Positions 1 to 64,000 of a stretch of DNA of 64,000 nt are shown here, in pieces. The translations under genes and the position numbers were made by a program. Location: NCBI GenBank assembly GCA_949288785.1, contig CASELQ010000012.1:1-64000 (forward strand), in the 5' to 3' direction. Source of the DNA: an uncultured Eubacteriales bacterium. Lineage in GTDB: Bacteria > Bacillota > Clostridia > Christensenellales > Borkfalkiaceae. Numbering within the stretch: the stretch's first letter is position 1; each line of letters begins with the position of its first letter. The notes beneath the pieces were generated by a model that was not told where the DNA came from, did no database searches, and worked only from the letters and a program-made list of their open reading frames with translations.

Positions 1-1368
1 ATAGACGGGGTGAATTACGATAACCTGTTCGTCGCATTGGACGACGTGTGGGAGAGCGCTCCTTACGGCGAAAGTACGCCCATAAAGGATAAGGTGTATT
101 CCGCTTTTACCGACTATTATTATCTTTCCGAAAAAGAGATCGGCAGGCACAGCTATTATATGCCGTGGATAGGCGGATGGTCGGGCTTGGTTTATAACTC
201 CAAAATGTTTGACACCTACGGGTGGACTGTTCCCGTTACTACCGACGAGATGTTCGAACTGTGTGAAAAAATCATTGCCGTTACCGCAAAATCAACCAAC
301 CCTAACTCTATGGGCGCGGATATAAAAATTTCTCCGTTCACATACAGCAGGGAAGATTCTTACTGGGGATCCGTGATGGAAGAATGGTGGATACAGTACG
401 AGGGGATAGAAAATTATTATCTCTTTGCTCAGGGCAAGAACGCGGAAGGCGAATATACTCCCGAAGTGGTTACGTCGCAGGGGATAGTGGAAGCCATGCG
501 CGTTATAGACAAGGTTTTGGGCACCTATTACGTGGATACTGACGGAAGCATAAAGGAGAGGACCAACGTATATACCGACAATACTTTGTCATTCCGTAAT
601 TATACTTCCATTCAGTCCACTTTCCTGTACGGCGAAAAGGCCCGAATAAACGAGTCGGGGGCTACCACTGCCGCAATGATGCCCAACGGGGACTGGCTGG
701 AAAACGAGATGAGGACCAACTTTGCAGATGAGATAAGTGCGGGGAACGTGGCGTTCAAGGCGATGAAAACGCCGGTAATAAGCGCAATTGCGGATAAAAC
801 CTCTTTTAAAGACGCCGAGAACAGAGACCAAATACTTCGCGACCTCATAAGGTGGATAGACGGCGGCAAGGTGGGTGAAAGACCCGAACTTGTGAACGAC
901 GAGGACGAAAAGATAGTAACCGCCGCGAGGAACGTGGCTACGCCGCAGCAGACGGCGGTAATGATAATACCTTCGTATTCTTCGTCGATAGACCTTGCCA
1001 AGGAATTCATAAAATTTATGTATTCTGACGAGGCGGCAAGGATATTCATATCGGCGACGCAGGGGATAGAGATACCGATCTATTGCGACTATACGGGGAT
1101 AACCCTCTCCGAGTTCCAGAAATCCAAGTTCGAGGTAACCGGCAGGGAAGACGTAGAATTGGTATTAAGCCGCAACAAATACCCCATGTCCTATCTTGCC
1201 TATCTGCCTACCTTCAACAACGTAAACGAATACGGTTCGGTTACCGCTAATCTTGCGGTTGCAAACCCGAACGACTATACGCCGGTGGAAGATATGCTTG
1301 CCTTAAACTATAAGACCGCCTCCACCAACTGGACGCAGAAACTCAAAGACGCGGGCATAATAGCGTAA
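1..1368 (+). CDS. Sugar ABC transporter substrate-binding protein, 5' partial
   Basis: C-terminal part of a type-1 extracellular solute-binding protein of a carbohydrate ABC importer. The reading frame is open to the left window edge, so the GTG at 10 is probably internal, and the signal peptide and lipobox lie upstream of the window. Visible are the hinge-region pattern around residues 50-60 ('GGWSGLVYNSKMF') typical of these proteins, and a late 'EFIKFMYSDEAARIF' helix seen in sugar-binding family members. It is followed after 27 nt by secreted glycan-active proteins, which fits capture of sugars released outside the cell. The sugar specificity cannot be read. No permease or ATPase genes are in the window. 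Confidence 0.8.
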   Translation: MDGVNYDNLFVALDDVWESAPYGESTPIKDKVYSAFTDYYYLSEKEIGRHSYYMPWIGGWSGLVYNSKMFDTYGWTVPVTTDEMFELCEKIIAVTAKSTNPNSMGADIKISPFTYSREDSYWGSVMEEWWIQYEGIENYYLFAQGKNAEGEYTPEVVTSQGIVEAMRVIDKVLGTYYVDTDGSIKERTNVYTDNTLSFRNYTSIQSTFLYGEKARINESGATTAAMMPNGDWLENEMRTNFADEISAGNVAFKAMKTPVISAIADKTSFKDAENRDQILRDLIRWIDGGKVGERPELVNDEDEKIVTAARNVATPQQTAVMIIPSYSSSIDLAKEFIKFMYSDEAARIFISATQGIEIPIYCDYTGITLSEFQKSKFEVTGREDVELVLSRNKYPMSYLAYLPTFNNVNEYGSVTANLAVANPNDYTPVEDMLALNYKTASTNWTQKLKDAGIIA

Positions 1369-1395
1369 AAATAAAAAATCTCTGAAGGGGAAAAT

Positions 1396-3882
1396 ATGAA
1401 AAAAAGGATATTTTTAATAGTTTTATCATTCATTCTTGCACTGAGCTGCGCTTCCTGCAATAAAGAGGGCGAAGGCGGCGGAGAACCCTCCGTTACGCTT
1501 TGGACGCCTTACGCCACGCAGAAGATCATGCGGGACAGGTCGTATACGGTTACCGGTTCGCCGGTGCTGGAATACGAGATGGCTAAAAACGAGACCGAGG
1601 GCGCGCAGTTTATAATCACTCCGCAGAACGGCTATAAGGTAAAGAGCTTTACCGTAGAGGTATCCGACCTTACTAACGGGAGCGAAACCATCTCCAAAGA
1701 CAGCATAAGCGTGTATCTTGAAAAGTACGTCATGATAACCGAGCAGCTTAACAATAACGACGCCTACGGCGTGGGCTACATGCCCGACCCGCTGCTCCCC
1801 TTTGACAAGGCGATAGAGTATAAGGAAAACACGGTGGCGGGGGTAAACCAGGGGGTATATATCACCGTAACAACCTCCAAGGACACCGCGGCGGGCACCT
1901 ATTCGGGCGACTGCAAGATAAACATAGACGGCAAGAACTACACCATACCCGTAAGGGTAGAGGTGTGGGACTTTGCCATAACCGACGAAGTGCATACGAG
2001 AAGTCTGTTCGATATCTGGGGACAGTATCTCATGAACTGCGAACTGGAAAATTCGCCCGAAATGTACGACCTGTATGAAGCGGCTCTCAACGAATACGGT
2101 TTGTCGGCGACTTCTCTTAACGCGCAGGGATCCACCATGGATGAAATAATCGATGACTTTATAGAAAAGGCGATCGAAGCGACCGAAAACCCCAAAGTAA
2201 CCGCTTACGACATACCCACCTCTTATTTTGAAGGTATTTCCGAGGAAGCGTGTGCAAACAGGGTAACGCTGTTCAAAGAAATGGCGAAAGCGAGCACGGA
2301 AGATTGCTGTCTTTTTGACAAAGTGATACTTTATTTCGGCACTATGATAGACGAACCGCAGTTCGACCCCGCAAGGGAGGCGCTGGTAAATCCCGTTATA
2401 GAGTCGATTGAACTTTCCAAGACGCAAACTATAGAGGAACTTGAAGAAGAGGGATTTTTCAACGGTCTGGACGCGGAATATGCAGAGCACTTAAAAGAGC
2501 GGATACGTAAAATACCCAACATACTGACCGGGCCTTACGAGGAAGATTATATAGACGGCGGGGCTACTTATTGTCCGTTGTTCGACGAGTTTTCTACCGA
2601 ACAGGACCGCGCAATATATGCCGATCAGAAGCAAAAGAACGGCGAACTGTGGTGGTATGGCTGTACGGGCCCGTGCTATCCCTGGCCGACTTATCATATA
2701 GACGACCACCTGCTCGGCGCGCGCGTGCTCAACTGGATGATGTACGATTACGATATAGACGGCAATCTCTATTGGTGTGTGAACGAAATAGACACGCACG
2801 CGAGCTCGATTTACGATGAAGTAAACCCCGAACACATGAACGGGGACGGCTATCTCTTTTATCCGGGCGTGAATTACGGGATTGAAGGCCCCATAGGCAG
2901 TATGCGCCTTCAGACCATAAGGGACGGCATAGAAGATTATGAATATATCTATCAGCTGGAATTGCTTACGCAAAGCCTGTCCGAGTATTACGATGAAGAA
3001 GTTTCCGCCAAGGCGATGATTTCTTCCATTCTCGATCAGATGTATTCCAACGTATATTACGTGCCGGATGACGGGAATTTTTATTCCGCGCGCAGCGAGA
3101 TAGCCACCGTGATATCAAGCTGTACTTCGGATGAAAAATTCGTGTCCAAGGGTGTGGAATATAACGGTGAAAATGCCACCGTAAGCTTCAATGCGAGCGG
3201 CGATTATTCGGTAAAAGTAAACGGAGAAAGCATAAACGGCGACAAGCAGGGAGAAGGGAGAACCTACTCTTACACCATGAAACTCGATAAAGACGAGAAC
3301 GTTTTCGAAATAGTTTTAAGCAAGGGCGGGAAAGAAACGACCTATACGGTGAACGCGGGAGGAAAGACCGTACTCGTTACAGACTTTTCGACGGAAGAAG
3401 ACGCGGCAGCCGTAACGGGCAACGGTGAAAACATAACGCTCGAAAGCGTTTCTGCCGCCGATTGGGCGGGAGGAGAAGCCGCGCTGAAAGCGATTATAAA
3501 CAGCGTGTTCGATCCCGAAGATCCGCTTGCGTCCTTAACATACAGACCCGAACTTACCATGATGACCGCGGACATAGGGCTTGACCTTAACAATCTCTCT
3601 TCCGTAAAGATACGTATCTATAACGGCGGAGACGCGGCTGTTCCCGTAAGCTTTATAATGAAGACGAATACGGGTATAGAAAACGAGATGCTCTCCATGA
3701 ACCTGCAGCCCGGCTGGAACACCCTCAACGTAGACGGCATAGCCGAAGAAAACTGGTCGGGTCTGAGTTCGGTAACGCGGATAATACTGAGATTAAATAA
3801 CACGGAAAACAACGACAATCAGGCGGCAATGCCTACGCAGACCGTTTATATTAGCCAGATTCTGGCGCAATATACAAAATGA
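1396..3882 (+). CDS. DUF4091 (GH123-like) surface lipoprotein
   Basis: Secreted lipoprotein of 828 residues with a hydrophobic signal and a lipidation Cys at 18 or 21. The middle carries the DUF4091 signature related to glycoside hydrolase family 123. A Trp/Tyr-rich stretch at about 410-455 ends in 'GNLYWCVN', and 'RDGIEDYEYIYQLE' lies near 508. Residues from about 590 look like an Ig-like or carbohydrate-binding tail. GH123 enzymes act on N-acetylgalactosaminides, but DUF4091 members are mostly uncharacterised, so the substrate is open. The ribosome site is GAAGGGG upstream of the ATG. The stop overlaps the next gene region (ATGA at 3879), so the two are translated from one message. Confidence 0.85.
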   Translation: MKKRIFLIVLSFILALSCASCNKEGEGGGEPSVTLWTPYATQKIMRDRSYTVTGSPVLEYEMAKNETEGAQFIITPQNGYKVKSFTVEVSDLTNGSETISKDSISVYLEKYVMITEQLNNNDAYGVGYMPDPLLPFDKAIEYKENTVAGVNQGVYITVTTSKDTAAGTYSGDCKINIDGKNYTIPVRVEVWDFAITDEVHTRSLFDIWGQYLMNCELENSPEMYDLYEAALNEYGLSATSLNAQGSTMDEIIDDFIEKAIEATENPKVTAYDIPTSYFEGISEEACANRVTLFKEMAKASTEDCCLFDKVILYFGTMIDEPQFDPAREALVNPVIESIELSKTQTIEELEEEGFFNGLDAEYAEHLKERIRKIPNILTGPYEEDYIDGGATYCPLFDEFSTEQDRAIYADQKQKNGELWWYGCTGPCYPWPTYHIDDHLLGARVLNWMMYDYDIDGNLYWCVNEIDTHASSIYDEVNPEHMNGDGYLFYPGVNYGIEGPIGSMRLQTIRDGIEDYEYIYQLELLTQSLSEYYDEEVSAKAMISSILDQMYSNVYYVPDDGNFYSARSEIATVISSCTSDEKFVSKGVEYNGENATVSFNASGDYSVKVNGESINGDKQGEGRTYSYTMKLDKDENVFEIVLSKGGKETTYTVNAGGKTVLVTDFSTEEDAAAVTGNGENITLESVSAADWAGGEAALKAIINSVFDPEDPLASLTYRPELTMMTADIGLDLNNLSSVKIRIYNGGDAAVPVSFIMKTNTGIENEMLSMNLQPGWNTLNVDGIAEENWSGLSSVTRIILRLNNTENNDNQAAMPTQTVYISQILAQYTK

Positions 3883-3893
3883 GGGGGATGAAA

Positions 3894-4811
3894 ATGAAAA
3901 AGTTTACGGTGTTATTATTGGCGGCAATTTGCTCGTTGTCGGTATTCTGGGCGGGCTGCGGCGACAAAAAGAACGACGAGGCTGACGCTCAGGCGGCGGC
4001 GACGTATGAATTGAAGAGCGGTTTTGCCAGTATAAAGGAATTGCAGTCCTTCGAGTATTCCAGAAATTTTTACAAGGCGTCGCTCAATACGGACAAGGAG
4101 TACGTAACCGAGGGCGAAACTTCGGCGCGGCTTTATATCAAGGGGAAGGAGTTCGACGTAGTTGAAATGAAAATATGGTCGGATACGCCCTACTTTGGCA
4201 GCAAAGATTTTTCCAAAGTTAATATGGTAACGCTTGACGTGTTCAATCCCGGTACGGAACCGCGCGCATTTACAATGTCTTTTTCGACCAGTTCCGAGGG
4301 ACTTAAACAGGCGTATCAGAAGTACACCGAAAAAGAGGTAACGGTGCAGCCCGGTTACAATCTCGTAACGTACAGCGTGGACAGGACAGTGGCGCTCGCC
4401 ATATGCGACATGAAATACGCCGAATATTTTTCTTTCTCGTTTTTATGCGACGCGAAAGAATATTCGCTGTACTTCGATAATCTCAGGGTGCACTACACCG
4501 AGGAGCAGGCGAGCACCGGCGAAAAAACGTTCGAGGATGACGAAATACTTCTCTTCAACGATTATCTGGACAGATTTTTTGTGAAGGCCGCCACTTATAT
4601 GTGCACGTCTTCCGTGCTGCCTTCGTTCAACATCGAGAGAGATCCGCGGCTCATAACCGAGGGCACGGGCTCTTTGAGGGTAGAGGCGCCGCAAAGTGAG
4701 GGCGACCCGGGGTGGGACGAAACTCCCTGTCTCGAAATAACGGGCGAACCCAGAGCGTTACGATTTTTCCACCTATTCCAAAATAGTGCTCAAATGGATG
4801 CCCGAGTATGA
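3894..4811 (+). CDS. Lipoprotein with carbohydrate-binding-like domains, N-terminal fragment (frameshifted)
   Basis: Lipoprotein with signal and lipobox 'FWAGC' (Cys22 from this start). It contains a beta-sandwich resembling family 11/laminin-type carbohydrate-binding folds, with a 'LYFDNLRVHY' strand near residue 195, and the beginning of a second copy. I prefer the ATG at 3894 because AGGGGG at 3882-3887 sits six bases upstream. The ATG at 3879 overlaps the previous stop and has no spaced ribosome site. From about 4745 the frame stops making sense, while the +1 frame continues the domain from 4741 as 'YDFSTYSKIVLKWMPEYDGG'. One extra base between about 4741 and 4760 explains this. It could be a real frameshift or an assembly error. 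Confidence 0.75.
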   Translation: MKKFTVLLLAAICSLSVFWAGCGDKKNDEADAQAAATYELKSGFASIKELQSFEYSRNFYKASLNTDKEYVTEGETSARLYIKGKEFDVVEMKIWSDTPYFGSKDFSKVNMVTLDVFNPGTEPRAFTMSFSTSSEGLKQAYQKYTEKEVTVQPGYNLVTYSVDRTVALAICDMKYAEYFSFSFLCDAKEYSLYFDNLRVHYTEEQASTGEKTFEDDEILLFNDYLDRFFVKAATYMCTSSVLPSFNIERDPRLITEGTGSLRVEAPQSEGDPGWDETPCLEITGEPRALRFFHLFQNSAQMDARV

Positions 4812-5094
4812 CGGCGGGCGTTTATCCGTAAGGCTCAGGAATGCCGATGGCGACACGGTGATGTTTACTCCGGTATGTGTAGACGCGGCAATCAAAAACG
4901 AGTGGCAGTCTTTGGAGATTGATTTAAACGACGCCAAAAACGGTTTTGAAAGCCAATGGATAATAGAGACTGCTCCCGGGCAGGATCCTTTCGTACCGGG
5001 TATCGACATAGAAAATATAGTCGCCATAGAGATTTTTTACGGGCATAAGCCGGGTAACGTCTTTTATCTTGACGATATAAGGCTGGTGAAATAA
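4786..5094 (+). pseudogene. C-terminal fragment of the same lipoprotein
   Basis: Continuation of the preceding lipoprotein in the +1 frame. Coding sense actually begins at about 4741, before the first available start. It completes a second carbohydrate-binding-like beta-sandwich, ending in 'FYLDDIRLVK', the same terminal strand motif as the first domain ('LYFDNLRVH'). No ribosome site precedes the internal start, so it is unlikely to be made separately. Restoring the frame would give a protein of roughly 400 residues. Confidence 0.75.
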
Positions 5095-5107
5095 TAAGGG
5101 AGAGAAT

Positions 5108-7138
5108 ATGAAAAAATTAAAGACGCTTAAAATATTATTGACGTTGGGGTTTGCGTTATTTACCGCTTTGGGGCTTGCCGCTTGCAGTAACGGCGACGGA
5201 AATAATACTCTTACTTTTGATGTGGAAGAAGAGATGGTCATAGGCTATTATGAGTACTGTGAAGTGCCTACCGTGGTGGCAAAGGATTCAAATAACAACC
5301 TTTACTTTCCCGTATGCACGGTAAAATCTCCGGACGGGAAGGAAGTAGCCGTAGAGGACGGAAAGATTTTCGTGCTGTACGAAGGGGACTACACCTTCGA
5401 GTACGCCCTGAACTATAACGGCGAAACGATAGTAAAGTCCACAAAGGCAACGGCAACGGATCTTACCGCGCCTGATTTTACAACGGTTTTGAGTGAATTT
5501 TCGGTGTTCAGCGGTTCGGTGGTCAATATTCCCGCCGTGGAATATGAGGATAATAAAGATTTGGCGGAAGATGTGGCGTTAGACGTAAAAGTTTCGTTTA
5601 ACGGGCAGGAAATAAATACAGAAGACAACGCTTTTTCCGCCGATAGTTACGGAGAGTATATAATAAGCTACACAATAACCGACAAGGCGGGTAACAGCAA
5701 CGAACTTACGACAAGCGTGTTTTCCCTTAAAAAGGAAGACGGAGAAATAGCGTATTTTTATGAGAACGGCAGTATAGGCCTTTGCTCGGTTTCCGGCAGA
5801 TGGAGTACCTTACTCGAATTTTCCGACGCCGCAGCCTATCCTTTGAGCGAGAACGGATCGGCGCTTAAAATTACCGAAGCGGGCGGAATAGGGTTGGCGA
5901 GCGCAATGCTTGGCGCTCCCGCCATAACGGATATTACGGGTTACGAATATCTTTATATAGACGTGTATAATCCGCAGCCCGAACCCGTTAAGTTCTGGAT
6001 AAACTATATTTACGACATACCGTATATTGAAATTGCGCCCCGTCAGTGGACGAGGGTGGTGGCTGAAAAGAACTCCGCCGGCAACAACTTCGATATGCTG
6101 AAATATTCGGGCAAAATAAGCGACGCGGGCGACGGCAGCAGCGATCTTTTCTATCCGGGAGACGTGGAAGGATTGCCCAATCCCACCGCCTCGGACCTCA
6201 CGCGCGTAGACGTCGGTATGAGTGAAGCGCTCAATAAATCTCTGTATTTAGGGCAGATGCGCGCGGTAACAGAGCTGCCCGAACTGCCGGACGGAATAGT
6301 TTATGCAACCGCGCCCAAGGCGACCTTGCTTATAGACGGAGCCGTGAAACTTAATTCAGTGCATAAAGTGGCATATGAAAAACAGGATCTTGACGGTGCG
6401 ACCCTTACTATAACCGTGAGCGTGAACGGCGGCGCGCCTTACGCCGTAACGGAAAACGAAGACTTCACTTTCGCCGCGGAAGGAGAATACGTGTTTACCG
6501 CAACCGCGGCAACGGGCGGCGAAACTATATTCGAGAGCGTTGCAACCGTATACTGCGTGAACACGGCAGACGAAATAGTAAGCTTTACAAATCCGAACGT
6601 TGTAAGTCTTAACGGCCTGGAACCCTATGCCAGCTACAGCGTTTATACCTATACGGATACTTTCGGGTACGGTTCTGACAACGTAACGAGAGTAAACGGA
6701 GACGTAAACGCCTTGTCGGGCATATGTGTCCACAATCCGTCAATAAAAGATGTTTCCGGTTATAAATATCTGTATGTAGACGTATATGCCGAACAGTGCG
6801 ACATAGACTTTACCGTGAACTATCAGTACGGTTCGCCTTATGTAAGCGTGGCGCAGGGCAGCGGCTGGAAACGCATAGTGCTGGAAAACGACGGCAACGG
6901 CGACTTTATAATGCTCAATAAAGACGGTAACGTAGGCGGCGGAGATACGAGTAAAGTGTTCAACGGTTATGTGGGCGATTATGTAACAAATCTTGCCATC
7001 ACCGATATAACGGACGTGAAACTTACCGCGGTAACGGACGCGGGCTGGAGATGTTTCCTTATAGGCGCGTTTGCCGGCTGTAACGAACTGCCCGAACTTC
7101 CCGCAAACGTAACTTACGCAAATTATACGGCAAACTGA
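5108..7138 (+). CDS. Modular surface lipoprotein with Ig-like and CBM-like repeats
   Basis: Lipoprotein of 676 residues with signal peptide, lipobox 'LAAC' (Cys26) and an AGGGAGAG ribosome site. Order: an N-terminal beta domain (about 35-110), a bacterial Ig-like domain (about 115-205), a beta-sandwich module (about 215-395) ending in 'ELPELPDGIVYATAPK', a second Ig-like domain (about 405-480) and a second sandwich module to the end. Each sandwich module carries 'GYEYLYIDVYNPQ'- or 'GYKYLYVDVYAEQ'-type strands, as in carbohydrate-binding folds. There is no catalytic motif. The last module is nearly identical to that of the protein encoded at 7323. Likely role: glycan binding at the surface. 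The fold is inferred from pattern only. Confidence 0.75.
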   Translation: MKKLKTLKILLTLGFALFTALGLAACSNGDGNNTLTFDVEEEMVIGYYEYCEVPTVVAKDSNNNLYFPVCTVKSPDGKEVAVEDGKIFVLYEGDYTFEYALNYNGETIVKSTKATATDLTAPDFTTVLSEFSVFSGSVVNIPAVEYEDNKDLAEDVALDVKVSFNGQEINTEDNAFSADSYGEYIISYTITDKAGNSNELTTSVFSLKKEDGEIAYFYENGSIGLCSVSGRWSTLLEFSDAAAYPLSENGSALKITEAGGIGLASAMLGAPAITDITGYEYLYIDVYNPQPEPVKFWINYIYDIPYIEIAPRQWTRVVAEKNSAGNNFDMLKYSGKISDAGDGSSDLFYPGDVEGLPNPTASDLTRVDVGMSEALNKSLYLGQMRAVTELPELPDGIVYATAPKATLLIDGAVKLNSVHKVAYEKQDLDGATLTITVSVNGGAPYAVTENEDFTFAAEGEYVFTATAATGGETIFESVATVYCVNTADEIVSFTNPNVVSLNGLEPYASYSVYTYTDTFGYGSDNVTRVNGDVNALSGICVHNPSIKDVSGYKYLYVDVYAEQCDIDFTVNYQYGSPYVSVAQGSGWKRIVLENDGNGDFIMLNKDGNVGGGDTSKVFNGYVGDYVTNLAITDITDVKLTAVTDAGWRCFLIGAFAGCNELPELPANVTYANYTAN

Positions 7139-7186
7139 TTTAAAATAAAACCGTGTTAAACGGTTAATAAAAAAGGAGGAAAAATC

Positions 7187-7321
7187 ATGGAAAAAAGGGC
7201 TTATGTTCCGTGTCTTATGGAAGTGGTCGAACTTTCCGGCTCGGCTATACTTTCAAGCGGCGGAACGGTTGTAAGCGGAGACGGGGTCAAGTGGCCCGAA
7301 GATTGGAGCGAGGTGAACTGA
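7187..7321 (+). CDS. 44-residue small peptide, leader-like, unknown function
   Basis: Small ORF with an excellent ribosome site (AAAAAGGAGGA, about nine bases before the ATG) and a stop that abuts the next start (TGA 7319-7321, ATG 7323). The peptide starts 'MEKRAYVPCLMEVVELSG', continues with a Ser/Gly-rich 'SAILSSGGTVVSGDG' and ends acidic ('WPEDWSEVN'). Similar short peptides with a Tyr-Pro/Val-Glu-Leu N-terminus and a Gly/Ser-rich acidic tail occur in gut Firmicutes and Bacteroidetes, and their function is unclear to me. It has no membrane segment. It lies between two secreted modular proteins. It could be a ribosomal-peptide precursor, a secreted small protein or a translational coupler. 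Confidence 0.7.
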   Translation: MEKRAYVPCLMEVVELSGSAILSSGGTVVSGDGVKWPEDWSEVN

Positions 7322-7322
7322 A

Positions 7323-9740
7323 ATGACTAAGAGAAATTCCGTTATAAAATTACTGGTTATTTTGTTTGCCGTTTGTCTGCTCGGGTTCTGCCTGGCAACC
7401 TTTCAGAACGGCAGGTCCGTAAAGGCGGCAAACACCGAAGATTTTTCGATGCTGGGCGCAAGCCTGCGCTATACCGCCGAAACCACGGAAGAAGACGACG
7501 GGCTGGGTTTGCGGTTTGAAATGAAAGCTTCGGAGAGTTTTCTCAGCGGGGCGGAAGAAACGGGCTTTGTTATAGTACCTTCGAAGTTGATTGAAGAAGG
7601 CGAGCCGCTTACAGTGAATACCGCGCGGGCGATAATAAACCCCAAGTCGGCGGAGGATTGGGCTGCCGCAGAGGGTGAGGAAGGCTATAAAAGAGCTTCC
7701 GTTTACGTTTACGGTATCCCCGAAATGGATAAGGATACCGAACTTACCGCCGTGGGATACGCGTTAAAAGACGGCGAGTATCAGTACACCGATACCGTAA
7801 AGAGGAGCATGAAATATATTGCCGTTGCCGCTTCGTGCGACAGCGCGCAAACCGCGGAAGTGCGCGCCGCCGTGGAAAAATATACGGACAAAGGCAACGT
7901 GGCGTATCTCGGAGATGAGCTATTTGATCTTACGGGTAATGCATTAGGTTACTCCACATGGGCGGGAAATTCTGTGGCAAGCGACGAGATATTCGGAGTA
8001 ACGAAAAACGTTATGCAGACCAATATTACCGCCAACGTAAACGGATGGTGGGTTACACAGACCTTTAATTCCCCCGCGGTAAAAGATATTTCGGACTATA
8101 AATATTTTTCGTTTATGATACGGGCGGCGGAAGACGACCTTATCACGGTATCCGTAAATGATACGGCGAGTTTTAAAATAGGCACAACGTGGCAGAGGAT
8201 AGTATTTACCAATACGGACGGGGTTTTTGCGTCCTCATACGGCAATTTATTCGGCGCTTCCGGCGCTTCCGCAACCAATCTGGACGGTTTGCGTATGGTG
8301 TATAGCGGTAACATAACCAAGAACGAAAACGGCATGTCGCAGGTTTATCTTGCAGATATGTACGTATCGAACGAACTGCCGCAGATAGAAGGCGCTTTGC
8401 CCGAATATGTTATGTCGGGCGCGGAAGAGCAGATTAACTTTACGGCAAAAGAGGCGGAAGGCGCAGTCGTTTCGGTCAAGGTTTCGGTAAACGGTCAGCC
8501 CGCGACAGACGTCGTTAACGGTTCTCAGTACACTTTCGGCGAGGCGGGAGAACATGTTTTCACGGTTTCGCTTTCAGACGGCGGTAAGTTGATTTATTCG
8601 GAAACGGTAACCGTATATTGTGTAAACAGCACGGGGAACGAACTTTTATATTCCGGAAACAAATTCGGAATTGCCATAAATTCTTTGGAAGGCTGGCAGC
8701 AGGGCGGCGTCTCGTTTGACGAAAGCCTTACCGCCCCAGGAGCGTCGGAGGCGGGTGTATTGAAAGTAACCAATACGCAGGAAGGCGCGGCAACCGCGTT
8801 TCTGGCTAAAAATCCTTCTGTACAAGACGTAACGCAGTATAAATACGTTTACTTTGACGTGTATAATCCCCAGGCAAGGGATATTGATTTCACCGTGGAA
8901 TGGGTTTATAACTACCCGGTTGCCAAATTGTATGCAAACAGTTGGACGAGGATAATACTTTTCGTAAGCGGCGGCCAGGTCTATATGCCCGGCGCATATA
9001 CCGATCAGAACGGCGGGAACACCATCGTTACGGGTATAACGGGCGGTAGTTTTACCGATGTCGAATTTGCCGCAATCGGCTTGGAAATGAACGAGTATTT
9101 CTGTATAGGCAACGTGTATGTTTCCAATGAGAAACCTGCCGTGCCGGAAGGGGTAAAAGGTTTTGACGGCAATGACAGTATAGCGTTTTTTACCGCAAAT
9201 GAAGTTGTCGCTATGAACGGTCTTGTCGCCCAATCGGGCAGCGGAGTTTCTGCCCCGTACGGCGATACTTACGAATACGGCTCGTCCGGCGTAACGCTGA
9301 TTCAAGGAGGCGACTATTCTTTGGCGGGCGTAAAGATAAACAACCCGTATACAAAGGACGTTTCCGGCTATAAATACCTCTATATAGACGTATACGCCCA
9401 TCAATGCGATGTGAATTTCACCGTTAACTACCAGTACGGCTCGCCTTATGTAACCGTGGAGCAGGGAGCGTGGAAGCGCATAGTGCTGGAAAACGATGAA
9501 AGCGGCGACTTTATAATGCTCAATAAGGACGGCAATATCAACGGAGGCGACTCGAGCAAGGTGTTTAACGGCGTTTGGACCGGCGGCACGGATTTTGCGA
9601 TAACCGATATAACCGGAATAACGCTTGTGGCGCAAACGCCATCAATATGGCAACATTGCATAATTGGCGCGTTTGCTGGCTGTAACGAACTGCCCGAACT
9701 TCCCGCAAACGTAACTTACGCAAACTATACTGCAGAATAA
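7323..9740 (+). CDS. Secreted modular protein with three CBM-like modules
   Basis: Secreted protein of 805 residues with signal peptide, probable cleavage after 'SVKA' near residue 35, and no lipobox. The N-terminal domain (about 40-195, 'GASLRYTAE...GLGLRFEMKAS') is a type repeated in secreted proteins of uncultured Clostridia, of unknown role to me. Then follow a sandwich module (about 200-355), an Ig-like domain (about 360-440), a second module (about 445-605) and a third (about 615-805). The last module ends 'ELPELPANVTYANYTAE', almost the same at DNA level as the end of the 5108 gene, which points to recent duplication or gene conversion. There is no sortase motif or catalytic pair. Likely glycan binding. 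Confidence 0.7.
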   Translation: MTKRNSVIKLLVILFAVCLLGFCLATFQNGRSVKAANTEDFSMLGASLRYTAETTEEDDGLGLRFEMKASESFLSGAEETGFVIVPSKLIEEGEPLTVNTARAIINPKSAEDWAAAEGEEGYKRASVYVYGIPEMDKDTELTAVGYALKDGEYQYTDTVKRSMKYIAVAASCDSAQTAEVRAAVEKYTDKGNVAYLGDELFDLTGNALGYSTWAGNSVASDEIFGVTKNVMQTNITANVNGWWVTQTFNSPAVKDISDYKYFSFMIRAAEDDLITVSVNDTASFKIGTTWQRIVFTNTDGVFASSYGNLFGASGASATNLDGLRMVYSGNITKNENGMSQVYLADMYVSNELPQIEGALPEYVMSGAEEQINFTAKEAEGAVVSVKVSVNGQPATDVVNGSQYTFGEAGEHVFTVSLSDGGKLIYSETVTVYCVNSTGNELLYSGNKFGIAINSLEGWQQGGVSFDESLTAPGASEAGVLKVTNTQEGAATAFLAKNPSVQDVTQYKYVYFDVYNPQARDIDFTVEWVYNYPVAKLYANSWTRIILFVSGGQVYMPGAYTDQNGGNTIVTGITGGSFTDVEFAAIGLEMNEYFCIGNVYVSNEKPAVPEGVKGFDGNDSIAFFTANEVVAMNGLVAQSGSGVSAPYGDTYEYGSSGVTLIQGGDYSLAGVKINNPYTKDVSGYKYLYIDVYAHQCDVNFTVNYQYGSPYVTVEQGAWKRIVLENDESGDFIMLNKDGNINGGDSSKVFNGVWTGGTDFAITDITGITLVAQTPSIWQHCIIGAFAGCNELPELPANVTYANYTAE

Positions 9741-9755
9741 ACAGGAACGGGCTGT

Positions 9756-9781
9756 CGGCGGGGAGATGGTTCTCCCCGCCG
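9756..9781 (+). other. Perfect 10-bp hairpin without U-tract
   Basis: CGGCGGGGAG and its exact complement flank a six-base loop, directly after the modular protein gene. No run of T follows, so it is not a standard intrinsic terminator. It could protect the upstream 3' end or reduce read-through into the GH20 gene. Confidence 0.5.
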
Positions 9782-9801
9782 AAATATTAAAGGTAATAAT
9801 T

Positions 9802-9855
9802 ATGATTGAAGAACTCGGCGTAATGATAAACTGCTCGCAAGGGGCGATTATATAA
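9802..9855 (+). pseudogene. N-terminal remnant of the GH20 gene
   Basis: A 17-codon frame reading 'MIEELGVMINCSQGAII' and then a stop. This matches the conserved opening of the catalytic barrel in clostridial GH20 enzymes (typically 'EELGLMLDCSRNAV'). The stop overlaps the ATG of the main frame (TAATG). About 20 conserved residues normally found between the two parts are absent, and the frame changes across the junction. AAAGG sits nine bases before the ATG, so the fragment may be translated. Confidence 0.65.
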
Positions 9856-11351
9856 TGCTTTATACAGAAGATACTTACGAAATAAAGGAAGAACCCTTTT
9901 TCGGTTATCTTCGCGGGCGGTATTCTCAAAACGAACTTAAAGAGATAGTCGCTTATTGCGGAGAAAGGGGTATAGAGGTCATACCCTGCATACAGACGCT
10001 GGGGCACTTGAAGACCCTTTTGAGACTGAACGCTTTCCGCGACGTTAAAAACACCGAAGATACTTTGCTTGCCGGCAGCGAAAAAACCTACGAACTTATA
10101 GAAAAGATGATAAAGGCGTGCGCCGAATGTTTTACGAGCAAAAGAATAAACGTGGGCATGGACGAGGCGGAAAGTTTTGCTCTGGGAAAATATTTCAGGC
10201 TGCACGGCGCGCAGGATCCGTTTAAGGTATTGCTGCAACATATAAAACGGGTGGCGGAAATAGCCGCAAAACACGGCTTTACGCCCTTTATGTGGTCAGA
10301 TATGCTTTTTAAGATAGCGCGCGGGTATTATTATTCCGAAAAAGACGACATGCCCGAAAACGTGGTCGAAGAGTTCAAAAAAACGGGCATGAATTTAATT
10401 TATTGGGATTATTTTGAAGACGGGAAAATTTACGACGCAATGATAGCGCAGCATAAAAGGTTTGGCGCGGAAATATGGTTTGCCGGTTCAGCCTGTAATT
10501 GGATAGGGTTTGCCACGTCTAACTTTCATTCGCTCGAAAAAACGCGTATGGCGATAGATTCGTGCAACAAAGCGGGCATAAAGAACTTTTTGCAAACGCT
10601 TTGGGGCGGAACGTACTGCTCCGATTATGCCGTTTTGCCCACGCTGTTTTTTACCGCCGAATATGCCCGAGGCAACCGCGATATTCAATCGATAAAGGCT
10701 AAGTTTGAAGAGGTTTTCAAAGAGAGGTGGGAAGACTTTTTACTGTTTGATATGTTGCTCCCGGACAGCGTAAGGATAGAAGACGACATAACGTGCGGCG
10801 GTTTGCAGTACCTTGTGGCGGATCCGTTTTTAAGTAAATACGATTCCACCGTTTCGGAGGATGGAACGGAGGCAAAGGCATATCGGGAATATTCCGTAAA
10901 GTTCAGAGAGGCGGCGGAAAGGAGCAAAAATTATAAGGATATTTTCGAAAAACATGCGGCATATTCGAAAGTATTGTCTTTAAGATACGACCTCGGGGTA
11001 AAGGCAAGAAAAGCGTATAAGAATAAGGACCCGGAGACTTTGCGGAAAGTGGCGGAAGAGTTTGGCGGAGCCATAAACGCGATGGAGGAATTTATAAACA
11101 TATTCAAAAAGGTGTTTTTTTCCGAGATGAAAGGGCATTGTGTGTTTGACATGAGGTTCGGCGGCGTTTTGGAAAGATGGAAAACTTGCAGGCAGCGGCT
11201 TAACGACTATATAGAGGGTAATATAGAAAAAATAGAAGAACTTGAAACCGATATCATTGACTTTTACGGGAACGATACGTTTGAAAAGCGTATTCCGCTT
11301 GAATTTGCAAGTTTCGGTTCTGTTGTTACCGTAGACAGGTTGTATGAATAA
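9855..11351 (+). CDS. GH20 beta-N-acetylhexosaminidase, 5'-truncated
   Basis: Cytoplasmic GH20-family hexosaminidase, which removes terminal GlcNAc or GalNAc through a substrate-assisted Asp-Glu pair. The pair is visible as 'VGMDEAESF' (Asp103-Glu104). 'LYTEDTYE', 'GYLRGRYS', 'IPCIQTLGHL' and the C-terminal helical domain ('RFGGVLERWKTCRQRL') all match the clostridial subfamily. Family members run to about 600 residues with a roughly 90-residue N-terminal domain and an uninterrupted barrel start. Here the N-terminal domain is missing and the first beta-alpha unit is broken at 9846-9857, so activity is doubtful. AAGGGG lies about ten bases before this ATG. There is no signal peptide. The next gene follows after 2 nt. 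Confidence 0.8.
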   Translation: MLYTEDTYEIKEEPFFGYLRGRYSQNELKEIVAYCGERGIEVIPCIQTLGHLKTLLRLNAFRDVKNTEDTLLAGSEKTYELIEKMIKACAECFTSKRINVGMDEAESFALGKYFRLHGAQDPFKVLLQHIKRVAEIAAKHGFTPFMWSDMLFKIARGYYYSEKDDMPENVVEEFKKTGMNLIYWDYFEDGKIYDAMIAQHKRFGAEIWFAGSACNWIGFATSNFHSLEKTRMAIDSCNKAGIKNFLQTLWGGTYCSDYAVLPTLFFTAEYARGNRDIQSIKAKFEEVFKERWEDFLLFDMLLPDSVRIEDDITCGGLQYLVADPFLSKYDSTVSEDGTEAKAYREYSVKFREAAERSKNYKDIFEKHAAYSKVLSLRYDLGVKARKAYKNKDPETLRKVAEEFGGAINAMEEFINIFKKVFFSEMKGHCVFDMRFGGVLERWKTCRQRLNDYIEGNIEKIEELETDIIDFYGNDTFEKRIPLEFASFGSVVTVDRLYE

Positions 11352-11353
11352 AT

Positions 11354-12832
11354 ATGGTAAAAAGCATCTCTTTTTTCGATGAAATAACGGTCTGGTGGGA
11401 CAGGGGCGAGTTTTCGGGGGCGCGGGAGTTCAGCGTTTTTGCGAACGGTAAGCAAGCCCTTATAACGGATAAAACTCATATTACGCTTGGCGATCTTTGC
11501 CCCGATTCGGAATATAAAATAGATATGTACGGGCTTTCGGGCGGAAAGGTTGTTTGCGAAAAATCTTTAAGGGTTTTTACCCAAAGGCCGAAAAGGCGAA
11601 TAGACGTTACCGCCGCCCCGTATTTTGCCGTGGGAGACGGAAGGACTTTGGATACGGTTGCCATTCAGGCGGCCGTAGACGCTTGCGCGGAAGACGAATA
11701 CCTGTATTTCCCCGCGGGGGTTTTTCTTACGGGGGCGCTGGAACTGAAAAGCGACCTGGAAATATACGTTTCGGAACAGGCAACCATTCAAGGCGTGGCT
11801 GATTTAAGCGGTTACCTGCCCATGAGACCGAGCCGGTTCGAAGGCGTTGAACGCAATTGTTACAGATCTTTGCTTAACTTTGGAAAGATGGAAAGCAGGG
11901 GCGGATATACTTCCCGCAATCTCATTATACGCGGAAAAGGAAAAATATTGGGAGGCGGGCGCGAACTTTTTAACGCCGCGCTTGATAAGCCGGGCGTGAT
12001 ATATGACGAAAACGGACCGCAGAATACCGCTGCGGTTGAAGCATGGAGAAGCCGAGGCAGGCTTTTAGAAGTTTGCAATGCGCAAAACGTGGTGGTTTGC
12101 GGGCTTACCATGGGCATGTCTGCATCATGGAATCTGCATTTTATATATTCGAAAGAAATAACTACTTACAACTGTAAAATAATTTCACAAGGTATAAACA
12201 ACGGCGACGGCTGGGACCCTGACTCCTGCGAGGACTGCGCGATTTTTGCGTGTGAATTTTTCACGGGAGACGACCTTATAGCAATAAAATCGGGGAAAAA
12301 CCCCGAGGGAAACATTATAGGCAGGCCTTGCGAAAACATTTATATTTTCGATTGTAAAAGCATGGGCGGCCACGGAATGTCTCTGGGCAGCGAGATATCC
12401 GGCGGGATAAAGAACGTTTTTGTCTGGGACTGTGATTTCAGCGACTGTTGGTACGGTTTTCAGATAAAAGCTACAAAGAAAAGAGGCGCTTACGTTAAAA
12501 ACGTTTACGTTTCGAATTGCAAACTGTCGTGTGTGCTTATCTGGGCAGTTGGCTATAACGATGACGGAGAAGGGGTTTCCGCCGTGCCCGTTTTTGAAGA
12601 TTTTCATTTTAAGGATATAACGGTAACGGGTACGGATTATTTTATCAAAGTTAAAACCTCTGCCCATAAAAGGTATATATTTATCAGGGGTTTTGATGAG
12701 GCGCATTCCGTAAAAAAAGTAAATTTCAGCGGCGTAACGCTGTTAAAGGAAGATAAAAGCGTCCCGGGAATAGAGACTGAATTCGTTTCCGATATTACTT
12801 TCAAAAACATAACGGATAAAACCGTGGGCTGA
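11354..12832 (+). CDS. GH28 polygalacturonase-like glycosidase
   Basis: Glycoside hydrolase family 28, which hydrolyses galacturonan or rhamnogalacturonan oligomers, probably in the cytoplasm because no signal peptide is seen. Residues 1-80 form a fibronectin-III-like domain. The right-handed beta-helix follows with the family motifs in order: 'NGDGWDPDS' (283-291, the NTD region), 'TGDDLIAIKSG' (Asp306, Asp307), 'GHG' (339-341) and 'FQIKATKKRG' (369-378), where the usual Arg of RIK is Gln. That substitution is worth noting, since the Arg helps bind the uronate carboxylate. 492 residues is normal for exo-acting bacterial members. It is two bases from the GH20 stop and so co-transcribed with it. 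Confidence 0.9.
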   Translation: MVKSISFFDEITVWWDRGEFSGAREFSVFANGKQALITDKTHITLGDLCPDSEYKIDMYGLSGGKVVCEKSLRVFTQRPKRRIDVTAAPYFAVGDGRTLDTVAIQAAVDACAEDEYLYFPAGVFLTGALELKSDLEIYVSEQATIQGVADLSGYLPMRPSRFEGVERNCYRSLLNFGKMESRGGYTSRNLIIRGKGKILGGGRELFNAALDKPGVIYDENGPQNTAAVEAWRSRGRLLEVCNAQNVVVCGLTMGMSASWNLHFIYSKEITTYNCKIISQGINNGDGWDPDSCEDCAIFACEFFTGDDLIAIKSGKNPEGNIIGRPCENIYIFDCKSMGGHGMSLGSEISGGIKNVFVWDCDFSDCWYGFQIKATKKRGAYVKNVYVSNCKLSCVLIWAVGYNDDGEGVSAVPVFEDFHFKDITVTGTDYFIKVKTSAHKRYIFIRGFDEAHSVKKVNFSGVTLLKEDKSVPGIETEFVSDITFKNITDKTVG

Positions 12833-12896
12833 AAAACGGCGCTTTTGCCGTAAAACCGTAATATCAAATAAATAAGGATAAATTTTCGGCAAACGA

Positions 12897-12925
12897 TTGC
12901 GAAAAATGCAAAAATGATATATAAT
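12897..12925 (+). promoter_or_regulatory. Sigma-A promoter for the serine hydrolase-GH3 pair
   Basis: TTGCGA (-35), 17-bp spacer and perfect TATAAT (-10), about 30 bases before the start at 12956. It gives 12956-16451 its own promoter within the carbohydrate block. Confidence 0.65.
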
Positions 12926-12955
12926 TGGATAAAAATTTTAATACGATAAAGATAT

Positions 12956-14434
12956 ATGTTCGATAAGATAACGCCGGAACAGGCAGGTCTGCCTTCAGAT
13001 ATAATAACGAATTTTATAAACGTTCTCGAACGGAACGGTTCCAATACTCACGGTTTTATTTTCCTAAAAGGCGGAAACATATTTGCGGAAGGGTATTATA
13101 AGCCTTTTGACAAAGACTTTTGCCACAGAATGTATTCTCAGACCAAAAGTTTTGTAGGGGTGGCTGTAGGGCTTTTGGAAGAGGAAGGCAAACTGTCGCT
13201 GAACGACAGGATCGCAGATTATTTTCCCGACAAAGCAGACGGTGATTTACCCCGGTTTTTAAGCGAACAAACCATAGAAAATATGCTTACCATGTGTACC
13301 GTGGGTGAATCTCCATGGTGGTTTGTTTCAGAAGACCCGGACAGAGTTCATCAATATTTTAATGCAAAAAGACGGACGGCTCGTCTGCCCGGAACATTGT
13401 GGGAATATGACAGCGCGGGTTCACAGGTGCTGTGTGTGCTTGTGGAAAGATTATCGGGCAAATCTTTGCTCGGATATCTGAAAGAAAAACTTTTCGACAG
13501 AATGGGGGTTTTTCAGAACGCGAGGATATTGAAGTTGGCGAACGGCGACTCGTGGGGAGATTCCGCCATGATATGTACATTGAGGGATATGGCGGCGTTC
13601 GGTCATTTTGTCATGCATTACGGCGTGTGGAACGGCGAACGGCTGATGAACGAAAGGTATTTAAAAAAGGCGACTTCAAAGGTTGTCGATAACGGTAACG
13701 CCATATATTCGGGCTGTAACTTCGGATACGGTTATCAGATATGGCGGGTAGCCGCAAACGGTTTTGCATTTATAGGAATGGGAGATCAGATGACGGTGTG
13801 TTATCCCGATAAAGATTTGGTTTTTTCTTGTACGGCGGATAACCAGGGCGCGTTTCATCCGCGGGAGGTCATTTTATCGCTGTTAAGCGACGTAATATTG
13901 CCCAATTTAAGCGATAAACCGTTAAGAGAAAATATTCCGGCATACGATGAACTTACAAAGAAAATAAACTCACTGTCCCTTTATTGCGTTACCGGGCAGG
14001 AAGACTCTTCTTTTCGTGAAATTATAAACGGCAAAGATTATGTCTGTGAACAAAACGATATGGGCATTACGCGGTTCCGCTTTGAGTTCAGCGGAAAAAC
14101 GAGCGGTAAATTCTGTTATGCCAACGGGCAGGGTTATAAGGAAATACCTTTCGGGGTAAATTATAACCTGTTCGGCAGATTCCCGCAACTGGGCTATTCG
14201 CACGAGACGGGCGGGGTAAAGACCACGGACGGGTATACTTATAAGGACGCCGCTTCGCTTGCATGGCTTCAGGAAAACAAACTGGTATTGATGGTTCAGA
14301 TAATAGACGACTATTTTGGAAATATGCGCGCCGTTTTTTCGTTTAAAAACGATTTTGCATGCGCCGTATTCAATTCACATGCCGAAAATTTTCTTACAGA
14401 ATATCAAGGCGCTCTTATTGCGAAAATATCTTAA
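12956..14434 (+). CDS. Serine hydrolase of the class C beta-lactamase family
   Basis: Penicillin-binding-protein/beta-lactamase-fold serine hydrolase of 492 residues. The SxxK nucleophile motif is 'SQTK' (Ser61, Lys64), followed by 'GLLEEEGKLSLNDRIADYFP', typical of the esterase-like branch. Tyr151 in 'EYDSAGS' is the probable YxN-type Tyr. No signal peptide is seen, which argues for an intracellular esterase or amidase rather than a resistance enzyme. The family includes deacetylases and carboxylesterases, and next to GH28 and GH3 it may remove ester groups from imported glycans (inference). The ribosome site is weak (AAAGAT). The last ~130 residues are an extra domain I cannot name. Confidence 0.8.
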   Translation: MFDKITPEQAGLPSDIITNFINVLERNGSNTHGFIFLKGGNIFAEGYYKPFDKDFCHRMYSQTKSFVGVAVGLLEEEGKLSLNDRIADYFPDKADGDLPRFLSEQTIENMLTMCTVGESPWWFVSEDPDRVHQYFNAKRRTARLPGTLWEYDSAGSQVLCVLVERLSGKSLLGYLKEKLFDRMGVFQNARILKLANGDSWGDSAMICTLRDMAAFGHFVMHYGVWNGERLMNERYLKKATSKVVDNGNAIYSGCNFGYGYQIWRVAANGFAFIGMGDQMTVCYPDKDLVFSCTADNQGAFHPREVILSLLSDVILPNLSDKPLRENIPAYDELTKKINSLSLYCVTGQEDSSFREIINGKDYVCEQNDMGITRFRFEFSGKTSGKFCYANGQGYKEIPFGVNYNLFGRFPQLGYSHETGGVKTTDGYTYKDAASLAWLQENKLVLMVQIIDDYFGNMRAVFSFKNDFACAVFNSHAENFLTEYQGALIAKIS

Positions 14435-14450
14435 TATAAAGAGGTAAATC

Positions 14451-16451
14451 ATGAAAAATTCAGTGCTTAGCAGGCTTTCTTTGGAGGAGAAGGTTTCGAT
14501 TCTTACGGGGGAGGATATATGGCGCACTTACGGTGCGAGCGGGAAATTAAAACAGCTTTTTCTGACCGACGGACCTTCCGGGCTGCGCATGGTAGACCTT
14601 AAAGAAAACAAGCCTTTTAAAGCCACCGCGCTTCCCACGTGCCATGTACTTGCCAACACCTGGAACGAAAAACTTGCCTACGAATATGCTTCGGTCATTG
14701 CCGACGAATGTATAGTTCACGGCGGCGATATACTGTTGGGCCCCGGCATAAACATTAAAAGATCTCCGCTGTGCGGAAGAAATTTTGAATATTTTTCGGA
14801 AGATCCGTATCTTACCGGGATGCTCGGCAAGGCCTATGTAAGAGGGTTACAGGATAAAGGGGTAGGCGCTTGCATAAAACATTATTGTGCCAACAACAGT
14901 GAGTATGACCGTTGTTATCAGTCCAGCGAGGTGGATGAGAGGACGTTACGCGAGATATATTTAAGACCTTTTGAAATGTGCTTGGAAGAAAAACCGTGGA
15001 CGGTCATGTGCTCGTATAACCCCATAAACGGCATTTATGCTTCCGAAAACCGCAAGTTACTTCATGACGTACTGAGAAAAGAGCTGGGGTTTGACGGGCT
15101 TATCATGTCTGACTGGGGAGCCGTTCACAACCCGCTTTTGGCGGTAAAAGCCACTTTGGACCTGTGCATGCCTTATCATAAAGATTATAAGGAAGTTCTG
15201 ATAAAGGCTGTGCAAGAGGGTAGGCTTACCGAGGAAGAGATAAACGAAAGAGTTGTTAAAGTCCTGGAATTGATTGAAAAAAGCGAACAAAACAGTTCAA
15301 AACGAAAAATAACCTTTACAGACCGGGAAAGACACGTGAAAGCCGTGGAGACGGCAAAAGAAGGGGCTGTACTGTTAAAAAACGAAGGCGGCGTTTTGCC
15401 CTTTACAAACCGTGCGGACGGATCGGGAAAATACTCAAAGATTTTCTTTTACGGAGTAAATATAAAAAGCCCGGTTACTTCCGGCGGCGGGTCGGGCAGG
15501 GTAGAAACGGCATTTACTCAAAAGCCTTTATATGAGCTTATTTCAGCATCGACAGGCATAGCGACAACTTTTGCCGAAGAATCGAGATGGGAACCGTGTT
15601 GGAGAAGCGTTTACAAACAAGCGTATGAGGCAGACGTATCAGTTATAGCGCTGGGTAACGACGCAAGTATAGAGGGAGAGGGTTTCAACCGCTGTACCAT
15701 GCGCCTGTCAAAAGAACAGGAGGATATAATTTTAAATATTTCCAGCCATTCGGAAAAGACCGTAGTGATTTTGTATGCGGGAAGCGCCGTCGATATGAGC
15801 GCATGGATCGACTATGTAGACGCCGTGGTGTTCGCCGGTTTTGCGGGAGAAGGAGCAAACGAAGCGCTGTGCGAACTTTTGTGCGGCAGAGCTAATTTTT
15901 CAGGCAAACTGTCGGAAACCTTCCCCCGGTCTTTGCAGGATACGTTCAAGGGCGGCAAGACTTACGACGGGGAAACAGATTTATATGACGACGGCATTTT
16001 CGTCGGGTACAGATATTATGATCGCGAAAAAAAGGACGTGATGTTTCCTTTCGGCTACGGGCTTTCTTATTCAACGTTCGAATACGGCAATATCAGATTG
16101 GTCAAAAACGGCGAATGCGACTACGATATATTATACGATATTACCAACACGAGCGATACAGAGGGTAAAGAGATATCGCAGGTATATGTAAAAGACGTGT
16201 CTTCCATGGTGCGGCGGCCGGAAAAAGAACTTAAAGCTTTTTCTAAGGATAATATATTGCCGCATCAGACAAAGACGGTGCAAGTAAAGCTCGACTTTTC
16301 TTCATTTGCCTGTTATAACGTTTCTTTGGACAGGTGGTATGTTGAAAACGGCGATTTCGAGGTGCTTGTCGGCGGCAGTTCGCGCAACCTGCCGTTAAAG
16401 TTAAAACTTCGGGTGGAACTTCCGCAGGAAGAGCAGTTTTCGGACGGCTGA
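14451..16451 (+). CDS. Glycoside hydrolase family 3 (beta-glucosidase-type)
   Basis: GH3 exo-beta-glycosidase of 666 residues. The N-terminal barrel contains 'TDGPSGLR' (40-47), 'KHYCANNSE' (143-151) and the nucleophile Asp221 in 'MSDWGAVH'. The alpha/beta C-terminal domain follows ('VLLKNEGGVLPF', then a 'GEGFNR' loop). A fibronectin-III-like domain closes it, with 'EISQVYVKD' and 'RPEKELKAF', both standard in beta-glucosidases and beta-xylosidases. It has no PA14 insert and no signal peptide, so it works on imported oligosaccharides. It lies 16 nt after the serine hydrolase with GAGG before the ATG. Confidence 0.9.
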   Translation: MKNSVLSRLSLEEKVSILTGEDIWRTYGASGKLKQLFLTDGPSGLRMVDLKENKPFKATALPTCHVLANTWNEKLAYEYASVIADECIVHGGDILLGPGINIKRSPLCGRNFEYFSEDPYLTGMLGKAYVRGLQDKGVGACIKHYCANNSEYDRCYQSSEVDERTLREIYLRPFEMCLEEKPWTVMCSYNPINGIYASENRKLLHDVLRKELGFDGLIMSDWGAVHNPLLAVKATLDLCMPYHKDYKEVLIKAVQEGRLTEEEINERVVKVLELIEKSEQNSSKRKITFTDRERHVKAVETAKEGAVLLKNEGGVLPFTNRADGSGKYSKIFFYGVNIKSPVTSGGGSGRVETAFTQKPLYELISASTGIATTFAEESRWEPCWRSVYKQAYEADVSVIALGNDASIEGEGFNRCTMRLSKEQEDIILNISSHSEKTVVILYAGSAVDMSAWIDYVDAVVFAGFAGEGANEALCELLCGRANFSGKLSETFPRSLQDTFKGGKTYDGETDLYDDGIFVGYRYYDREKKDVMFPFGYGLSYSTFEYGNIRLVKNGECDYDILYDITNTSDTEGKEISQVYVKDVSSMVRRPEKELKAFSKDNILPHQTKTVQVKLDFSSFACYNVSLDRWYVENGDFEVLVGGSSRNLPLKLKLRVELPQEEQFSDG

Positions 16452-16684
16452 TCTTCCGTTTAATTAATTTGAAATACGGCGGGGAGGTATTGGTAAATAT
16501 TCAAAAAAACGGTATTGCCGGCGCAGATAGAATTTTATTGCGGTAAACTGTGCGGAACATTTGCTTTTTCATTATTTTAAGTATATATGATATGTGCACT
16601 TGTCTATGCCAAGCACACGCCACGATGCCAAATAGAATTTTTATTCATCAAAGTAATCAAGAAAGCATATAAGTATTGACGGCG

Positions 16685-17119
16685 TTAAAAAACCGTGCTA
16701 TAACGGAAGAGAAAAGAATTATATTCATTGACAGCGAAATCAGCCTGCGCAATCATAAAATCGATGATTTGGGCGCCATCAAAGAAAATGGCGACATCTT
16801 TCATCCCGCACGGCGTATTGGCTATCTGTTCGGGCGACCACGTTTTAGATAATTTTTCATCTATGTAGTCCAATACGTTTCTTTCCCAAAACATTCCCCG
16901 GTGGCGGTAACTGTTGCGCAGTTTGCTTTTCTTTTGCGCCGTATGCGGATAATATCTCGGGATATCTCTGTAAAAGGTACAATTCCGCCTCAGTTCCCGT
17001 GATATCGAACTTACGTTCCTGCCAAGTAATTTTGCAATTTCTCTTCTATAATTTTTTCCTTTTACATAGTATTCTCGTAATGAGCAGCGCTCTTCTATGG
17101 TAAAATGGTGGTAGTTCAT
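16685..17119 (-). pseudogene. IS30-family transposase fragment
   Basis: Encodes the N-terminal helix-turn-helix region of an IS30 transposase ('FTIEERCSLREYY', 'REIAKLLGRNVSSISREL', 'TWSPEQIAN', residues 5-108). It then runs into unrelated residues and stops at 144. The DDE catalytic core (about 200 more residues) is missing, so it cannot transpose. AAAGGAGATC precedes the ATG, so the stub may still be translated. Confidence 0.85.
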
Positions 17120-17219
17120 ACAGATCTCCTTTGTAGTAAATTTTGTTTTGCAACTTTATTTTACCACAGATTTGTATGAACTCCTTTTTTTATTTACTCT
17201 GTTGCACTTAATAGTATAA
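16685..17219 (-). mobile_element. Remnant of an IS30-family insertion sequence
   Basis: Includes the transposase fragment and about 100 bp upstream of it, ending near 17219 in a sequence ('TTAAGTGCAACAGAG' on the minus strand) that resembles the terminal inverted repeat of Firmicute IS30 elements. I find no matching opposite end. The element was probably truncated by deletion. Boundaries are approximate. Confidence 0.5.
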
Positions 17220-17243
17220 TTCACCGAGCGTTAATGATAATCG

Positions 17244-18311
17244 TCAAAGCAACGGAGCCTGTAAATTTTCATCACTTTCCGTCCGTTGGAGAGTTTGCGG
17301 CATGTTTGCGCTCGTATCTGACGAGTTTGCGGCATGTTTGCGCTCGTATCTGACGAAGAGGTAGGCAATAACCGTGCCTATGATAAACAGGCAGATACCA
17401 AGGCCTATGTCCGTCCACATGGAAGCGCCCGCCGTCCAGCCGCGGTAAACTTCTATGATTTCCGGGTTAAAGAACATGGTTATTATCGAGCCGAGCGACA
17501 GCCCGATAACAGTATAAAACACTGCCGCCCTGCACCGGGCTATAAGAGAGGAGAGCAGTTTCGATACCGTTAAAAGCCCGGCAACAAGACCTGCGGCAAG
17601 GCAGAGATAGACGAGCAACACCTGAGGGTTAGATTGCCAGAAGGTGATGCTTACCGAGTTCATCAGCGGCGTAAAGTATCCGATCATCATAAGGAGCGCC
17701 GTAGCCGACAGTCCCGGAACGAGCTGTGTAACGGCTATGAGATAGCCGAGCATCAAAAAGACGATATAGTGCCAGAATTGCAGGTCTTCCAACGAACGGG
17801 GCCCCGGCGAGGCAAAGACCGAAACAGCCGACAAAGCAACGGGCAGGCAGAGACCCGCGGCAAACAATATTGCGCGGGAGAGGGTTAGTTTTTCTCCTTT
17901 TATTTGGTCTTTTACAGCGGGGAAGGCGCCGAGCATCAGCCCTGCGAACAGTGCGACGATGGCGAAGGGCAGCACGTTCAGAAGCGCTTTAACGCCGAAA
18001 AAGCCGAGTATCAGGCCGATTACGGCGCCGACAACGACGGGGGTAAGAAAAAGCGCGCATTTTTTGAATTTTTTGAAAAGGTTGCCGAGCGCATACAACA
18101 ATTTTTCGTACAGGCGGAAAATTATGGCGACGGCAGAGCCGCTTACGCCGGGCACGATAATCGCAAGGCCTATAAATGCGCCGAGCAAGCCGCCCTTTGC
18201 AACCTCTTTCCTGTTTTCGTACCGCAAAGACGGTTCTTTATCCGAATGATCGTTTTGAGCCGCGTTTGGCGGGGTATCGGTCTGTCGTTCCGGCAGTTTT
18301 TTGTCTTCCAT
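17244..18311 (-). CDS. DUF368 / PopT-type undecaprenyl-phosphate translocase
   Basis: Polytopic membrane protein of the DUF368 family, whose characterised members (PopT) flip undecaprenyl phosphate back across the membrane for cell-wall lipid recycling. The hallmark 'GLAIIVPGVSGSAVAII' (about 50-66) and its internal pseudo-repeat 'TQLVPGLSATALLMM' (about 198-212) are present, with eight or so hydrophobic segments. The N-terminal ~30 residues are charged and cytoplasmic. GAGGA precedes the ATG. The C-terminal tail after the last helix ('RYERKHAAN...') is altered by a 32-bp tandem duplication that shifts the frame, so the last ~25 residues are probably not ancestral. Transport core looks intact. 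Confidence 0.88.
   Translation of the reverse strand: MEDKKLPERQTDTPPNAAQNDHSDKEPSLRYENRKEVAKGGLLGAFIGLAIIVPGVSGSAVAIIFRLYEKLLYALGNLFKKFKKCALFLTPVVVGAVIGLILGFFGVKALLNVLPFAIVALFAGLMLGAFPAVKDQIKGEKLTLSRAILFAAGLCLPVALSAVSVFASPGPRSLEDLQFWHYIVFLMLGYLIAVTQLVPGLSATALLMMIGYFTPLMNSVSITFWQSNPQVLLVYLCLAAGLVAGLLTVSKLLSSLIARCRAAVFYTVIGLSLGSIITMFFNPEIIEVYRGWTAGASMWTDIGLGICLFIIGTVIAYLFVRYERKHAANSSDTSANMPQTLQRTESDENLQAPLL
17291..17354. repeat. 32-bp perfect tandem duplication inside the DUF368 gene
   Basis: 17291-17322 and 17323-17354 are identical. Because 32 is not a multiple of three, the two copies are translated in different frames: one gives 'RYERKHAAN', the other 'SDTSANMPQTL'. It lies in the dispensable cytoplasmic tail. 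Confidence 0.95.
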
Positions 18312-18750
18312 GTTATGTCCTCATATACATTCTTTGAGCATTGCGTAAATTTCGCCTTCCGCCGTTATTTCGTTCTCCGTGCCGCTAAGGCTGCAAATTC
18401 CGGGGCGGGAAGCCCGTTTTCCGTGAAAGCGGAGACGGTCGTATATACTTTATGCCGTTTCGGTTACTTTTTTTCGCACGGCGGCGGGAAAGTTTTTAAT
18501 AATTTGAATTAAGCGGCTGATAATTAAAACTGCATACTTACGATCAGCCCCGCGTTTTTTATTATATATGTTTTGAAGAAAATAATCAACATAAAAACGT
18601 AACATAAAAAAATGATTTGCCGATATTTGACGGTGCGGCAGGAAAAGAGGGCGGATACGCAACACGTTGCTTTATTTTAAAAAGAGAAAAAATACGCGCC
18701 ATACGGCAGGGCTTTTGCGGCAGGCTTAAATCAAAATTAAAAATGAAAGG
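18312..18750. other. Intergenic, no intact gene; possible decayed coding remnant
   Basis: 439 bp between DUF368 and the ANTAR gene. On the minus strand, about 18318-18450 reads in two overlapping frames ('VYTTVSAFTENGLPAPEF' then 'GTENEITAEGEIYAMLK' ending TGA), which looks like the end of a frameshifted gene, but I cannot identify it. The rest is A/T-rich with no tRNA, clear promoter or terminator. Confidence 0.3.
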
Positions 18751-19335
18751 TTATTTATAAGTTTTTATTATGGTTTCGGCGATTTCGCGGCGGGTTACGC
18801 ACCTGTCCATTGCCTGTTTTTCTATATAGCGGTGTGCGTCCGCCTCGGTCATGTTGCAGGAATTTATAAGCGCCCATTTGGCGCGGTTTACTATCTTTAT
18901 TTCTTCCATCTTGTCGCGGATGGAGACCACCTTTTTTTCCATTCCGCGCAGCCGCTCTCTCGTGGCTTTAAGCCAATCCAGCGCCTGCGCGACGGTTATG
19001 GGCTGAACGGGTTTGCGGACGGCAAACACCCCGTAATCGCATACCTTTTCGTACACGCTCGGGTATACGTCTCCCCGCGCGAAAAGCATGACCACGGAAC
19101 TGCCGTTCAGGGTAATTTCCGTGGCAAACTTCACCCCGAAGTCATCGGGCAGGGGAGTATTTATTATTATGATGTCGTACAGCCGTTCCAGCGTTGCCCG
19201 CTGCGCTGCGTTTACGCTGCCCGCATAGTGCACGGGTTCGTAAACCTTTCCCGAAAGAAGCGCCGCTATGCTTTTGTTGAACTTTTCCGCCGCGGAAACC
19301 ACAAGAACGCTGTAAACGTGTTCTTTTAAAGGCAT
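18751..19335 (-). CDS. ANTAR-domain RNA-binding antiterminator (response-regulator-like)
   Basis: Regulator of 194 residues. The N-terminal half is a receiver-like domain ('LVVSAAEKFNKSIAALL', 'YDIIIINTPLPDDFG'). The conserved phospho-acceptor Asp position appears occupied by Asn (IINTPLP), so it may not be phosphorylated. A short coiled coil (about 115-140) leads to the ANTAR three-helix domain ('AKWALINSCNMTEADAH...RREIAETII'). ANTAR proteins bind RNA hairpins with an A1/G4 hexaloop and prevent terminator formation. Exactly such hairpins precede both glnN and the glutamate synthase operon here. I chose the ATG at 19335, as AAAGGAG is seven bases upstream and it starts just after the glnA stop. 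Last gene of the leftward nitrogen operon. Confidence 0.92.
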   Translation of the reverse strand: MPLKEHVYSVLVVSAAEKFNKSIAALLSGKVYEPVHYAGSVNAAQRATLERLYDIIIINTPLPDDFGVKFATEITLNGSSVVMLFARGDVYPSVYEKVCDYGVFAVRKPVQPITVAQALDWLKATRERLRGMEKKVVSIRDKMEEIKIVNRAKWALINSCNMTEADAHRYIEKQAMDRCVTRREIAETIIKTYK

Positions 19336-19351
19336 TGAAAACTCCTTTCGT

Positions 19352-20572
19352 TCAGCGGTCAATGTCCGTACAGTAGGCGTTTATTATCTCTTTCGGCAGG
19401 CAGTTTTTAATAAAACCGCTGGTCCGGGCTTTTATCGCCGCGTCCGCAAGGGAACGGGGAAGCATTTTGTATTTCGCGCGCGTCTCTTCGCTTGCGGTAT
19501 AAAAGTTTATGTCCGCGCTTTTGCACAGTTTTTTCTGTTTTTCCAGCCCGTCAAGCCCGGCGTATATGATGAGCGCGAAAGCAAGATAGGGGTTTGCGGC
19601 GGGGTCCGGGGAACGGAGTTCCGCGCGGCGGTATTCGCCGCGCGCCGCGGGTATTCTTATCAGCTGAGAGCGGTTTTCTTTTGACCAGGAAATATATATG
19701 GGCGCCTTGTCGCTGCCCAGCCTTTCGTAAGACTGCTTTACGGGATTTAAAAATACCGTCATGTCCTCTATATGATTCAATATGCCCGCTATTATAAAGT
19801 CCAGCACGTCGTTATCGGACTGCCGCGTTACGGAAAAATTGATGTGAAAACCGTTGCCGGGCGCGTTCTTTATGGGCTTGGGCGAAAAATCCGCCGCCAC
19901 GCCCGAACGGCTGACTATTGCCTGCACGGCGGAAGCGAAATTCATGGCGTTGTCCGCCGATTCCAGAGGGGCAGAGTAACGGAAGTCTATCTCGTTTTGC
20001 CCGGGGCCCTCTTCGTGATGCGAACTTTCGGGCGCAATGCCCATCTGTTCCAGCGTAAGGCATATCTCGCGGCGGATATTCTCGCTTTTGTCCGCAGGCG
20101 CTATGTCCATATAGCCCGCCCTGTCAAAGGGCTCCGCGGTGCGGTTGCCGTTTTCGTCTAACTTAAAGAGGTAAAACTCCATCTCTCCGCCGAAACGGAA
20201 GCGCACGCCCTTTTTTTCCGCCTGCATAACGGCGTCTTTTAAAATTTTCCTGGTATCCATGACAAAGGGCGAACCGTCCGGATAAGTTATGTCGCAGTAC
20301 ATGCGCACCACCCGCCCGTGTTCGGGCCGCCAGGGCAGCACCACCAGGGTGGATGGGTCGGGATGTAAAAAGAGGTCGGACCGTGTCTCGTCCCCGAAAC
20401 CCCTTATGGCGGAAGCGTCTATCGCTATGCCGTGTTCGAAGGCTCGCGCGATTTCGTTGTACATTATCGAGATGTTTTTCTGCCTGCCGAACACGTCGCA
20501 AAAGGCAAGGCGCACAAACTTTACGTCTTCCTCTTCTATGAACTGCATAACTTCCTGTTTGGAATAATTCAT
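19352..20572 (-). CDS. glnA: Glutamine synthetase, type I (short form)
   Basis: Type I glutamine synthetase (glutamate + NH3 + ATP to glutamine), 406 residues, shorter than the usual ~440-470. The beta-grasp N-terminus ('VKFVRLAFCDVFGRQKN'), the metal/glutamate-binding 'GGEMEFYLF', 'HHEEGPGQNEIDF', the ATP-binding 'PIKNAPGNGFHIN' and 'RIPAARGEYRRAELRSPDPAANPYLAFA' are all recognisable. The adenylylation-loop region is short, as in Gram-positive enzymes controlled by feedback. AAAGGAGC precedes the ATG. It sits between the glutamate synthase GXGXG gene and the ANTAR gene, forming a complete GS-GOGAT unit with its regulator. Confidence 0.95.
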   Translation of the reverse strand: MNYSKQEVMQFIEEEDVKFVRLAFCDVFGRQKNISIMYNEIARAFEHGIAIDASAIRGFGDETRSDLFLHPDPSTLVVLPWRPEHGRVVRMYCDITYPDGSPFVMDTRKILKDAVMQAEKKGVRFRFGGEMEFYLFKLDENGNRTAEPFDRAGYMDIAPADKSENIRREICLTLEQMGIAPESSHHEEGPGQNEIDFRYSAPLESADNAMNFASAVQAIVSRSGVAADFSPKPIKNAPGNGFHINFSVTRQSDNDVLDFIIAGILNHIEDMTVFLNPVKQSYERLGSDKAPIYISWSKENRSQLIRIPAARGEYRRAELRSPDPAANPYLAFALIIYAGLDGLEKQKKLCKSADINFYTASEETRAKYKMLPRSLADAAIKARTSGFIKNCLPKEIINAYCTDIDR

Positions 20573-20611
20573 AATTGCTCCTTTTTTTTGCCCGCCCGGA
20601 AAAGGGCGGAA

Positions 20612-21328
20612 CTAATTTGTAACGTACATCTGTTTATACGGGTTGTTGCTGTCCGGCAGCACCAGGGTGAAGGGGGAGTTTAAAATTTTTTCCGCCTTGA
20701 AACCGAACAGCGCGCAGAATTCCGCGATATACGGGAGGAAAGGTTTAAGTTTTTCTTGGTCTGCCGCGGCGGCGCGCACGTTTTCGGGGAAGATTATCCC
20801 TTTGCAGTCCGAGCGCAGCAGCATTGCGCCGCCGTGCATGCCCGTACAGGGGAAGTTGCCCACTATTTCCTTTTCCTCGCCCGTGTTCAGAACTATTATT
20901 ATGCCGCCCGCCTGATATTCGCCCAAAAAACTGCCCGTCTTTCCGCCTATTACGAGCACGGGCACCTTGTCCTTATAAGCCTTCATGTGGATGCCCGCGC
21001 GGTACCCGGCGTTGCCCTTTACGTATATGGCGCCGCCGCGCATGGCGTAGCCCGCCGCGTCCCCCACGTTGCCGTAAACCACAATCTTTCCGCCGTTCAT
21101 GGTATCCCCGAGCGCGTCCTGCGCGTTGCCGCGGATGTATATTTCCGCGCCGTTCAAGTACGCCCCCGCGGCGTTGCCCGCGGTGCCCGTTAAGGTTATC
21201 TTTTTATCGGTCATGCCCGCACCTAAAAACCGCTGACCAAGACAGCTTTCTACCGTGCAGTCTTTTACCCGCCGTATTTGTTCGTTTAATTCTTTATACC
21301 CGGCTTGCGCCGCATCTATTACAGTCAT
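20612..21328 (-). CDS. Glutamate synthase GXGXG subunit (GltB3-like)
   Basis: 238-residue protein equal to the C-terminal beta-helix of glutamate synthase large subunit, with repeated Gly motifs ('GTAGNAAGAYLNGAEIYIRG', 'GDTMNGGKIVVYGNVGDAAG', 'GGAIYVKGNAGYRAG'). In the archaeal-type, three-piece enzyme it is a separate structural subunit that holds the GATase and FMN domains together. The ATG at 21328 (GGAG eleven bases upstream) is preferred over the one at 21385, whose extra residues are not family-like. Neighbours are the FMN subunit upstream and glnA downstream. Confidence 0.9.
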   Translation of the reverse strand: MTVIDAAQAGYKELNEQIRRVKDCTVESCLGQRFLGAGMTDKKITLTGTAGNAAGAYLNGAEIYIRGNAQDALGDTMNGGKIVVYGNVGDAAGYAMRGGAIYVKGNAGYRAGIHMKAYKDKVPVLVIGGKTGSFLGEYQAGGIIIVLNTGEEKEIVGNFPCTGMHGGAMLLRSDCKGIIFPENVRAAAADQEKLKPFLPYIAEFCALFGFKAEKILNSPFTLVLPDSNNPYKQMYVTN

Positions 21329-21388
21329 TATACCATATCTCCGAATATTTTTCCATAATTTTGATAAGTTTTCAGATTTTTGCACCCG

Positions 21389-22507
21389 TTATTCTCCGGC
21401 GTGATAAACCCCCAGTATCTCCAACTCTTTTTCCGTAAGGTCTATTCCGCGCAGCATAAGGCGGTTTCCGCGCAGCGCCTCTATGGAATTTATGCCCATT
21501 CCGCCCATGAACTCCTTTATTTCGTGCCGCCATGCCGTCATAAGATTTACAAGCCGTTTTCTGCCCGTTTCGGGGTCTAACCGGCTTACGAGTTCTTTCC
21601 GCTGGGTGGCAATGCCCCAGTTGCAGTTGCCCGTCTGGCAGTTTCGGCAAAGGTGGCAGCCCATGGCGAGCAGGGCGGCGGTGGCTACGTATACGGCGTC
21701 CGCCCCCAGCGCAACGGCTTTCACCACGTCGGCGGAAGAGCGTATGCTGCCGCCCGCTATAAGCGACACGTTGTTTCTTATGCCTTCCTCTCTAAGGCGC
21801 TTATCCACCACGGCGAGCGCCAGTTCTATGGGAATGCCCACGTTATCCCTTATTCTCGTGGGCGCCGCGCCCGTGCCGCCGCGGAACCCGTCTATCGCTA
21901 TTATGTCGGCGCCGCTCCGCGCTATCCCGCTGGCTATGGCGGCAATGTTATGCACCGCCGCAACCTTTACTATTACGGGTTTTTTGTATTCCGTGGCTTC
22001 CTTTAAGGAAAATACCAGCTGCCTTAAATCTTCTATCGAGTAAATGTCGTGATGGGGCGCGGGGGAGATGGCGTCCGTCCCCTCGGGTATCATGCGGGTG
22101 CGGGAAACGTCCCCCACGATCTTGGCGCCGGGAAGGTGCCCGCCTATGCCCGGCTTTGCTCCCTGACCCATTTTTATCTCTATCGCCGCGCCCGCATTGA
22201 GGTAATTCTCGTGCACGCCGAATCTGCCGGAAGCCACCTGCACCACGGTGTTTGCTCCGTAGCGGTAAAAATCTTCGTGCAGGCCGCCTTCGCCCGTGTT
22301 ATAAAGTATGCCCAGCTCTTCCGCCGCCGAGGCAAGGCACTTGTGCGCGTTGTAACTTATGGAGCCGTAACTCATTGCCGAGAACATGACCGGCATGGAG
22401 AGCTCAAGCTGCGGGGGCAGGTTGTTTATTAGTTTGCCGTTCTTATCCCGCTCTATGCCCGCCGGCTTTTTGCCCAGGAACACGCGGGTCTCCATGGGTT
22501 CTCCCAA
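21389..22507 (-). CDS. Glutamate synthase FMN domain (GltB2-like), C-terminal fragment
   Basis: FMN-binding barrel of glutamate synthase, which makes glutamate from 2-oxoglutarate using ammonia tunnelled from the GATase. 'MSYGSISYNAHKCLA', 'YNTGEGGLHEDFYRYG', 'KMGQGAKPGIGGHLPG', 'DGFRGGTGAAP' and the [3Fe-4S] Cys cluster 'CHLCRNCQTGNC' are intact. The frame begins abruptly at 'EPMETRVFLGKKP', which in homologues is internal. The ~19 residues that normally precede it ('...NASQVTNPSIDPLR' type) are absent and the ferredoxin part lies in another frame. The TTG at 22507 is not a convincing start. See the entry at 22453. Confidence 0.85.
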   Translation of the reverse strand: MGEPMETRVFLGKKPAGIERDKNGKLINNLPPQLELSMPVMFSAMSYGSISYNAHKCLASAAEELGILYNTGEGGLHEDFYRYGANTVVQVASGRFGVHENYLNAGAAIEIKMGQGAKPGIGGHLPGAKIVGDVSRTRMIPEGTDAISPAPHHDIYSIEDLRQLVFSLKEATEYKKPVIVKVAAVHNIAAIASGIARSGADIIAIDGFRGGTGAAPTRIRDNVGIPIELALAVVDKRLREEGIRNNVSLIAGGSIRSSADVVKAVALGADAVYVATAALLAMGCHLCRNCQTGNCNWGIATQRKELVSRLDPETGRKRLVNLMTAWRHEIKEFMGGMGINSIEALRGNRLMLRGIDLTEKELEILGVYHAGE

Positions 22508-22839
22508 TACACGGGCAGTTTGCCCGCCGCGCCCATGGAAGAAAGCAGCACGCCTCCGCTGCCCGCCTGTTTGAAAATTTCCTTTACGGTGTCGTTGTGC
22601 CAGTTGGCGTTCTCGCGGAAAGTGTTGGGGTTTTTCACAATTTTAAGCGCCTTTTCCGGGCAGAAACACACGCACCGCTGGCAGTTCACGCATTTGGTTT
22701 CGTCCGAAAGCACGATTTTTCTTTTTTCGTCAAAGTAATGCACGCCGTTTGCGCACTGACTTATGCAGGCGCGGCAGTTGGTGCAGCGCCGTTCGTTTCT
22801 TTGCACTTCGAATTCGGGATATATATATTCCGCGCTCAT
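22453..22839 (-). CDS. Glutamate synthase ferredoxin domain (GltB2-like), N-terminal fragment
   Basis: N-terminal part of the same GltB2-like subunit. It has two [4Fe-4S] motifs ('CTNCRACISQCANG', 'CVNCQRCVCFCPEKA') and the linker 'FRENANWHNDTVKEIFKQAGSG', ending at 'LPVYW' before the frame breaks. The last ~20 residues of this frame are read out of frame over the FMN part. The ATG overlaps the GATase stop (ATGA), so translation is coupled. If the break is real the enzyme is inactive. If it is an assembly error, the product is a normal ~500-residue ferredoxin-linked subunit. No gltD is present, which suits ferredoxin as donor. Confidence 0.85.
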   Translation of the reverse strand: MSAEYIYPEFEVQRNERRCTNCRACISQCANGVHYFDEKRKIVLSDETKCVNCQRCVCFCPEKALKIVKNPNTFRENANWHNDTVKEIFKQAGSGGVLLSSMGAAGKLPVYWENPWRPACSWAKSRRA

Positions 22840-23930
22840 ACTGTAATACCTTCCTTTACTTTTACTATTACGGGTCTGCCGCCCGCGGGGCTGTAAATGC
22901 CGTCGAGATCGGGCTCCATGGTTCGTATTGCCGCCTCTTCGCTGGCTATGTATACTCTGTCGCCCTTTTCTCCCACCACCATGGAGCGGAGTTTAAGCCT
23001 GTCTCCGAGCGCCATAAGCCCGCCCGTAAAGCCCAGCACTATGGAAAAGGGCCCCGTTATCAAAAGACTTGAAAACATGTTGCGAAGGTATGAAAGGGCG
23101 GCTTTTTCTTCAGGGCTTTTTCTCGATATGGTGTCCCAGAAGGGTGCGGCTATTACCGAAGCCGTCTCTTCAAGCGTAAGCTTTTGGCGGCGGAGCAGGT
23201 AGTCGGCTATATAGGTTATAACCTCGGTATCGGTTTGCAGGGTGCATTTATACCCGAACATCTCTATAAAACGGCGGTTGGCGTCGTAAGAAGATATTTC
23301 GCCGTTGTGCACTACCGAATAATCGAGCAGGGCAAAGGGGTGCGCGCCGCCCCACCAGCCGGGGGTGTTGGTGGGATAACGCCCGTGCGCCGTCCAGCAG
23401 TAGGCGCCGTATTCTTCCAGGCGGTAAAACCTGCCCACGTCCTCGGGATAGCCCACCGCCTTGAACGCGCCCATGTTTTTCCCGCAGGAAAAGACGTATG
23501 CGCCGCTTATCCCGGAGTTTATCTTCATGGCGGTGCGCACCACAAATTCCTTTTCGTCTAATTGCAGAGAGGCAAGCACCGAGGGAAGAGGGGAAAGAAA
23601 GTACCGCCAGATAAGGGGCTCGTCGGTTATTTCGGGGATCTTTCCGGTGGGGATTATTTCGGCTTTCACCATCTCGAACCCTTCTTTTAAAAACCGTTCG
23701 GTCTCCGCGCGCACGGCGTTATCGTTAAAAAATATATGAAAGGCATACTGTTCGCGGTGCTCCGGGTAAATGCCGTAAGCCGCAAAACCGCCGCCCAGCC
23801 CGTTCGCCCTGTCGTGCATGGGGATCATGCTCTTTATTATGCTTTCTCCGCTCATCCGTTCTCCGCTTCTGGATATTACGGCGGAAATGGCGCAGCCGGA
23901 GGGTATCCTTACCTGACCTTCTTTTTTCAT
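22836..23930 (-). CDS. Glutamate synthase glutaminase subunit (class II GATase, GltB1-like)
   Basis: 364-residue class II glutamine amidotransferase that releases ammonia from glutamine for the GltB2 barrel. The catalytic Cys is the one in 'PSGCAISAV' (about residue 13), exposed after removal of a short propeptide as in related free-standing proteins. 'NGLGGGFAAYGIYP', 'AHGRYPTNTPGWWGGAHPF' and 'VVHNGEISSYDANRRF' mark the glutamine site. First gene of the leftward operon, 20 nt after the leader terminator, with GAGG before the ATG. Its leader holds an ANTAR-type hairpin, so it should be induced when the ANTAR protein is active. Confidence 0.92.
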   Translation of the reverse strand: MKKEGQVRIPSGCAISAVISRSGERMSGESIIKSMIPMHDRANGLGGGFAAYGIYPEHREQYAFHIFFNDNAVRAETERFLKEGFEMVKAEIIPTGKIPEITDEPLIWRYFLSPLPSVLASLQLDEKEFVVRTAMKINSGISGAYVFSCGKNMGAFKAVGYPEDVGRFYRLEEYGAYCWTAHGRYPTNTPGWWGGAHPFALLDYSVVHNGEISSYDANRRFIEMFGYKCTLQTDTEVITYIADYLLRRQKLTLEETASVIAAPFWDTISRKSPEEKAALSYLRNMFSSLLITGPFSIVLGFTGGLMALGDRLKLRSMVVGEKGDRVYIASEEAAIRTMEPDLDGIYSPAGGRPVIVKVKEGITV

Positions 23931-23946
23931 AATTACCTCGCAAATT

Positions 23947-23992
23947 AAAAAAGGCGTTCACCGCACAGTTTTCCTGCACAATGAACGCCTTT
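23947..23992 (-). terminator. Leader intrinsic terminator (attenuator) of the glutamate synthase operon
   Basis: On the minus strand AAAGGCGTTCA pairs with TGAACGCCTTT, with an inner six-pair extension and a GAAAA loop, followed by a T6 tract. It lies inside the 5' leader, between promoter and first gene, so it acts as an attenuator. Its left arm is shared with the ANTAR-type hairpin at 23980-23999, which makes the two folds mutually exclusive. Confidence 0.85.
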
Positions 23993-23999
23993 GCTCATT
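23980..23999 (-). promoter_or_regulatory. ANTAR-type RNA hairpin (A1/G4 hexaloop)
   Basis: Minus-strand RNA: AAUGAGC, loop AAAGGC, GUUCAUU, a 7-bp stem with one G-U pair. The six-base loop has A at position 1 and G at position 4, the defining ANTAR recognition feature. It starts about three bases after the predicted transcription start and overlaps the terminator's left arm. I see no room for a first hairpin upstream, whereas published elements have two. Confidence 0.75.
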
Positions 24000-24008
24000 A
24001 CAACAGTG

Positions 24009-24037
24009 ATTTTACACTTTTGAACGGCATTTGTCAA
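24009..24037 (-). promoter_or_regulatory. Sigma-A promoter of the glutamate synthase-glnA-ANTAR operon
   Basis: Minus strand TTGACA, 17-bp spacer, TAAAAT. Predicted start near 24002, giving a leader of about 70 nt. Confidence 0.85.
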
Positions 24038-24088
24038 CAGTTGAAAAATCATTTTTAAATTTTTTTTGATTTTTTTGCAAAAAAACCG

Positions 24089-24117
24089 TTGACAAGCGCA
24101 AATCAAAGTATTATAAT
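24089..24117 (+). promoter_or_regulatory. Consensus sigma-A promoter of glnN
   Basis: TTGACA, 17-bp spacer, TATAAT: a perfect consensus. Predicted start near 24124, giving a ~150-nt leader. Such a strong promoter combined with terminators downstream is typical of control by attenuation. Confidence 0.9.
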
Positions 24118-24131
24118 GAGGGGCGTAATGA

Positions 24132-24149
24132 AAAGGCAACGGCGTCTTT
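24132..24149 (+). promoter_or_regulatory. ANTAR-type RNA hairpin, copy 1, glnN leader
   Basis: AAAGGC, loop AACGGC, GUCUUU: a 6-bp stem with the A1/G4 hexaloop. Its 3' half is also the left arm of the terminator at 24141. It begins about eight bases after the predicted start. Confidence 0.75.
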
Positions 24150-24180
24150 GAATAAGTGTTCAAAGGCGCCTTTTTCTTTT
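24141..24180 (+). terminator. Leader terminator 1 of glnN
   Basis: GGCGUCUUUGAA pairs fully with UUCAAAGGCGCC (one G-U), loop UAAGUG, then UUUUUCUUUU. It is mutually exclusive with ANTAR hairpin copy 1. Confidence 0.88.
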
Positions 24181-24212
24181 GTGAAAGGCTGTATATAATA
24201 AGTTTAAGGTTA

Positions 24213-24230
24213 AAAGGCAACGGCGTCTTT
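24213..24230 (+). promoter_or_regulatory. ANTAR-type RNA hairpin, copy 2, glnN leader
   Basis: Exact second copy of the hairpin (AAAGGC-AACGGC-GUCUUU), 81 bases downstream as part of a 19-bp direct repeat (24131-24149 and 24212-24230). It overlaps the left arm of the second terminator. Confidence 0.75.
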
Positions 24231-24255
24231 ACGGGGCGGCGTTGTCTTATTTTTT
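24214..24255 (+). terminator. Leader terminator 2 of glnN
   Basis: AAGGCAACG pairs with CGUUGUCUU. After a G-G mismatch, CGUCU/GGGCG extends the stem around a UUACG loop, and AUUUUUU follows. It ends just before the glnN ribosome site (AAAAGGAG), so it could also mask translation. Confidence 0.75.
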
Positions 24256-24272
24256 ATAAAAGGAGATGTATT

Positions 24273-26369
24273 ATGAAATCGGTAACGGAAGAATTCGGCA
24301 GTCTTGTGTTTGACGACAGGGTAATGCGGGCAACCTTGTCCGCGGAGGTCTACAATTCTTTGAAAAAGACCATCGATGAGGGGGCAAGCCTGGATATTTC
24401 GGTGGCAAACGCCGTGGCTTCCGCCATGAAGGACTGGGCGGTGGAAAAGGGCGCCACTCACTTTACTCACTGGTTCCAGCCCCTTACCGGCATAACCGCC
24501 GAAAAGCACGACAGTTTTATCACTCCCGCGCCGGACGGCAGGGTGATAATGGAGTTTTCCGGCAAGGAACTCATAAAGGGCGAGCCGGACGCTTCCAGTT
24601 TTCCTTCCGGCGGGATAAGGGCCACGTTCGAGGCGCGCGGGTATACCGCATGGGATCCCACTTCCTACGCCTTTATCAAGGGCAAGACCCTCTGTATACC
24701 CACGGCGTTCTGCTCTTACGGGGGAGAGGCGCTGGATAAAAAGACCCCGCTCCTCCGCTCCATGGAAGCATTGAACAGGCAGGCTTTGAGGATATTGAAA
24801 CTGTTCGGCAATACCGACGTAAAGTGCGTAAGGACTTCGGTGGGGCCCGAACAGGAATATTTTCTGGTGGACAGGGAGATGTTTGAAAAGAGGAGAGACC
24901 TTGTGTTCACCGGCAGAACGCTGTTCGGAGCAAAACCGCCCAAGGGTCAGGAGATGGAAGACCACTATTTCGGCGTAATAAAACCGCGGGTAGCCGCCTA
25001 TATGGAAGAACTGAACGAAGAGCTGTGGAAACTGGGCGTGCTTGCCAAGACCGAGCATAACGAAGTGGCGCCCGCTCAGCACGAACTTGCGCCCATATAC
25101 ACCACTACCAACATAGCCACGGACCACAACCAGCTCACCATGGAGATAATGCAGAAGGTGGCTTTAAAGCACGGGCTGGTGTGCCTGCTGCACGAAAAAC
25201 CGTTTGCGGGCGTGAACGGCAGCGGAAAACACAACAACTGGTCCATTTCCACCAACACCGGGGTCAACCTGCTTTCGCCCGGGGAAACGCCGTACGAGAA
25301 CGCGCAGTTTTTGCTGTTTTTGTGCGCCGTTATAAAGGCGGTGGACGACTATCAGGATCTTTTGCGCCTGGCGGTGGCGACCGCCGGCAACGACCACAGG
25401 CTGGGCGCCAACGAGGCCCCGCCCGCGGTGGTGTCGATATTTTTGGGCGACGAACTTACCGCCATTTTAGAGGCGATAGAGAGCGGCAAACCCTATGCCG
25501 GCAGGAAAAAGACGGCGCTTAAACTGGGGGTGGACGTGCTGCCCGTATTCCCGAGGGACACTACGGACAGGAACCGCACTTCTCCGTTTGCCTTCACGGG
25601 CAACAAATTCGAATTCCGTATGCTGGGCTCATCCAACAGCATTGCCTGCGCCAACATAATGTTAAACAGCGCGGTGGCGGAGTCCTTACGCATATATGCC
25701 GACAGGCTGGAAGGCGCCGAGGACTTTGAAAAGGCGCTCAACGACATGATAAGAAAGACCATAAAGGACCACAAGCGTATCCTTTTCAACGGCAACGGGT
25801 ACGACGACGCCTGGATAAAAGAGGCCACCGAGGTGAGGGGACTGTTAAATTACAGGACCACGCCCGACTGCATGCCTCACCTTCTCGACAAAAAGAACGT
25901 GGAAATGCTCACGCTGCACAAAGTGTATTCGGAGACCGAACTTAAGGCGCGTACCGAAATTATGCTGGATAACTACTGCAAAACGGTGGTCATAGAAGCC
26001 AACACCATGGCGGACATGGCAAGGAGGGATATCCTTCCCGCGGTGGAAAGTTACATAAGGGATCTTTCGGAAACGGCTTCGGCAAAGGTGCGGTTTGCGC
26101 CCGATTCCCCGTGCGGGTTCGAAAGAAAGACGGTATCCGGGCTTTCGCTGCTTGCGGAACAGATACTTGCCTGCACCGAGGCGCTTGAAGAGGCGGTGGT
26201 AAAGCTCAAATTCGCGCCGGACGCGGAGCAGGAGAGTTGTATGATAAGGGACAACGTGCTGCCTAAGATGAGCGCGCTCAGAGCCGCGGCGGACGAGGCG
26301 GAAACGCTTACCGCCGGAAAATACTGGCCATTCCCGACTTACGGAGATCTGCTGTTCGGGGTTAAATAA
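24273..26369 (+). CDS. glnN: Glutamine synthetase type III
   Basis: Type III glutamine synthetase, a dodecameric enzyme of ~700 residues common in anaerobes. This one has 698 residues from the ATG at 24273. Recognised features: '[21 protein letters not shown]' region split over the family-specific N-terminus, '[12 protein letters not shown]' (metal and glutamate site), '[18 protein letters not shown]', '[14 protein letters not shown]' (ATP/glutamate site) and '[19 protein letters not shown]'. The ATG is supported by AAAAGGAG ten bases upstream; an upstream in-frame extension would run through the leader hairpins and is not plausible. First gene of glnN-asnB-pyrG-dapF-dapL, under tandem ANTAR attenuators. 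Confidence 0.96.
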
Positions 26370-26411
26370 ACCCCGGGCGGCGCATACAGGAAAAACATTC
26401 AGGAGCTTAAC

Positions 26412-27992
26412 ATGTGTTCTATAATGGCATACTGCGGGGCAGGCAAGACGTTCGAAGACATAAAGCAGGCGTTTTACCGCACAAAATCGAGAGGGCCGGA
26501 CCTTACCGCCCATGCGGATACGGGGCGGGGGATCCTTGCCTTTCACCGCCTGGCGATAATGGGACTTTCGCCGGAAGGCATGCAGCCCTTCTCGCGGGAC
26601 GGTGATTACTGCGTATGTAACGGCGAGATATACGGGTTTGCGAAACTCAAAGCCGAACTTATCCGCCGGGGATACACCTTTAAAAGCGGCAGCGACTGTG
26701 AGATATTGCTACCCCTTTACAGGGAATACGGCGTGAATATGTTTGATATGCTGGACGCGGAGTTTGCGCTTGTAATATACGACGGAAGGAGCGGCGAATT
26801 TATCGCCGCGAGAGACCCCGTGGGGATACGGCCGCTGTATTACGGTTACGACGAAAAGGGCGCCTTAGTGTTTGCCAGCGAGCCCAAAAACCTGTTGGGG
26901 CTGGTTAAGGACGTAATGCCCTTCCCGCCCGGACATTATTATAAAAACGGCGAGTTTGTGTGTTACGACGACATCACCGCGGTGAAAGCATATTGCTACG
27001 ACGATTTGGACACGGTGTGCGCCAACATAAAAAATAAGCTTACCGCCGCCGTGGAAAAAAGGCTGGTTTCGGACGCAAAAGTGGGCTTTTTGCTTTCCGG
27101 GGGGCTTGATTCTTCGCTGGTATGCGCGATAGGCGCAAAGCATAGCGACAGACCCATAAGGACCTTTGCCATAGGCATGAAAGAGGACGCTATAGACTTA
27201 AAATACGCGCGCGAGGCGGCGGAATATCTCGGCAGCGACCATACCGAAGTTTACATGGATAAAAACGAGGTGCTATCTTCTTTGGAAGAGGTGATAGAGG
27301 CGCTCGCCACGTTCGATATAACCACCATACGCGCCAGCATGGGAATGTACCTTTTGTGCAAGGCCATTCATAACACCACGGACGTGCGCGTGCTCTTGAC
27401 CGGCGAGATATCGGACGAGCTGTTCGGGTACAAGTATACCGACTTTGCGCCCTCCGCCGCGGCATTCCAGGCAGAATCGGTAAAGCGCATAAAGGAGATA
27501 CATATGTACGACGTGCTGCGCGCGGACAGGTGCATTTCGGTAAACTCCATGGAGGCGCGCGTGCCCTTCGGCGACCTGGACTTCGTGCGGTACGTTATGG
27601 CGATAGATCCCGAAAAAAAGATCAACCGCTACGGCAAGGGCAAGTACCTTCTCCGCCGCGCATTCGAGGGCGATTATCTCCCTAAGGACATACTGTACAG
27701 GGAAAAGGCGGCGTTTTCGGACGCGGTGGGCCACTCCATGGTGGACTACCTTAAAGAGTATGCCGAAACGCTGTATTCAGACGATGAGTTTGAAAGAAAA
27801 CGCAGGCAATATTCGCACGCTACGCCTTTTACGAAGGAATCGCTTTTATACAGGGAACTGTTTGAAAAGCATTATCCCGGTCAGAGCGCCATGGTGGCGG
27901 ATTTCTGGATGCCTAACAAGGCGTGGAAGGGGTGCGACGTGAACGACCCTTCCGCAAGGGTGCTTTCAAACTACGGGGACAGCGGCAAATAA
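26412..27992 (+). CDS. asnB: Asparagine synthetase, glutamine-hydrolysing
   Basis: 526-residue AsnB that converts aspartate to asparagine using glutamine and ATP. Cys2 is the N-terminal nucleophile ('MCSIMAYCG'). The GATase domain contains 'RGPD', 'HRLAIMG' and 'CNGEIYGF'. The synthetase domain has the PP-loop 'FLLSGGLDSSLV' (about 218-229), 'TGEISDELFGY' and 'EARVPFGDLDFV'. 42 nt after glnN with AGGAGC, so it depends on the same message. Placing the main glutamine consumers directly after glnN links amide supply and use. Confidence 0.95.
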   Translation: MCSIMAYCGAGKTFEDIKQAFYRTKSRGPDLTAHADTGRGILAFHRLAIMGLSPEGMQPFSRDGDYCVCNGEIYGFAKLKAELIRRGYTFKSGSDCEILLPLYREYGVNMFDMLDAEFALVIYDGRSGEFIAARDPVGIRPLYYGYDEKGALVFASEPKNLLGLVKDVMPFPPGHYYKNGEFVCYDDITAVKAYCYDDLDTVCANIKNKLTAAVEKRLVSDAKVGFLLSGGLDSSLVCAIGAKHSDRPIRTFAIGMKEDAIDLKYAREAAEYLGSDHTEVYMDKNEVLSSLEEVIEALATFDITTIRASMGMYLLCKAIHNTTDVRVLLTGEISDELFGYKYTDFAPSAAAFQAESVKRIKEIHMYDVLRADRCISVNSMEARVPFGDLDFVRYVMAIDPEKKINRYGKGKYLLRRAFEGDYLPKDILYREKAAFSDAVGHSMVDYLKEYAETLYSDDEFERKRRQYSHATPFTKESLLYRELFEKHYPGQSAMVADFWMPNKAWKGCDVNDPSARVLSNYGDSGK

Positions 27993-29612
<1,620 letters not shown>

Positions 29613-29623
29613 GGAGGCGGCTT

Positions 29624-30421
29624 ATGTATTTCACAAAGATGCAGGGGCTGGGGAACGACTATTTATACGTTTACGGAGAGGCGCCCGAAAATGCGGGCGA
29701 ACTGAGCGTAAAACTTTCGGACAGGCATTTCGGCGCCGGTTCGGACGGAATGATATATATCTCGCCGTCTTCGGTTGCGGACTACAAGATGCGCATATTC
29801 AATGCGGACGGCAGCGAGGCTAAGATGTGCGGCAACGGCATACGTTGCGTGGGCAAGTACCTTTACGACAAGGGCATTACCGACAAGACAACTCTTAGAA
29901 TAGAGACCCTTTCGGGGATAAGGACGCTCGTTCTGAACGTAGTGTACGGCAAGGTGAATTCGGTATGCGTGGACATGGGCGCCGCCGTGTGCGGAGAGGA
30001 CACGACCGTTACGGCGGGCGGAGAGAACGTAACGCTCACGCCCGTTTCGGTGGGCAACCCGCACGCCGTGATATTCGTGCATAACGCGGAAACCGCGCCC
30101 GTACAAAAACTGGGTTCCGCCATAGAAAAGCACTCCGCCTTTCCGGGCGGCGTGAACGTGGAGTTCGTGCAGGTTTTGGACAGACATACCCTGCGCATGC
30201 GGGTGTGGGAACGCGGCAGCGGCATAACCATGGCGTGCGGCACGGGCGCATGCGCTTCGGTGGTGGCGGCGGTCAAAAAAGGGTACGTTACGGAGGGCGA
30301 GTTCGTGCGGGTGAGGCTGGACGGCGGCGACCTTAAAATAAAGGTAACGGGCGGAAAGGTCATTATGGAAGGCCCTGCCCGGTTCGTATATGAAGGTAAG
30401 ACGGAGGAAGGCGCGGCCTGA
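29624..30421 (+). CDS. dapF: Diaminopimelate epimerase
   Basis: 265-residue cofactor-free epimerase that turns LL- into meso-diaminopimelate for lysine and peptidoglycan. The two active-site Cys motifs are 'AKMCGNGIRC' (around residue 69) and 'MACGTGACAS' (around 206). 'FTKMQGLGNDY' is the standard N-terminus, which fixes the start at 29624 with GAGGAGG six bases upstream. An in-frame ATG at 29609 would add only unrelated residues. Next to dapL it completes the aminotransferase route. Confidence 0.95.
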   Translation: MYFTKMQGLGNDYLYVYGEAPENAGELSVKLSDRHFGAGSDGMIYISPSSVADYKMRIFNADGSEAKMCGNGIRCVGKYLYDKGITDKTTLRIETLSGIRTLVLNVVYGKVNSVCVDMGAAVCGEDTTVTAGGENVTLTPVSVGNPHAVIFVHNAETAPVQKLGSAIEKHSAFPGGVNVEFVQVLDRHTLRMRVWERGSGITMACGTGACASVVAAVKKGYVTEGEFVRVRLDGGDLKIKVTGGKVIMEGPARFVYEGKTEEGAA

Positions 30422-30433
30422 AAGGAGAAGATC

Positions 30434-31624
30434 ATGATAAAACCGAATATGAATTACGCCAACCTGAAAGATTCCTATCTCTTTTTCGGCATAGCGCAAA
30501 AGACCAAAAAATTTTTGGAAGACCATCCCGGAGAAAAGTTGCTGCGGCTGGGGATAGGCGACGTATCGCTCCCCCTCTGTCCCGCCGTGATATATGCGCT
30601 TGAAGAGGGGGTGAGAGAACAGGCAGAAAAACAGACTTTTCACGGGTATATGCCCGAGTGCGGCGCGCCGTTTCTGCGGGAGGCGATAGCGGCGCATTAC
30701 GGGGCGCGCGGTATAAATCTCAAACCCTCTGAGGTGTTCGTTTCGAGCGGTGCCAGCGACGAGCTGGGCGATATACTGGACCTTTTCGACAGGGAGAGCA
30801 CGGCGCTCATAACCGAACCGGCATATCCCGCCTATGTGGACGCAAACGTAATGGCGGGCAGAAAGATAGTGCACCTTGCGTCCGGCAGGGAAAACGGGTT
30901 TTTGCCTATGCCTACGGAAGATCTCAGAGCGGATATTATATACGTTTGTTCGCCCAATAACCCCACGGGAGCGGTATATTCGAGAGAGCAGTTAAAAAAG
31001 TGGGTGGAGTTTGCGGATAAAAACGGTTCGGTAATACTGTTCGACGCCGCTTACGAGGCGTTTATAGAGGATAAAGACCTGCCGAGGAGCATCTTTGAAA
31101 TAGAGGGCGCGAAAGATTGCGCCATAGAGATATGCTCTCTTTCCAAGACGGCGGGGTTTACCGGCACGCGGCTGGGATATACCGTGATTCCCGAAAAGCT
31201 TGAAAGGTGCGGAATGAACTTCAACGCCATGTGGGTGCGCAACCGCACCACCAAAACCAACGGCGTTTCGTATATCATTCAGCGGGGCGGGGCGGCGGTG
31301 TTCACCCCGGAAGGGCAAAGACAGATCCGCGAGAATATAGATTACTATAAACGGAACGCGAAGTGCATAATGAGCGCGCTCGAAGAGGCGGGCATATGGT
31401 ATACGGGCGGAAAAAATTCGCCTTACGTTTGGATGGAGTGCCCTTCCGGTATGGGCAGCTGGGAGTTTTTCGATTATATCTTAAACGAAATAAAGGTGGT
31501 AGGTACCCCGGGCGCGGGGTTCGGAAAGTGCGGAGAGGGCTATTTTCGTTTTTCCTCGTTCGGCAGCGCCGAAGATACCCGCCTTGCCGCCGAAAGGCTT
31601 AAAGAGCTGCTGAAAAAGGGTTAA
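30434..31624 (+). CDS. dapL: LL-diaminopimelate aminotransferase
   Basis: 396-residue PLP enzyme of fold type I that makes LL-diaminopimelate directly from tetrahydrodipicolinate, bypassing the acylated dap intermediates. Seen: 'LGIGDVSLPLCPAVI', 'GYMPECGAPFLREAI', 'SPNNPTGAVY' and the PLP lysine in 'SLSKTAGFTGTRLG', all typical of the DapL class. AAAGGAG precedes the ATG, 12 nt after dapF. Last gene of the operon. A hairpin at 31711 lies downstream. Confidence 0.95.
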   Translation: MIKPNMNYANLKDSYLFFGIAQKTKKFLEDHPGEKLLRLGIGDVSLPLCPAVIYALEEGVREQAEKQTFHGYMPECGAPFLREAIAAHYGARGINLKPSEVFVSSGASDELGDILDLFDRESTALITEPAYPAYVDANVMAGRKIVHLASGRENGFLPMPTEDLRADIIYVCSPNNPTGAVYSREQLKKWVEFADKNGSVILFDAAYEAFIEDKDLPRSIFEIEGAKDCAIEICSLSKTAGFTGTRLGYTVIPEKLERCGMNFNAMWVRNRTTKTNGVSYIIQRGGAAVFTPEGQRQIRENIDYYKRNAKCIMSALEEAGIWYTGGKNSPYVWMECPSGMGSWEFFDYILNEIKVVGTPGAGFGKCGEGYFRFSSFGSAEDTRLAAERLKELLKKG

Positions 31625-31924
31625 GCAGGCACGGCGTTTACGGAATTAGATCCGAAGTCGAATAATATTAAATGCGTTATACCGCGCGAGGGAAGGCTTT
31701 TTATCTTTCGGGCTCCGTGCACAATAAGCACGGAGCCTGCGTAAATTTTATCATATTTAACCGTGTGCGCCTGCCGTATTTCAGAAAAATTCGGTAATTT
31801 TTGTTAAAGGTGAACATAACAGATTTTTATTCGGGTTTAAAACCTCTGCCGGTAAGTTCGCATAAACGAACTTATAAACGGGTTTTTTATGCCGAAAAAT
31901 GGCGCAATATTAAAGAAAATTTGA

Positions 31925-31953
31925 TTGCTTTCCCGTTAAAAATGTGATATAAT
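31925..31953 (+). promoter_or_regulatory. Extended -10 promoter upstream of a non-coding transcript / fumC leader
   Basis: TTGCTT, 17-bp spacer, TATAAT preceded by TG at the extended -10 position. The closest gene start is ~480 bp away, while a terminator lies ~230 bp downstream. Confidence 0.65.
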
Positions 31954-31959
31954 AAAACT

Positions 31960-32200
31960 CGCAAGGCTTTTGGACGCCGAAATAGCCGTAAAAATGTTAA
32001 AAATTATCATTTTATGTATTTATCATTCTTTTTCGGCGGCGGGCGGGCCGTGCAGGTTTCATTGAAAAAATTCCCGCGGGCATATGAGGGCAAAGTTCCC
32101 GCAGGAGCGGAAGTTTTCCGCAAAAGACAGATTTGCCGATAGGGGTACGCCGGGTTAATAAGGTTACGTTTATCGAGGCTCCCCTTGGGGGAGTTTTTTT
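31960..32200 (+). ncRNA. Candidate ~240-nt non-coding RNA or attenuated leader
   Basis: Bounded by the extended -10 promoter and the terminator at 32179. It lacks an ORF with a ribosome site. I cannot match it to SRP, tmRNA, RNase P or T-box signatures. It may be a riboswitch-type leader for fumC, read through under some condition, or a separate small RNA. Confidence 0.4.
32179..32200 (+). terminator. Intrinsic terminator within the fumC upstream region
   Basis: CTCCCC, loop TTG, GGGGAG, then T7. It ends the transcript starting near 31960. Confidence 0.75.
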
Positions 32201-32436
32201 ATTTTCCTGCCGCGCGGCAGGCGGGCAGAAAAAACGGTACGGGCGGAGAGCGCCGAAAAAGGGAGGCGGCAGGGCGCCGGGCGGCAACACGGCGGCGCGA
32301 ACCGATTACCGTAATGCAACACTTAAAATACGGCAATCAGGGTAGTTTCGGGAATTTAAGGGCTTTAAGCAAACGGCGGACAGCCGCTGCGGCAAATATA
32401 TAAAAACGGCGCAAGCCGGAAAAAGAGGGTGCAGAA

Positions 32437-33813
32437 ATGGAATATCGTATTGAACGGGACACGATGGGCGAAATGAAGGTGCCTGCGGACAAATACTGGG
32501 CGGCGCAGACCGAGAGGAGTTTCGAGAACTTCAAAATCGGCACGGAAGTTATGCCGCGCGAGATAACCCACGCCTTCGGAATACTCAAAAAGGCGGCCGC
32601 TCTGGCAAACTTTAACCTCGGCAAGCTTACCGAAGAGAAGAAAAACGCCATATGCGCCGCGGCGGACGAAGTTATTTCGGGCGCCCTGAACGAGCATTTT
32701 CCGCTGGTGGTGTGGCAGACGGGGAGCGGCACCCAGTCCAACATGAACGCCAACGAAGTTATCGCTAACCGCGGCAACGAGATAGCGGGCGCAAAAATAC
32801 TTCACCCCAACGACGATATTAACAAGAGCCAGAGCTCAAACGACACGTTCCCCACCGCAATGCATATTGCCGCGGTGCTGGCGATAGAGGACGGAATTTT
32901 CCCCGCGATGGACAGGCTTATTGCCACTTTTCGCCGCCTGGAAGAGGAGAACGAGGGTATAGTAAAGAGCGGCAGGACCCACTTGCAGGACGCCGTGCCC
33001 ATAGCCTTCTCCCAGGAAATAAGCGGCTGGCGGGTAATGATAGAAAAGAGCAAAGAGCAGCTTACCCTTTCGCTCAAAGGGCTTAAAGAGTTGGCTCTCG
33101 GCGGTACCGCCGTCGGTACCGGGCTTAACGCGCCCAAGGGCTTTGACACGGAGGTGGCAAAACAGGTGAGCGCGCTTACCGGGAAGACCTTCGTAACGGC
33201 GGAAAACAAGTTCCACGCCCTTACTTCAAAGGACGCGATGGTGTTCGCGCACGGTGCGCTTAAAGGGCTTGCCGCCAATCTTATGAAGATCGCAAACGAC
33301 GTGCGCTGGCTGGCTTCCGGCCCCAGAGACGGGCTCGGTGAGATATTCATCCCGGAAAACGAACCCGGTTCTTCCATAATGCCCGGCAAGGTAAACCCCA
33401 CCCAGTGCGAATCGCTTACCATGGTTGCCGTTCAGGTAATGGGGAACGACGTGGCGGTAGGTATGGGCGCGTCTCAGGGCAACTTTGAACTGAACGTGTT
33501 TATGCCGGTAATTGCCTATAACTTCCTGCAATCTGCAAGGCTGCTTGCGGACGGAATGGTTTCATTCGAGAAAAACTGCGCCTGCGGAATACGCGCCAAC
33601 AAGGAAAAAATGAAACACAATCTTTACAATTCCCTTATGCTGGTAACCGCGCTCAACCCGTATATAGGCTATGAGAACGCCGCAAAGACCGCCAAAAAGG
33701 CGTATAAGGAAAACATTTCCTTAAAAGAGGCGTGCGTTGGGCTGGGTTTCCTTTCGGCGGAAAAGTTTGACGAGGTGTTTAAGCCCGAACAGATGGCTTA
33801 TCCGCAAAAGTAA
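32437..33813 (+). CDS. fumC: Fumarate hydratase, class II
   Basis: 458-residue iron-free fumarase (malate/fumarate interconversion). The superfamily signature is '[15 protein letters not shown]' (residues ~309-323). '[13 protein letters not shown]' and '[14 protein letters not shown]' form the rest of the active site. The neighbouring '[19 protein letters not shown]' segment favours fumarase over aspartase; I rate aspartate ammonia-lyase as the minor alternative. Directly upstream of the Hdr-Flx-fumarate reductase operon, it would supply fumarate from malate. Confidence 0.9.
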
Positions 33814-33845
33814 GGGCGGCAGTTTAGGCAGCATATGCCGCAGCC

Positions 33846-33865
33846 CCGCGGGAAATTTCCCGCGG
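33846..33865. repeat. 20-bp perfect palindrome between fumC and hdrB
   Basis: CCGCGGGAAA followed by its exact reverse complement TTTCCCGCGG, with no loop and no T-run. It could be an operator or an RNA-stabilising hairpin. The remainder of 33814-34052 is A/T-rich, with only a weak promoter candidate (TTGAAA-17-TATAGA, 33957-33985). Confidence 0.5.
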
Positions 33866-34052
33866 CACGGAGCGGCGAGGTTGCGTAAACTTCTTCAACT
33901 TCCTTAATATTACAATCTGTATTTATGATATAAGATATTATAACGATAATCTTATATTGAAAATATAAACAATAATAATTATAGAACGCTGACGTACTTA
34001 CGGACAAAAGGGTACTAAGGTATCGGAGAAAATTTATAGCAAGGTGTACGGT

Positions 34053-34829
34053 ATGAAGATCTGTTATTATCCCGGCTGCACGTTAAAGACCAAAGCCAAA
34101 GAGCTTGACGCATATGCAAGAAAGGCGGCTGCGGCGCTGGGCGTGGAGATGGAAGAAATTGAAAACTGGCAGTGCTGCGGCGCCGTTTATCCCATGGCGA
34201 AGGACGAGATAGCCACAAAGCTTTCGGCGGTGCGCGCCTTAGACTATGCCAAAAACCACGGAGGCAAACTGCTTACGTTATGTTCTGCCTGCCACAACGT
34301 TATAAAGCGCACTAACGAGGACATGAAAAACGACGAGAACATGCGCTTTAAAGCAAACAATTACTTAGCGCTTGAAACCCCTTATGCGGGCGAAACGCAG
34401 GTGATTCATTATCTTGAAATGCTCAAAAACCAAGTGGGGTTTGACGAGATTGCCAAAAAAGTGGTGAACCCGATAAACAAAAAAATCGGCGCTTATTACG
34501 GCTGTCTTTTGCTGCGCCCGAGCGGCGTTATGGCGTTTGACAGCCCTGAAAATCCCACTATCATAGAAGATTTTATCCGCGCCATAGGCGGTACTCCCGT
34601 AAAGTACCCCATGAGAAACGAATGCTGCGGCGCTTACGTAACCTTCAAGAACAAAAATCTGCCCGCGGAGAGGAGCGTAAAAATACTCAATTCGGCAAAG
34701 GAAAAGGGTGCGGAAGAGGTTATAACCGCATGCCCGCTGTGCCTTTACAATTTACAGGTGAACGGCGGCGGGGTGCTGCCCGTAAGGTACTTTACCGAAC
34801 TTTTGGCGGAGGCGCTGGGGGTAAAATAA
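34053..34829 (+). CDS. hdrB: Heterodisulfide reductase subunit B-like (HdrB)
   Basis: 258-residue protein with two CCG domains, each binding a noncubane [4Fe-4S] cluster in HdrB. The first runs from 'CYYPGC' through 'QCCGA', with a further Cys pair in 'LCSACH'. The second runs from 'YYGCLLLRP' through 'ECCGAYV' to 'CPLCLYNL'. In methanogens HdrB reduces the CoM-S-S-CoB disulfide; a Firmicute has no such substrate, so a different disulfide or a direct protein partner is expected. ATG 34053 has AAGGTG six bases upstream. Its stop overlaps the hdrC start (TAATG). First gene of the nine-gene redox operon plus carrier. Confidence 0.9.
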   Translation: MKICYYPGCTLKTKAKELDAYARKAAAALGVEMEEIENWQCCGAVYPMAKDEIATKLSAVRALDYAKNHGGKLLTLCSACHNVIKRTNEDMKNDENMRFKANNYLALETPYAGETQVIHYLEMLKNQVGFDEIAKKVVNPINKKIGAYYGCLLLRPSGVMAFDSPENPTIIEDFIRAIGGTPVKYPMRNECCGAYVTFKNKNLPAERSVKILNSAKEKGAEEVITACPLCLYNLQVNGGGVLPVRYFTELLAEALGVK

Positions 34830-35215
34830 TGGAAAACAAAGAATATACCGAAATAATGAAAGAAATGTCCGGTACGGACGTGAGAAAGTGCATGAAGTGC
34901 GGCAAATGCTCCGGGCGCTGCCCCGCATATCACGAGATGGATATAAAGCCGCATCAGTTTGTAACCCTGCTTGAAAAGGGCAGGGCGGAAGAGCTCCTTA
35001 AATGCTCCGCCATCTGGAATTGCCTTTCCTGTATGGCGTGCGTGGAGCGCTGCCCGAGGGGCGTTGCCCCCGCGCAGGTGATAGAGGCGGTGAGAACCAC
35101 GTTCACCCGCGCGCAGGGAAACAACGGGCTTAAAGCGGAAGATATCCCGCCCGAAGTGGACGAGTTTATTCCGCAGCAGCTGTTAGTAAGCGCTTACAGA
35201 AAGTATAACAAGTGA
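34829..35215 (+). CDS. hdrC: Heterodisulfide reductase subunit C-like (HdrC)
   Basis: 128-residue two-[4Fe-4S] protein: 'CMKCGKCSGRCPAY' (about 22-35) and 'CLSCMACVERCPRG' (about 65-78), with the helical spacing of HdrC. It transfers electrons between HdrA and HdrB. It starts on the overlapping TAATG of hdrB, so expression is strictly coupled. Length is normal for a short HdrC without membrane segments, indicating a soluble complex. Confidence 0.92.
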   Translation: MENKEYTEIMKEMSGTDVRKCMKCGKCSGRCPAYHEMDIKPHQFVTLLEKGRAEELLKCSAIWNCLSCMACVERCPRGVAPAQVIEAVRTTFTRAQGNNGLKAEDIPPEVDEFIPQQLLVSAYRKYNK

Positions 35216-35261
35216 TTAACCGCGCGGCGGGAGAGCCGTGCGCTTAAAGAGAGAGAAAAAG

Positions 35262-37253
35262 ATGCAGAGAATCGGTGTTTTTATTTGTTGGTGCGGCAGC
35301 AACATAGCCGCCACGGTAGACGTAAAAAAAGTCGCGGAAGTCATTAAGGCGGAGCCCAACGTGGTGTATTCGGCGGATTACCAGTACATGTGTTCGGAAA
35401 ACGGGCAGCAGCTGTTAAAGAACGCTATAAAAGAGCATAATCTTACGGGCGTGGTAATAGGTTCCTGCTCGCCCCGCATGCACGAGGCAACTTTTCGAAA
35501 GGCTGCGGCGGAGGCGGGGCTTAACCCCTACATGCTCGAAGTGGCGAACATAAGAGAGCAGTGCTCCTGGATACATAAGGACATGGAGGAAGCCACCGAA
35601 AAGGCGCTCATACTCATTCGCACGGCCATAGCCAAAGTGCGGCTTAACTCTCCGCTTACGGAGGGGGAGAGCCCGGTAACCAAGCGCGCGCTGGTAATAG
35701 GCGGCGGCATTGCGGGCATACAGGCGGCGCTGGATATTGCGGAAGCGGGCTTTGAAGTGGACATAGTGGAAAAGAACGCCACCATAGGCGGCAGAATGGC
35801 GCAGCTTGATAAGACTTTCCCCACGCTGGACTGTTCCGCGTGCATCCTTACGCCCAAGATGGTAGATTGCGCCCAGAGCGATAAGATAGACATAATTTCC
35901 TATTCCGAAGTGGAAGAGGTAAAGGGCTTTGTGGGCAACTTCAAGGTAAAAATAAAAAAGAAAGCGCGTTACGTGGACGAGAAGAAGTGCACGGGCTGCA
36001 AGATTTGTATGAGCAAGTGCCCCTCTAAAAAGGGGCTTAACGAGTTCAATATGAACCTCAACACCCGTACCGCCATATATATTCCGTTTGCGCAGGCAAT
36101 CCCCAACGTTGCCGTGATAGACCCCGAGCAGTGCATAAAGTTAAAGACGGGCAAGTGCGGCATATGCCAGAAGTTCTGCGAGGCGGGCGCCATAAATTAC
36201 GACATGAAGGACGAGTTTATAGACCGCGAGTACGGCGCCATAGTGGTGGCAACCGGTTACCGCCCCATAAATATAGACGCGTTCAACGAATACGGTTACA
36301 GCGACAATGCGGACGTTATAACGTCTTTGGAACTTGAACGGCTCATGAACGCCGCAGGTCCCACGGACGGCGTGCTGCTCCGCCCCTCCGACAAGACCCA
36401 CCCCAAGGTGATAACCTTTATCCAGTGCGTGGGGTCGAGGGACGTTTCGGGCTGCGGCAAACCCTATTGCTCCAAGATATGCTGTATGTACACGGCAAAG
36501 CACGCCATGCTCATCCGTGAAAAGTACCCGGATACCGAAGTGCACGTGTTCTATATAGACGTGCGTACGCCCGGCAAGAATTACGACGAGTTTTACCGCC
36601 GCGCGGTGGAACAGTACGGCGTGGACTATATAAAAGGCATGGTGGGCAAGGTATTTAACGAAAACGGCAAGCTCATGGTGCAGGGCTCCGACCTTATAAA
36701 CGGGGAACAGATAGTAATTCCTTCGGATCTGGTGGTGCTTGCAACCGCGATAGAGCCCGAACCTTCGGTAAGAAAGATTGCCACTCTGCTTACCGCAAGT
36801 ATAGATACCAACAACTTCCTTAACGAATCGCATCCCAAGCTCCGCCCGGTGGAAAGCCCCACCGCAGGCGTGTATCTTGCGGGCGTGTGCCAGGGCCCCA
36901 AGGACATTCCTGAAACGGTTTCCCAGGCTTCCGCATGCGCGGCAAAGGTCATAGGGCTTTTGGTTAAGGATAAATTAAAGACCAATCCGTGCGTGGCGCA
37001 CGTAAACGAAATGATGTGCAACGGGTGCAGCCAGTGCGCCAACGTGTGCGCTTACGGCGCCATCACTTACGTGGATAAAGAATTCCGCCTGGGCGGCGGA
37101 AAGACGGAGGTGCGCCGCGTTTCTTCGGTAAATCCCGCGGTGTGCCAGGGTTGCGGCGCTTGTACCGTTACCTGCCCTTCGGGCGCAATGGATTTATCCG
37201 GATTTTCTACCAAACAGATTATGTCGGAGGTTGAGGCGATATGCAGGAAGTAA
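35262..37253 (+). CDS. hdrA: Heterodisulfide reductase subunit A-like (HdrA), bifurcating flavoprotein
   Basis: 663-residue HdrA, the FAD subunit that splits electrons in Hdr complexes. The N-terminus 'GVFICWCGSNIAATVDV' carries the extra cluster Cys. The FAD site is 'VIGGGIAGIQAALDIAEAG' (~150). The HdrA-specific cluster is 'FPTLDCSACILTPKM', and four or more [4Fe-4S] ligand sets follow ('CTGCKICMSKCP', 'CGICQKFC', 'CNGCSQCANVCAYG', 'CQGCGACTVTCPSG'). The ATG at 35262 fits the family start; 35238 would add eight charged residues. It overlaps the mvhD-like gene by 13 nt, and HdrA is known to dock an MvhD-type protein. Confidence 0.93.
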   Translation: MQRIGVFICWCGSNIAATVDVKKVAEVIKAEPNVVYSADYQYMCSENGQQLLKNAIKEHNLTGVVIGSCSPRMHEATFRKAAAEAGLNPYMLEVANIREQCSWIHKDMEEATEKALILIRTAIAKVRLNSPLTEGESPVTKRALVIGGGIAGIQAALDIAEAGFEVDIVEKNATIGGRMAQLDKTFPTLDCSACILTPKMVDCAQSDKIDIISYSEVEEVKGFVGNFKVKIKKKARYVDEKKCTGCKICMSKCPSKKGLNEFNMNLNTRTAIYIPFAQAIPNVAVIDPEQCIKLKTGKCGICQKFCEAGAINYDMKDEFIDREYGAIVVATGYRPINIDAFNEYGYSDNADVITSLELERLMNAAGPTDGVLLRPSDKTHPKVITFIQCVGSRDVSGCGKPYCSKICCMYTAKHAMLIREKYPDTEVHVFYIDVRTPGKNYDEFYRRAVEQYGVDYIKGMVGKVFNENGKLMVQGSDLINGEQIVIPSDLVVLATAIEPEPSVRKIATLLTASIDTNNFLNESHPKLRPVESPTAGVYLAGVCQGPKDIPETVSQASACAAKVIGLLVKDKLKTNPCVAHVNEMMCNGCSQCANVCAYGAITYVDKEFRLGGGKTEVRRVSSVNPAVCQGCGACTVTCPSGAMDLSGFSTKQIMSEVEAICRK

Positions 37254-37681
37254 AGGAATTCACACCCAAAATAGTGGCGTTCTGCTGCAACTGGTGTTCT
37301 TATGCGGGCGCAGACCTTGCGGGGTCGGGCAGGCTTTCGTACCCCGCCAACGTAAAAATTATCCGCGTGCCGTGCTCCTGCCGCGTGAACCCCATGTTCA
37401 TATTGAAGGCCTTTCAGAGAGGGGCGGACGGGGTGATTCTCTGCGGGTGCCACCCCGGGGACTGCCACTACGTAACGGGCAACTATTATACCAGAAGAAG
37501 AATGGCTATGCTGTTTGATTTTCTAAACTATCTCGGCATAGAAAAGGAACGCACCCGCGTGGAGTGGGTGTCCGCCGCGGAAGGCGCAAGATTTTCCGAA
37601 GTGATGAACGACTTTGTGAAAAAGATAACCGAGCTCGGGGAAAACAGGCGCATCACCGATTTAAGGGTAAAGGAGCAGTAA
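37241..37681 (+). CDS. MvhD/FlxD-like iron-sulfur subunit
   Basis: 146-residue protein of the methyl-viologen hydrogenase delta family, with a [2Fe-2S] cluster on scattered Cys: 'FCCNWCSYAGAD', 'RVPCSCRVNP', 'ILCGCHPGDCHYVTGN'. It is the electron entry connector to HdrA in Mvh-Hdr and Flx-Hdr complexes. Here no [NiFe] hydrogenase gene follows. Instead there are NAD(H)-type flavoprotein genes, so FlxD is the better name. It starts inside the hdrA end. Confidence 0.9.
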   Translation: MQEVKEFTPKIVAFCCNWCSYAGADLAGSGRLSYPANVKIIRVPCSCRVNPMFILKAFQRGADGVILCGCHPGDCHYVTGNYYTRRRMAMLFDFLNYLGIEKERTRVEWVSAAEGARFSEVMNDFVKKITELGENRRITDLRVKEQ

Positions 37682-37682
37682 C

Positions 37683-38669
37683 ATGCAGGACGTGGAAAAG
37701 ATCATAAAAGAGCGTGCCGCGTCGCTTTTAAAGAGCGGAGAAGCCGCAAGAGTGGTTGGCTGGAAAAAGGGCGAGTTTTACTTCGACCCCTCTCCCGCCG
37801 CGTTTGAAAGCGAAGAGCAGTTAAAGGACTTTGTGTATAACGGGTTCTGCGGCGCAAATCTTTCAAAGTATCTCATCGAAGCAAGCAAAAAGCCGGGCAA
37901 AACGGCGGTATTTTTAAAACCGTGCGATACGTACAGCTTAAACGAGCTTGTAAAGGAACATCGCGTAAAGCGCGAAAACGTAATCGCCATAGGCATAGAG
38001 TGCGGCGGCAAACTGGACGTTGAAAAGATAAAGGATAAAGGCGTTTTTGCCGTTACCTCCGTAACCGAGGAGGACGGGGGGAAGGTAAAAGTTTCTTCCC
38101 TTTACGGCGAGAACGAATTCGACAAGAAGGACGTACTGCTCATAAAGTGCTTTACCTGCAAAGGCAAGACCCACGTGGGCGTGGACGAAACCATAGTGGT
38201 AAATCCCGTGGAGGAGGCGCCCGAAAACAGGTTTGCGGAGGTTGAGCGCTTAGAGGCCATGACCGAGGAAGAGCGGTTTGCCTTCTGGAAGAGTGAACTT
38301 TCAAAGTGCATCCGCTGCAACGCCTGCCGCAACGTGTGCCCTGCGTGCTCGTGCGTGAAGTGCGTGTTCGACAATCCTCAGTCCGGCGTGGCGGCAAAAG
38401 CCAATGACGACGAGTTCGAAGAACAGTTATATCATATAATACGCGCTTTCCACGTTGCCGGGCGGTGCACGGACTGCGGAGAGTGCAGCAGGGTGTGCCC
38501 GCAGCGCATTCCTCTGCATCTGCTTAACCGCAAGTTCATAAAGGATATGAACGCCTGTTACGGAGAGTTTCAGGCGGGGGAATCGGCAGAGGGCAGAACG
38601 CCGCTTACCGATTACACCGAAAAGGACGTGGAGCCCAACAATATTTTCAGCGCGGGGGTGAAGAAATGA
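37683..38669 (+). CDS. FlxC-like 4Fe-4S dicluster protein (FrhB-related)
   Basis: 328-residue protein. Residues ~60-170 resemble the FrhB/FdhB fold ('VFLKPCDTYSLNELV', 'IKCFTCKGKTHVG'). A dicluster segment follows with 'CIRCNACRNVCPACSCVKC' (~210-228) and 'CTDCGECSRVCPQR' (~264). It links the NADH-oxidising FlxA/B pair to FlxD-HdrA by analogy with flxABCD-hdrABC loci of sulfate reducers. The stop overlaps the next start (ATGA, 38666). Subunit lettering is by analogy only. Confidence 0.75.
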   Translation: MQDVEKIIKERAASLLKSGEAARVVGWKKGEFYFDPSPAAFESEEQLKDFVYNGFCGANLSKYLIEASKKPGKTAVFLKPCDTYSLNELVKEHRVKRENVIAIGIECGGKLDVEKIKDKGVFAVTSVTEEDGGKVKVSSLYGENEFDKKDVLLIKCFTCKGKTHVGVDETIVVNPVEEAPENRFAEVERLEAMTEEERFAFWKSELSKCIRCNACRNVCPACSCVKCVFDNPQSGVAAKANDDEFEEQLYHIIRAFHVAGRCTDCGECSRVCPQRIPLHLLNRKFIKDMNACYGEFQAGESAEGRTPLTDYTEKDVEPNNIFSAGVKK

Positions 38670-39694
38670 TAAAGGTAAAAAATGCTGATATGGCGGCGGT
38701 TTACGCCGCCGTGGCGAAAAAAATGCCCCTGTTTTTGCCCGTGGAAAAGGCGGGGGAAGTAAATTACGGCCCGTGGGAAGAGGGCGCCAAAGTGCGCACA
38801 GACGTGCTTAAAACGGTAAAATCCGCCAAGGACTTCTTTTTCCCGCAGAGCGAAACCATGATGAAGTTCCGCACGGAAGGCAAAAACATAGAGATAGAGG
38901 ACGACAGGAAAGAGGTTGCTCCATTCGTGATATTCGGCGTGCGCGGGTGCGACTGCAAGTCCTTCGAGGTGCTGGACAACGTGTTTTTGCAGCAGCCGGT
39001 AGATACCTATTATCAGGCGAGAAGGAACGCCGCCATAATAGTAACCATGGCGTGCGCCCGCCCCGAAGAGAGCTGTTTTTGCAACGTATTCGGGATAGAT
39101 TCCGCCGCTCCGAAAGGGGACGTTACCTGCTGGCAGGACGAAGATTACACCTATTTTAACGCCAACACCGAAAAGGGCAACGCATTAATGGAAATAATCG
39201 CGCCCTTCGGCTCGCAGGGCGGCGAAGAGGCGGTTAAAGCCCGGCAGGAGCGCACGAGGGAAATCATGAAAAAACTGCCCTTTGCAAACCTGGACCTTTC
39301 CCGCTTTAAGCACGAGAACCTGAACGAACTGTTCGAAGCAAAGGAATGGGCGGAACTTTCCGAGGCGTGCATGGGCTGCGGCACCTGCACTTTCGTGTGC
39401 CCCACCTGCCAGTGCTTCGACATACGGGACTTCAAGACGGATAAGGGTGTCATCCGCTTCCGCTGCTGGGATTCCTGCATGTATTCGGACTTTACGCAGA
39501 TGGCGGCGGCAAACAGCCGTACCACTCAGCTTCAGCGTTTCCGCCAGAGGTTTATGCATAAGCTAGTGTACTATCCTTCGCAGTACGGCGGGCTGTATTC
39601 CTGCGTGGGGTGCGGCAGATGCGTGAACAAGTGCCCCCAGCGGTTAAATATTGTCAAAGTCATAAAGCGGTTAGGAGAAAAAGACAATGGTTAG
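38666..39694 (+). CDS. FlxB-like iron-sulfur subunit (sulfhydrogenase beta/AsrA type)
   Basis: 342-residue protein of the sulfhydrogenase-beta/anaerobic sulfite reductase A type. The N-terminal domain ('FFFPQSETMMKF', 'FGVRGCDCKSFEVLD') is followed by two [4Fe-4S] sets: 'CMGCGTCTFVCPTCQCFD' and 'CVGCGRCVNKCPQR'. It pairs with the adjacent FAD/NAD-binding subunit, with which it overlaps by 8 nt. It carries electrons from FlxA toward FlxC/FlxD. No nickel or siroheme ligands are seen, so it is not itself a terminal reductase. Confidence 0.85.
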   Translation: MIKVKNADMAAVYAAVAKKMPLFLPVEKAGEVNYGPWEEGAKVRTDVLKTVKSAKDFFFPQSETMMKFRTEGKNIEIEDDRKEVAPFVIFGVRGCDCKSFEVLDNVFLQQPVDTYYQARRNAAIIVTMACARPEESCFCNVFGIDSAAPKGDVTCWQDEDYTYFNANTEKGNALMEIIAPFGSQGGEEAVKARQERTREIMKKLPFANLDLSRFKHENLNELFEAKEWAELSEACMGCGTCTFVCPTCQCFDIRDFKTDKGVIRFRCWDSCMYSDFTQMAAANSRTTQLQRFRQRFMHKLVYYPSQYGGLYSCVGCGRCVNKCPQRLNIVKVIKRLGEKDNG

Positions 39695-40514
39695 CGAAAA
39701 TCTTATACCTAAAATAGGCGTTATCACCGATATAAGGAGGGACACGCCGGACGTTAAGACCTTCCGCGTGCTCACTACGGACGGGAAAAAGCCCTTCGAG
39801 CACCTGCCCGGTCAGTGCGCCATGCTCTCGATTCCGGGCGTGGGCGAGGCGATGTTTTCCATAACCTCTTCTCCCACCAACGAAGAATTTATGGAATTTT
39901 CCATTAAAAAATGCGGCTGCCTTACCGAAGTGCTGCACTCGCTGGAAGTAGGCCAGCAGGTTACGATAAGGGGGCCTTACGGCAAAAATTTCCCCGTGGA
40001 GGGCGAGTTCAGGGGCAAGGACCTGCTCTTTATAGCGGGCGGTATAGGGCTGGCTCCTTTACGCAGCGTTATTAACTACGTGCGCCATTACAGAAAGAAT
40101 TACGGCAAAGTGGTGGTTGTGTACGGCGCAAGGAGCAAGGACGACCTTGTGGACATAAACGAAATTCAGACGGAGTGGACAAGCGAACCCGATTTTCAGG
40201 TGTATCTGACGATTGACCGCCCCCAGGAAGGCTGGGACGGGCACGTGGGGTTTGTGCCCGCTTACGTAAAAGAACTGGGGCTGGACCCCGGTATGACGGC
40301 GGTGCTCTGCGGCCCGCCCATAATGATAAAGTTCACGCTTCAGGGGCTTTTGGAACTGGGGTTTGACAAGTCCCGCGTGTACACCACATTAGAACTTCGC
40401 ATGAAATGCGGCATAGGCAAGTGCGGAAGATGCAACGTGGGAGACAAATTCGTTTGCAAAGACGGACCCGTGTTCAGAATGGACGAACTCGATGAACTCC
40501 CCGACGAATATTGA
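39687..40514 (+). CDS. FlxA-like FAD/NAD(P)H-binding oxidoreductase
   Basis: 275-residue ferredoxin-NADP reductase-fold protein: an FAD-binding barrel ('PGQCAMLSIPGVGEAMFSI'), an NAD-binding half ('FIAGGIGLAPLRSVI', 'YGARSKDDLVD', 'VLCGPPIMIKFT') and a C-terminal [2Fe-2S] site ('MKCGIGKCGRCNVGDKFVC'), as in PyrK, HydG and AsrB. It should oxidise NADH (or NADPH) and feed the Flx-Hdr chain. The coenzyme preference cannot be told. TTAGGAG precedes the ATG. It closes the Flx set (D-C-B-A order). Confidence 0.9.
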   Translation: MVSENLIPKIGVITDIRRDTPDVKTFRVLTTDGKKPFEHLPGQCAMLSIPGVGEAMFSITSSPTNEEFMEFSIKKCGCLTEVLHSLEVGQQVTIRGPYGKNFPVEGEFRGKDLLFIAGGIGLAPLRSVINYVRHYRKNYGKVVVVYGARSKDDLVDINEIQTEWTSEPDFQVYLTIDRPQEGWDGHVGFVPAYVKELGLDPGMTAVLCGPPIMIKFTLQGLLELGFDKSRVYTTLELRMKCGIGKCGRCNVGDKFVCKDGPVFRMDELDELPDEY

Positions 40515-40532
40515 TTTTTAAGGAGAATACTC

Positions 40533-41207
40533 ATGGAAAACTTTGTGAACGTATATTTTTTCGGTAAAAAGTACCGCGTGCCGGAAAGTCTTACCATAAT
40601 GAAGGCTATGGAATACGCGGGTTATCAGTTAGTGCGCGGGTGCGGTTGCAGGAACGGTTTCTGCGGCGCGTGCGCCACCATTTACCGCATACACGGCAAA
40701 CAGGAGTTAAAGACCTGCCTTGCCTGTCAGACCCAGGTAGAGGAAGGTATGTACGTGGCAACGCTGCCCTTCTTCCCGCTCGTGAAGCAGGTGTACGACA
40801 TAGAAAAGGTAAAACCCACCGAGCAGATCATGATGCAGCTCTATCCCGAAATTTATTCCTGCATAGGCTGCAACGCCTGCACCAAGGGCTGCCCGCAGGG
40901 GCTTAACGTTATGCAGTACATAGCTTACGCTCAGCGCGGCGAATACAAAAAGTGCGCGGACGAGAGTTTTGACTGCGTTATGTGCGGCATATGTTCTTCC
41001 CGCTGCCCGGCAGGCATTTCCCACCCGCAGGTGGCTGAACTTGCAAGGCGGCTGTACGGCAAGTATATCGCGCCGGAGTCAAAGCACCTCACAAAGCGTG
41101 TGGAAGAGATAGAGCGCGGGGACTTTAAGGCGCTTATAGAGGGCGTTATGAATAAGCCCGTTGAAGAGTTGAAAGAGCTTTACAATCACAGAGATATAGA
41201 GAAATAA
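40533..41207 (+). CDS. Fumarate reductase iron-sulfur subunit (FrdB/TfrB-like)
   Basis: 224-residue iron-sulfur protein. The N-terminal plant-type [2Fe-2S] domain is 'RGCGCRNGFCGACATIYR' with a last Cys in 'LKTCLACQ'. The C-terminal helical domain has two full [4Fe-4S] sets, 'CIGCNACTKGCPQG' and 'CVMCGICSSRCPAG'. Classical FrdB has one [4Fe-4S] and one [3Fe-4S], so this C-terminus is closer to HdrC and to archaeal thiol:fumarate reductase B, minus TfrB's CCG domains. Those CCG domains are supplied by the separate hdrB. No SdhC/FrdC membrane anchor is present anywhere in the window. AAGGAG precedes the ATG. Confidence 0.85.
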   Translation: MENFVNVYFFGKKYRVPESLTIMKAMEYAGYQLVRGCGCRNGFCGACATIYRIHGKQELKTCLACQTQVEEGMYVATLPFFPLVKQVYDIEKVKPTEQIMMQLYPEIYSCIGCNACTKGCPQGLNVMQYIAYAQRGEYKKCADESFDCVMCGICSSRCPAGISHPQVAELARRLYGKYIAPESKHLTKRVEEIERGDFKALIEGVMNKPVEELKELYNHRDIEK

Positions 41208-41218
41208 GGAGACGAGTT

Positions 41219-42823
41219 ATGTACCATTATACCGAAGAACAGTTGCAGTCGATGAAAAAAGTCGAGCAAACGCGGGCGGAGCGGCTCAACACTTTATTTG
41301 GGCGTATGTCTGCCGAGGAAAAGGACGCGGTACTCAAAGAGAATCATCCCGATTATATAGAAAGCGCTTACGAAACCCTTAAAATGGGCCCCAACAAAGG
41401 GGATAAGGTGCTGCACGAACTCGCCGACCTTTTGCAGGGCAGACCCCGCATCAACGATTATAAGGCGGATTTAAAGCACCCCGATTACGACGTGGACGTG
41501 CTGGTAATAGGCGGCGGCGGCGCGGGTTCTTCCGCGGCAATCACCGCGCACGCGGCGGGCGCGAACGTAATGATAGTTACAAAACTGCGCATAGGGGACG
41601 CAAACACCATGATGGCGGAAGGCGGCATACAGGCAGCCGACAAGGAAAACGACAGCCCCGCCATTCATTATCTGGATGCGTTCGGCGGCGGGCATTTTGC
41701 CGCCAAGCACGAGCTTTTATATAAACTCGTGAACGACGCGCCCGGCGCCATAAAGTGGCTCAACGACCTGGGAGTTATGTTCGACAAGGCGCCGGACGGC
41801 ACCATGATAACCACCCACGGCGGCGGCACTTCGAGAAAGCGTATGCACGCCTGCAAGGACTATTCGGGCGCGGAGATAATGCGCACTTTAAGGGACGAAG
41901 TTTTAAACCGCAACATCCCCGTAGTGGACTTTACCGCCGCCATCGAAATTATTAAGGACGATAAGGGCTGCGCATGCGGCGCGGTGCTTCTCAATATGGA
42001 GACCAAGGAAGTACTCGTGGCAAAGGCCAAAACGGTCATAATCGCAACTGGCGGCGCGGGCAGGCTGCACTATCAGGGCTTCCCCACCTCAAACCATTAC
42101 GGCGCCACGGCGGACGGGCTGGTGCTTGCTTATCGCGCGGGCGCAAAACTGCTGTATGCCGATACTTTGCAGTATCACCCCACCGGCGTTGCGGAACCCA
42201 CCCAGATTTTCGGCGCGCTCGTAACCGAAAAAGTGAGATCTCTCGGCGCTCAGCTCGTGAATGCGGACGGCAACGCGTTTGTATATTCGCTCGAAACGAG
42301 GGACGTTACCGCTTCCGCCATAATAAGGGAATGCAACAAGCGCGGCAAGGGCGTAAAGACTACGGACGGAGTTGGCGTTTGGCTGGATACCCCGATGATA
42401 GAGGCTCTGGGCGGAGAGGGCACAATTGAAAAGAGGATCCCCGCAATGCTCAGAATGTTTTCAAAGTACGGCATAGATATAAGAAAGGAACCCATCCTCG
42501 TATATCCCACGCTGCACTATCAGAACGGCGGTATAGACATTGCCGAGGACGGGCAGAGTGGGGTTGAGAACCTGTTCGTTGCGGGCGAAGCGGTAGGAGG
42601 CATTCACGGCAGAAACAGGCTTATGGGCAACTCCCTGCTGGACGTTATAGTGTTCGGCAGAAACGCCGGCAAACACGCCGCCGAAAAGGCTAAGAGCGTT
42701 ACTGTGGGCAAACTTTCGCTTGCGCACGTAAAGGAATTTGAAAAAGAGCTTGCCGCCGCGGGCATCAAACCCAAGGTAAGTTCGCCGCGTATCCTTCCCG
42801 ATTACAGAAGAAAGGATATGTAA
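41219..42823 (+). CDS. Fumarate reductase flavoprotein subunit (FrdA/TfrA-like)
   Basis: 534-residue flavoprotein of the succinate dehydrogenase/fumarate reductase/L-aspartate oxidase family. FAD motif 'VLVIGGGGAGSSAAITA' (~93-109), 'GDANTMMAEGGIQAAD' (flavin and His region), 'HGGGTSRKRMHA', 'YADTLQYHPTGVAEP', the probable catalytic Arg in 'SLETRDVTASAI', and 'GRNRLMGNSLLDVIVFGR' near the end. No Tat or Sec signal, so it works in the cytoplasm. L-aspartate oxidase is excluded as main role because no NAD-synthesis genes adjoin and frdB is its neighbour (12-nt gap). I infer fumarate reduction to succinate. Confidence 0.85.
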   Translation: MYHYTEEQLQSMKKVEQTRAERLNTLFGRMSAEEKDAVLKENHPDYIESAYETLKMGPNKGDKVLHELADLLQGRPRINDYKADLKHPDYDVDVLVIGGGGAGSSAAITAHAAGANVMIVTKLRIGDANTMMAEGGIQAADKENDSPAIHYLDAFGGGHFAAKHELLYKLVNDAPGAIKWLNDLGVMFDKAPDGTMITTHGGGTSRKRMHACKDYSGAEIMRTLRDEVLNRNIPVVDFTAAIEIIKDDKGCACGAVLLNMETKEVLVAKAKTVIIATGGAGRLHYQGFPTSNHYGATADGLVLAYRAGAKLLYADTLQYHPTGVAEPTQIFGALVTEKVRSLGAQLVNADGNAFVYSLETRDVTASAIIRECNKRGKGVKTTDGVGVWLDTPMIEALGGEGTIEKRIPAMLRMFSKYGIDIRKEPILVYPTLHYQNGGIDIAEDGQSGVENLFVAGEAVGGIHGRNRLMGNSLLDVIVFGRNAGKHAAEKAKSVTVGKLSLAHVKEFEKELAAAGIKPKVSSPRILPDYRRKDM

Positions 42824-42891
42824 GCGCGGGTTTTACTGCAAACTAAACGGGAAAGTACGGGCGGTAAGCCCGGGTTTATAAGGAGATTAAG

Positions 42892-44379
42892 ATGGAAAAA
42901 GATGTAACTCAGCCCGCTTCGGCTGAAAGCACCGAACAGGCTGTGCAGGCGGAAAATACGGCGGAAAACACCGCCGCGCCCTCTGAAAAGGGCGGTGCTC
43001 CTGAGGGCGGCGCACCCAAAAAGAAGAGCCTTAAATGGCTGTGGATAACGCTTGCCGTTTTAATTGCGGCGGGTATTGCCGCCTGGTGCATAGTGTGCGC
43101 GCTGAAAGTAGAGGAAGGCAGCGGCGTGGAAGCGGCGTTCAACGTAAGCGAAGTGATAGCCCTTTTAACGGGAATGTTCATCGTGGCGTTTTTGGGATAT
43201 ATGCTCGGGCGTATTACCATAAAGGGCGTTTCGCTGGGTACTGCCGGCGTGTTTTTGGTGGCAATACTTTTCGGGTATCTCTGCACGCTGCCATGGCTTA
43301 AAAACGTGCCCATATTCGACGTATTCTATATGGAGAACACCGAATCCACCCTCAACGGGTATTTCGAGGACATAGTGCAGAATATCGGGCTTATACTGTT
43401 CGTGGCGGCGGTAGGCTTTATAGCGGGACCGAGTTTTTTCAAAAACCTGAGAAAGAACGCCAAGTCTTACGTGCTTTTGGGGCTTATCATAATAATATCG
43501 GGCGGCGTTATAGCGGCGCTGTTCACGATCATCCCCGGTATTACCCCGGAATTTTCGGCGGGCATACTTTCGGGCGCTCTTACCACGACTCCCGGGTTTT
43601 CGGCGGCAAAGGAGGCGGCTGCGGAAAACCTGAGAAATTCGGTTACTCTGGGGCACGCCATAGCTTATCCCTTCGGGGTGGTGGGCGTGGTGCTGTTCGT
43701 GCAACTTATGCCCAAGTTCCTTAAAGCCGATATGAACAAGGAAAGAACGCTGCTTTCCGCCGGGAAACAGGAGCTGCGCGTAAAGAGAGAGGGTCTGTTG
43801 GTGGGCGATTCTTTCGGGCTTACTCCTTTCTCGCTTGCCGTGATATGCGGCATAGCGCTGGGTTCTATCACCATTCCGCTCACGGGCGCCGGGTATGACG
43901 GGGCGTGTTTCTCGCTCGGCAATACGGGCGGCGTGCTCATAATGTGCCTTATCTTCGGGCATTTCGGCAGGATAGGCAAACTTTCGCTGGAAGTGCCGGA
44001 AAAGACCATAAAGTCCTTCCGTGAGTTCGGGCTTATGCTCTTCCTCATCGGCGCGGGCGTTTCGGGCGGCGTAAGTCTCGTAAGCGAGATAGGCAAATCG
44101 GAACTGGGCGGCTGGATAGTGCTTTACGGTTTTATTGCCGGCGTACTGATGACGGTGATACCTATGTTCATAGGTTTCTTCATTGCAAAGAAGTGGCTCA
44201 AAATATCCCTCTTAAACAACCTCGGCTCCATCACGGGCGGTATGACCAGTACTCCCGCGCTCGGCACGCTCATAAACGTGGCGGGTACCGACGACGTGGC
44301 TTCCGCCTACGCGGCAACCTATCCGATTGCGCTGGTTTCGGTAGTGCTCGTATCACAATTCCTTGTGATATTGCTCTGA
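42892..44379 (+). CDS. AspT/YidE-family transporter, candidate succinate or dicarboxylate carrier
   Basis: 495-residue membrane protein of the aspartate:alanine exchanger family, with about ten hydrophobic segments. The duplicated family motif appears as 'GILSGALTTTPGFSAAKEAA' and 'LGSITGGMTSTPALGTLIN'. The N-terminal ~45 residues are an unusual Ala/Glu-rich cytoplasmic tail. Characterised relatives exchange aspartate/alanine or, in SucE of corynebacteria, export succinate. Directly after the fumarate reductase genes (68-nt gap, AAGGAG), succinate export or fumarate/succinate exchange is the natural guess. Terminator at 44389. Confidence 0.8.
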   Translation: MEKDVTQPASAESTEQAVQAENTAENTAAPSEKGGAPEGGAPKKKSLKWLWITLAVLIAAGIAAWCIVCALKVEEGSGVEAAFNVSEVIALLTGMFIVAFLGYMLGRITIKGVSLGTAGVFLVAILFGYLCTLPWLKNVPIFDVFYMENTESTLNGYFEDIVQNIGLILFVAAVGFIAGPSFFKNLRKNAKSYVLLGLIIIISGGVIAALFTIIPGITPEFSAGILSGALTTTPGFSAAKEAAAENLRNSVTLGHAIAYPFGVVGVVLFVQLMPKFLKADMNKERTLLSAGKQELRVKREGLLVGDSFGLTPFSLAVICGIALGSITIPLTGAGYDGACFSLGNTGGVLIMCLIFGHFGRIGKLSLEVPEKTIKSFREFGLMLFLIGAGVSGGVSLVSEIGKSELGGWIVLYGFIAGVLMTVIPMFIGFFIAKKWLKISLLNNLGSITGGMTSTPALGTLINVAGTDDVASAYAATYPIALVSVVLVSQFLVILL

Positions 44380-44388
44380 TTGTTTCGT

Positions 44389-44418
44389 GCGCCGCGTAAT
44401 CACGCGGCGCTCTTTTTT
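44389..44418 (+). terminator. Intrinsic terminator of the Hdr-Flx-Frd operon
   Basis: GCGCCGCGT, loop AATC, ACGCGGCGC, then TCTTTTTT. It ends the ten-gene message. Confidence 0.92.
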
Positions 44419-44461
44419 ACAGGCGCTTTGCAGGCAGGAAAGCGCGCTCGGTTAGAAATTT

Positions 44462-44489
44462 TTGATAAAGATTGCAATCGGGGTTTAAT
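44462..44489 (+). promoter_or_regulatory. Probable promoter of the [FeFe] hydrogenase
   Basis: TTGATA, 16-bp spacer, TTTAAT, leaving a ~110-nt A/T-rich leader before 44607. Confidence 0.5.
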
Positions 44490-44606
44490 AAATTGCAGCA
44501 GGTTAAGGGAAAACGGACATAACCGGCGTAAATATATATAACGTAAATATAAAGTAATTCAATAACCATACTTATCTTAAACGGATAAAGAGGAAAGTCA
44601 GTTAGT

Positions 44607-46040
44607 ATGAGAAAGTTCGATACCAAGGTTCAATATCTCAAATACAAAGTGTTGCGCGAAGTGGCAAGGGAGGCATGGAATGACAGTCTTGCAAAGAACG
44701 CCATTAACATTCCCAACGTAATAGTCCCCGGGAAAGTGCCGAGCATGCGCTGCTGCGTGTACAAGGAGCGCGCCATTCTGGCAGAGCGGGTAAAACTTGC
44801 CATGAGCGACTGTTCGGAGCCGGGCAACGTAATTCAGGTGATAGACATCGCCTGCGACGAGTGCCCCATGGGCGGTTACGAAGTAACCGACGCATGCCGC
44901 GGCTGTCTTGCGCACAGGTGCGAGGACGCGTGCCGTGTGGGCGCCATCACGTTTGACGAGCATCAGAAGGCGCATATCGACAAGACCAAGTGCGTGGAGT
45001 GCGGCGCATGCGCCAAGGTGTGCCCTTACAGCGCTATATTGAATTACAAACGCCCCTGCCAGACGGCTTGTAAGATAAAAGCCATTTCAATGGACGAGAA
45101 TAAGGCCGCCAAGATAGACGACAGCAAGTGCATTGCCTGCGGGGCGTGCGTGTATCAGTGTCCCTGGGGCGCCATAACCGATAAATCTTTTATAGTGAAC
45201 GCCATAGAGATCTTAAAGGGGAGCGAGAACAACACCAAGTACAGGACTTTCGCCGTGGTAGCGCCCTCTATATCCAGTCAGTTTTCATATGCGAAACTGG
45301 GGCAGGTGATAACGGGCATAAAGCAGCTTGGGTTTGACAGGGTGATGGAGGCGGCTCTCGGCGCGGATATGGTGGCCAAAGCCGAGTCCGAAGAACTTGC
45401 CGAAAAGGGCTTTCTCACAAGTTCGTGCTGCCCGGCGTTCGTAGATTACGTTAAAAAGAGTTTTCCGGACCTGGTGCCGTTTATCTCGCACAATCTTTCG
45501 CCCATGGCGACCATAGCAAAGTTTATAAAGGACAGGGTGAAGGGGGCAAAAGTCATATTCATAGGGCCGTGTACCGCCAAAAAGGCGGAGGTTAAAAGCG
45601 ACCCCGTAAAGCCGTATGTGGACGTTGCAATAACTTTTGAAGAGTTGCAGGCGCTTTTTGACAGTAGGGATATCGATATTACGACGCTTGCGGAAAGTTC
45701 GCTTGACAACGCCTCTTATTTCGGCAGGATATTCGCCCGCTGCGGCGGCCTTGCGGACGCCGTTGCCGAAGGGCTTAAAGAGCAGGGCTATACGGACTTT
45801 GAGTTAAAGCCCGTTTCCTGCGACGGGATAGAACAGTGCAAGATAGCTCTTCTGAAAAAGAGCAAAAACCTTTCGGACGCCAATTTTATAGAAGGTATGG
45901 CATGCCTTGGCGGCTGCGTGGGCGGCGCGGGCTGCCTTACTCACGGGGAAAAGAACAAGGTGGCGGTAGATAATTTCGGCAAAAAGGCCAGAGAAAAAAC
46001 CATACTTTCCGCCGTTTCGGATATTGAAAAGGATATCTGA
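44607..46040 (+). CDS. [FeFe] hydrogenase, group B-like
   Basis: 477-residue monomeric-type [FeFe] hydrogenase (2H+ + 2e- to H2). H-cluster motifs: 'TSCCPAF' (~271), 'GPCTAKKAE' (~320) and 'EGMACLGGCVGGAG' (~429). 'PCTAKKAE' replaces MPCxxKxxE and a Gly-Ala-Gly loop replaces GGGxP, both pointing to group B rather than the classic group A. The N-terminus carries 'CRGCLAHRCEDAC', 'CVECGACAKVCP' and 'CIACGACVYQCPWG', i.e. several [4Fe-4S] clusters for ferredoxin electrons. It has no maturase genes nearby and its own promoter. It may reoxidise the ferredoxin reduced by the Hdr-Flx system. Confidence 0.92.
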   Translation: MRKFDTKVQYLKYKVLREVAREAWNDSLAKNAINIPNVIVPGKVPSMRCCVYKERAILAERVKLAMSDCSEPGNVIQVIDIACDECPMGGYEVTDACRGCLAHRCEDACRVGAITFDEHQKAHIDKTKCVECGACAKVCPYSAILNYKRPCQTACKIKAISMDENKAAKIDDSKCIACGACVYQCPWGAITDKSFIVNAIEILKGSENNTKYRTFAVVAPSISSQFSYAKLGQVITGIKQLGFDRVMEAALGADMVAKAESEELAEKGFLTSSCCPAFVDYVKKSFPDLVPFISHNLSPMATIAKFIKDRVKGAKVIFIGPCTAKKAEVKSDPVKPYVDVAITFEELQALFDSRDIDITTLAESSLDNASYFGRIFARCGGLADAVAEGLKEQGYTDFELKPVSCDGIEQCKIALLKKSKNLSDANFIEGMACLGGCVGGAGCLTHGEKNKVAVDNFGKKAREKTILSAVSDIEKDI

Positions 46041-46211
46041 GGGCGGGCTTAATAAAGAGCGTTTATAAAAGAACGCGGGGCCGGCACCGCCGGCAGATCG
46101 TATACGGCTGCAAGGCGTGTAAGCAGCGCATATAAAAGCGGCTCCGAACGTAATCGCGATTCCCGCAATCTGCATAACTGGTTTTTAAGCAACGGGAAAA
46201 CATTGCTCCCG

Positions 46212-46499
46212 AAAGAAAAAATACAGCCGCCCGCGGATTATTCCGCGGGCGGCACAAGCTTATTCAATTTTATCCTTTAAGAAAATTTTTTTGCCGAGAT
46301 ACGTTGTTGCCGTTCAAACAAGGCCCCTGCCTTACTCCCCGTTAAGCCTTCTTTACGACTTTTCTGGGTAAACTCACTCGGATCTCAACGTACCCCGGCA
46401 GACTGACTGCTTCGGACTTTCGCTTTCCGTGAACATCGGTCTGCCCTCCTTATGTATGCTTTACTCGGGAACCACCCTGCGGGTGTTTTACCTTTTACA
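46212..46499 (-). ncRNA. Strongly promoted structured ncRNA (~290 nt), class uncertain
   Basis: Bounded by a consensus promoter (46505-46533) and a strong terminator (46216-46253), with no ORF. The RNA begins with a small hairpin (GGUGU/ACACC), then a conserved-looking segment 'CAGGGUGGUUCCCGAG' and a helix closed by GGCAGAC/GUCUGCC. A 14-bp helix follows (GCCGGGGUACGUUG with CAACGUAUCUCGGC) enclosing ~75 nt of purine-rich loops. It has no SRP, tmRNA or RNase P core. It is convergent with the hydrogenase gene, so it is not a leader. The raiA-type RNA class of Firmicutes is my first guess, 6S RNA the second; neither can be confirmed by eye. Confidence 0.7.
46216..46253 (-). terminator. Intrinsic terminator of the ncRNA
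   Basis: 12-bp perfect stem (GCCGCCCGCGGA arm), loop AUAA, then UGUAUUUUUU on the minus strand. Confidence 0.9.
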
Positions 46500-46504
46500 C
46501 CTAT

Positions 46505-46533
46505 ATTGTAATATACGTTTTGCGGTTTGTCAA
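46505..46533 (-). promoter_or_regulatory. Sigma-A promoter of the ncRNA
   Basis: Minus strand TTGACA, 17-bp spacer, TACAAT. Predicted start near 46498. Confidence 0.85.
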
Positions 46534-46578
46534 TACCGATTTTAAAAATTTTAAGCAAAAAATTTACCCGTTACCCCC

Positions 46579-46607
46579 TTGACGGGCATAGAAAAGTATA
46601 GTATAAT
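46579..46607 (+). promoter_or_regulatory. Sigma-A promoter abutting a start codon
   Basis: TTGACG, 17-bp spacer, TATAAT. The ATG at 46615 lies at the expected transcription start, so the message should have no 5' leader. Confidence 0.8.
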
Positions 46608-46614
46608 AAAATTT

Positions 46615-47523
46615 ATGGGATTAAGCGGCTTTATAGTTATAAATCATTTCGGCGTTCCGGGGCAGAGCGTTTTGCAGGCGGAAAGGCTGAAAGAAGAATT
46701 TTTACTGCGCGGCGTAAATATAAAAACGGTGCCGGGCGGGGCGCTCAAAGCGGGCATAACCGGCGGTGCGCCGAGCTGCGCTGCGGCGGGCGCGGACTTT
46801 GCCGTTTATCTCGATAAGGACAAGTATCTTTCCGCCGTCCTGGAAGGGCTTGGCATAAGGCTTTTTAACCGCCATACGCCCATAAGGCTGTGCGACGACA
46901 AGGGCGAAACCTGCCTTGCGCTGGCGGGGAAGGGGCTCAATTTACCGGATACCGTATTTGCCCCCCTTTGTTATGACGAGCACGCGCCCCTGGATAAAGA
47001 ATATTTAAGCAACGTTGCGGCAAGGCTCGGATATCCGCTCATAGTAAAAGAGAGTTACGGTTCCATGGGAAAAGGAGTGTACCTTGCCGAAAATTTTGAA
47101 CGGCTGACCGAGATATGCGGAAAAATTAAAACGAAACCGCATATTTTTCAGCAGTATTTTTCCCTCCGCAGGGGCACCGATATGCGCGTGATAGTGATAG
47201 GCGGAAGGGCGCGCGCGGCAATGCTGAGGATAAACGAGAACGATTTCCGCTCCAACATAGCCCGCGGGGGCAGGGGCGAAACGGCGGATATTTCCACCCC
47301 CGAAAACAAAGCGTTTATCCGCGCGGCGGAGCGTGCGGCAAGGGCGCTTGAACTTGACTATTGCGGCGTGGATTTGTTGTTCGGCGATGGCGGCGAGCCC
47401 GTTATATGCGAAGTCAATTCAAACGCATTTTTTAACGGAATAGAAAGCGCCACGGGTATAAATATAGCCGCGCAATATGCGGAATATATCATAAAGACCG
47501 TTGAGCGGGGGAAATCGCGTTGA
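46615..47523 (+). CDS. RimK-like ATP-grasp ligase, apparently leaderless
   Basis: 302-residue ATP-grasp protein of the RimK/glutathione synthetase-like group, joining a carboxylate to an amine through acyl phosphate. ATP-grasp motifs: 'YPLIVKESYGSMGKGVYLA' (ATP lysines), 'HIFQQYF', 'RGTDMRVIVIGGRA', 'SNIARGGRGETA' and the Mg site 'PVICEVNSNAFF'. Substrates cannot be deduced. Relatives add Glu to proteins or cofactors or make small peptides. The ATG at 46615 is preferred: an upstream TTG at 46579 is part of the -35 box and no ribosome site exists. It stands alone, with terminator at 47581. Confidence 0.8.
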   Translation: MGLSGFIVINHFGVPGQSVLQAERLKEEFLLRGVNIKTVPGGALKAGITGGAPSCAAAGADFAVYLDKDKYLSAVLEGLGIRLFNRHTPIRLCDDKGETCLALAGKGLNLPDTVFAPLCYDEHAPLDKEYLSNVAARLGYPLIVKESYGSMGKGVYLAENFERLTEICGKIKTKPHIFQQYFSLRRGTDMRVIVIGGRARAAMLRINENDFRSNIARGGRGETADISTPENKAFIRAAERAARALELDYCGVDLLFGDGGEPVICEVNSNAFFNGIESATGINIAAQYAEYIIKTVERGKSR

Positions 47524-47580
47524 ACAGTAAAACAAAGTAAACAAGGCTTAAACGTATAATAATTTAATACGGGGCAATAA

Positions 47581-47614
47581 TTCGGGCACGGGAAACCGCG
47601 CCCGAAAAATTTTT
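47581..47614 (+). terminator. Terminator after the ATP-grasp gene
   Basis: TTCGGGC/GCCCGAA with inner CGG/CCG and GAAA loop, then AAAATTTT. Confidence 0.65.
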
Positions 47615-47643
47615 AAATTTTTCAAAAAATTTATATAAAACTC

Positions 47644-47671
47644 TTGACAAAAGTTTTGTGGCGAGTATAAT
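47644..47671 (+). promoter_or_regulatory. Sigma-A promoter of hsp20
   Basis: TTGACA, 16-bp spacer, TATAAT, immediately before the CIRCE operator. Confidence 0.9.
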
Positions 47672-47676
47672 ATGAG

Positions 47677-47703
47677 TTAGCAATCAAGAAAAGAGAGTGC
47701 TAA
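47677..47703 (+). promoter_or_regulatory. CIRCE operator (HrcA site) of hsp20
   Basis: TTAGCAATC, 9-base spacer, GAGTGCTAA: the CIRCE consensus with a single mismatch in the left arm. HrcA bound here would cover the transcription start. Confidence 0.92.
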
Positions 47704-47751
47704 CAGTTAAGCAAGTTGATTGCCAATAAATATGAAAAGGAGATGGATATT

Positions 47752-48174
47752 ATGAAAAACTATTTAACGAGAAAAGGTGAAGAAGGCGGTATGGATTTCT
47801 GGGACGATCCGTTTGATTATTTCTTTAAACCGGTATATTATTCCCCCAAAAAAGGGCTTATGAAGACCGATATAAAGGAAACGGACAAGGACTATGAGCT
47901 ATCTGTTGAAATGCCGGGCTTTGAAAAGAAGGACATAAACGTAACGCTTAAAAACGGTTATCTTAACATAGAGGCCAAGAGAGAGGATAAGCAGGAGGAT
48001 AACAAGCATTACGTAAAGAGAGAAAGGAGTTATTCATGCTCCCGCAGTTATTACGTGGGCGAGCACGTTTCCGAAAAAGACGTAAAGGCAAAATATGAAA
48101 ACGGCGTTCTTTCGCTCGTAGTGCCCAAGGAACAGGAAAAACAGATTCCTTCCGGCAATATAGAGATAGAGTAA
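47752..48174 (+). CDS. Small heat-shock protein (Hsp20/alpha-crystallin)
   Basis: 140-residue holdase chaperone. The alpha-crystallin domain runs from about 35 to 135, with 'YELSVEMPGFEKKDINVTL', 'GYLNIEAKRE' and the 'YENGVLSLVVPK' strand. A short C-terminal extension lacks a clear I-x-I motif, ending 'GNIEIE'. The ATG at 47752 has AAAGGAG nine bases upstream; the ORF could be opened further 5' only by ignoring that site. CIRCE upstream means HrcA-controlled heat induction. Confidence 0.93.
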   Translation: MKNYLTRKGEEGGMDFWDDPFDYFFKPVYYSPKKGLMKTDIKETDKDYELSVEMPGFEKKDINVTLKNGYLNIEAKREDKQEDNKHYVKRERSYSCSRSYYVGEHVSEKDVKAKYENGVLSLVVPKEQEKQIPSGNIEIE

Positions 48175-48237
48175 CGGGACCGTAATTCGTATCCGGCACG
48201 TAATGTTTCAGGGTCGTAAATTATAAAACGGTAAGTA

Positions 48238-48285
48238 GCCGCGCCGCTTTTCCCTTTAAGGGGAGAGCGGCGCGGCCTTTGTTTT
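48238..48285 (+). terminator. Terminator after hsp20
   Basis: 17-bp stem starting GCCGCGCCGC with a TTTAA loop, then CTTTGTTTT. It is close to the end of the convergent membrane-protein gene. Confidence 0.85.
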
Positions 48286-48380
48286 ATCAATACTGTTTTT
48301 TAAACATCATAACGATATAAGCAGTTTTAACTTATTAAGACTTTAATAAAATTTTACGCTCGGCAGTGCTTGATATGTTC

Positions 48381-49271
48381 TTATTTCTTCTGCCCGTTTT
48401 CGGTTTTATACGTATTTATTTTATCATCGGGTTTTTCGCTGCCGTCTTCGGCGCTGCCGATATTGCGGGCAGACAGGCCGTTGCCGCTGCCGACAGAGTC
48501 GGCGGATTCGTTATTGCCGCCTGTATTTTGTAAAAAATGGTCTGTATCCGTTGCGGCGGGCGCCTCCGCGGTTGCAAAGGCAGCGCGTTTTGCCCTTGCC
48601 CGCTTTACGCACGCGGCTATTATAATCCCGGCGCATATGGCAATTAGCCCCGCGCCTATTAAAATGGCGCAGTTCATAAAATATTCCTGGGGAAGTATCT
48701 GAATAATTTCGTCTTTATCCGGGTCGAATATCCAGTTATCCTTGCCCGGGAAGAATATGCGGTGGAAGATGACGAACGCCCTGTCAAAATCCGTGGCGGC
48801 AAGGGCGCCGATTATTATCGGCAGCAATACGGCGCATACCGCCGAATAAAAGCCCACCGAAAACCCGTGCGGGCGGCACAGCGTTATAACTTTCTTTTTG
48901 TGTAAAATAAGAACGGTAATACATACCGCGGCGCAGGATATAAGCACCCCGGCGTTGAGATTAAAAAGTACCTTGCAATCGTAAAAATGAGCGGCGCCTT
49001 CTTCCGTATAATTTAAAACGCCCGTGCCGAAGGGCACGCCGGGCAGGGTGAGGAAGTTAAGCACCTCGTCATACGCCTGTTTTATCTGCTCGTAAGTATA
49101 GCCCGTGCTTTCAAGCCCCAGCGAATCTATTTGCAGATAGTAAAAGAACCGCAGATAAATGGGCAGGGCGATGGATACGGTTATTATGAGAAAAAATAAA
49201 CACACGCCGAACACGGCGGAGGCGGTTATGTTAATTGCGCGGGCGCGCTTTGCGGGAGATTTTTCAGCCAT
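48381..49271 (-). CDS. TIGR01906/DUF1461 integral membrane protein
   Basis: 296-residue membrane protein with about four transmembrane segments. A family-typical loop ('FHRIFFPGKDNWIFDPDKD...ILPQEYFM', positions ~170-200) is conserved among lactic and clostridial members of unknown function. The C-terminal ~80 residues are Ala/Ser/Gly-rich and cytoplasmic, probably unstructured. It overlaps the BFD-like gene by 8 nt. Confidence 0.8.
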   Translation of the reverse strand: MAEKSPAKRARAINITASAVFGVCLFFLIITVSIALPIYLRFFYYLQIDSLGLESTGYTYEQIKQAYDEVLNFLTLPGVPFGTGVLNYTEEGAAHFYDCKVLFNLNAGVLISCAAVCITVLILHKKKVITLCRPHGFSVGFYSAVCAVLLPIIIGALAATDFDRAFVIFHRIFFPGKDNWIFDPDKDEIIQILPQEYFMNCAILIGAGLIAICAGIIIAACVKRARAKRAAFATAEAPAATDTDHFLQNTGGNNESADSVGSGNGLSARNIGSAEDGSEKPDDKINTYKTENGQKK

Positions 49272-49458
49272 TCATGAAGTCCGCAATTATATCCATGATC
49301 TTGTCATGACAGCCGCCGCACCCTGTGGAGCAGCCGGTAATTTTCTGCACTTCCTCGAACTCCTTTTCCACGTCGGAAAAGCGGGCGGATTCGCTTAAAG
49401 CTTTCTCGATATCCGACATATATACTTTTTTGCAGTTGCACACGAGTTTGTTTTCCAT
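49264..49458 (-). CDS. BFD-like [2Fe-2S] domain protein
   Basis: 64-residue protein with the bacterioferritin-associated-ferredoxin fold: 'CNCKKVYMSDIEKAL' and 'TGCSTGCGGCHDKI' supply the CxC and CxxC ligands. Such proteins donate or store electrons or clusters; the partner is unknown. GGGAGGG precedes the ATG. It shares a message with the downstream TIGR01906 gene (overlap 8 nt). Confidence 0.85.
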   Translation of the reverse strand: MENKLVCNCKKVYMSDIEKALSESARFSDVEKEFEEVQKITGCSTGCGGCHDKIMDIIADFMNG

Positions 49459-49485
49459 AAAGTCCCTCCCAAAGTTTCTATCAAA

Positions 49486-49514
49486 ATTTTAGCACGTTTA
49501 TGCCCGTTTGTCAA
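49486..49514 (-). promoter_or_regulatory. Sigma-A promoter of the BFD-TIGR01906 pair
   Basis: Minus strand TTGACA, 17-bp spacer, TAAAAT. Confidence 0.85.
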
Positions 49515-49583
49515 TATGTTTTATCATAAACGCGCGCCGCCGGTATTTTAATTATTAAAATATAAAAACCGCCGCAAAAACGG

Positions 49584-49611
49584 TTGACAAATTTTTCGGG
49601 CGGGGTATAAT
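49584..49611 (+). promoter_or_regulatory. Sigma-A promoter of htpG
   Basis: TTGACA, 16-bp spacer, TATAAT, directly before CIRCE, with the same spacing as at hsp20. Confidence 0.9.
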
Positions 49612-49615
49612 ATAA

Positions 49616-49642
49616 TTAGCACTTGAAAGTTTAGAGTGCTAA
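49616..49642 (+). promoter_or_regulatory. CIRCE operator (HrcA site) of htpG
   Basis: TTAGCACTT, 9-base spacer, GAGTGCTAA: one mismatch from consensus. It lies five bases after the -10 box. Confidence 0.93.
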
Positions 49643-49657
49643 AACGGAGGCATTAAG

Positions 49658-51547
49658 ATGAAACAGTTCAAAACCGAATCCAAGAGAATTTTAGACCTGA
49701 TGATAAACTCCATATATACGAATAAAGAGATATTTTTGAGGGAGCTTATCTCCAACGCTTCGGACGCGATTGATAAACTGCGGTTTATATCGCTTACGGA
49801 CGGGAAGGTAAATACCGATTTCAAGATAGTTCTTTCGCGGGACGAAGAGGCGCGCACCCTTACGATAGAGGATAACGGCATCGGCATGACCGAAGAGGAA
49901 CTTGAAAAGAACCTGGGCACCATAGCCGAATCGGGCACGCTGGCGTTTAAGAAAGCAACCGCCGAAAAGGGCGAAAAAGCCGAGGGGGACGAAAGCAGGC
50001 TCATAGGCCAGTTCGGCGTGGGCTTTTATTCGGCGTTCATGGTGGCGGACAAGGTGGAGGTCTACTCTAAAAAATACGGTGAGGAAAAGGCATTTAAATG
50101 GGTGAGCAAAGGTGCGGAAGGCTACACGGTGGAAGAGACCGAAAAGGCAGGTAACGGCACCAAAATAGTGCTTTACTTAAAGCCCGATACCGATGATTGT
50201 AAATATTCCGATTTCCTTAAAGAATATAAATTGACTTCGCTCGTAAAGGAGTATTCCGATTATATCCGTTATCCCATTGAAACCGAGGTAACCCGTTCGG
50301 AGCGAAAAGAAGGCTCGCCGGACGATAAGCCGGAGTACGAGACGGTTAAAAAGACCGAAGTTTTAAACAGCATGGTGCCGATTTGGAAAAAGCCCAAAAA
50401 AGATGTTGCCGACAAAGACCTTAACGAGTTTTATAAAAACCAGTTCCACGACTATCAGGACCCGCTTAAAAGCATTTACGCCAAGATAGAGGGCAGCGTT
50501 ACTTACGACACGCTTTTGTTTTTCCCGGCACGCGCGCCCTATGACTATTATTCCAAGGACTATAAAAAGGGGCTTAAACTGTACTGCAACGGCGTGATGG
50601 TAATGGAAAAGTGCGAGGAACTCCTCCCCGATTATTTCGGGTTCGTGAAAGGCATTGTGGACTCTGCCGACCTTTCCTTAAATATATCCCGCGAGATCTT
50701 GCAGCAGGACAGGCAGGTAAAGGCGCTTGCTTTAAGCATTGAGAAAAAAATATCCTCCGAGCTCAAAAAGATGATGGATGAGGACCGCGAAAATTACGAA
50801 AAACTCTTCAAGGAATTCGGGCTTGCCATAAAATTCGGGGTGTACGCGGGCTTCGGCATGAACAAGGATAAGTTGCAGGATTTTCTTATGTTCTACTCTT
50901 CCAAGAAAGAAAAACTGGTGTCTTTGAAAGAGTACGTGGACGAGATGCCCGAAGGGCAGGAGTTTATATACTACGCTTCGGGCGAGAGTTACGATAAGAT
51001 AGCCGCCCTGCCGCAGATAGAAAAGGCAAAGGAAAAGGGCTATGAAATACTGTATTTCAAGGACGGGGTGGACGAGTTCCTTGCCAAGATTTTAACAGAA
51101 TATAACGGCAAGAAATTCAAATCGGTGTCCGAGGCGGACTTTACTTCTTCCAAAGAGGAGCAGGACGAACTCAAAGAAAAGGCGGAAAAGTATAAAGACC
51201 TGTTAAAAGAGATAAAGGAAGATTTGGGCGACAAGGTAAAAGAGGTGCGGCTCACCGCCAACTTAAAGACCTATCCCGCCTGCCTTGCTTCGGGCGGAGA
51301 TATATCAATAGAGATGGAAAAGGTGTTTAATTCCATGCCCAATGCGGACGGGAGCATAAAGGCGGATAAGGTGCTGGAAATTTCTTCCGAACACAGAATA
51401 CTCTCCCGCCTGGAAGAACTGTATAACACCGATAAGGATAAGCTTAAAAAATATGCGCTGGTGCTGTACGGCGGCGCGCGGCTTTTGGAGGGGCTTGCCC
51501 CCGAGAGCGCGGGCGAGTTCGTTACCGCGCTTACGGACATAATCTGA
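49658..51547 (+). CDS. htpG: Molecular chaperone HtpG (Hsp90)
   Basis: 629-residue Hsp90. The ATPase domain carries the GHKL motifs: 'LRELISNASDAIDKLR' (Asn for Mg-ATP), 'IEDNGIGMTEEEL', 'IGQFGVGFYSAFMVAD' and 'GNGTKIVLYL'. The middle domain has the catalytic-loop Arg region 'SREILQQDRQVKAL', and the C-terminal dimer domain ends 'AGEFVTALTDII'. Full length. AACGGAGG precedes the ATG by ten bases. CIRCE control of htpG is unusual, since in Bacillus subtilis htpG is outside the HrcA regulon. Confidence 0.97.
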   Translation: MKQFKTESKRILDLMINSIYTNKEIFLRELISNASDAIDKLRFISLTDGKVNTDFKIVLSRDEEARTLTIEDNGIGMTEEELEKNLGTIAESGTLAFKKATAEKGEKAEGDESRLIGQFGVGFYSAFMVADKVEVYSKKYGEEKAFKWVSKGAEGYTVEETEKAGNGTKIVLYLKPDTDDCKYSDFLKEYKLTSLVKEYSDYIRYPIETEVTRSERKEGSPDDKPEYETVKKTEVLNSMVPIWKKPKKDVADKDLNEFYKNQFHDYQDPLKSIYAKIEGSVTYDTLLFFPARAPYDYYSKDYKKGLKLYCNGVMVMEKCEELLPDYFGFVKGIVDSADLSLNISREILQQDRQVKALALSIEKKISSELKKMMDEDRENYEKLFKEFGLAIKFGVYAGFGMNKDKLQDFLMFYSSKKEKLVSLKEYVDEMPEGQEFIYYASGESYDKIAALPQIEKAKEKGYEILYFKDGVDEFLAKILTEYNGKKFKSVSEADFTSSKEEQDELKEKAEKYKDLLKEIKEDLGDKVKEVRLTANLKTYPACLASGGDISIEMEKVFNSMPNADGSIKADKVLEISSEHRILSRLEELYNTDKDKLKKYALVLYGGARLLEGLAPESAGEFVTALTDII

Positions 51548-51833
51548 TAAAAAAGCGTATAATTGAGGGGTATTATTTATAATATATAGTCAAGCGCAAC
51601 GCATTGCCTTCGCCTGCACGTAAACGCAGGCGAAGGCAAAACGTCCCTTTCCGCAGGTATTTTGCCCGGTAAACGGCGCCCTGGCGCGATTCGGGTTTTC
51701 CGTAGAAAGGGATCTGTAAAAACGGATCGTATCCGTAAAAATTTATCCGCGGGTTTTTGATTTTCAATAAACATTCAATCAAGTTCGTGTTATAATAAAT
51801 ATATAAATTAAAGCAGTAAAGGAGAGTCCCGCA
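51548..51833. other. Intergenic with nested inverted repeats
   Basis: Contains a perfect 12-bp hairpin (51606-51617 with 51626-51637, arm GCCTTCGCCTGC), a looser pair around CCCTTTC/GAAAGGG (near 51645 and 51708) and a small ACGGAT-CGT-ATCCGT hairpin (51720-51734). There is no T-run after any of them. An extended -10 promoter for the ABC transporter follows at 51768. Confidence 0.55.
51768..51796 (+). promoter_or_regulatory. Extended -10 promoter of the ABC transporter
   Basis: TAAACA, 17-bp spacer, TGT-TATAAT. ~38 bases before the ATG. Confidence 0.7.
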
Positions 51834-52547
51834 ATGAGTAACGCACGGGGAAAAAGCGAGTGCGCGCTGAGACTTACGGATATTGTAAAGACCTACGGAG
51901 AAGGGGAGTTCGCGGTTCAGGCGCTCAAAGGCGTTAACTGTGCGTTCAGAAAGAGCGAATTCGTTTCCATACTGGGTCCTTCGGGCTGCGGAAAAACCAC
52001 GCTTTTAAATATCATAGGCGGGTTGGACAGATACACCTCCGGGGACCTCGTGATAGAGGGGCGCTCCACCAAAAAGTATAACGACAAAGATTGGGACGCT
52101 TACCGCAACAACTGCATAGGATTTGTGTTCCAGAGTTATAACCTCATTCCGCATCAGACGGTGCTTGCCAACGTGGAACTTGCGCTGGAACTTTCGGGTA
52201 TAAACCGCAAGGAAAGAAAGCAGCGCGCCCTGGACATATTGGAGCGGGTGGGGCTTAAAGAGCAGGCGCACAAAAAGCCCAACCAACTGTCGGGCGGGCA
52301 GATGCAGCGCGTGGCGATAGCAAGGGCGCTCATAAACGACCCCGAGATCATTCTTGCCGACGAACCGACCGGCGCGCTGGATACCGAAACGAGCCTGCAG
52401 GTAATGGACCTCCTTAAAGAGGTGGCAAAAGATAAGCTCGTTATAATGGTTACCCATAACCCCGAACTTGCGGATAAATATTCCACCCGCATAAGGGCGA
52501 TACCGACCCCATGGAAGAATGGGCGGACAGGGAGCCCAAGCAGATGA
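51834..52547 (+). CDS. MacB-type ABC transporter ATPase (frameshifted end)
   Basis: 237-residue ATPase of the LolD/MacB type. Walker A 'GPSGCGKTTLLN' (~46), Q-loop 'VFQSYNLIP', signature 'LSGGQMQRVAIARAL' (~154), Walker B 'EIILADEPTGALD', H-loop 'MVTHNPELA'. After 'YSTRI' (about 52478) the expected '...LLDG...' strand and linker are absent and the frame changes to give an unrelated tail. In clostridial homologues ATPase and permease are one polypeptide of ~800 residues. AAAGGAGAG precedes the ATG. The ATPase core is complete, so it could still work with the separately started permease. Confidence 0.88.
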   Translation: MSNARGKSECALRLTDIVKTYGEGEFAVQALKGVNCAFRKSEFVSILGPSGCGKTTLLNIIGGLDRYTSGDLVIEGRSTKKYNDKDWDAYRNNCIGFVFQSYNLIPHQTVLANVELALELSGINRKERKQRALDILERVGLKEQAHKKPNQLSGGQMQRVAIARALINDPEIILADEPTGALDTETSLQVMDLLKEVAKDKLVIMVTHNPELADKYSTRIRAIPTPWKNGRTGSPSR

Positions 52548-54325
52548 GAAAGCCGCGCATGGGCTTTAAAACGGCGTTTGCGCTCTCCATAAAGAACCTG
52601 TATTCCAAAAAGACCAGGACGATACTTACTTCGGTTGCGGGCAGCATAGGCATAATAGGCGTGGCGCTGGTGCTTGCCCTTTCAAACGGGTTCAACGCCT
52701 ATATGGCGCGCATGCAGACGGAAACTCTGTCCACCTATCCGCTTACCATAAGCGAAAGTTCTGTGGACCTTTCTTCGTTTACCGATATTTACGACGAGGA
52801 GGTAAAGGATAAGTACCCCGAACTCGATAACGTGCTGGTGGAAACGGCGTTCGATAATCTTACCGGAATGCTTGAAAACAACGACCTTTCGGATACTTCC
52901 GAAAACGGTTTTTTACATTACCTTTCCGAGGCGGACCCCTCGCTGTATTACGACATAGCCTATGACTACGGCTTTGACATGAACGACTATTTTTATACGA
53001 ATATAAAGACAAGAGCCGGCGAAGATGAAGAGTGGAACGATGATTATTTTATATCCATAGATATGCTCGTAAAACAGGTGGAGGAATTATATAACGACCA
53101 GTTGCAGGCGGCAATGGGGCTTAACACGAGTTTTGTGCGGCAGTATATCCCCACCATTCAGGAGATGCCTGACAGCAAGGAACTTATAGAAGAGCAGTAC
53201 GACGTGCTTTACGGCGAAATGCCGTCTTTTGAACCCGAGGACTATAACCAGATGGTGCTGGTGGTGGACCAGTATAACGGTATAAGCGATATATCTCTGG
53301 CGCTTTTGGGCTATCTCGGCATAACCCTGCCGGAGAAGGTGGACAGCGCTTCCGACGTTACTTTTGAGGATATAGACAGCATTCCGATAGAGGATATCGT
53401 GGGCAAAAAAGTTTATTTTGCAAATAACGCTTTAATGTACAATCAATTGTACCCCGGTTACTTTTTCCTTAACGAAGTTACCGCGGAAACGGAGGGGCTG
53501 GAAGAGCTTGAAATAGTGGGTATTATCCGCGCCAAGGAGAACGTGAGCGGTATTCTTTCCACCGGGTTTGCATATACGCCGGCGCTTACCGAGCACGCAA
53601 TAGCGGTAAACGCCGAAAGCGAAATAGTGCAGGCGTCAAAACAAACGAGTACGATAACGGTTTATAGCGGTATAGATACATCTACCGTTCCTCCCACGCC
53701 CACGGTATACGAAACTCTCACCACCCGCCAGCTGGCAGGCGTTTCCACCCCTTCCACGATAAGCATTTACGCCCGCGACTTTACATGTAAAGAGCAGATA
53801 AAGGCTTATATAGACCAATGGAACGAAAAGCCGGAGGTTGCCAAGGACGAGAATCTGCAAATAACCTATTCCGACATGATGAGCATGATGTTCGGTATGC
53901 TTAACACCATGGTAGACGCGGTTACTTACGTTTTGGTTGCGTTTACTTCCATATCGCTCGTGGTTTCAAGCGTAATGATCGGTATTATAACTTATATATC
54001 GGTGGTGGAGCGCACCAAAGAGATAGGCGTGCTGCGCGCCCTCGGCGCCGCCAAAGGGGAGATTGCAAACGTGTTCAATGCGGAAACCTTCCTCATAGGG
54101 CTGTTTGCGGGCGTAATAGGCGTGGGCGTAACTTACCTTTTAAGTATACCCATAAACCTGATACTTGCTTCGCTCATACCGGACGTGGGCAGCCTTGCCG
54201 TGCTCAACCCGTTTGCCGCGCTTATTCTGGTTCTTATCAGCATTGCGCTTACCCTTATCGCGGGGCTCATTCCTTCCAGTATAGCGGCAAAGAAAGACCC
54301 GGTTGTGGCGCTCCGTACCGAATAG
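52511..54325 (+). CDS. MacB-like FtsX-domain permease (partner of the ATPase)
   Basis: 604-residue permease with one N-terminal helix ('TILTSVAGSIGIIGVALVLALSNGF' region), a ~380-residue extracellular domain and three C-terminal FtsX-type helices. 'VVERTKEIGVLRALGAAKGEI' is the coupling-helix hallmark. Such transporters export peptides or lipoproteins, or act in envelope sensing. The frame starts inside what is normally the ATPase-permease linker ('DTDPMEEWADREPK' begins before this ATG), so the original gene was a fusion now split at 52478-52512. The ATG overlaps the ATPase frame and lacks a clear ribosome site. Terminator at 54407. Confidence 0.85.
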   Translation: MEEWADREPKQMRKPRMGFKTAFALSIKNLYSKKTRTILTSVAGSIGIIGVALVLALSNGFNAYMARMQTETLSTYPLTISESSVDLSSFTDIYDEEVKDKYPELDNVLVETAFDNLTGMLENNDLSDTSENGFLHYLSEADPSLYYDIAYDYGFDMNDYFYTNIKTRAGEDEEWNDDYFISIDMLVKQVEELYNDQLQAAMGLNTSFVRQYIPTIQEMPDSKELIEEQYDVLYGEMPSFEPEDYNQMVLVVDQYNGISDISLALLGYLGITLPEKVDSASDVTFEDIDSIPIEDIVGKKVYFANNALMYNQLYPGYFFLNEVTAETEGLEELEIVGIIRAKENVSGILSTGFAYTPALTEHAIAVNAESEIVQASKQTSTITVYSGIDTSTVPPTPTVYETLTTRQLAGVSTPSTISIYARDFTCKEQIKAYIDQWNEKPEVAKDENLQITYSDMMSMMFGMLNTMVDAVTYVLVAFTSISLVVSSVMIGIITYISVVERTKEIGVLRALGAAKGEIANVFNAETFLIGLFAGVIGVGVTYLLSIPINLILASLIPDVGSLAVLNPFAALILVLISIALTLIAGLIPSSIAAKKDPVVALRTE

Positions 54326-54406
54326 TAAATTCGGCAAACGTAAACCCGAGCAATACGGTTATTAAGCCCCTGATTACAGTGGCGGAAAATATAAAAATAA
54401 ATTATG

Positions 54407-54442
54407 CCCTCGGGCGGCATCGCCGCCCGAGGGTGTTTTTTT
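54407..54442 (+). terminator. Terminator after the ABC transporter
   Basis: 12-bp perfect stem CCCTCGGGCGGC/GCCGCCCGAGGG, loop ATC, then TG and T7. Confidence 0.92.
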
Positions 54443-54562
54443 GTCTGATAGCAGATTTAAGGTTTTATTGCCGAATACTTGAAAACGTATGAATTTGGAA
54501 AAGTCGCCGTTATTAAAAAGGTAAAGCCGCTTAATTCGGTTTTGCCGCTTTAATAAGGGCTA

Positions 54563-55639
54563 TTATATTTTATAATCTTTAATTGCCTCTTTTAAAGGTT
54601 TGTAAAGCATTTTTGCCATTCGGTAAAAACCCAGGTCGTTGGGGTGGCACCCGTCCACAAAACAGTTTTCTCTGTCGTTACTGCCGAAAAGTTTTTTCCC
54701 GTCCGCAAAATAAACGAATTTATCTCCCGCGGCAAGCGCTTTTTTATATGCCTTTTTAACCGTTTTGCGCCGCGGTTCAGTCAGTTCGGGCTCTCCGTCG
54801 TAATCGGGGCGGGAGACAAAAAAGAAGGGCGTTTTCGGCTGTGCCGCGCGGAAGGTTTCATACAGCGGGTACAGCGTGTTTTCAAGGTGCTGCGGAGAGG
54901 GCGCGTTATGGTCGTAATCGCACACAAAGGCGGCGCACGGTATGCGGGAAAGATACTCCGCCATGGCGGGCTCGCCCTTGGCGCTGCCCGAAAAACCGAG
55001 GTTTATAAAGTCCGTATTGAGCCACTTGGAAAGATACGCCGGGTAACAGTTGTCCGGGCGGGAAGCGCACGCGCCCTGCGTGATGGAAGAACCGTAAAAC
55101 AGCACGGGCAGGGTATAGGAATACTTTCTGCCGCCGCTAACCTCTGCGCCCTCGTCAAAGCCTATTTCAAGGCTTTTAAGTCCGTTATACAGGGGAAGCC
55201 ACAGTATGTAGTCGTTAAAGCCCTCCGGCAGCGGGGCGCTGCGCTCCATACCGCCGCTTTCGGTTACCTCCGGAAAGAAGTTCTTTACGAAAGTGCAGCC
55301 CTTGTCGGTCTCTTTGAGCAGGGTAAAGCCGCATACCCCCGAAAGGGGCATGTGCGGAAAGGGGGCAAGCTGTGCCCATTCCGCCTTTATGTAAATTTCC
55401 TTTGCGCGGGCGGAAAATCTTATCCTCCCGCCCGAAACGTGGGAGGACAGCGCATGCACTCCTTCCGAAACGGCGGCGGCAGCCTTTTCCGGCATGCGCG
55501 AAAACCGCTTTTCCTCCTCAAAATAACTTACGCCGTAAATGTCGAACGGGGCGCACGGCAGAGGATAAAACCTTTTTCCGCCGCCGCGGCTCCCGCTCTC
55601 CTGCGGGGCAAGCGCCTTGTCTATTTCGCCAATTTTCAT
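54563..55639 (-). CDS. SGNH/GDSL-family hydrolase with N-terminal beta domain
   Basis: 358-residue cytoplasmic esterase/lipase-like enzyme. After a ~170-residue N-terminal beta-sandwich, the SGNH blocks follow: 'VLFYGSSITQGACAS' (nucleophile Ser), 'NLGFSGSAKGE' (Gly), 'CDYDHNAP' (Asn) and 'CFVDGCHPNDLGFYRMA' (Asp-His). This architecture is seen in carbohydrate deacetylases. The substrate is unknown. It overlaps the DUF4037 gene by 4 nt (ATGA). Confidence 0.85.
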   Translation of the reverse strand: MKIGEIDKALAPQESGSRGGGKRFYPLPCAPFDIYGVSYFEEEKRFSRMPEKAAAAVSEGVHALSSHVSGGRIRFSARAKEIYIKAEWAQLAPFPHMPLSGVCGFTLLKETDKGCTFVKNFFPEVTESGGMERSAPLPEGFNDYILWLPLYNGLKSLEIGFDEGAEVSGGRKYSYTLPVLFYGSSITQGACASRPDNCYPAYLSKWLNTDFINLGFSGSAKGEPAMAEYLSRIPCAAFVCDYDHNAPSPQHLENTLYPLYETFRAAQPKTPFFFVSRPDYDGEPELTEPRRKTVKKAYKKALAAGDKFVYFADGKKLFGSNDRENCFVDGCHPNDLGFYRMAKMLYKPLKEAIKDYKI

Positions 55640-56571
55640 GATACTCCCTCCATTATATGCATGTTTCGCAGTTCGGCGTCGGTAATGCCTTTGGTTACCG
55701 ACAGGGCGTGTTTTTCAAGATCGCTGCCCTGTGCGAAAGACAGCCCCTCCCGGCACAGTTCGGCGCAAATTACCGCCGCCACGTCCTCTATTATATCCTG
55801 CTTTTGCTTTCCTTCTTTTTCGCCGTTCCCCGTCTGGATGAGTTCGGAAAGCGTAAATTCCAGGTCGGAAAGTCTTTCAAGTTCTCTCAGCCCCCTGAAA
55901 GCCCACTTGTAAAAGGGCTGATAAACGTCGTTTATAAGATATATCAGCGCTATTGCGTGTATTACGAATTCATGGGCGCAAAGGGCGGCGGCGCCGCTCT
56001 CTTTGCGGGTTACGCACCGCCCGTAGTTATACTGCCCGGCTTGCGCCATAAGGGCAAGGTGCGCGGCAATCTTTTTCCTCTTCACGTCCGGCGGGTAGCC
56101 TTGTTTTAAGATGTCCCGTATTTGGGAAAACCGCCCCGCCCCGTCAAAAAACACCTTTCCGCTCGTTGCCGCGCGCAAGGCGTAAGGAGGGGTGTAAAGC
56201 CATTGGTAATTGCTTTCGGGCGGGGCGGGGGAACCTATGTGGCGGGTATAAAACTCTCCTATGCTCATAACCCCGCGCCTGTCCCCGCCCACGGGGGAAA
56301 CGAGCCCGCGTTTCAGCCCCATATATTCCTTTGGCAGCCGCGAATAGGCGCGGGAAAGGGTAAAACCGTATTTTTCGTAATCTTCTTCGGTCAGCCATAT
56401 GCAAAAGCCGGGGTCGAAGTCGTGGTCGCGCGAAAACGCGTCGTCATACCCCAGACATTCCGAACCCTCTCCCGCAAGCCCGGTTGCCGCCCGCGACATG
56501 ACGTCGAACTCTTTAAACAGCCGCGTTGAATATTCGTTATAAAAACTTTCGCTTATTTCAAGCCCGCGCAT
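55636..56571 (-). CDS. DUF4037 protein, nucleotidyltransferase-like
   Basis: 311-residue protein of the DUF4037 family. Near the N-terminus 'GSECLGYDDAFSRDHDFDPGF' (about 37-57, shown only as landmark) has the Gly-Ser and Asp-x-Asp spacing of minimal nucleotidyltransferases, so a nucleotidyl-transfer role is likely but unproven. The rest is helical. Start uncertain: ATG 56571 or GTG 56580, both served by GAGGAG inside the preceding gene's end. It forms a trio with the TPR protein upstream and SGNH hydrolase downstream. Confidence 0.7.
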   Translation of the reverse strand: MRGLEISESFYNEYSTRLFKEFDVMSRAATGLAGEGSECLGYDDAFSRDHDFDPGFCIWLTEEDYEKYGFTLSRAYSRLPKEYMGLKRGLVSPVGGDRRGVMSIGEFYTRHIGSPAPPESNYQWLYTPPYALRAATSGKVFFDGAGRFSQIRDILKQGYPPDVKRKKIAAHLALMAQAGQYNYGRCVTRKESGAAALCAHEFVIHAIALIYLINDVYQPFYKWAFRGLRELERLSDLEFTLSELIQTGNGEKEGKQKQDIIEDVAAVICAELCREGLSFAQGSDLEKHALSVTKGITDAELRNMHIMEGVS

Positions 56572-57385
56572 AAATTTCACGGCTCTCCTCAATAAATTCT
56601 TCGGCTATTATATCGTAACCGAAATACTTAAACGACGGGGCGCACTTGGAAAGTACGAAGGCGTAATAACCGTCCTTTTTTATCTCTTCGCCGGTAAGCA
56701 GGCCGTACGCCGCGAACAGACAGTCTGTAATCTCCTTTTTGTCTTTTCCGGCATGCTCGTAAAGGTGCGCAAGGTTTACGTACGTTACCGCAAGGTCGGG
56801 CTGCCCGTTTTCCGCCTTTTCCATAATGGAAAGCGCCCTCTTAAAACATTCTTCGGCGGCTTTTAAATTGCCCGCGTCTTCAAGCGCAAGCGCCTTGTTG
56901 TTGTAAAAGCCCGCCATTTTAACGTCGTTTTTATCAAGGTGGGAAGAGTACACTTTGTAAACCTCATCGTATAGTGGCAGCGCTTTTTTCGCCTCCCCGA
57001 ACGCCTTTAACGTGGTTGCGGCGTTAAGCAGCACCGTTGCGCCAGAAACGGTGTTTTCAAGCTCTGACAGCCTTACCAGTTCGGTACCGCGCGCCGCGGC
57101 GTTAAGCCCCTTTTCTTTATCTCCCGTCTTGCGGTAAAGCCCTATAAGTTCGCTTACCACCGAAAGTTCGCCGCGGCGGTCTTTAAGCGCGCGCGCTTCA
57201 TTTTCCCAGTACTCTAAAAGCGATTGCGCGCCCGCAAGGTCGTTCTTTTCAAACATCTTGTCAAGCCGTTCCATTATCCTGTCTACGGGAATGGTGCCGT
57301 CCGGATCGTCTTTTTTGGGGGCGTAAAATTCTCTTCCGCCGCAAACCGAGCAGCGGGGTTCTTTGAAATCGAACGGGTCTAACAT
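56558..57385 (-). CDS. TPR-repeat protein with N-terminal zinc-finger-like motif
   Basis: 275-residue protein. A short 'CSVCGG' motif at 12-17 suggests half of a metal-binding ribbon. Tetratricopeptide-like helical repeats fill ~35-260 ('GFYNNKALALEDAGNLKAAEECFKRAL', 'AVTYVNLAHLYEHAGK'). Such proteins mediate protein contacts. The end overlaps the DUF4037 start. No catalytic residues are seen. Confidence 0.75.
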   Translation of the reverse strand: MLDPFDFKEPRCSVCGGREFYAPKKDDPDGTIPVDRIMERLDKMFEKNDLAGAQSLLEYWENEARALKDRRGELSVVSELIGLYRKTGDKEKGLNAAARGTELVRLSELENTVSGATVLLNAATTLKAFGEAKKALPLYDEVYKVYSSHLDKNDVKMAGFYNNKALALEDAGNLKAAEECFKRALSIMEKAENGQPDLAVTYVNLAHLYEHAGKDKKEITDCLFAAYGLLTGEEIKKDGYYAFVLSKCAPSFKYFGYDIIAEEFIEESREIYARA

Positions 57386-57411
57386 AAGTTTATCATCCTC
57401 ACTTTTCCGCG

Positions 57412-58296
57412 TTACGACGGTGCGGACAAATACAGTTTTTTATATTGCAGGGGCGAATAGCCCGTGATTTTCTTAAAGGTCTTGGTGAAGTAGTTGGGCG
57501 TGTCGAACGCAAGTTCGGCGGCTATCTGCGAGACGTTCAGGTTGCCCTCCCGCAGCAGCTGTTTTGCGCGCTCTATTTTGAGGTTGGTAAAATAGGTCAT
57601 CACCGTAACCCCCGTGTCCGCCTTGAAGCGGCTGAACACGTAAGACTTGTTGTAGTTTACCCGCGCGCATATCTCGCTTACCGAAAGTTTTTCGCCTATG
57701 CTTGCGCGGAGCAGCGCTATTATGTCGCCCGTAACTTTGCCTTCCGCTTCTTTGAGCACGAACACTTCGTTGCAGTCCCTTTCCGTTTCCGCCCGCATTA
57801 TGTTTATGAGCAGTATTTCGAGATAGTTTTTTATGAGCTGCTGCCCCCCGAGAGCCGGGCGGTCCTTTAATTCCATATGTGTGAGGTTGGGGTTGAAATA
57901 GGGCAGGTTAAATGTGTTTTTGCCTTCTTCCGTTATGTAGTATACGAACTTGGAGAGGGTTTTGCTCAGTTTTATCTTTTTGTCCTCGAAAAAGCGCATG
58001 GCTCGGCTTTTGCACACAAAGGTTATTATGAATATGCTGGGCGCCTTTTTCCCGTCCGCTTTGAGAGCGTGCCCTATGTCGGGCTTGTGAAAGAGCATCT
58101 CCCCTTCGGAAAGCGGAATATCTTTCCCTTCCGCCCGGGCAATGCACGGCCCTTTGTCCGCATATACTATTTCCCAGAAGTCATGCTTTTCTTCCGGAAA
58201 GGAAAAGTTTTTTTCCGGCTGAAGGTAGTGTATGGTAACTATGTCTTCCACCACTATAAGTTTTTCTATCTTATGCTTGTAGTAACGCTTTGCCAT
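57412..58296 (-). CDS. AraC-family transcriptional regulator, apparently leaderless
   Basis: 294-residue regulator. The N-terminal cupin-like sensor domain (~20-140) has 'KHDFWEIVYADKG' and 'LSEGEMLFHKPDIGHAL', typical of sugar-responsive AraC proteins. The C-terminal double HTH (~195-290) has 'LSVSEICARVNYNKSYVFSRF' and 'VSQIAAELAFDTPNYFTKTFKK', followed by 'TGYSPLQYKK'. Divergent from the PIG-L/deaminase operon, which it probably controls. The ATG lies seven bases after the -10 box with no ribosome site. Confidence 0.9.
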   Translation of the reverse strand: MAKRYYKHKIEKLIVVEDIVTIHYLQPEKNFSFPEEKHDFWEIVYADKGPCIARAEGKDIPLSEGEMLFHKPDIGHALKADGKKAPSIFIITFVCKSRAMRFFEDKKIKLSKTLSKFVYYITEEGKNTFNLPYFNPNLTHMELKDRPALGGQQLIKNYLEILLINIMRAETERDCNEVFVLKEAEGKVTGDIIALLRASIGEKLSVSEICARVNYNKSYVFSRFKADTGVTVMTYFTNLKIERAKQLLREGNLNVSQIAAELAFDTPNYFTKTFKKITGYSPLQYKKLYLSAPS

Positions 58297-58302
58297 ACCG
58301 AT

Positions 58303-58332
58303 ATTTTAACATGCGATGCGGCAAAGTGTCAA
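58303..58332 (-). promoter_or_regulatory. Sigma-A promoter abutting the araC-like start codon
   Basis: Minus strand TTGACA, 18-bp spacer, TAAAAT preceded by TGT. The ATG at 58296 coincides with the expected +1. Confidence 0.8.
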
Positions 58333-58388
58333 ATTATTTTATAAAAACGCGAGCGGAATATTTTACCTTTTTTCAGGACTGTATGGCA

Positions 58389-58417
58389 TTGCAAGCCGGT
58401 AAGATAAGTTTTATAAT
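58389..58417 (+). promoter_or_regulatory. Promoter of the amino-sugar operon
   Basis: TTGCAA, 17-bp spacer, TATAAT. Its -35 lies ~57 bp from the divergent promoter's -35, a spacing suited to a shared AraC operator. Confidence 0.7.
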
Positions 58418-58478
58418 AATATAAAAAAATATATGCGCCTGCGGCGGAAAATCTCCGCGGGGCGCAAAGGAGCGGTAT

Positions 58479-59183
58479 ATGAGGGTATTGGCAGTGGGGT
58501 GCCATCCGGACGATGTGGAGATAGCGTGTTCGGGCACGCTTGCAAAATGCGTTAAACGGGGGGATAAGGTCATCGTGTGCCACGCTTCCAGCGGGAACTT
58601 AGGGCACGTTATAATCCCGCCGGACGAACTGAAAGTAATGCGCGCGGAGGAGGCGCGCCGCGCGGGCGCGCTTGCCGGCATAGAGGTCATTTACGGAGGG
58701 TTTGACGACCTTGAAATTTTCGACAACAACAAAAAATCCCGCGATAAGATGGTGGACGTGATAAGGTACGCCGACCCGGACTTTATAATAACCCATAACC
58801 CGGACGACTATATGCCCGACCACACCGCCGTTTCAAGGCTGGTGTTCGACGCGAGCTTTACCGCAACTCTGCCTAACTACGCAAGCAAGGAAAAGGGCGC
58901 AGCCAAGCTCGTGCCCATATATTATATGGATACGCTTGCGGGCGTAAACTTCGTGCCCACCGAGTACGTGGACATAACCGAGGAAATAGACCTTAAATTA
59001 AAGATGCTCAACTGCCACGAAAGCCAGATAGTGTGGATGAGGGATCACGACCATATAGATTTTCCCGATATGGTAAAGACCTGTTCGCGCTACCGCGGCT
59101 ATCAGTGCGGGGCGGAGTATGCCGAAGGGTTCCGCCAGTGCCTTGCATACTTAAAGGGCACTTCAAAAAGACTGCTGCCTTAA
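58479..59183 (+). CDS. PIG-L/LmbE-family N-deacetylase
   Basis: 234-residue zinc-dependent deacetylase-like protein. 'GCHPDDVEIACSG' (7-19) is the AHPDDxE zinc motif and 'PDHTAVSRL' (~112-120) gives the third ligand. The family removes N-acetyl from GlcNAc-type substrates (mycothiol, bacillithiol, GPI or free sugars). Followed by a glucosamine-6-phosphate deaminase-like gene, deacetylation of an amino sugar is plausible. AAAGGAG precedes the ATG. First gene of the operon. Confidence 0.88.
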   Translation: MRVLAVGCHPDDVEIACSGTLAKCVKRGDKVIVCHASSGNLGHVIIPPDELKVMRAEEARRAGALAGIEVIYGGFDDLEIFDNNKKSRDKMVDVIRYADPDFIITHNPDDYMPDHTAVSRLVFDASFTATLPNYASKEKGAAKLVPIYYMDTLAGVNFVPTEYVDITEEIDLKLKMLNCHESQIVWMRDHDHIDFPDMVKTCSRYRGYQCGAEYAEGFRQCLAYLKGTSKRLLP

Positions 59184-59292
59184 CCCGTTTTCAGGGCGGG
59201 CGAACGGCTTTTATAATCGTTATGCACCCGCAACGCAGGTTGCGGAAAAGATATAAAACATAAAAATCAAGAAAATTAAGAGAGGTGAAGAT

Positions 59293-59850
59293 ATGGATTT
59301 CAATTCTACCGTAAAAGGAAGTTTGCTGGAAGGGTTTTACCCCCAAGGGTGGGACTTTGAAAAGATAGATAAGTGCTGCGCCCACGCGCCGGAGGAGATC
59401 TTTGAAAAACAGCCCTTCTGGAACAAGGATTTCAGCGTGGTTTCGTGCGGGGACCTTACCGAGTTCGACGTTAAGATGGGCCACGAGATAGCAAGCGAGA
59501 TTAAAAAGGCGGAAGAAGAGGGGAGAAAACTTGCATTTATTCTGCCCGTCGGTCCCATGGGTATGTACAAGTGGGCGGTGTACTTCCTTAAAGAATGGAA
59601 GGTGTCCTGCAAGAACGTGTGGTGCTTTAACATGGACGAATGGGCGGATTCGGAGGGCAACACCATCACGGGAGAGGCGTCTTTCCAGAACGCCATGGAA
59701 AAGGCGTTTTATAACCCGTTAGGGGAACTCACGGTGCCCGCATCTCACAGGAATTTCGCCACCAAAGACAATCTTCCCACCTACCCCGAAAAGATAGCCG
59801 CGCTTAAATTAAAAAGGAGGGCGCAAAACTCGTGCTGGTTTACGGCATAG
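59293..59850 (+). CDS. Glucosamine-6-phosphate deaminase-like, N-terminal fragment (frameshifted)
   Basis: N-terminal half of a NagB-fold sugar-phosphate isomerase/deaminase. '[20 protein letters not shown]' and '[14 protein letters not shown]' match the larger clostridial NagB relatives rather than the classic ~260-residue NagB. At 59808-59825, an A-rich run (AAATTAAAAAGGAGG), the frame fails and reads '[11 protein letters not shown]' before stopping. The shifted frame continues '[15 protein letters not shown]'. A single-base indel in or near the A-run explains it, so a sequencing error is a strong possibility. GAGGTGA precedes the ATG. Confidence 0.82.
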
Positions 59851-60242
59851 GCAGAATGTGCCACATAGCTTTCTGGGAGCCCACCATAGGCGCGGAATTT
59901 AAAAGCGACGAGGAGTGGATGGCTCAGCCCTACCGCATAGCCGTTAAACTTCACCCCCTTACCGTGGAACAGAACGCCATAACGTCTTTTAAGTCGAGAA
60001 CGTCGCTCGTGCCCTGCCGCGCCAACACGGTGGGTCCCGCGCTCATGTTCTCCGCCGATTACGCGATTGGCGGGGCGGACGGAGCACTTTCCCGCGGAAT
60101 GCAGTGGCAGGGAATGTCTTTATGGATGACTTTAAGGTACGGTAAAAACAGGAACGTACCCTCTTCGTTCATACCTACAATCCCCGGCAAACTCTTTTTC
60201 TTAAAAGAGCTGGCAGGTCCCTTAGAGCCCGAGATGAATTAA
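59832..60242 (+). pseudogene. Glucosamine-6-phosphate deaminase-like, C-terminal fragment
   Basis: Remaining half of the same gene: '[15 protein letters not shown]', '[17 protein letters not shown]' and '[15 protein letters not shown]'. Restored, the protein would be about 316 residues. GGAGG at 59816-59820 happens to precede the internal CTG-TTG region, so weak internal initiation cannot be excluded, but a half-barrel is not expected to fold. Confidence 0.78.
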
Positions 60243-60402
60243 GACTAAGGCAGTTAAAACAAAGGCGGGTATTTTGCAGTTATAACAACTGTATATGACA
60301 GAAAATACTCAAATACGTATTTTTAAAGTAATAAAACAGAGTTTTTCCGCCGTGCGGCGCCTATTATCGCCGCACGGCAGAAAAGGCACCTGAGGTAATA
60401 AA
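60243..60402. other. Intergenic with perfect 11-bp hairpin
   Basis: GCCGTGCGGCG (60349-60359) and its complement (60368-60378) around an 8-base loop, without a T-run, 25 bases before the acetyltransferase start. No clear promoter. Confidence 0.45.
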
Positions 60403-60954
60403 ATGACTGAAAGAGAAAAGATGCTTGCGGGCGAACTTTACGCCCCGTCAGACCCCGACCTTGTAAAAAGGCACGACAGGGCGCGGACGTTGTTCGCCAA
60501 ATACAACAAGACCTCCTGCAAGCAGGAAAAAAAGCGGGATAAACTGATAAAACAGCTGTTCGGGAAGACGGGCGAAAACATAAAGGTGGAAACGCCTTTT
60601 TTCTGCGATTACGGCGAAAACATAGAGGTGGGCGAAAATTTTTCCGCCAACTACGGCTGCATAATATTGGACGTAAACAAGGTAAAAATAGGCAAAAACT
60701 GTATGCTTGCGCCCAACGTGGGGATATATTCGGCAACCCACCCCGTGCGGGCGGAGGAGCGGTATAACGGCGTGGAACTGGGTTTCCCCGTAACCATAGG
60801 CGATAACTGCTGGATAGGCGGCGGCGCCGTGATATGCCCGGGCGTAACGCTCGGCAACAACGTGGTGGTGGGCGCCGGTTCGGTTGTAACCAAGAGTTTC
60901 GGGGACAACGTGGTTATAGCGGGCAACCCCGCAAAGGTGATAAGAGAGTTATGA
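60403..60954 (+). CDS. Maltose/galactoside O-acetyltransferase-type hexapeptide enzyme
   Basis: 183-residue left-handed beta-helix acetyltransferase. The N-terminal mac domain 'EREKMLAGELYAPSDPDL' and the hexapeptide repeats 'IEVGENFSANYGCIILD', 'IGDNCWIGGGAVICPGVTLG' and 'VVGAGSVVTKSF' are classic, as is the catalytic His in 'SATHPVRAEER'. It acetylates sugar hydroxyls from acetyl-CoA, often for detoxification. Stop and next start overlap (ATGA). Confidence 0.92.
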   Translation: MTEREKMLAGELYAPSDPDLVKRHDRARTLFAKYNKTSCKQEKKRDKLIKQLFGKTGENIKVETPFFCDYGENIEVGENFSANYGCIILDVNKVKIGKNCMLAPNVGIYSATHPVRAEERYNGVELGFPVTIGDNCWIGGGAVICPGVTLGNNVVVGAGSVVTKSFGDNVVIAGNPAKVIREL

Positions 60955-62171
60955 AAAAGTTTATAATGTACGGCGCGGGTAACATAGGCCGCGGCTTTAT
61001 AGGGCAGACCTTTTCGGAAGCCGGGTATAAAGTGGGGTTTGTGGATATAAACAAGGAAGTTATATCCCGCTTGAACAGCGACGGGTGTTACCCCGTAAAT
61101 ATAGTTACTTCCGACAAAAACGAGGAAATAACCGTAAAAAACGTGTACGGGATAGACGGGGCGGATACCGCCGCCGTTGCAAAGGAGATTGCCTCCTGCG
61201 AACTTATGGCAACCGCAATAGGCGTGAACGTGCTTAAATTCATAGCCAAGCCCATAGCGGAGGGCATAAAGGCGCGCGCGGCGCTCTCCGAAAAACCCCT
61301 TAACATAATAATCTGCGAAAACCTCATCGGGGCGGACGAGTATCTTAAAGGGCTGGTGTTAAAGGAAATACCCGAACTTAAAGATTACGTGGAGAGTTCC
61401 GTGGGCTTTATAGAGGCAAGCATAGGCAGAATGGTGCCCGTGATGACGGAAGAGAAAAAGCAGGGCAACCCGTTAAGAGTGTACGTGGAGCCGTATAACG
61501 TTCTGCCCGTGGATAAGGCGGCGTTCAAGGGAGAGCCGGTTGCGGACGTAAAGAACCTTTATCCCTTCTCGCCGTTCAATCTGTTCATACAGCGAAAGCT
61601 CTTTATGCACAACATGAGCCACGCGCTCACGGCATACCTCGGGTATCTGCGCGGGTATGAGTATATTTATCAGGCGGTTGCCGATTACGACATAAGGTAT
61701 TGCGCCTACCGCGCGCTAACCGCCATGGCGGCAGCCGTTTCCGCCGAGAATAACACCACCGTTAATATGCTGTTGGAGCATGCGGATAATCTTTTATACC
61801 GCTTTACGAACACTGCGCTTGCGGATACCGTTGCCAGGGTGGGGAAGGACACAAAGCGCAAGCTCGGCGAAAACGACAGGCTGATAGGCGCCCTTAAACT
61901 TGCCGAAAAGCATAACGTTGCGGCGGAATACCTGTGCATAGGCTCGGCGGCGGGGCTGCTCTTTTCACCCGAGGGGGACGAGGCATCCGCGGAAGTGTGC
62001 GCCTTTGCCAAAAAATACGGCGGGGAAGAGGCGATTAAAAAATACGGCGGATATTCGGGGAAATACCTGGGGTTGATAGGCAAAATTTACGATATGCTTT
62101 CCTCGGGTGCAAAACTTTCCGCCGTAACCGATATGTGCGACAGATTGGCAAACGCCGATATCCGCGTGTAG
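60951..62171 (+). CDS. Mannitol-1-phosphate 5-dehydrogenase-like
   Basis: 406-residue NAD-dependent polyol dehydrogenase of the MtlD/long-chain family. 'MYGAGNIGRGFIGQTFSEAG' is the nucleotide-binding N-terminus and fixes the start at 60951. 'ENLIGADEYLKGL', 'SSVGFIEASIGRMVP' and 'KLFMHNMSHALTAYLG' (substrate Lys/His region) follow. It would interconvert a hexitol phosphate and fructose 6-phosphate, which is also the product of glucosamine-6-phosphate deaminase. No PTS gene is in the window. Confidence 0.88.
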   Translation: MKKFIMYGAGNIGRGFIGQTFSEAGYKVGFVDINKEVISRLNSDGCYPVNIVTSDKNEEITVKNVYGIDGADTAAVAKEIASCELMATAIGVNVLKFIAKPIAEGIKARAALSEKPLNIIICENLIGADEYLKGLVLKEIPELKDYVESSVGFIEASIGRMVPVMTEEKKQGNPLRVYVEPYNVLPVDKAAFKGEPVADVKNLYPFSPFNLFIQRKLFMHNMSHALTAYLGYLRGYEYIYQAVADYDIRYCAYRALTAMAAAVSAENNTTVNMLLEHADNLLYRFTNTALADTVARVGKDTKRKLGENDRLIGALKLAEKHNVAAEYLCIGSAAGLLFSPEGDEASAEVCAFAKKYGGEEAIKKYGGYSGKYLGLIGKIYDMLSSGAKLSAVTDMCDRLANADIRV

Positions 62172-62185
62172 AGCAGGGGTGAAAT

Positions 62186-63148
62186 ATGAATAAGGGAATA
62201 ATGGTGGCGGGAAATATCCTCGTCGATAAGCTCAACGAAATTGCGGCATTTCCCGCCGCAGGGGAACTTACCAAAATACTGTCTTTTAAAATGGCGGCGG
62301 GCGGCTGTGTGCCCAACGTGGCGGCGGACCTTGCGGCGATAGACCCTTCGCTTAAAGTATACGCCTGCGGCGCCGTGGGAAAGGACGAGGAGGGGGCGTT
62401 CGTTCTCCGCGGGCTTTCGGAGCGCGGGGTGGACGTAAGCGGCGTTAAAATCATTCCTTCCGAAAAGACCAGTTTTACCGAGGTCATGAGCGTTGCGGGC
62501 GGGGAACGCACCTTCTTTACTTATGCAGGCGCAAGCGCTCTGTTCGGCGATGCGGACGTGGCGTTGGACCCGCAAAAAATAAGTATGCTGCACTTAGGGT
62601 ATTTTTTGCTGCTCGATAAAATGGACGCGGGCGACGGGCTTAAACTTCTCCGCCGTGCAAAGTCCGCGGGCATAAAGACCTCCATAGACCTGGTGAGCGA
62701 AAATTCCGACAGATATTCTTCCGTTCTGCCCTGCCTTGAATACGTGGATAACCTCATAATAAACGAGATAGAGGGCGGTAAACTTTCGGGCGTGGCGCCC
62801 GAAAGAGAAAACCTTTACCGCATATGCACGGCGCTTAAAGGCGCGGGAGTAAAGGAGCGGGTTATTATCCATATGCCGGAGGTATGCGCCTGCCTTTCCG
62901 AGCGGGGGTATTTGGAAATGCCCTCTTTCGACCTGCCCGAAGGTTTTATAAAGGGCTCCACCGGCGCGGGGGACGCCTTTTGCGCGGGCGCGCTCACGGG
63001 CATTTACCGCGGCGACGGCGAAGAGGATATTTTGCACCTTGCAAGCTGCGAGGCGGCGCTTTCTCTCCGCACGGCGGACGCGGTGAGCGGCGTAATAAAG
63101 CGGGAGGACGCGCTGGAATTTTGTTCCTCGCTCAAAAAGAGAAATTAA
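62186..63148 (+). CDS. PfkB/ribokinase-family sugar kinase
   Basis: 320-residue kinase. 'GGCVPNVAADLAAIDPS' (N-terminal PfkB motif) and 'KGSTGAGDAFCAGALTGI' (C-terminal motif with the catalytic Asp) are clear. The substrate may be a sugar, a nucleoside or a sugar acid; the context suggests a hexose or amino sugar. AGGGGTG precedes the ATG, 14 nt after the dehydrogenase. A large terminator follows at 63178. Confidence 0.9.
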   Translation: MNKGIMVAGNILVDKLNEIAAFPAAGELTKILSFKMAAGGCVPNVAADLAAIDPSLKVYACGAVGKDEEGAFVLRGLSERGVDVSGVKIIPSEKTSFTEVMSVAGGERTFFTYAGASALFGDADVALDPQKISMLHLGYFLLLDKMDAGDGLKLLRRAKSAGIKTSIDLVSENSDRYSSVLPCLEYVDNLIINEIEGGKLSGVAPERENLYRICTALKGAGVKERVIIHMPEVCACLSERGYLEMPSFDLPEGFIKGSTGAGDAFCAGALTGIYRGDGEEDILHLASCEAALSLRTADAVSGVIKREDALEFCSSLKKRN

Positions 63149-63177
63149 ATAAAAAAACGACCCCTTGCAGGAAACCG

Positions 63178-63220
63178 ATACGCACCCAAAAGCCGAACAG
63201 GCTTTTGGGTGCGTATATTT
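63178..63220 (+). terminator. 17-bp hairpin terminator after the pfkB-like gene
   Basis: Perfect stem, left arm 63178-63194, right arm 63200-63216, loop GAACA, then ATTTTATT. Because it lies between convergent genes it may serve both. A second 12-bp hairpin (63297-63325, arm GCGCCCTGCCGA) without T-run lies nearer the opposite gene. Confidence 0.8.
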
Positions 63221-63345
63221 TATTGGGGGCGCATATTTTAAGTTATAAAAAAATAAGCGGACAAAATAATGTCAGAAAAGTCCATTACAACTTTTCGCGC
63301 CCTGCCGACTGTATCGGCAGGGCGCAAACGGCATTTATAATAGGC

Positions 63346-64000
63346 TTAATATCTTCTTTCTTTTCTTATGAACGGGGGATTTACTTCGCGTTTTATAAGT
63401 TCGCCGTACAGCCGCGGGCGGCGGAAAGCGTTGCCGTGCGCCTCTTCGTTTCGGTATTCTCTCAGCGTATCCAGGTCTAAGCGCGCCATAAAAATGCCCT
63501 CGCTTTCATCCGCCTGCAAAATGCAGGTGTCGCGCGGGTCTGTTTCGTTCGGGAGGTAGGCAACCCCGTCGAACACGGTGGAATTGCCGTTGCAATCGGG
63601 CACGCTTGCGGGGTAGTTGCAGGTGGCAATTGCCGTCATATTTTCAAACGCCCTGCCGCGCAGCTGCGAAAGGCGGTTTATTTCCATGGGGCAGGCGTTG
63701 GGCACGAGTATCAGTTCGGCGCCCTTTAACATAAGTATGCGCGCCGATTCCGGAAACTCCCTGTCAAAACAAATCATCGCGCCCGTAAGCACGGTGCCCG
63801 CCGCCGTATCAAGCGGCTTAACTAAAAACCTGCTGCCCGCGGTAAGGTTTTTTTCGGCGTCAAAATCGCAGGTATGCACCTTTGCATAGGTGAACAGCCG
63901 TTTTCCCGCCCTGTCAAATAAGCTGACCGAATTGCGGGGCGCGCCCTTGTATTTTTCGAGAAAGGTTACGGCTATCGCCATATCGAGTTCTTTTGCAAGC
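63346..64000 (-). CDS. Carbon-nitrogen hydrolase (nitrilase family), 5' partial
   Basis: Nitrilase-superfamily amidohydrolase running off the right edge; the frame stays open through 64000 ('...AKELDMAIAVTFLEKYKG'), so the apparent ATG at 63981 is internal. Catalytic Lys in 'YAKVHTCDF' and Cys in 'GAMICFDREFPES' are present. The Glu of the triad lies beyond the window. 'ILVPNACPMEINRLSQL' resembles carbamoylputrescine or omega-amidase-like members. Substrate undetermined. Confidence 0.88.
   Translation of the reverse strand, partial: LAKELDMAIAVTFLEKYKGAPRNSVSLFDRAGKRLFTYAKVHTCDFDAEKNLTAGSRFLVKPLDTAAGTVLTGAMICFDREFPESARILMLKGAELILVPNACPMEINRLSQLRGRAFENMTAIATCNYPASVPDCNGNSTVFDGVAYLPNETDPRDTCILQADESEGIFMARLDLDTLREYRNEEAHGNAFRRPRLYGELIKREVNPPFIRKERRY

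Follow-up and report, generated by a model that had tools for sequence, protein, structure and literature searches.

Tandem single-hexaloop attenuators in the glnN leader of an uncultured clostridial bacterium and their probable control by a NitR-like ANTAR protein

The window, that is, the whole stretch of 64,000 nucleotides of an uncultured Eubacteriales bacterium that was analysed, contains a nitrogen-assimilation cluster at 18751–26369. The cluster consists of glnN, which encodes a type III glutamine synthetase (GSIII), and a divergent set of genes on the opposite strand, with regulatory features on both sides of the divergent promoters:

18751–19362, minus strand: gene of a NitR-like ANTAR protein with a degenerate receiver and an ANTAR domain (Pfam, residue analysis)
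19352–20572, minus strand: glnA, glutamine synthetase I (Pfam)
22836–23930, minus strand: first gene of the divergent operon, a glutamine amidotransferase-type glutamate synthase subunit (GATase_2; Pfam)
23950–23992, minus strand: intrinsic terminator of the divergent operon, using the 3' half of that operon's hexaloop hairpin (folding)
23977–24002, minus strand: hexaloop hairpin of the divergent operon, AUGAGC-AAAGGC-GUUCAU, with A1/G4 (kept in relatives)
24009–24037, minus strand: promoter of the divergent glutamate synthase operon (11/12 match)
24089–24117, plus strand: sigma-A promoter of glnN, TTGACA-17-TATAAT (12/12 consensus match; similar promoter-to-hairpin spacing in relatives)
24132–24149, plus strand: hexaloop hairpin 1, AAAGGC-AACGGC-GUCUUU, with A1/G4, antiterminator of unit 1 (folding, covariation)
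24141–24170, plus strand: intrinsic terminator 1 with a 12–13 bp stem and a U tract at 24171–24179 (folding, covariation)
24194–24199, plus strand: TATAAT in the linker, 13 nt upstream of hairpin 2, with a poor -35 (TTTTCT), 9/12 (sequence)
24213–24230, plus strand: hexaloop hairpin 2, same sequence as hairpin 1, antiterminator of unit 2 (repeat, folding)
24214–24248, plus strand: intrinsic terminator 2 of 15 bp with one internal mismatch and a U tract at 24249–24255 (folding)
24273–26369, plus strand: glnN, type III glutamine synthetase (GSIII_N, Gln-synt_C; Pfam)

The minus-strand operon appears to run from the gene at 22836–23930 via glnA to the ANTAR gene, and this gene order suggests that the ANTAR gene is probably located downstream of a switch under its own control. 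The protein encoded there is the sole ANTAR protein of the genome (1.73 Mb). The divergent leader has the same design as the units in front of glnN, built on a different stem. Strong matches to the GATase_2 gene are confined to ANTAR-positive members among the genus genomes. Another glutamate synthase gene of the cluster, at 21389–22839 on the minus strand, lies in two frames, with approximately 16 codons missing and a frame change near 22500 as judged against intact relatives of about 500 amino acids; this split could reflect either genuine gene damage or faulty assembly. Outside the cluster, an open reading frame at 16685–17119 on the minus strand has an IS30-type transposase-like start and appears by eye to be truncated.

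The glnN leader is built around a 19-bp direct repeat (AAAAGGCAACGGCGTCTTT) whose copies at 24131–24149 and 24212–24230 are identical without a mismatch, exactly where the sequence-only reading had placed them. The chance expectation of an exact 19-mer repeat within 300 nt is near 1.6e-7. Each copy yields an A1/G4 hexaloop on a stem of 4–6 bp with a C-G closing pair; this hairpin alone is worth about -4.6 kcal/mol, and the 139-nt leader folds with a z score of -5.1 against shuffles. The perfect sigma-A promoter at 24089–24117 places the start of unit 1 approximately 7–8 nt past the predicted start site. The 5' strand of terminator 1 is formed by the 3' half of the loop and the 3' arm of hairpin 1, and terminator 2 swallows hairpin 2 entirely, including its 5' arm and loop. 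The earlier proposal that each copy is an A1/G4 hairpin tied to its own terminator is thus borne out, through the 3' half in unit 1 and through the whole hairpin in unit 2. These window terminators were read directly; a scripted typing of terminators as '3'-half' or '5'-arm' was dropped because the U tails pair with A-rich arms.

Folding of the growing transcript gave the closing pair of hexaloop 1 a probability of about 0.99 until the 3' arm of the terminator emerged and 0 thereafter, and unit 2 followed the same course. When hairpin 1 was held in a constrained fold, terminator 1 was gone, and when both hairpins were held, both terminators were gone. Taken together, the constrained and growing-transcript folds indicate that termination is the default and that the hairpin needs something to hold it. 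The mutual exclusivity of hairpin and terminator is seen in folding and also in the covariation of both structures, as follows.

We collected 100 units, 90 of them distinct, with a scanner that required at least 4 stem pairs. The distinct units have a C-G closing pair and an AANGGN loop, and loop position 2, which was not selected for, is A in 89 of the 90. The scanner threshold itself accounts for part of the pairing at the inner four positions; stem pair 5, on which the scanner set no condition, is paired in 81% of units vs 58% after shuffling. In 30 units, 92.8% of the cells of the hairpin alignment are paired, with a covariation score of 0.479 (0.192 shuffled) and 23 two-sided changes, 5.1 being expected from shuffles. 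For the competing terminator in 30 units, the corresponding values are 94.2%, 0.569 (0.220 shuffled) and 49 two-sided changes (11.4 expected). Slid controls fell far below the true alignment for hairpin and terminator alike. Compensatory change in related genomes was one of the points on which the sequence-only reading had staked its claim, and it is present in both of the competing structures. Most units have G-U at stem pair 2, a sign of an RNA element rather than a DNA site or palindrome. Within the genus, orthologous glnN leaders (L004–L009 and L011–L013) carry one unit each, always with an A1/G4 loop, on compensated stems such as AAAAGGC/GUCUUUU, UUUUGGC/GUCAAGG and CAGC/GCUG. For G020, the closest member of the genus, the contig stops 26 nt before the start codon, so its leader lies outside this sample, and the divergent gene is absent from the other contigs of that genome.

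The 50 unit-bearing GSIII leaders comprise 35 with one unit, 14 with two and 1 with three, and the loops of tandem units are 58–179 nt apart. A strict terminator test was passed by two units in 9 of the 15 multi-unit leaders, and one unit failed it in the other 6. Tandem glnN leaders occur in several clades, including the named isolates Merdimmobilis hominis and Claveliimonas monacensis, and usually have one promoter. In L198, the GSIII gene is preceded by three successive hexaloop hairpins, of which the last has no clear terminator and is treated here as tentative. The linker of the window leader contains a TATAAT at 24194–24199, a possible weak second promoter judging from its sequence, and if it were used, the leader would hold two promoters with one attenuator each, and the transcript from the second would meet only unit 2. 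The placement speaks for this arrangement, since a perfect -10 lies 13 nt before hairpin 2 and the main -10 lies 14 nt before hairpin 1. However, the -35 is poor, and in other tandem leaders most first units have a near-consensus promoter whereas second units are usually without a promoter-like site. We therefore regard a two-promoter arrangement as improbable and favor two units read in succession from the promoter at 24089–24117.

We then considered how many hexaloops serve each terminator. A second A1/G4 hairpin upstream (P1, with a linker of 2–15 nt) was found for 3 of 97 units, and 1.8 would be expected by chance. Where a promoter was recognised in a GSIII leader, the -10 of the first unit mostly ends 7–18 nt before the stem, so that the first hairpin begins within about the first ten transcribed bases (about 1–10 nt). 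The dual-hexaloop motif of the EutV/NasR/AmiR type is accordingly absent, there being little or no transcribed space 5' of the first hairpin. By sequence, each terminator in this lineage is as a rule accompanied by a single hexaloop, in single and tandem units alike. The initial reading had seen a departure from the dual-hairpin rule in the glnN leader; the departure is real there, but it is not peculiar to this leader and extends lineage-wide over approximately 100 units. In vivo, EutV depends on two hairpins joined by a short linker (PMC3369931), and the affinity of NasR for one hairpin is approximately 12-fold below that for the pair (PMC7496416). Given these precedents, that one hexaloop suffices here is something we infer. 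According to Walshe et al., the protein-bound unit is one hexaloop, and single sites are expected mainly where the timing of the polymerase is not limiting (PMC8934654). The single hexaloops described here seem to oppose terminators while transcription is under way.

A different use of the repeat would be one distant dual-hexaloop motif, in which hairpin 1 recruits the protein (as P1), hairpin 2 antiterminates (as P2) and terminator 1 happens to lie between them. Identical hexaloops do occur twice in one transcript, and a hand-over from a recruitment hairpin to an antitermination hairpin has been proposed by Walshe et al. (PMC8934654). This arrangement is nevertheless quite unlikely, because most unit-bearing leaders (35/50) have a single unit, hexaloops generally overlap their own terminators, and loops 58–179 nt apart contrast with EutV, which fails with a linker of 14 nt or one lengthened by 20 nt (PMC3369931, PMC8934654). 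Two self-contained units remain the reading that we prefer.

The link to ANTAR proteins was examined in a genus sample of 44 genomes, 15 with and 29 without an ANTAR gene, by running a covariance model built from the unit. The model matched 11 of the 15 ANTAR-positive genomes and gave no match in the 29 that lack the gene (p 1.8e-7). Its matches in the window genome are confined to the glnN and glutamate synthase leaders, and the second GSIII gene of this genome has no unit in its leader. Of 50 further genomes, 43 have an ANTAR gene, and 32 of these carry a unit before a GSIII gene, as against 0 of the 7 ANTAR-negative genomes (p 3e-4); in the 11 remaining ANTAR-positive genomes, no unit was found before the GSIII gene examined. 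Fifteen leaders of GSIII copies from ANTAR-negative genus members had zero units. The window genome thus encodes an ANTAR protein, and ANTAR genes are associated with the sites. The identity of the loop points the same way: A1/G4 accounts for 33 of 49 leader-proximal, terminator-overlapping hexaloops in 862 kb around ANTAR genes, where any other combination occurs at most 5 times, and for 51 of 71 in 81 GSIII leaders, where G1/G4 comes next at 12.

These results bear on whether the hairpins are ordinary terminators or riboswitch parts unrelated to ANTAR proteins. The Rfam search could be taken in that sense, as no family reached the gathering score in the leader, the ANTAR element was not among the matches and the low-threshold matches were chance-like. 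Against it, A1/G4 loops are selected, the units are restricted to ANTAR-positive genomes and the switch recurs at nitrogen genes linked to the ANTAR gene, leaving an unrelated function very unlikely. A recent neutral duplication of a leader segment is the least credible of all, for although the copies are identical over 19 nt and genus members with readable leaders are single-unit except G038 (two units 151 nt apart), L176 and L147, from a sister lineage in a different genus (the window is sister to L176 on the GSIII tree, support 99), have orthologous tandem units with differing loops (AACGGC/AATGGC) and a matching terminator 2 sequence, and tandem units recur in other clades, requiring at least four changes on well supported branches of the GSIII tree.

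Covariation, A1/G4 selection, tracking with ANTAR genes and tandem recurrence together support the original proposal of two successive ANTAR attenuators before one gene. From sequence and comparison, the glnN leader very probably comprises two successive attenuators under the genome's single NitR-like ANTAR protein, which would bind the hexaloops.

To characterize this protein, we numbered its residues by alignment to EutV (6WSH). It retains K143, K147 (as Arg), K149, E160 and M172, but the phospho-acceptor Asp54 is replaced by Asn, Arg142 by Ile and Tyr164 by His. Lacking both Asp54 and Tyr164, it does not qualify as an EutV-type response regulator; with receiver-like and ANTAR domains and glnA as its neighbour, it is NitR-like. 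The NitR gene is likewise linked to glnA. His occupies position 164 in all 53 gln-linked clostridial ANTAR proteins aligned, and position 54 is Asn in 33 of the 53 and Asp in only 3. The ANTAR gene adjoins glnA in the window, as it does in most of the two-ANTAR genomes for which gene neighbourhoods were examined, and the second ANTARs of two-ANTAR genomes (recovered genes) are also of the His type and mostly lie beside glnA. One genome, G301 (L308, L309), has two glnA-ANTAR gene pairs with nearly identical ANTAR domains. Because the receiver is degenerate and the gene adjoins glnA, the signal may reach the protein through contact with another protein and not through phosphorylation. In EutV, Tyr164 stacks on G4 of the loop (PMC3369931, PMC8934654), and we hypothesize that the change of Tyr164 to His is tied to the use of a single hexaloop.

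The following mechanism is proposed. As RNA polymerase leaves the promoter, the A1/G4 hexaloop hairpin is predicted to form first. With the ANTAR protein inactive, the hairpin would be displaced by the downstream arm and the intrinsic terminator would stop transcription. An active protein, the state presumed under nitrogen limitation by analogy with NitR, would instead hold the single hexaloop and block the terminator. Unit 2, approximately 80 nt further on, would repeat the test, so that antitermination should have to occur twice before a full-length glnN mRNA is made, and the logic of the leader would be multiplicative. An AND gate or an increased dynamic range, the roles put forward in the sequence-only reading, would be candidate functions of the doubling. 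The most likely benefit of two units would be a lower leak and a steeper and wider response. The switch of the divergent operon, located upstream of glnA and the ANTAR gene, would likely provide positive feedback.

The best reading of the cluster is NitR-type antitermination of nitrogen-assimilation genes through single-hexaloop switches, doubled at glnN. Across many gut Clostridia, one or two such switches precede this gene. More broadly, and with less assurance, we think it likely that a large clostridial ANTAR branch, in which His takes the G4-stacking position and the receiver is dead, uses one hexaloop at the 5' end without a recruitment hairpin and stacks it two, perhaps three, deep at glnN to multiply stringency. 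The novelty would lie in this class of minimal single-hexaloop switches at the start of the message, stacked at glnN in many lineages, more than in the repeat itself. The authors of the structural work asked why two hairpins are used if the protein grips one (PMC8934654). Approximately 100 natural sites where a lone hexaloop has to contend with a terminator as the RNA is being transcribed make this question directly testable, and the Tyr-to-His substitution is a candidate for the accompanying protein change. The published ANTAR RNA searches consulted demanded two stem-loops and would miss regulons of this type. In addition, a central nitrogen gene preceded by stacked attenuators under protein control offers a natural case of multiplicative gene control.

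Among the known systems, the closest is NitR of Clostridium saccharobutylicum, for which ANTAR-family antitermination is described as inducing GS/GOGAT genes on nitrogen limitation (Stutz et al. 2007, as cited in PMC6316151); to this comparison the window adds tandem units before glnN. The units share with EutV of Enterococcus faecalis the A1/G4 hexaloop, the conserved closing pairs and a hairpin that excludes an intrinsic terminator (PMC3369931, PMC8934654), as well as the presence of several attenuators in one gene cluster. They differ in that EutV requires two hexaloops 5–12 nt apart per terminator whereas one is used here, and in that EutV combines a phospho-accepting Asp54 with Tyr164 on G4, whereas the proteins described here usually have no Asp and have His at 164. 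In NasR/nasF and AmiR/amiE, too, an ANTAR protein controls nitrogen genes through attenuation in the leader, but with the two-hairpin motif and with sensing by other domains. The ANTAR regulon of Desulfotomaculum acetoxidans, as outlined in PMC3369931 with 13 sites in six transcription units, resembles the present one in having several attenuators per transcription unit and in including nitrogen genes; in that account, in contrast, the sites came from a dual-hairpin model.
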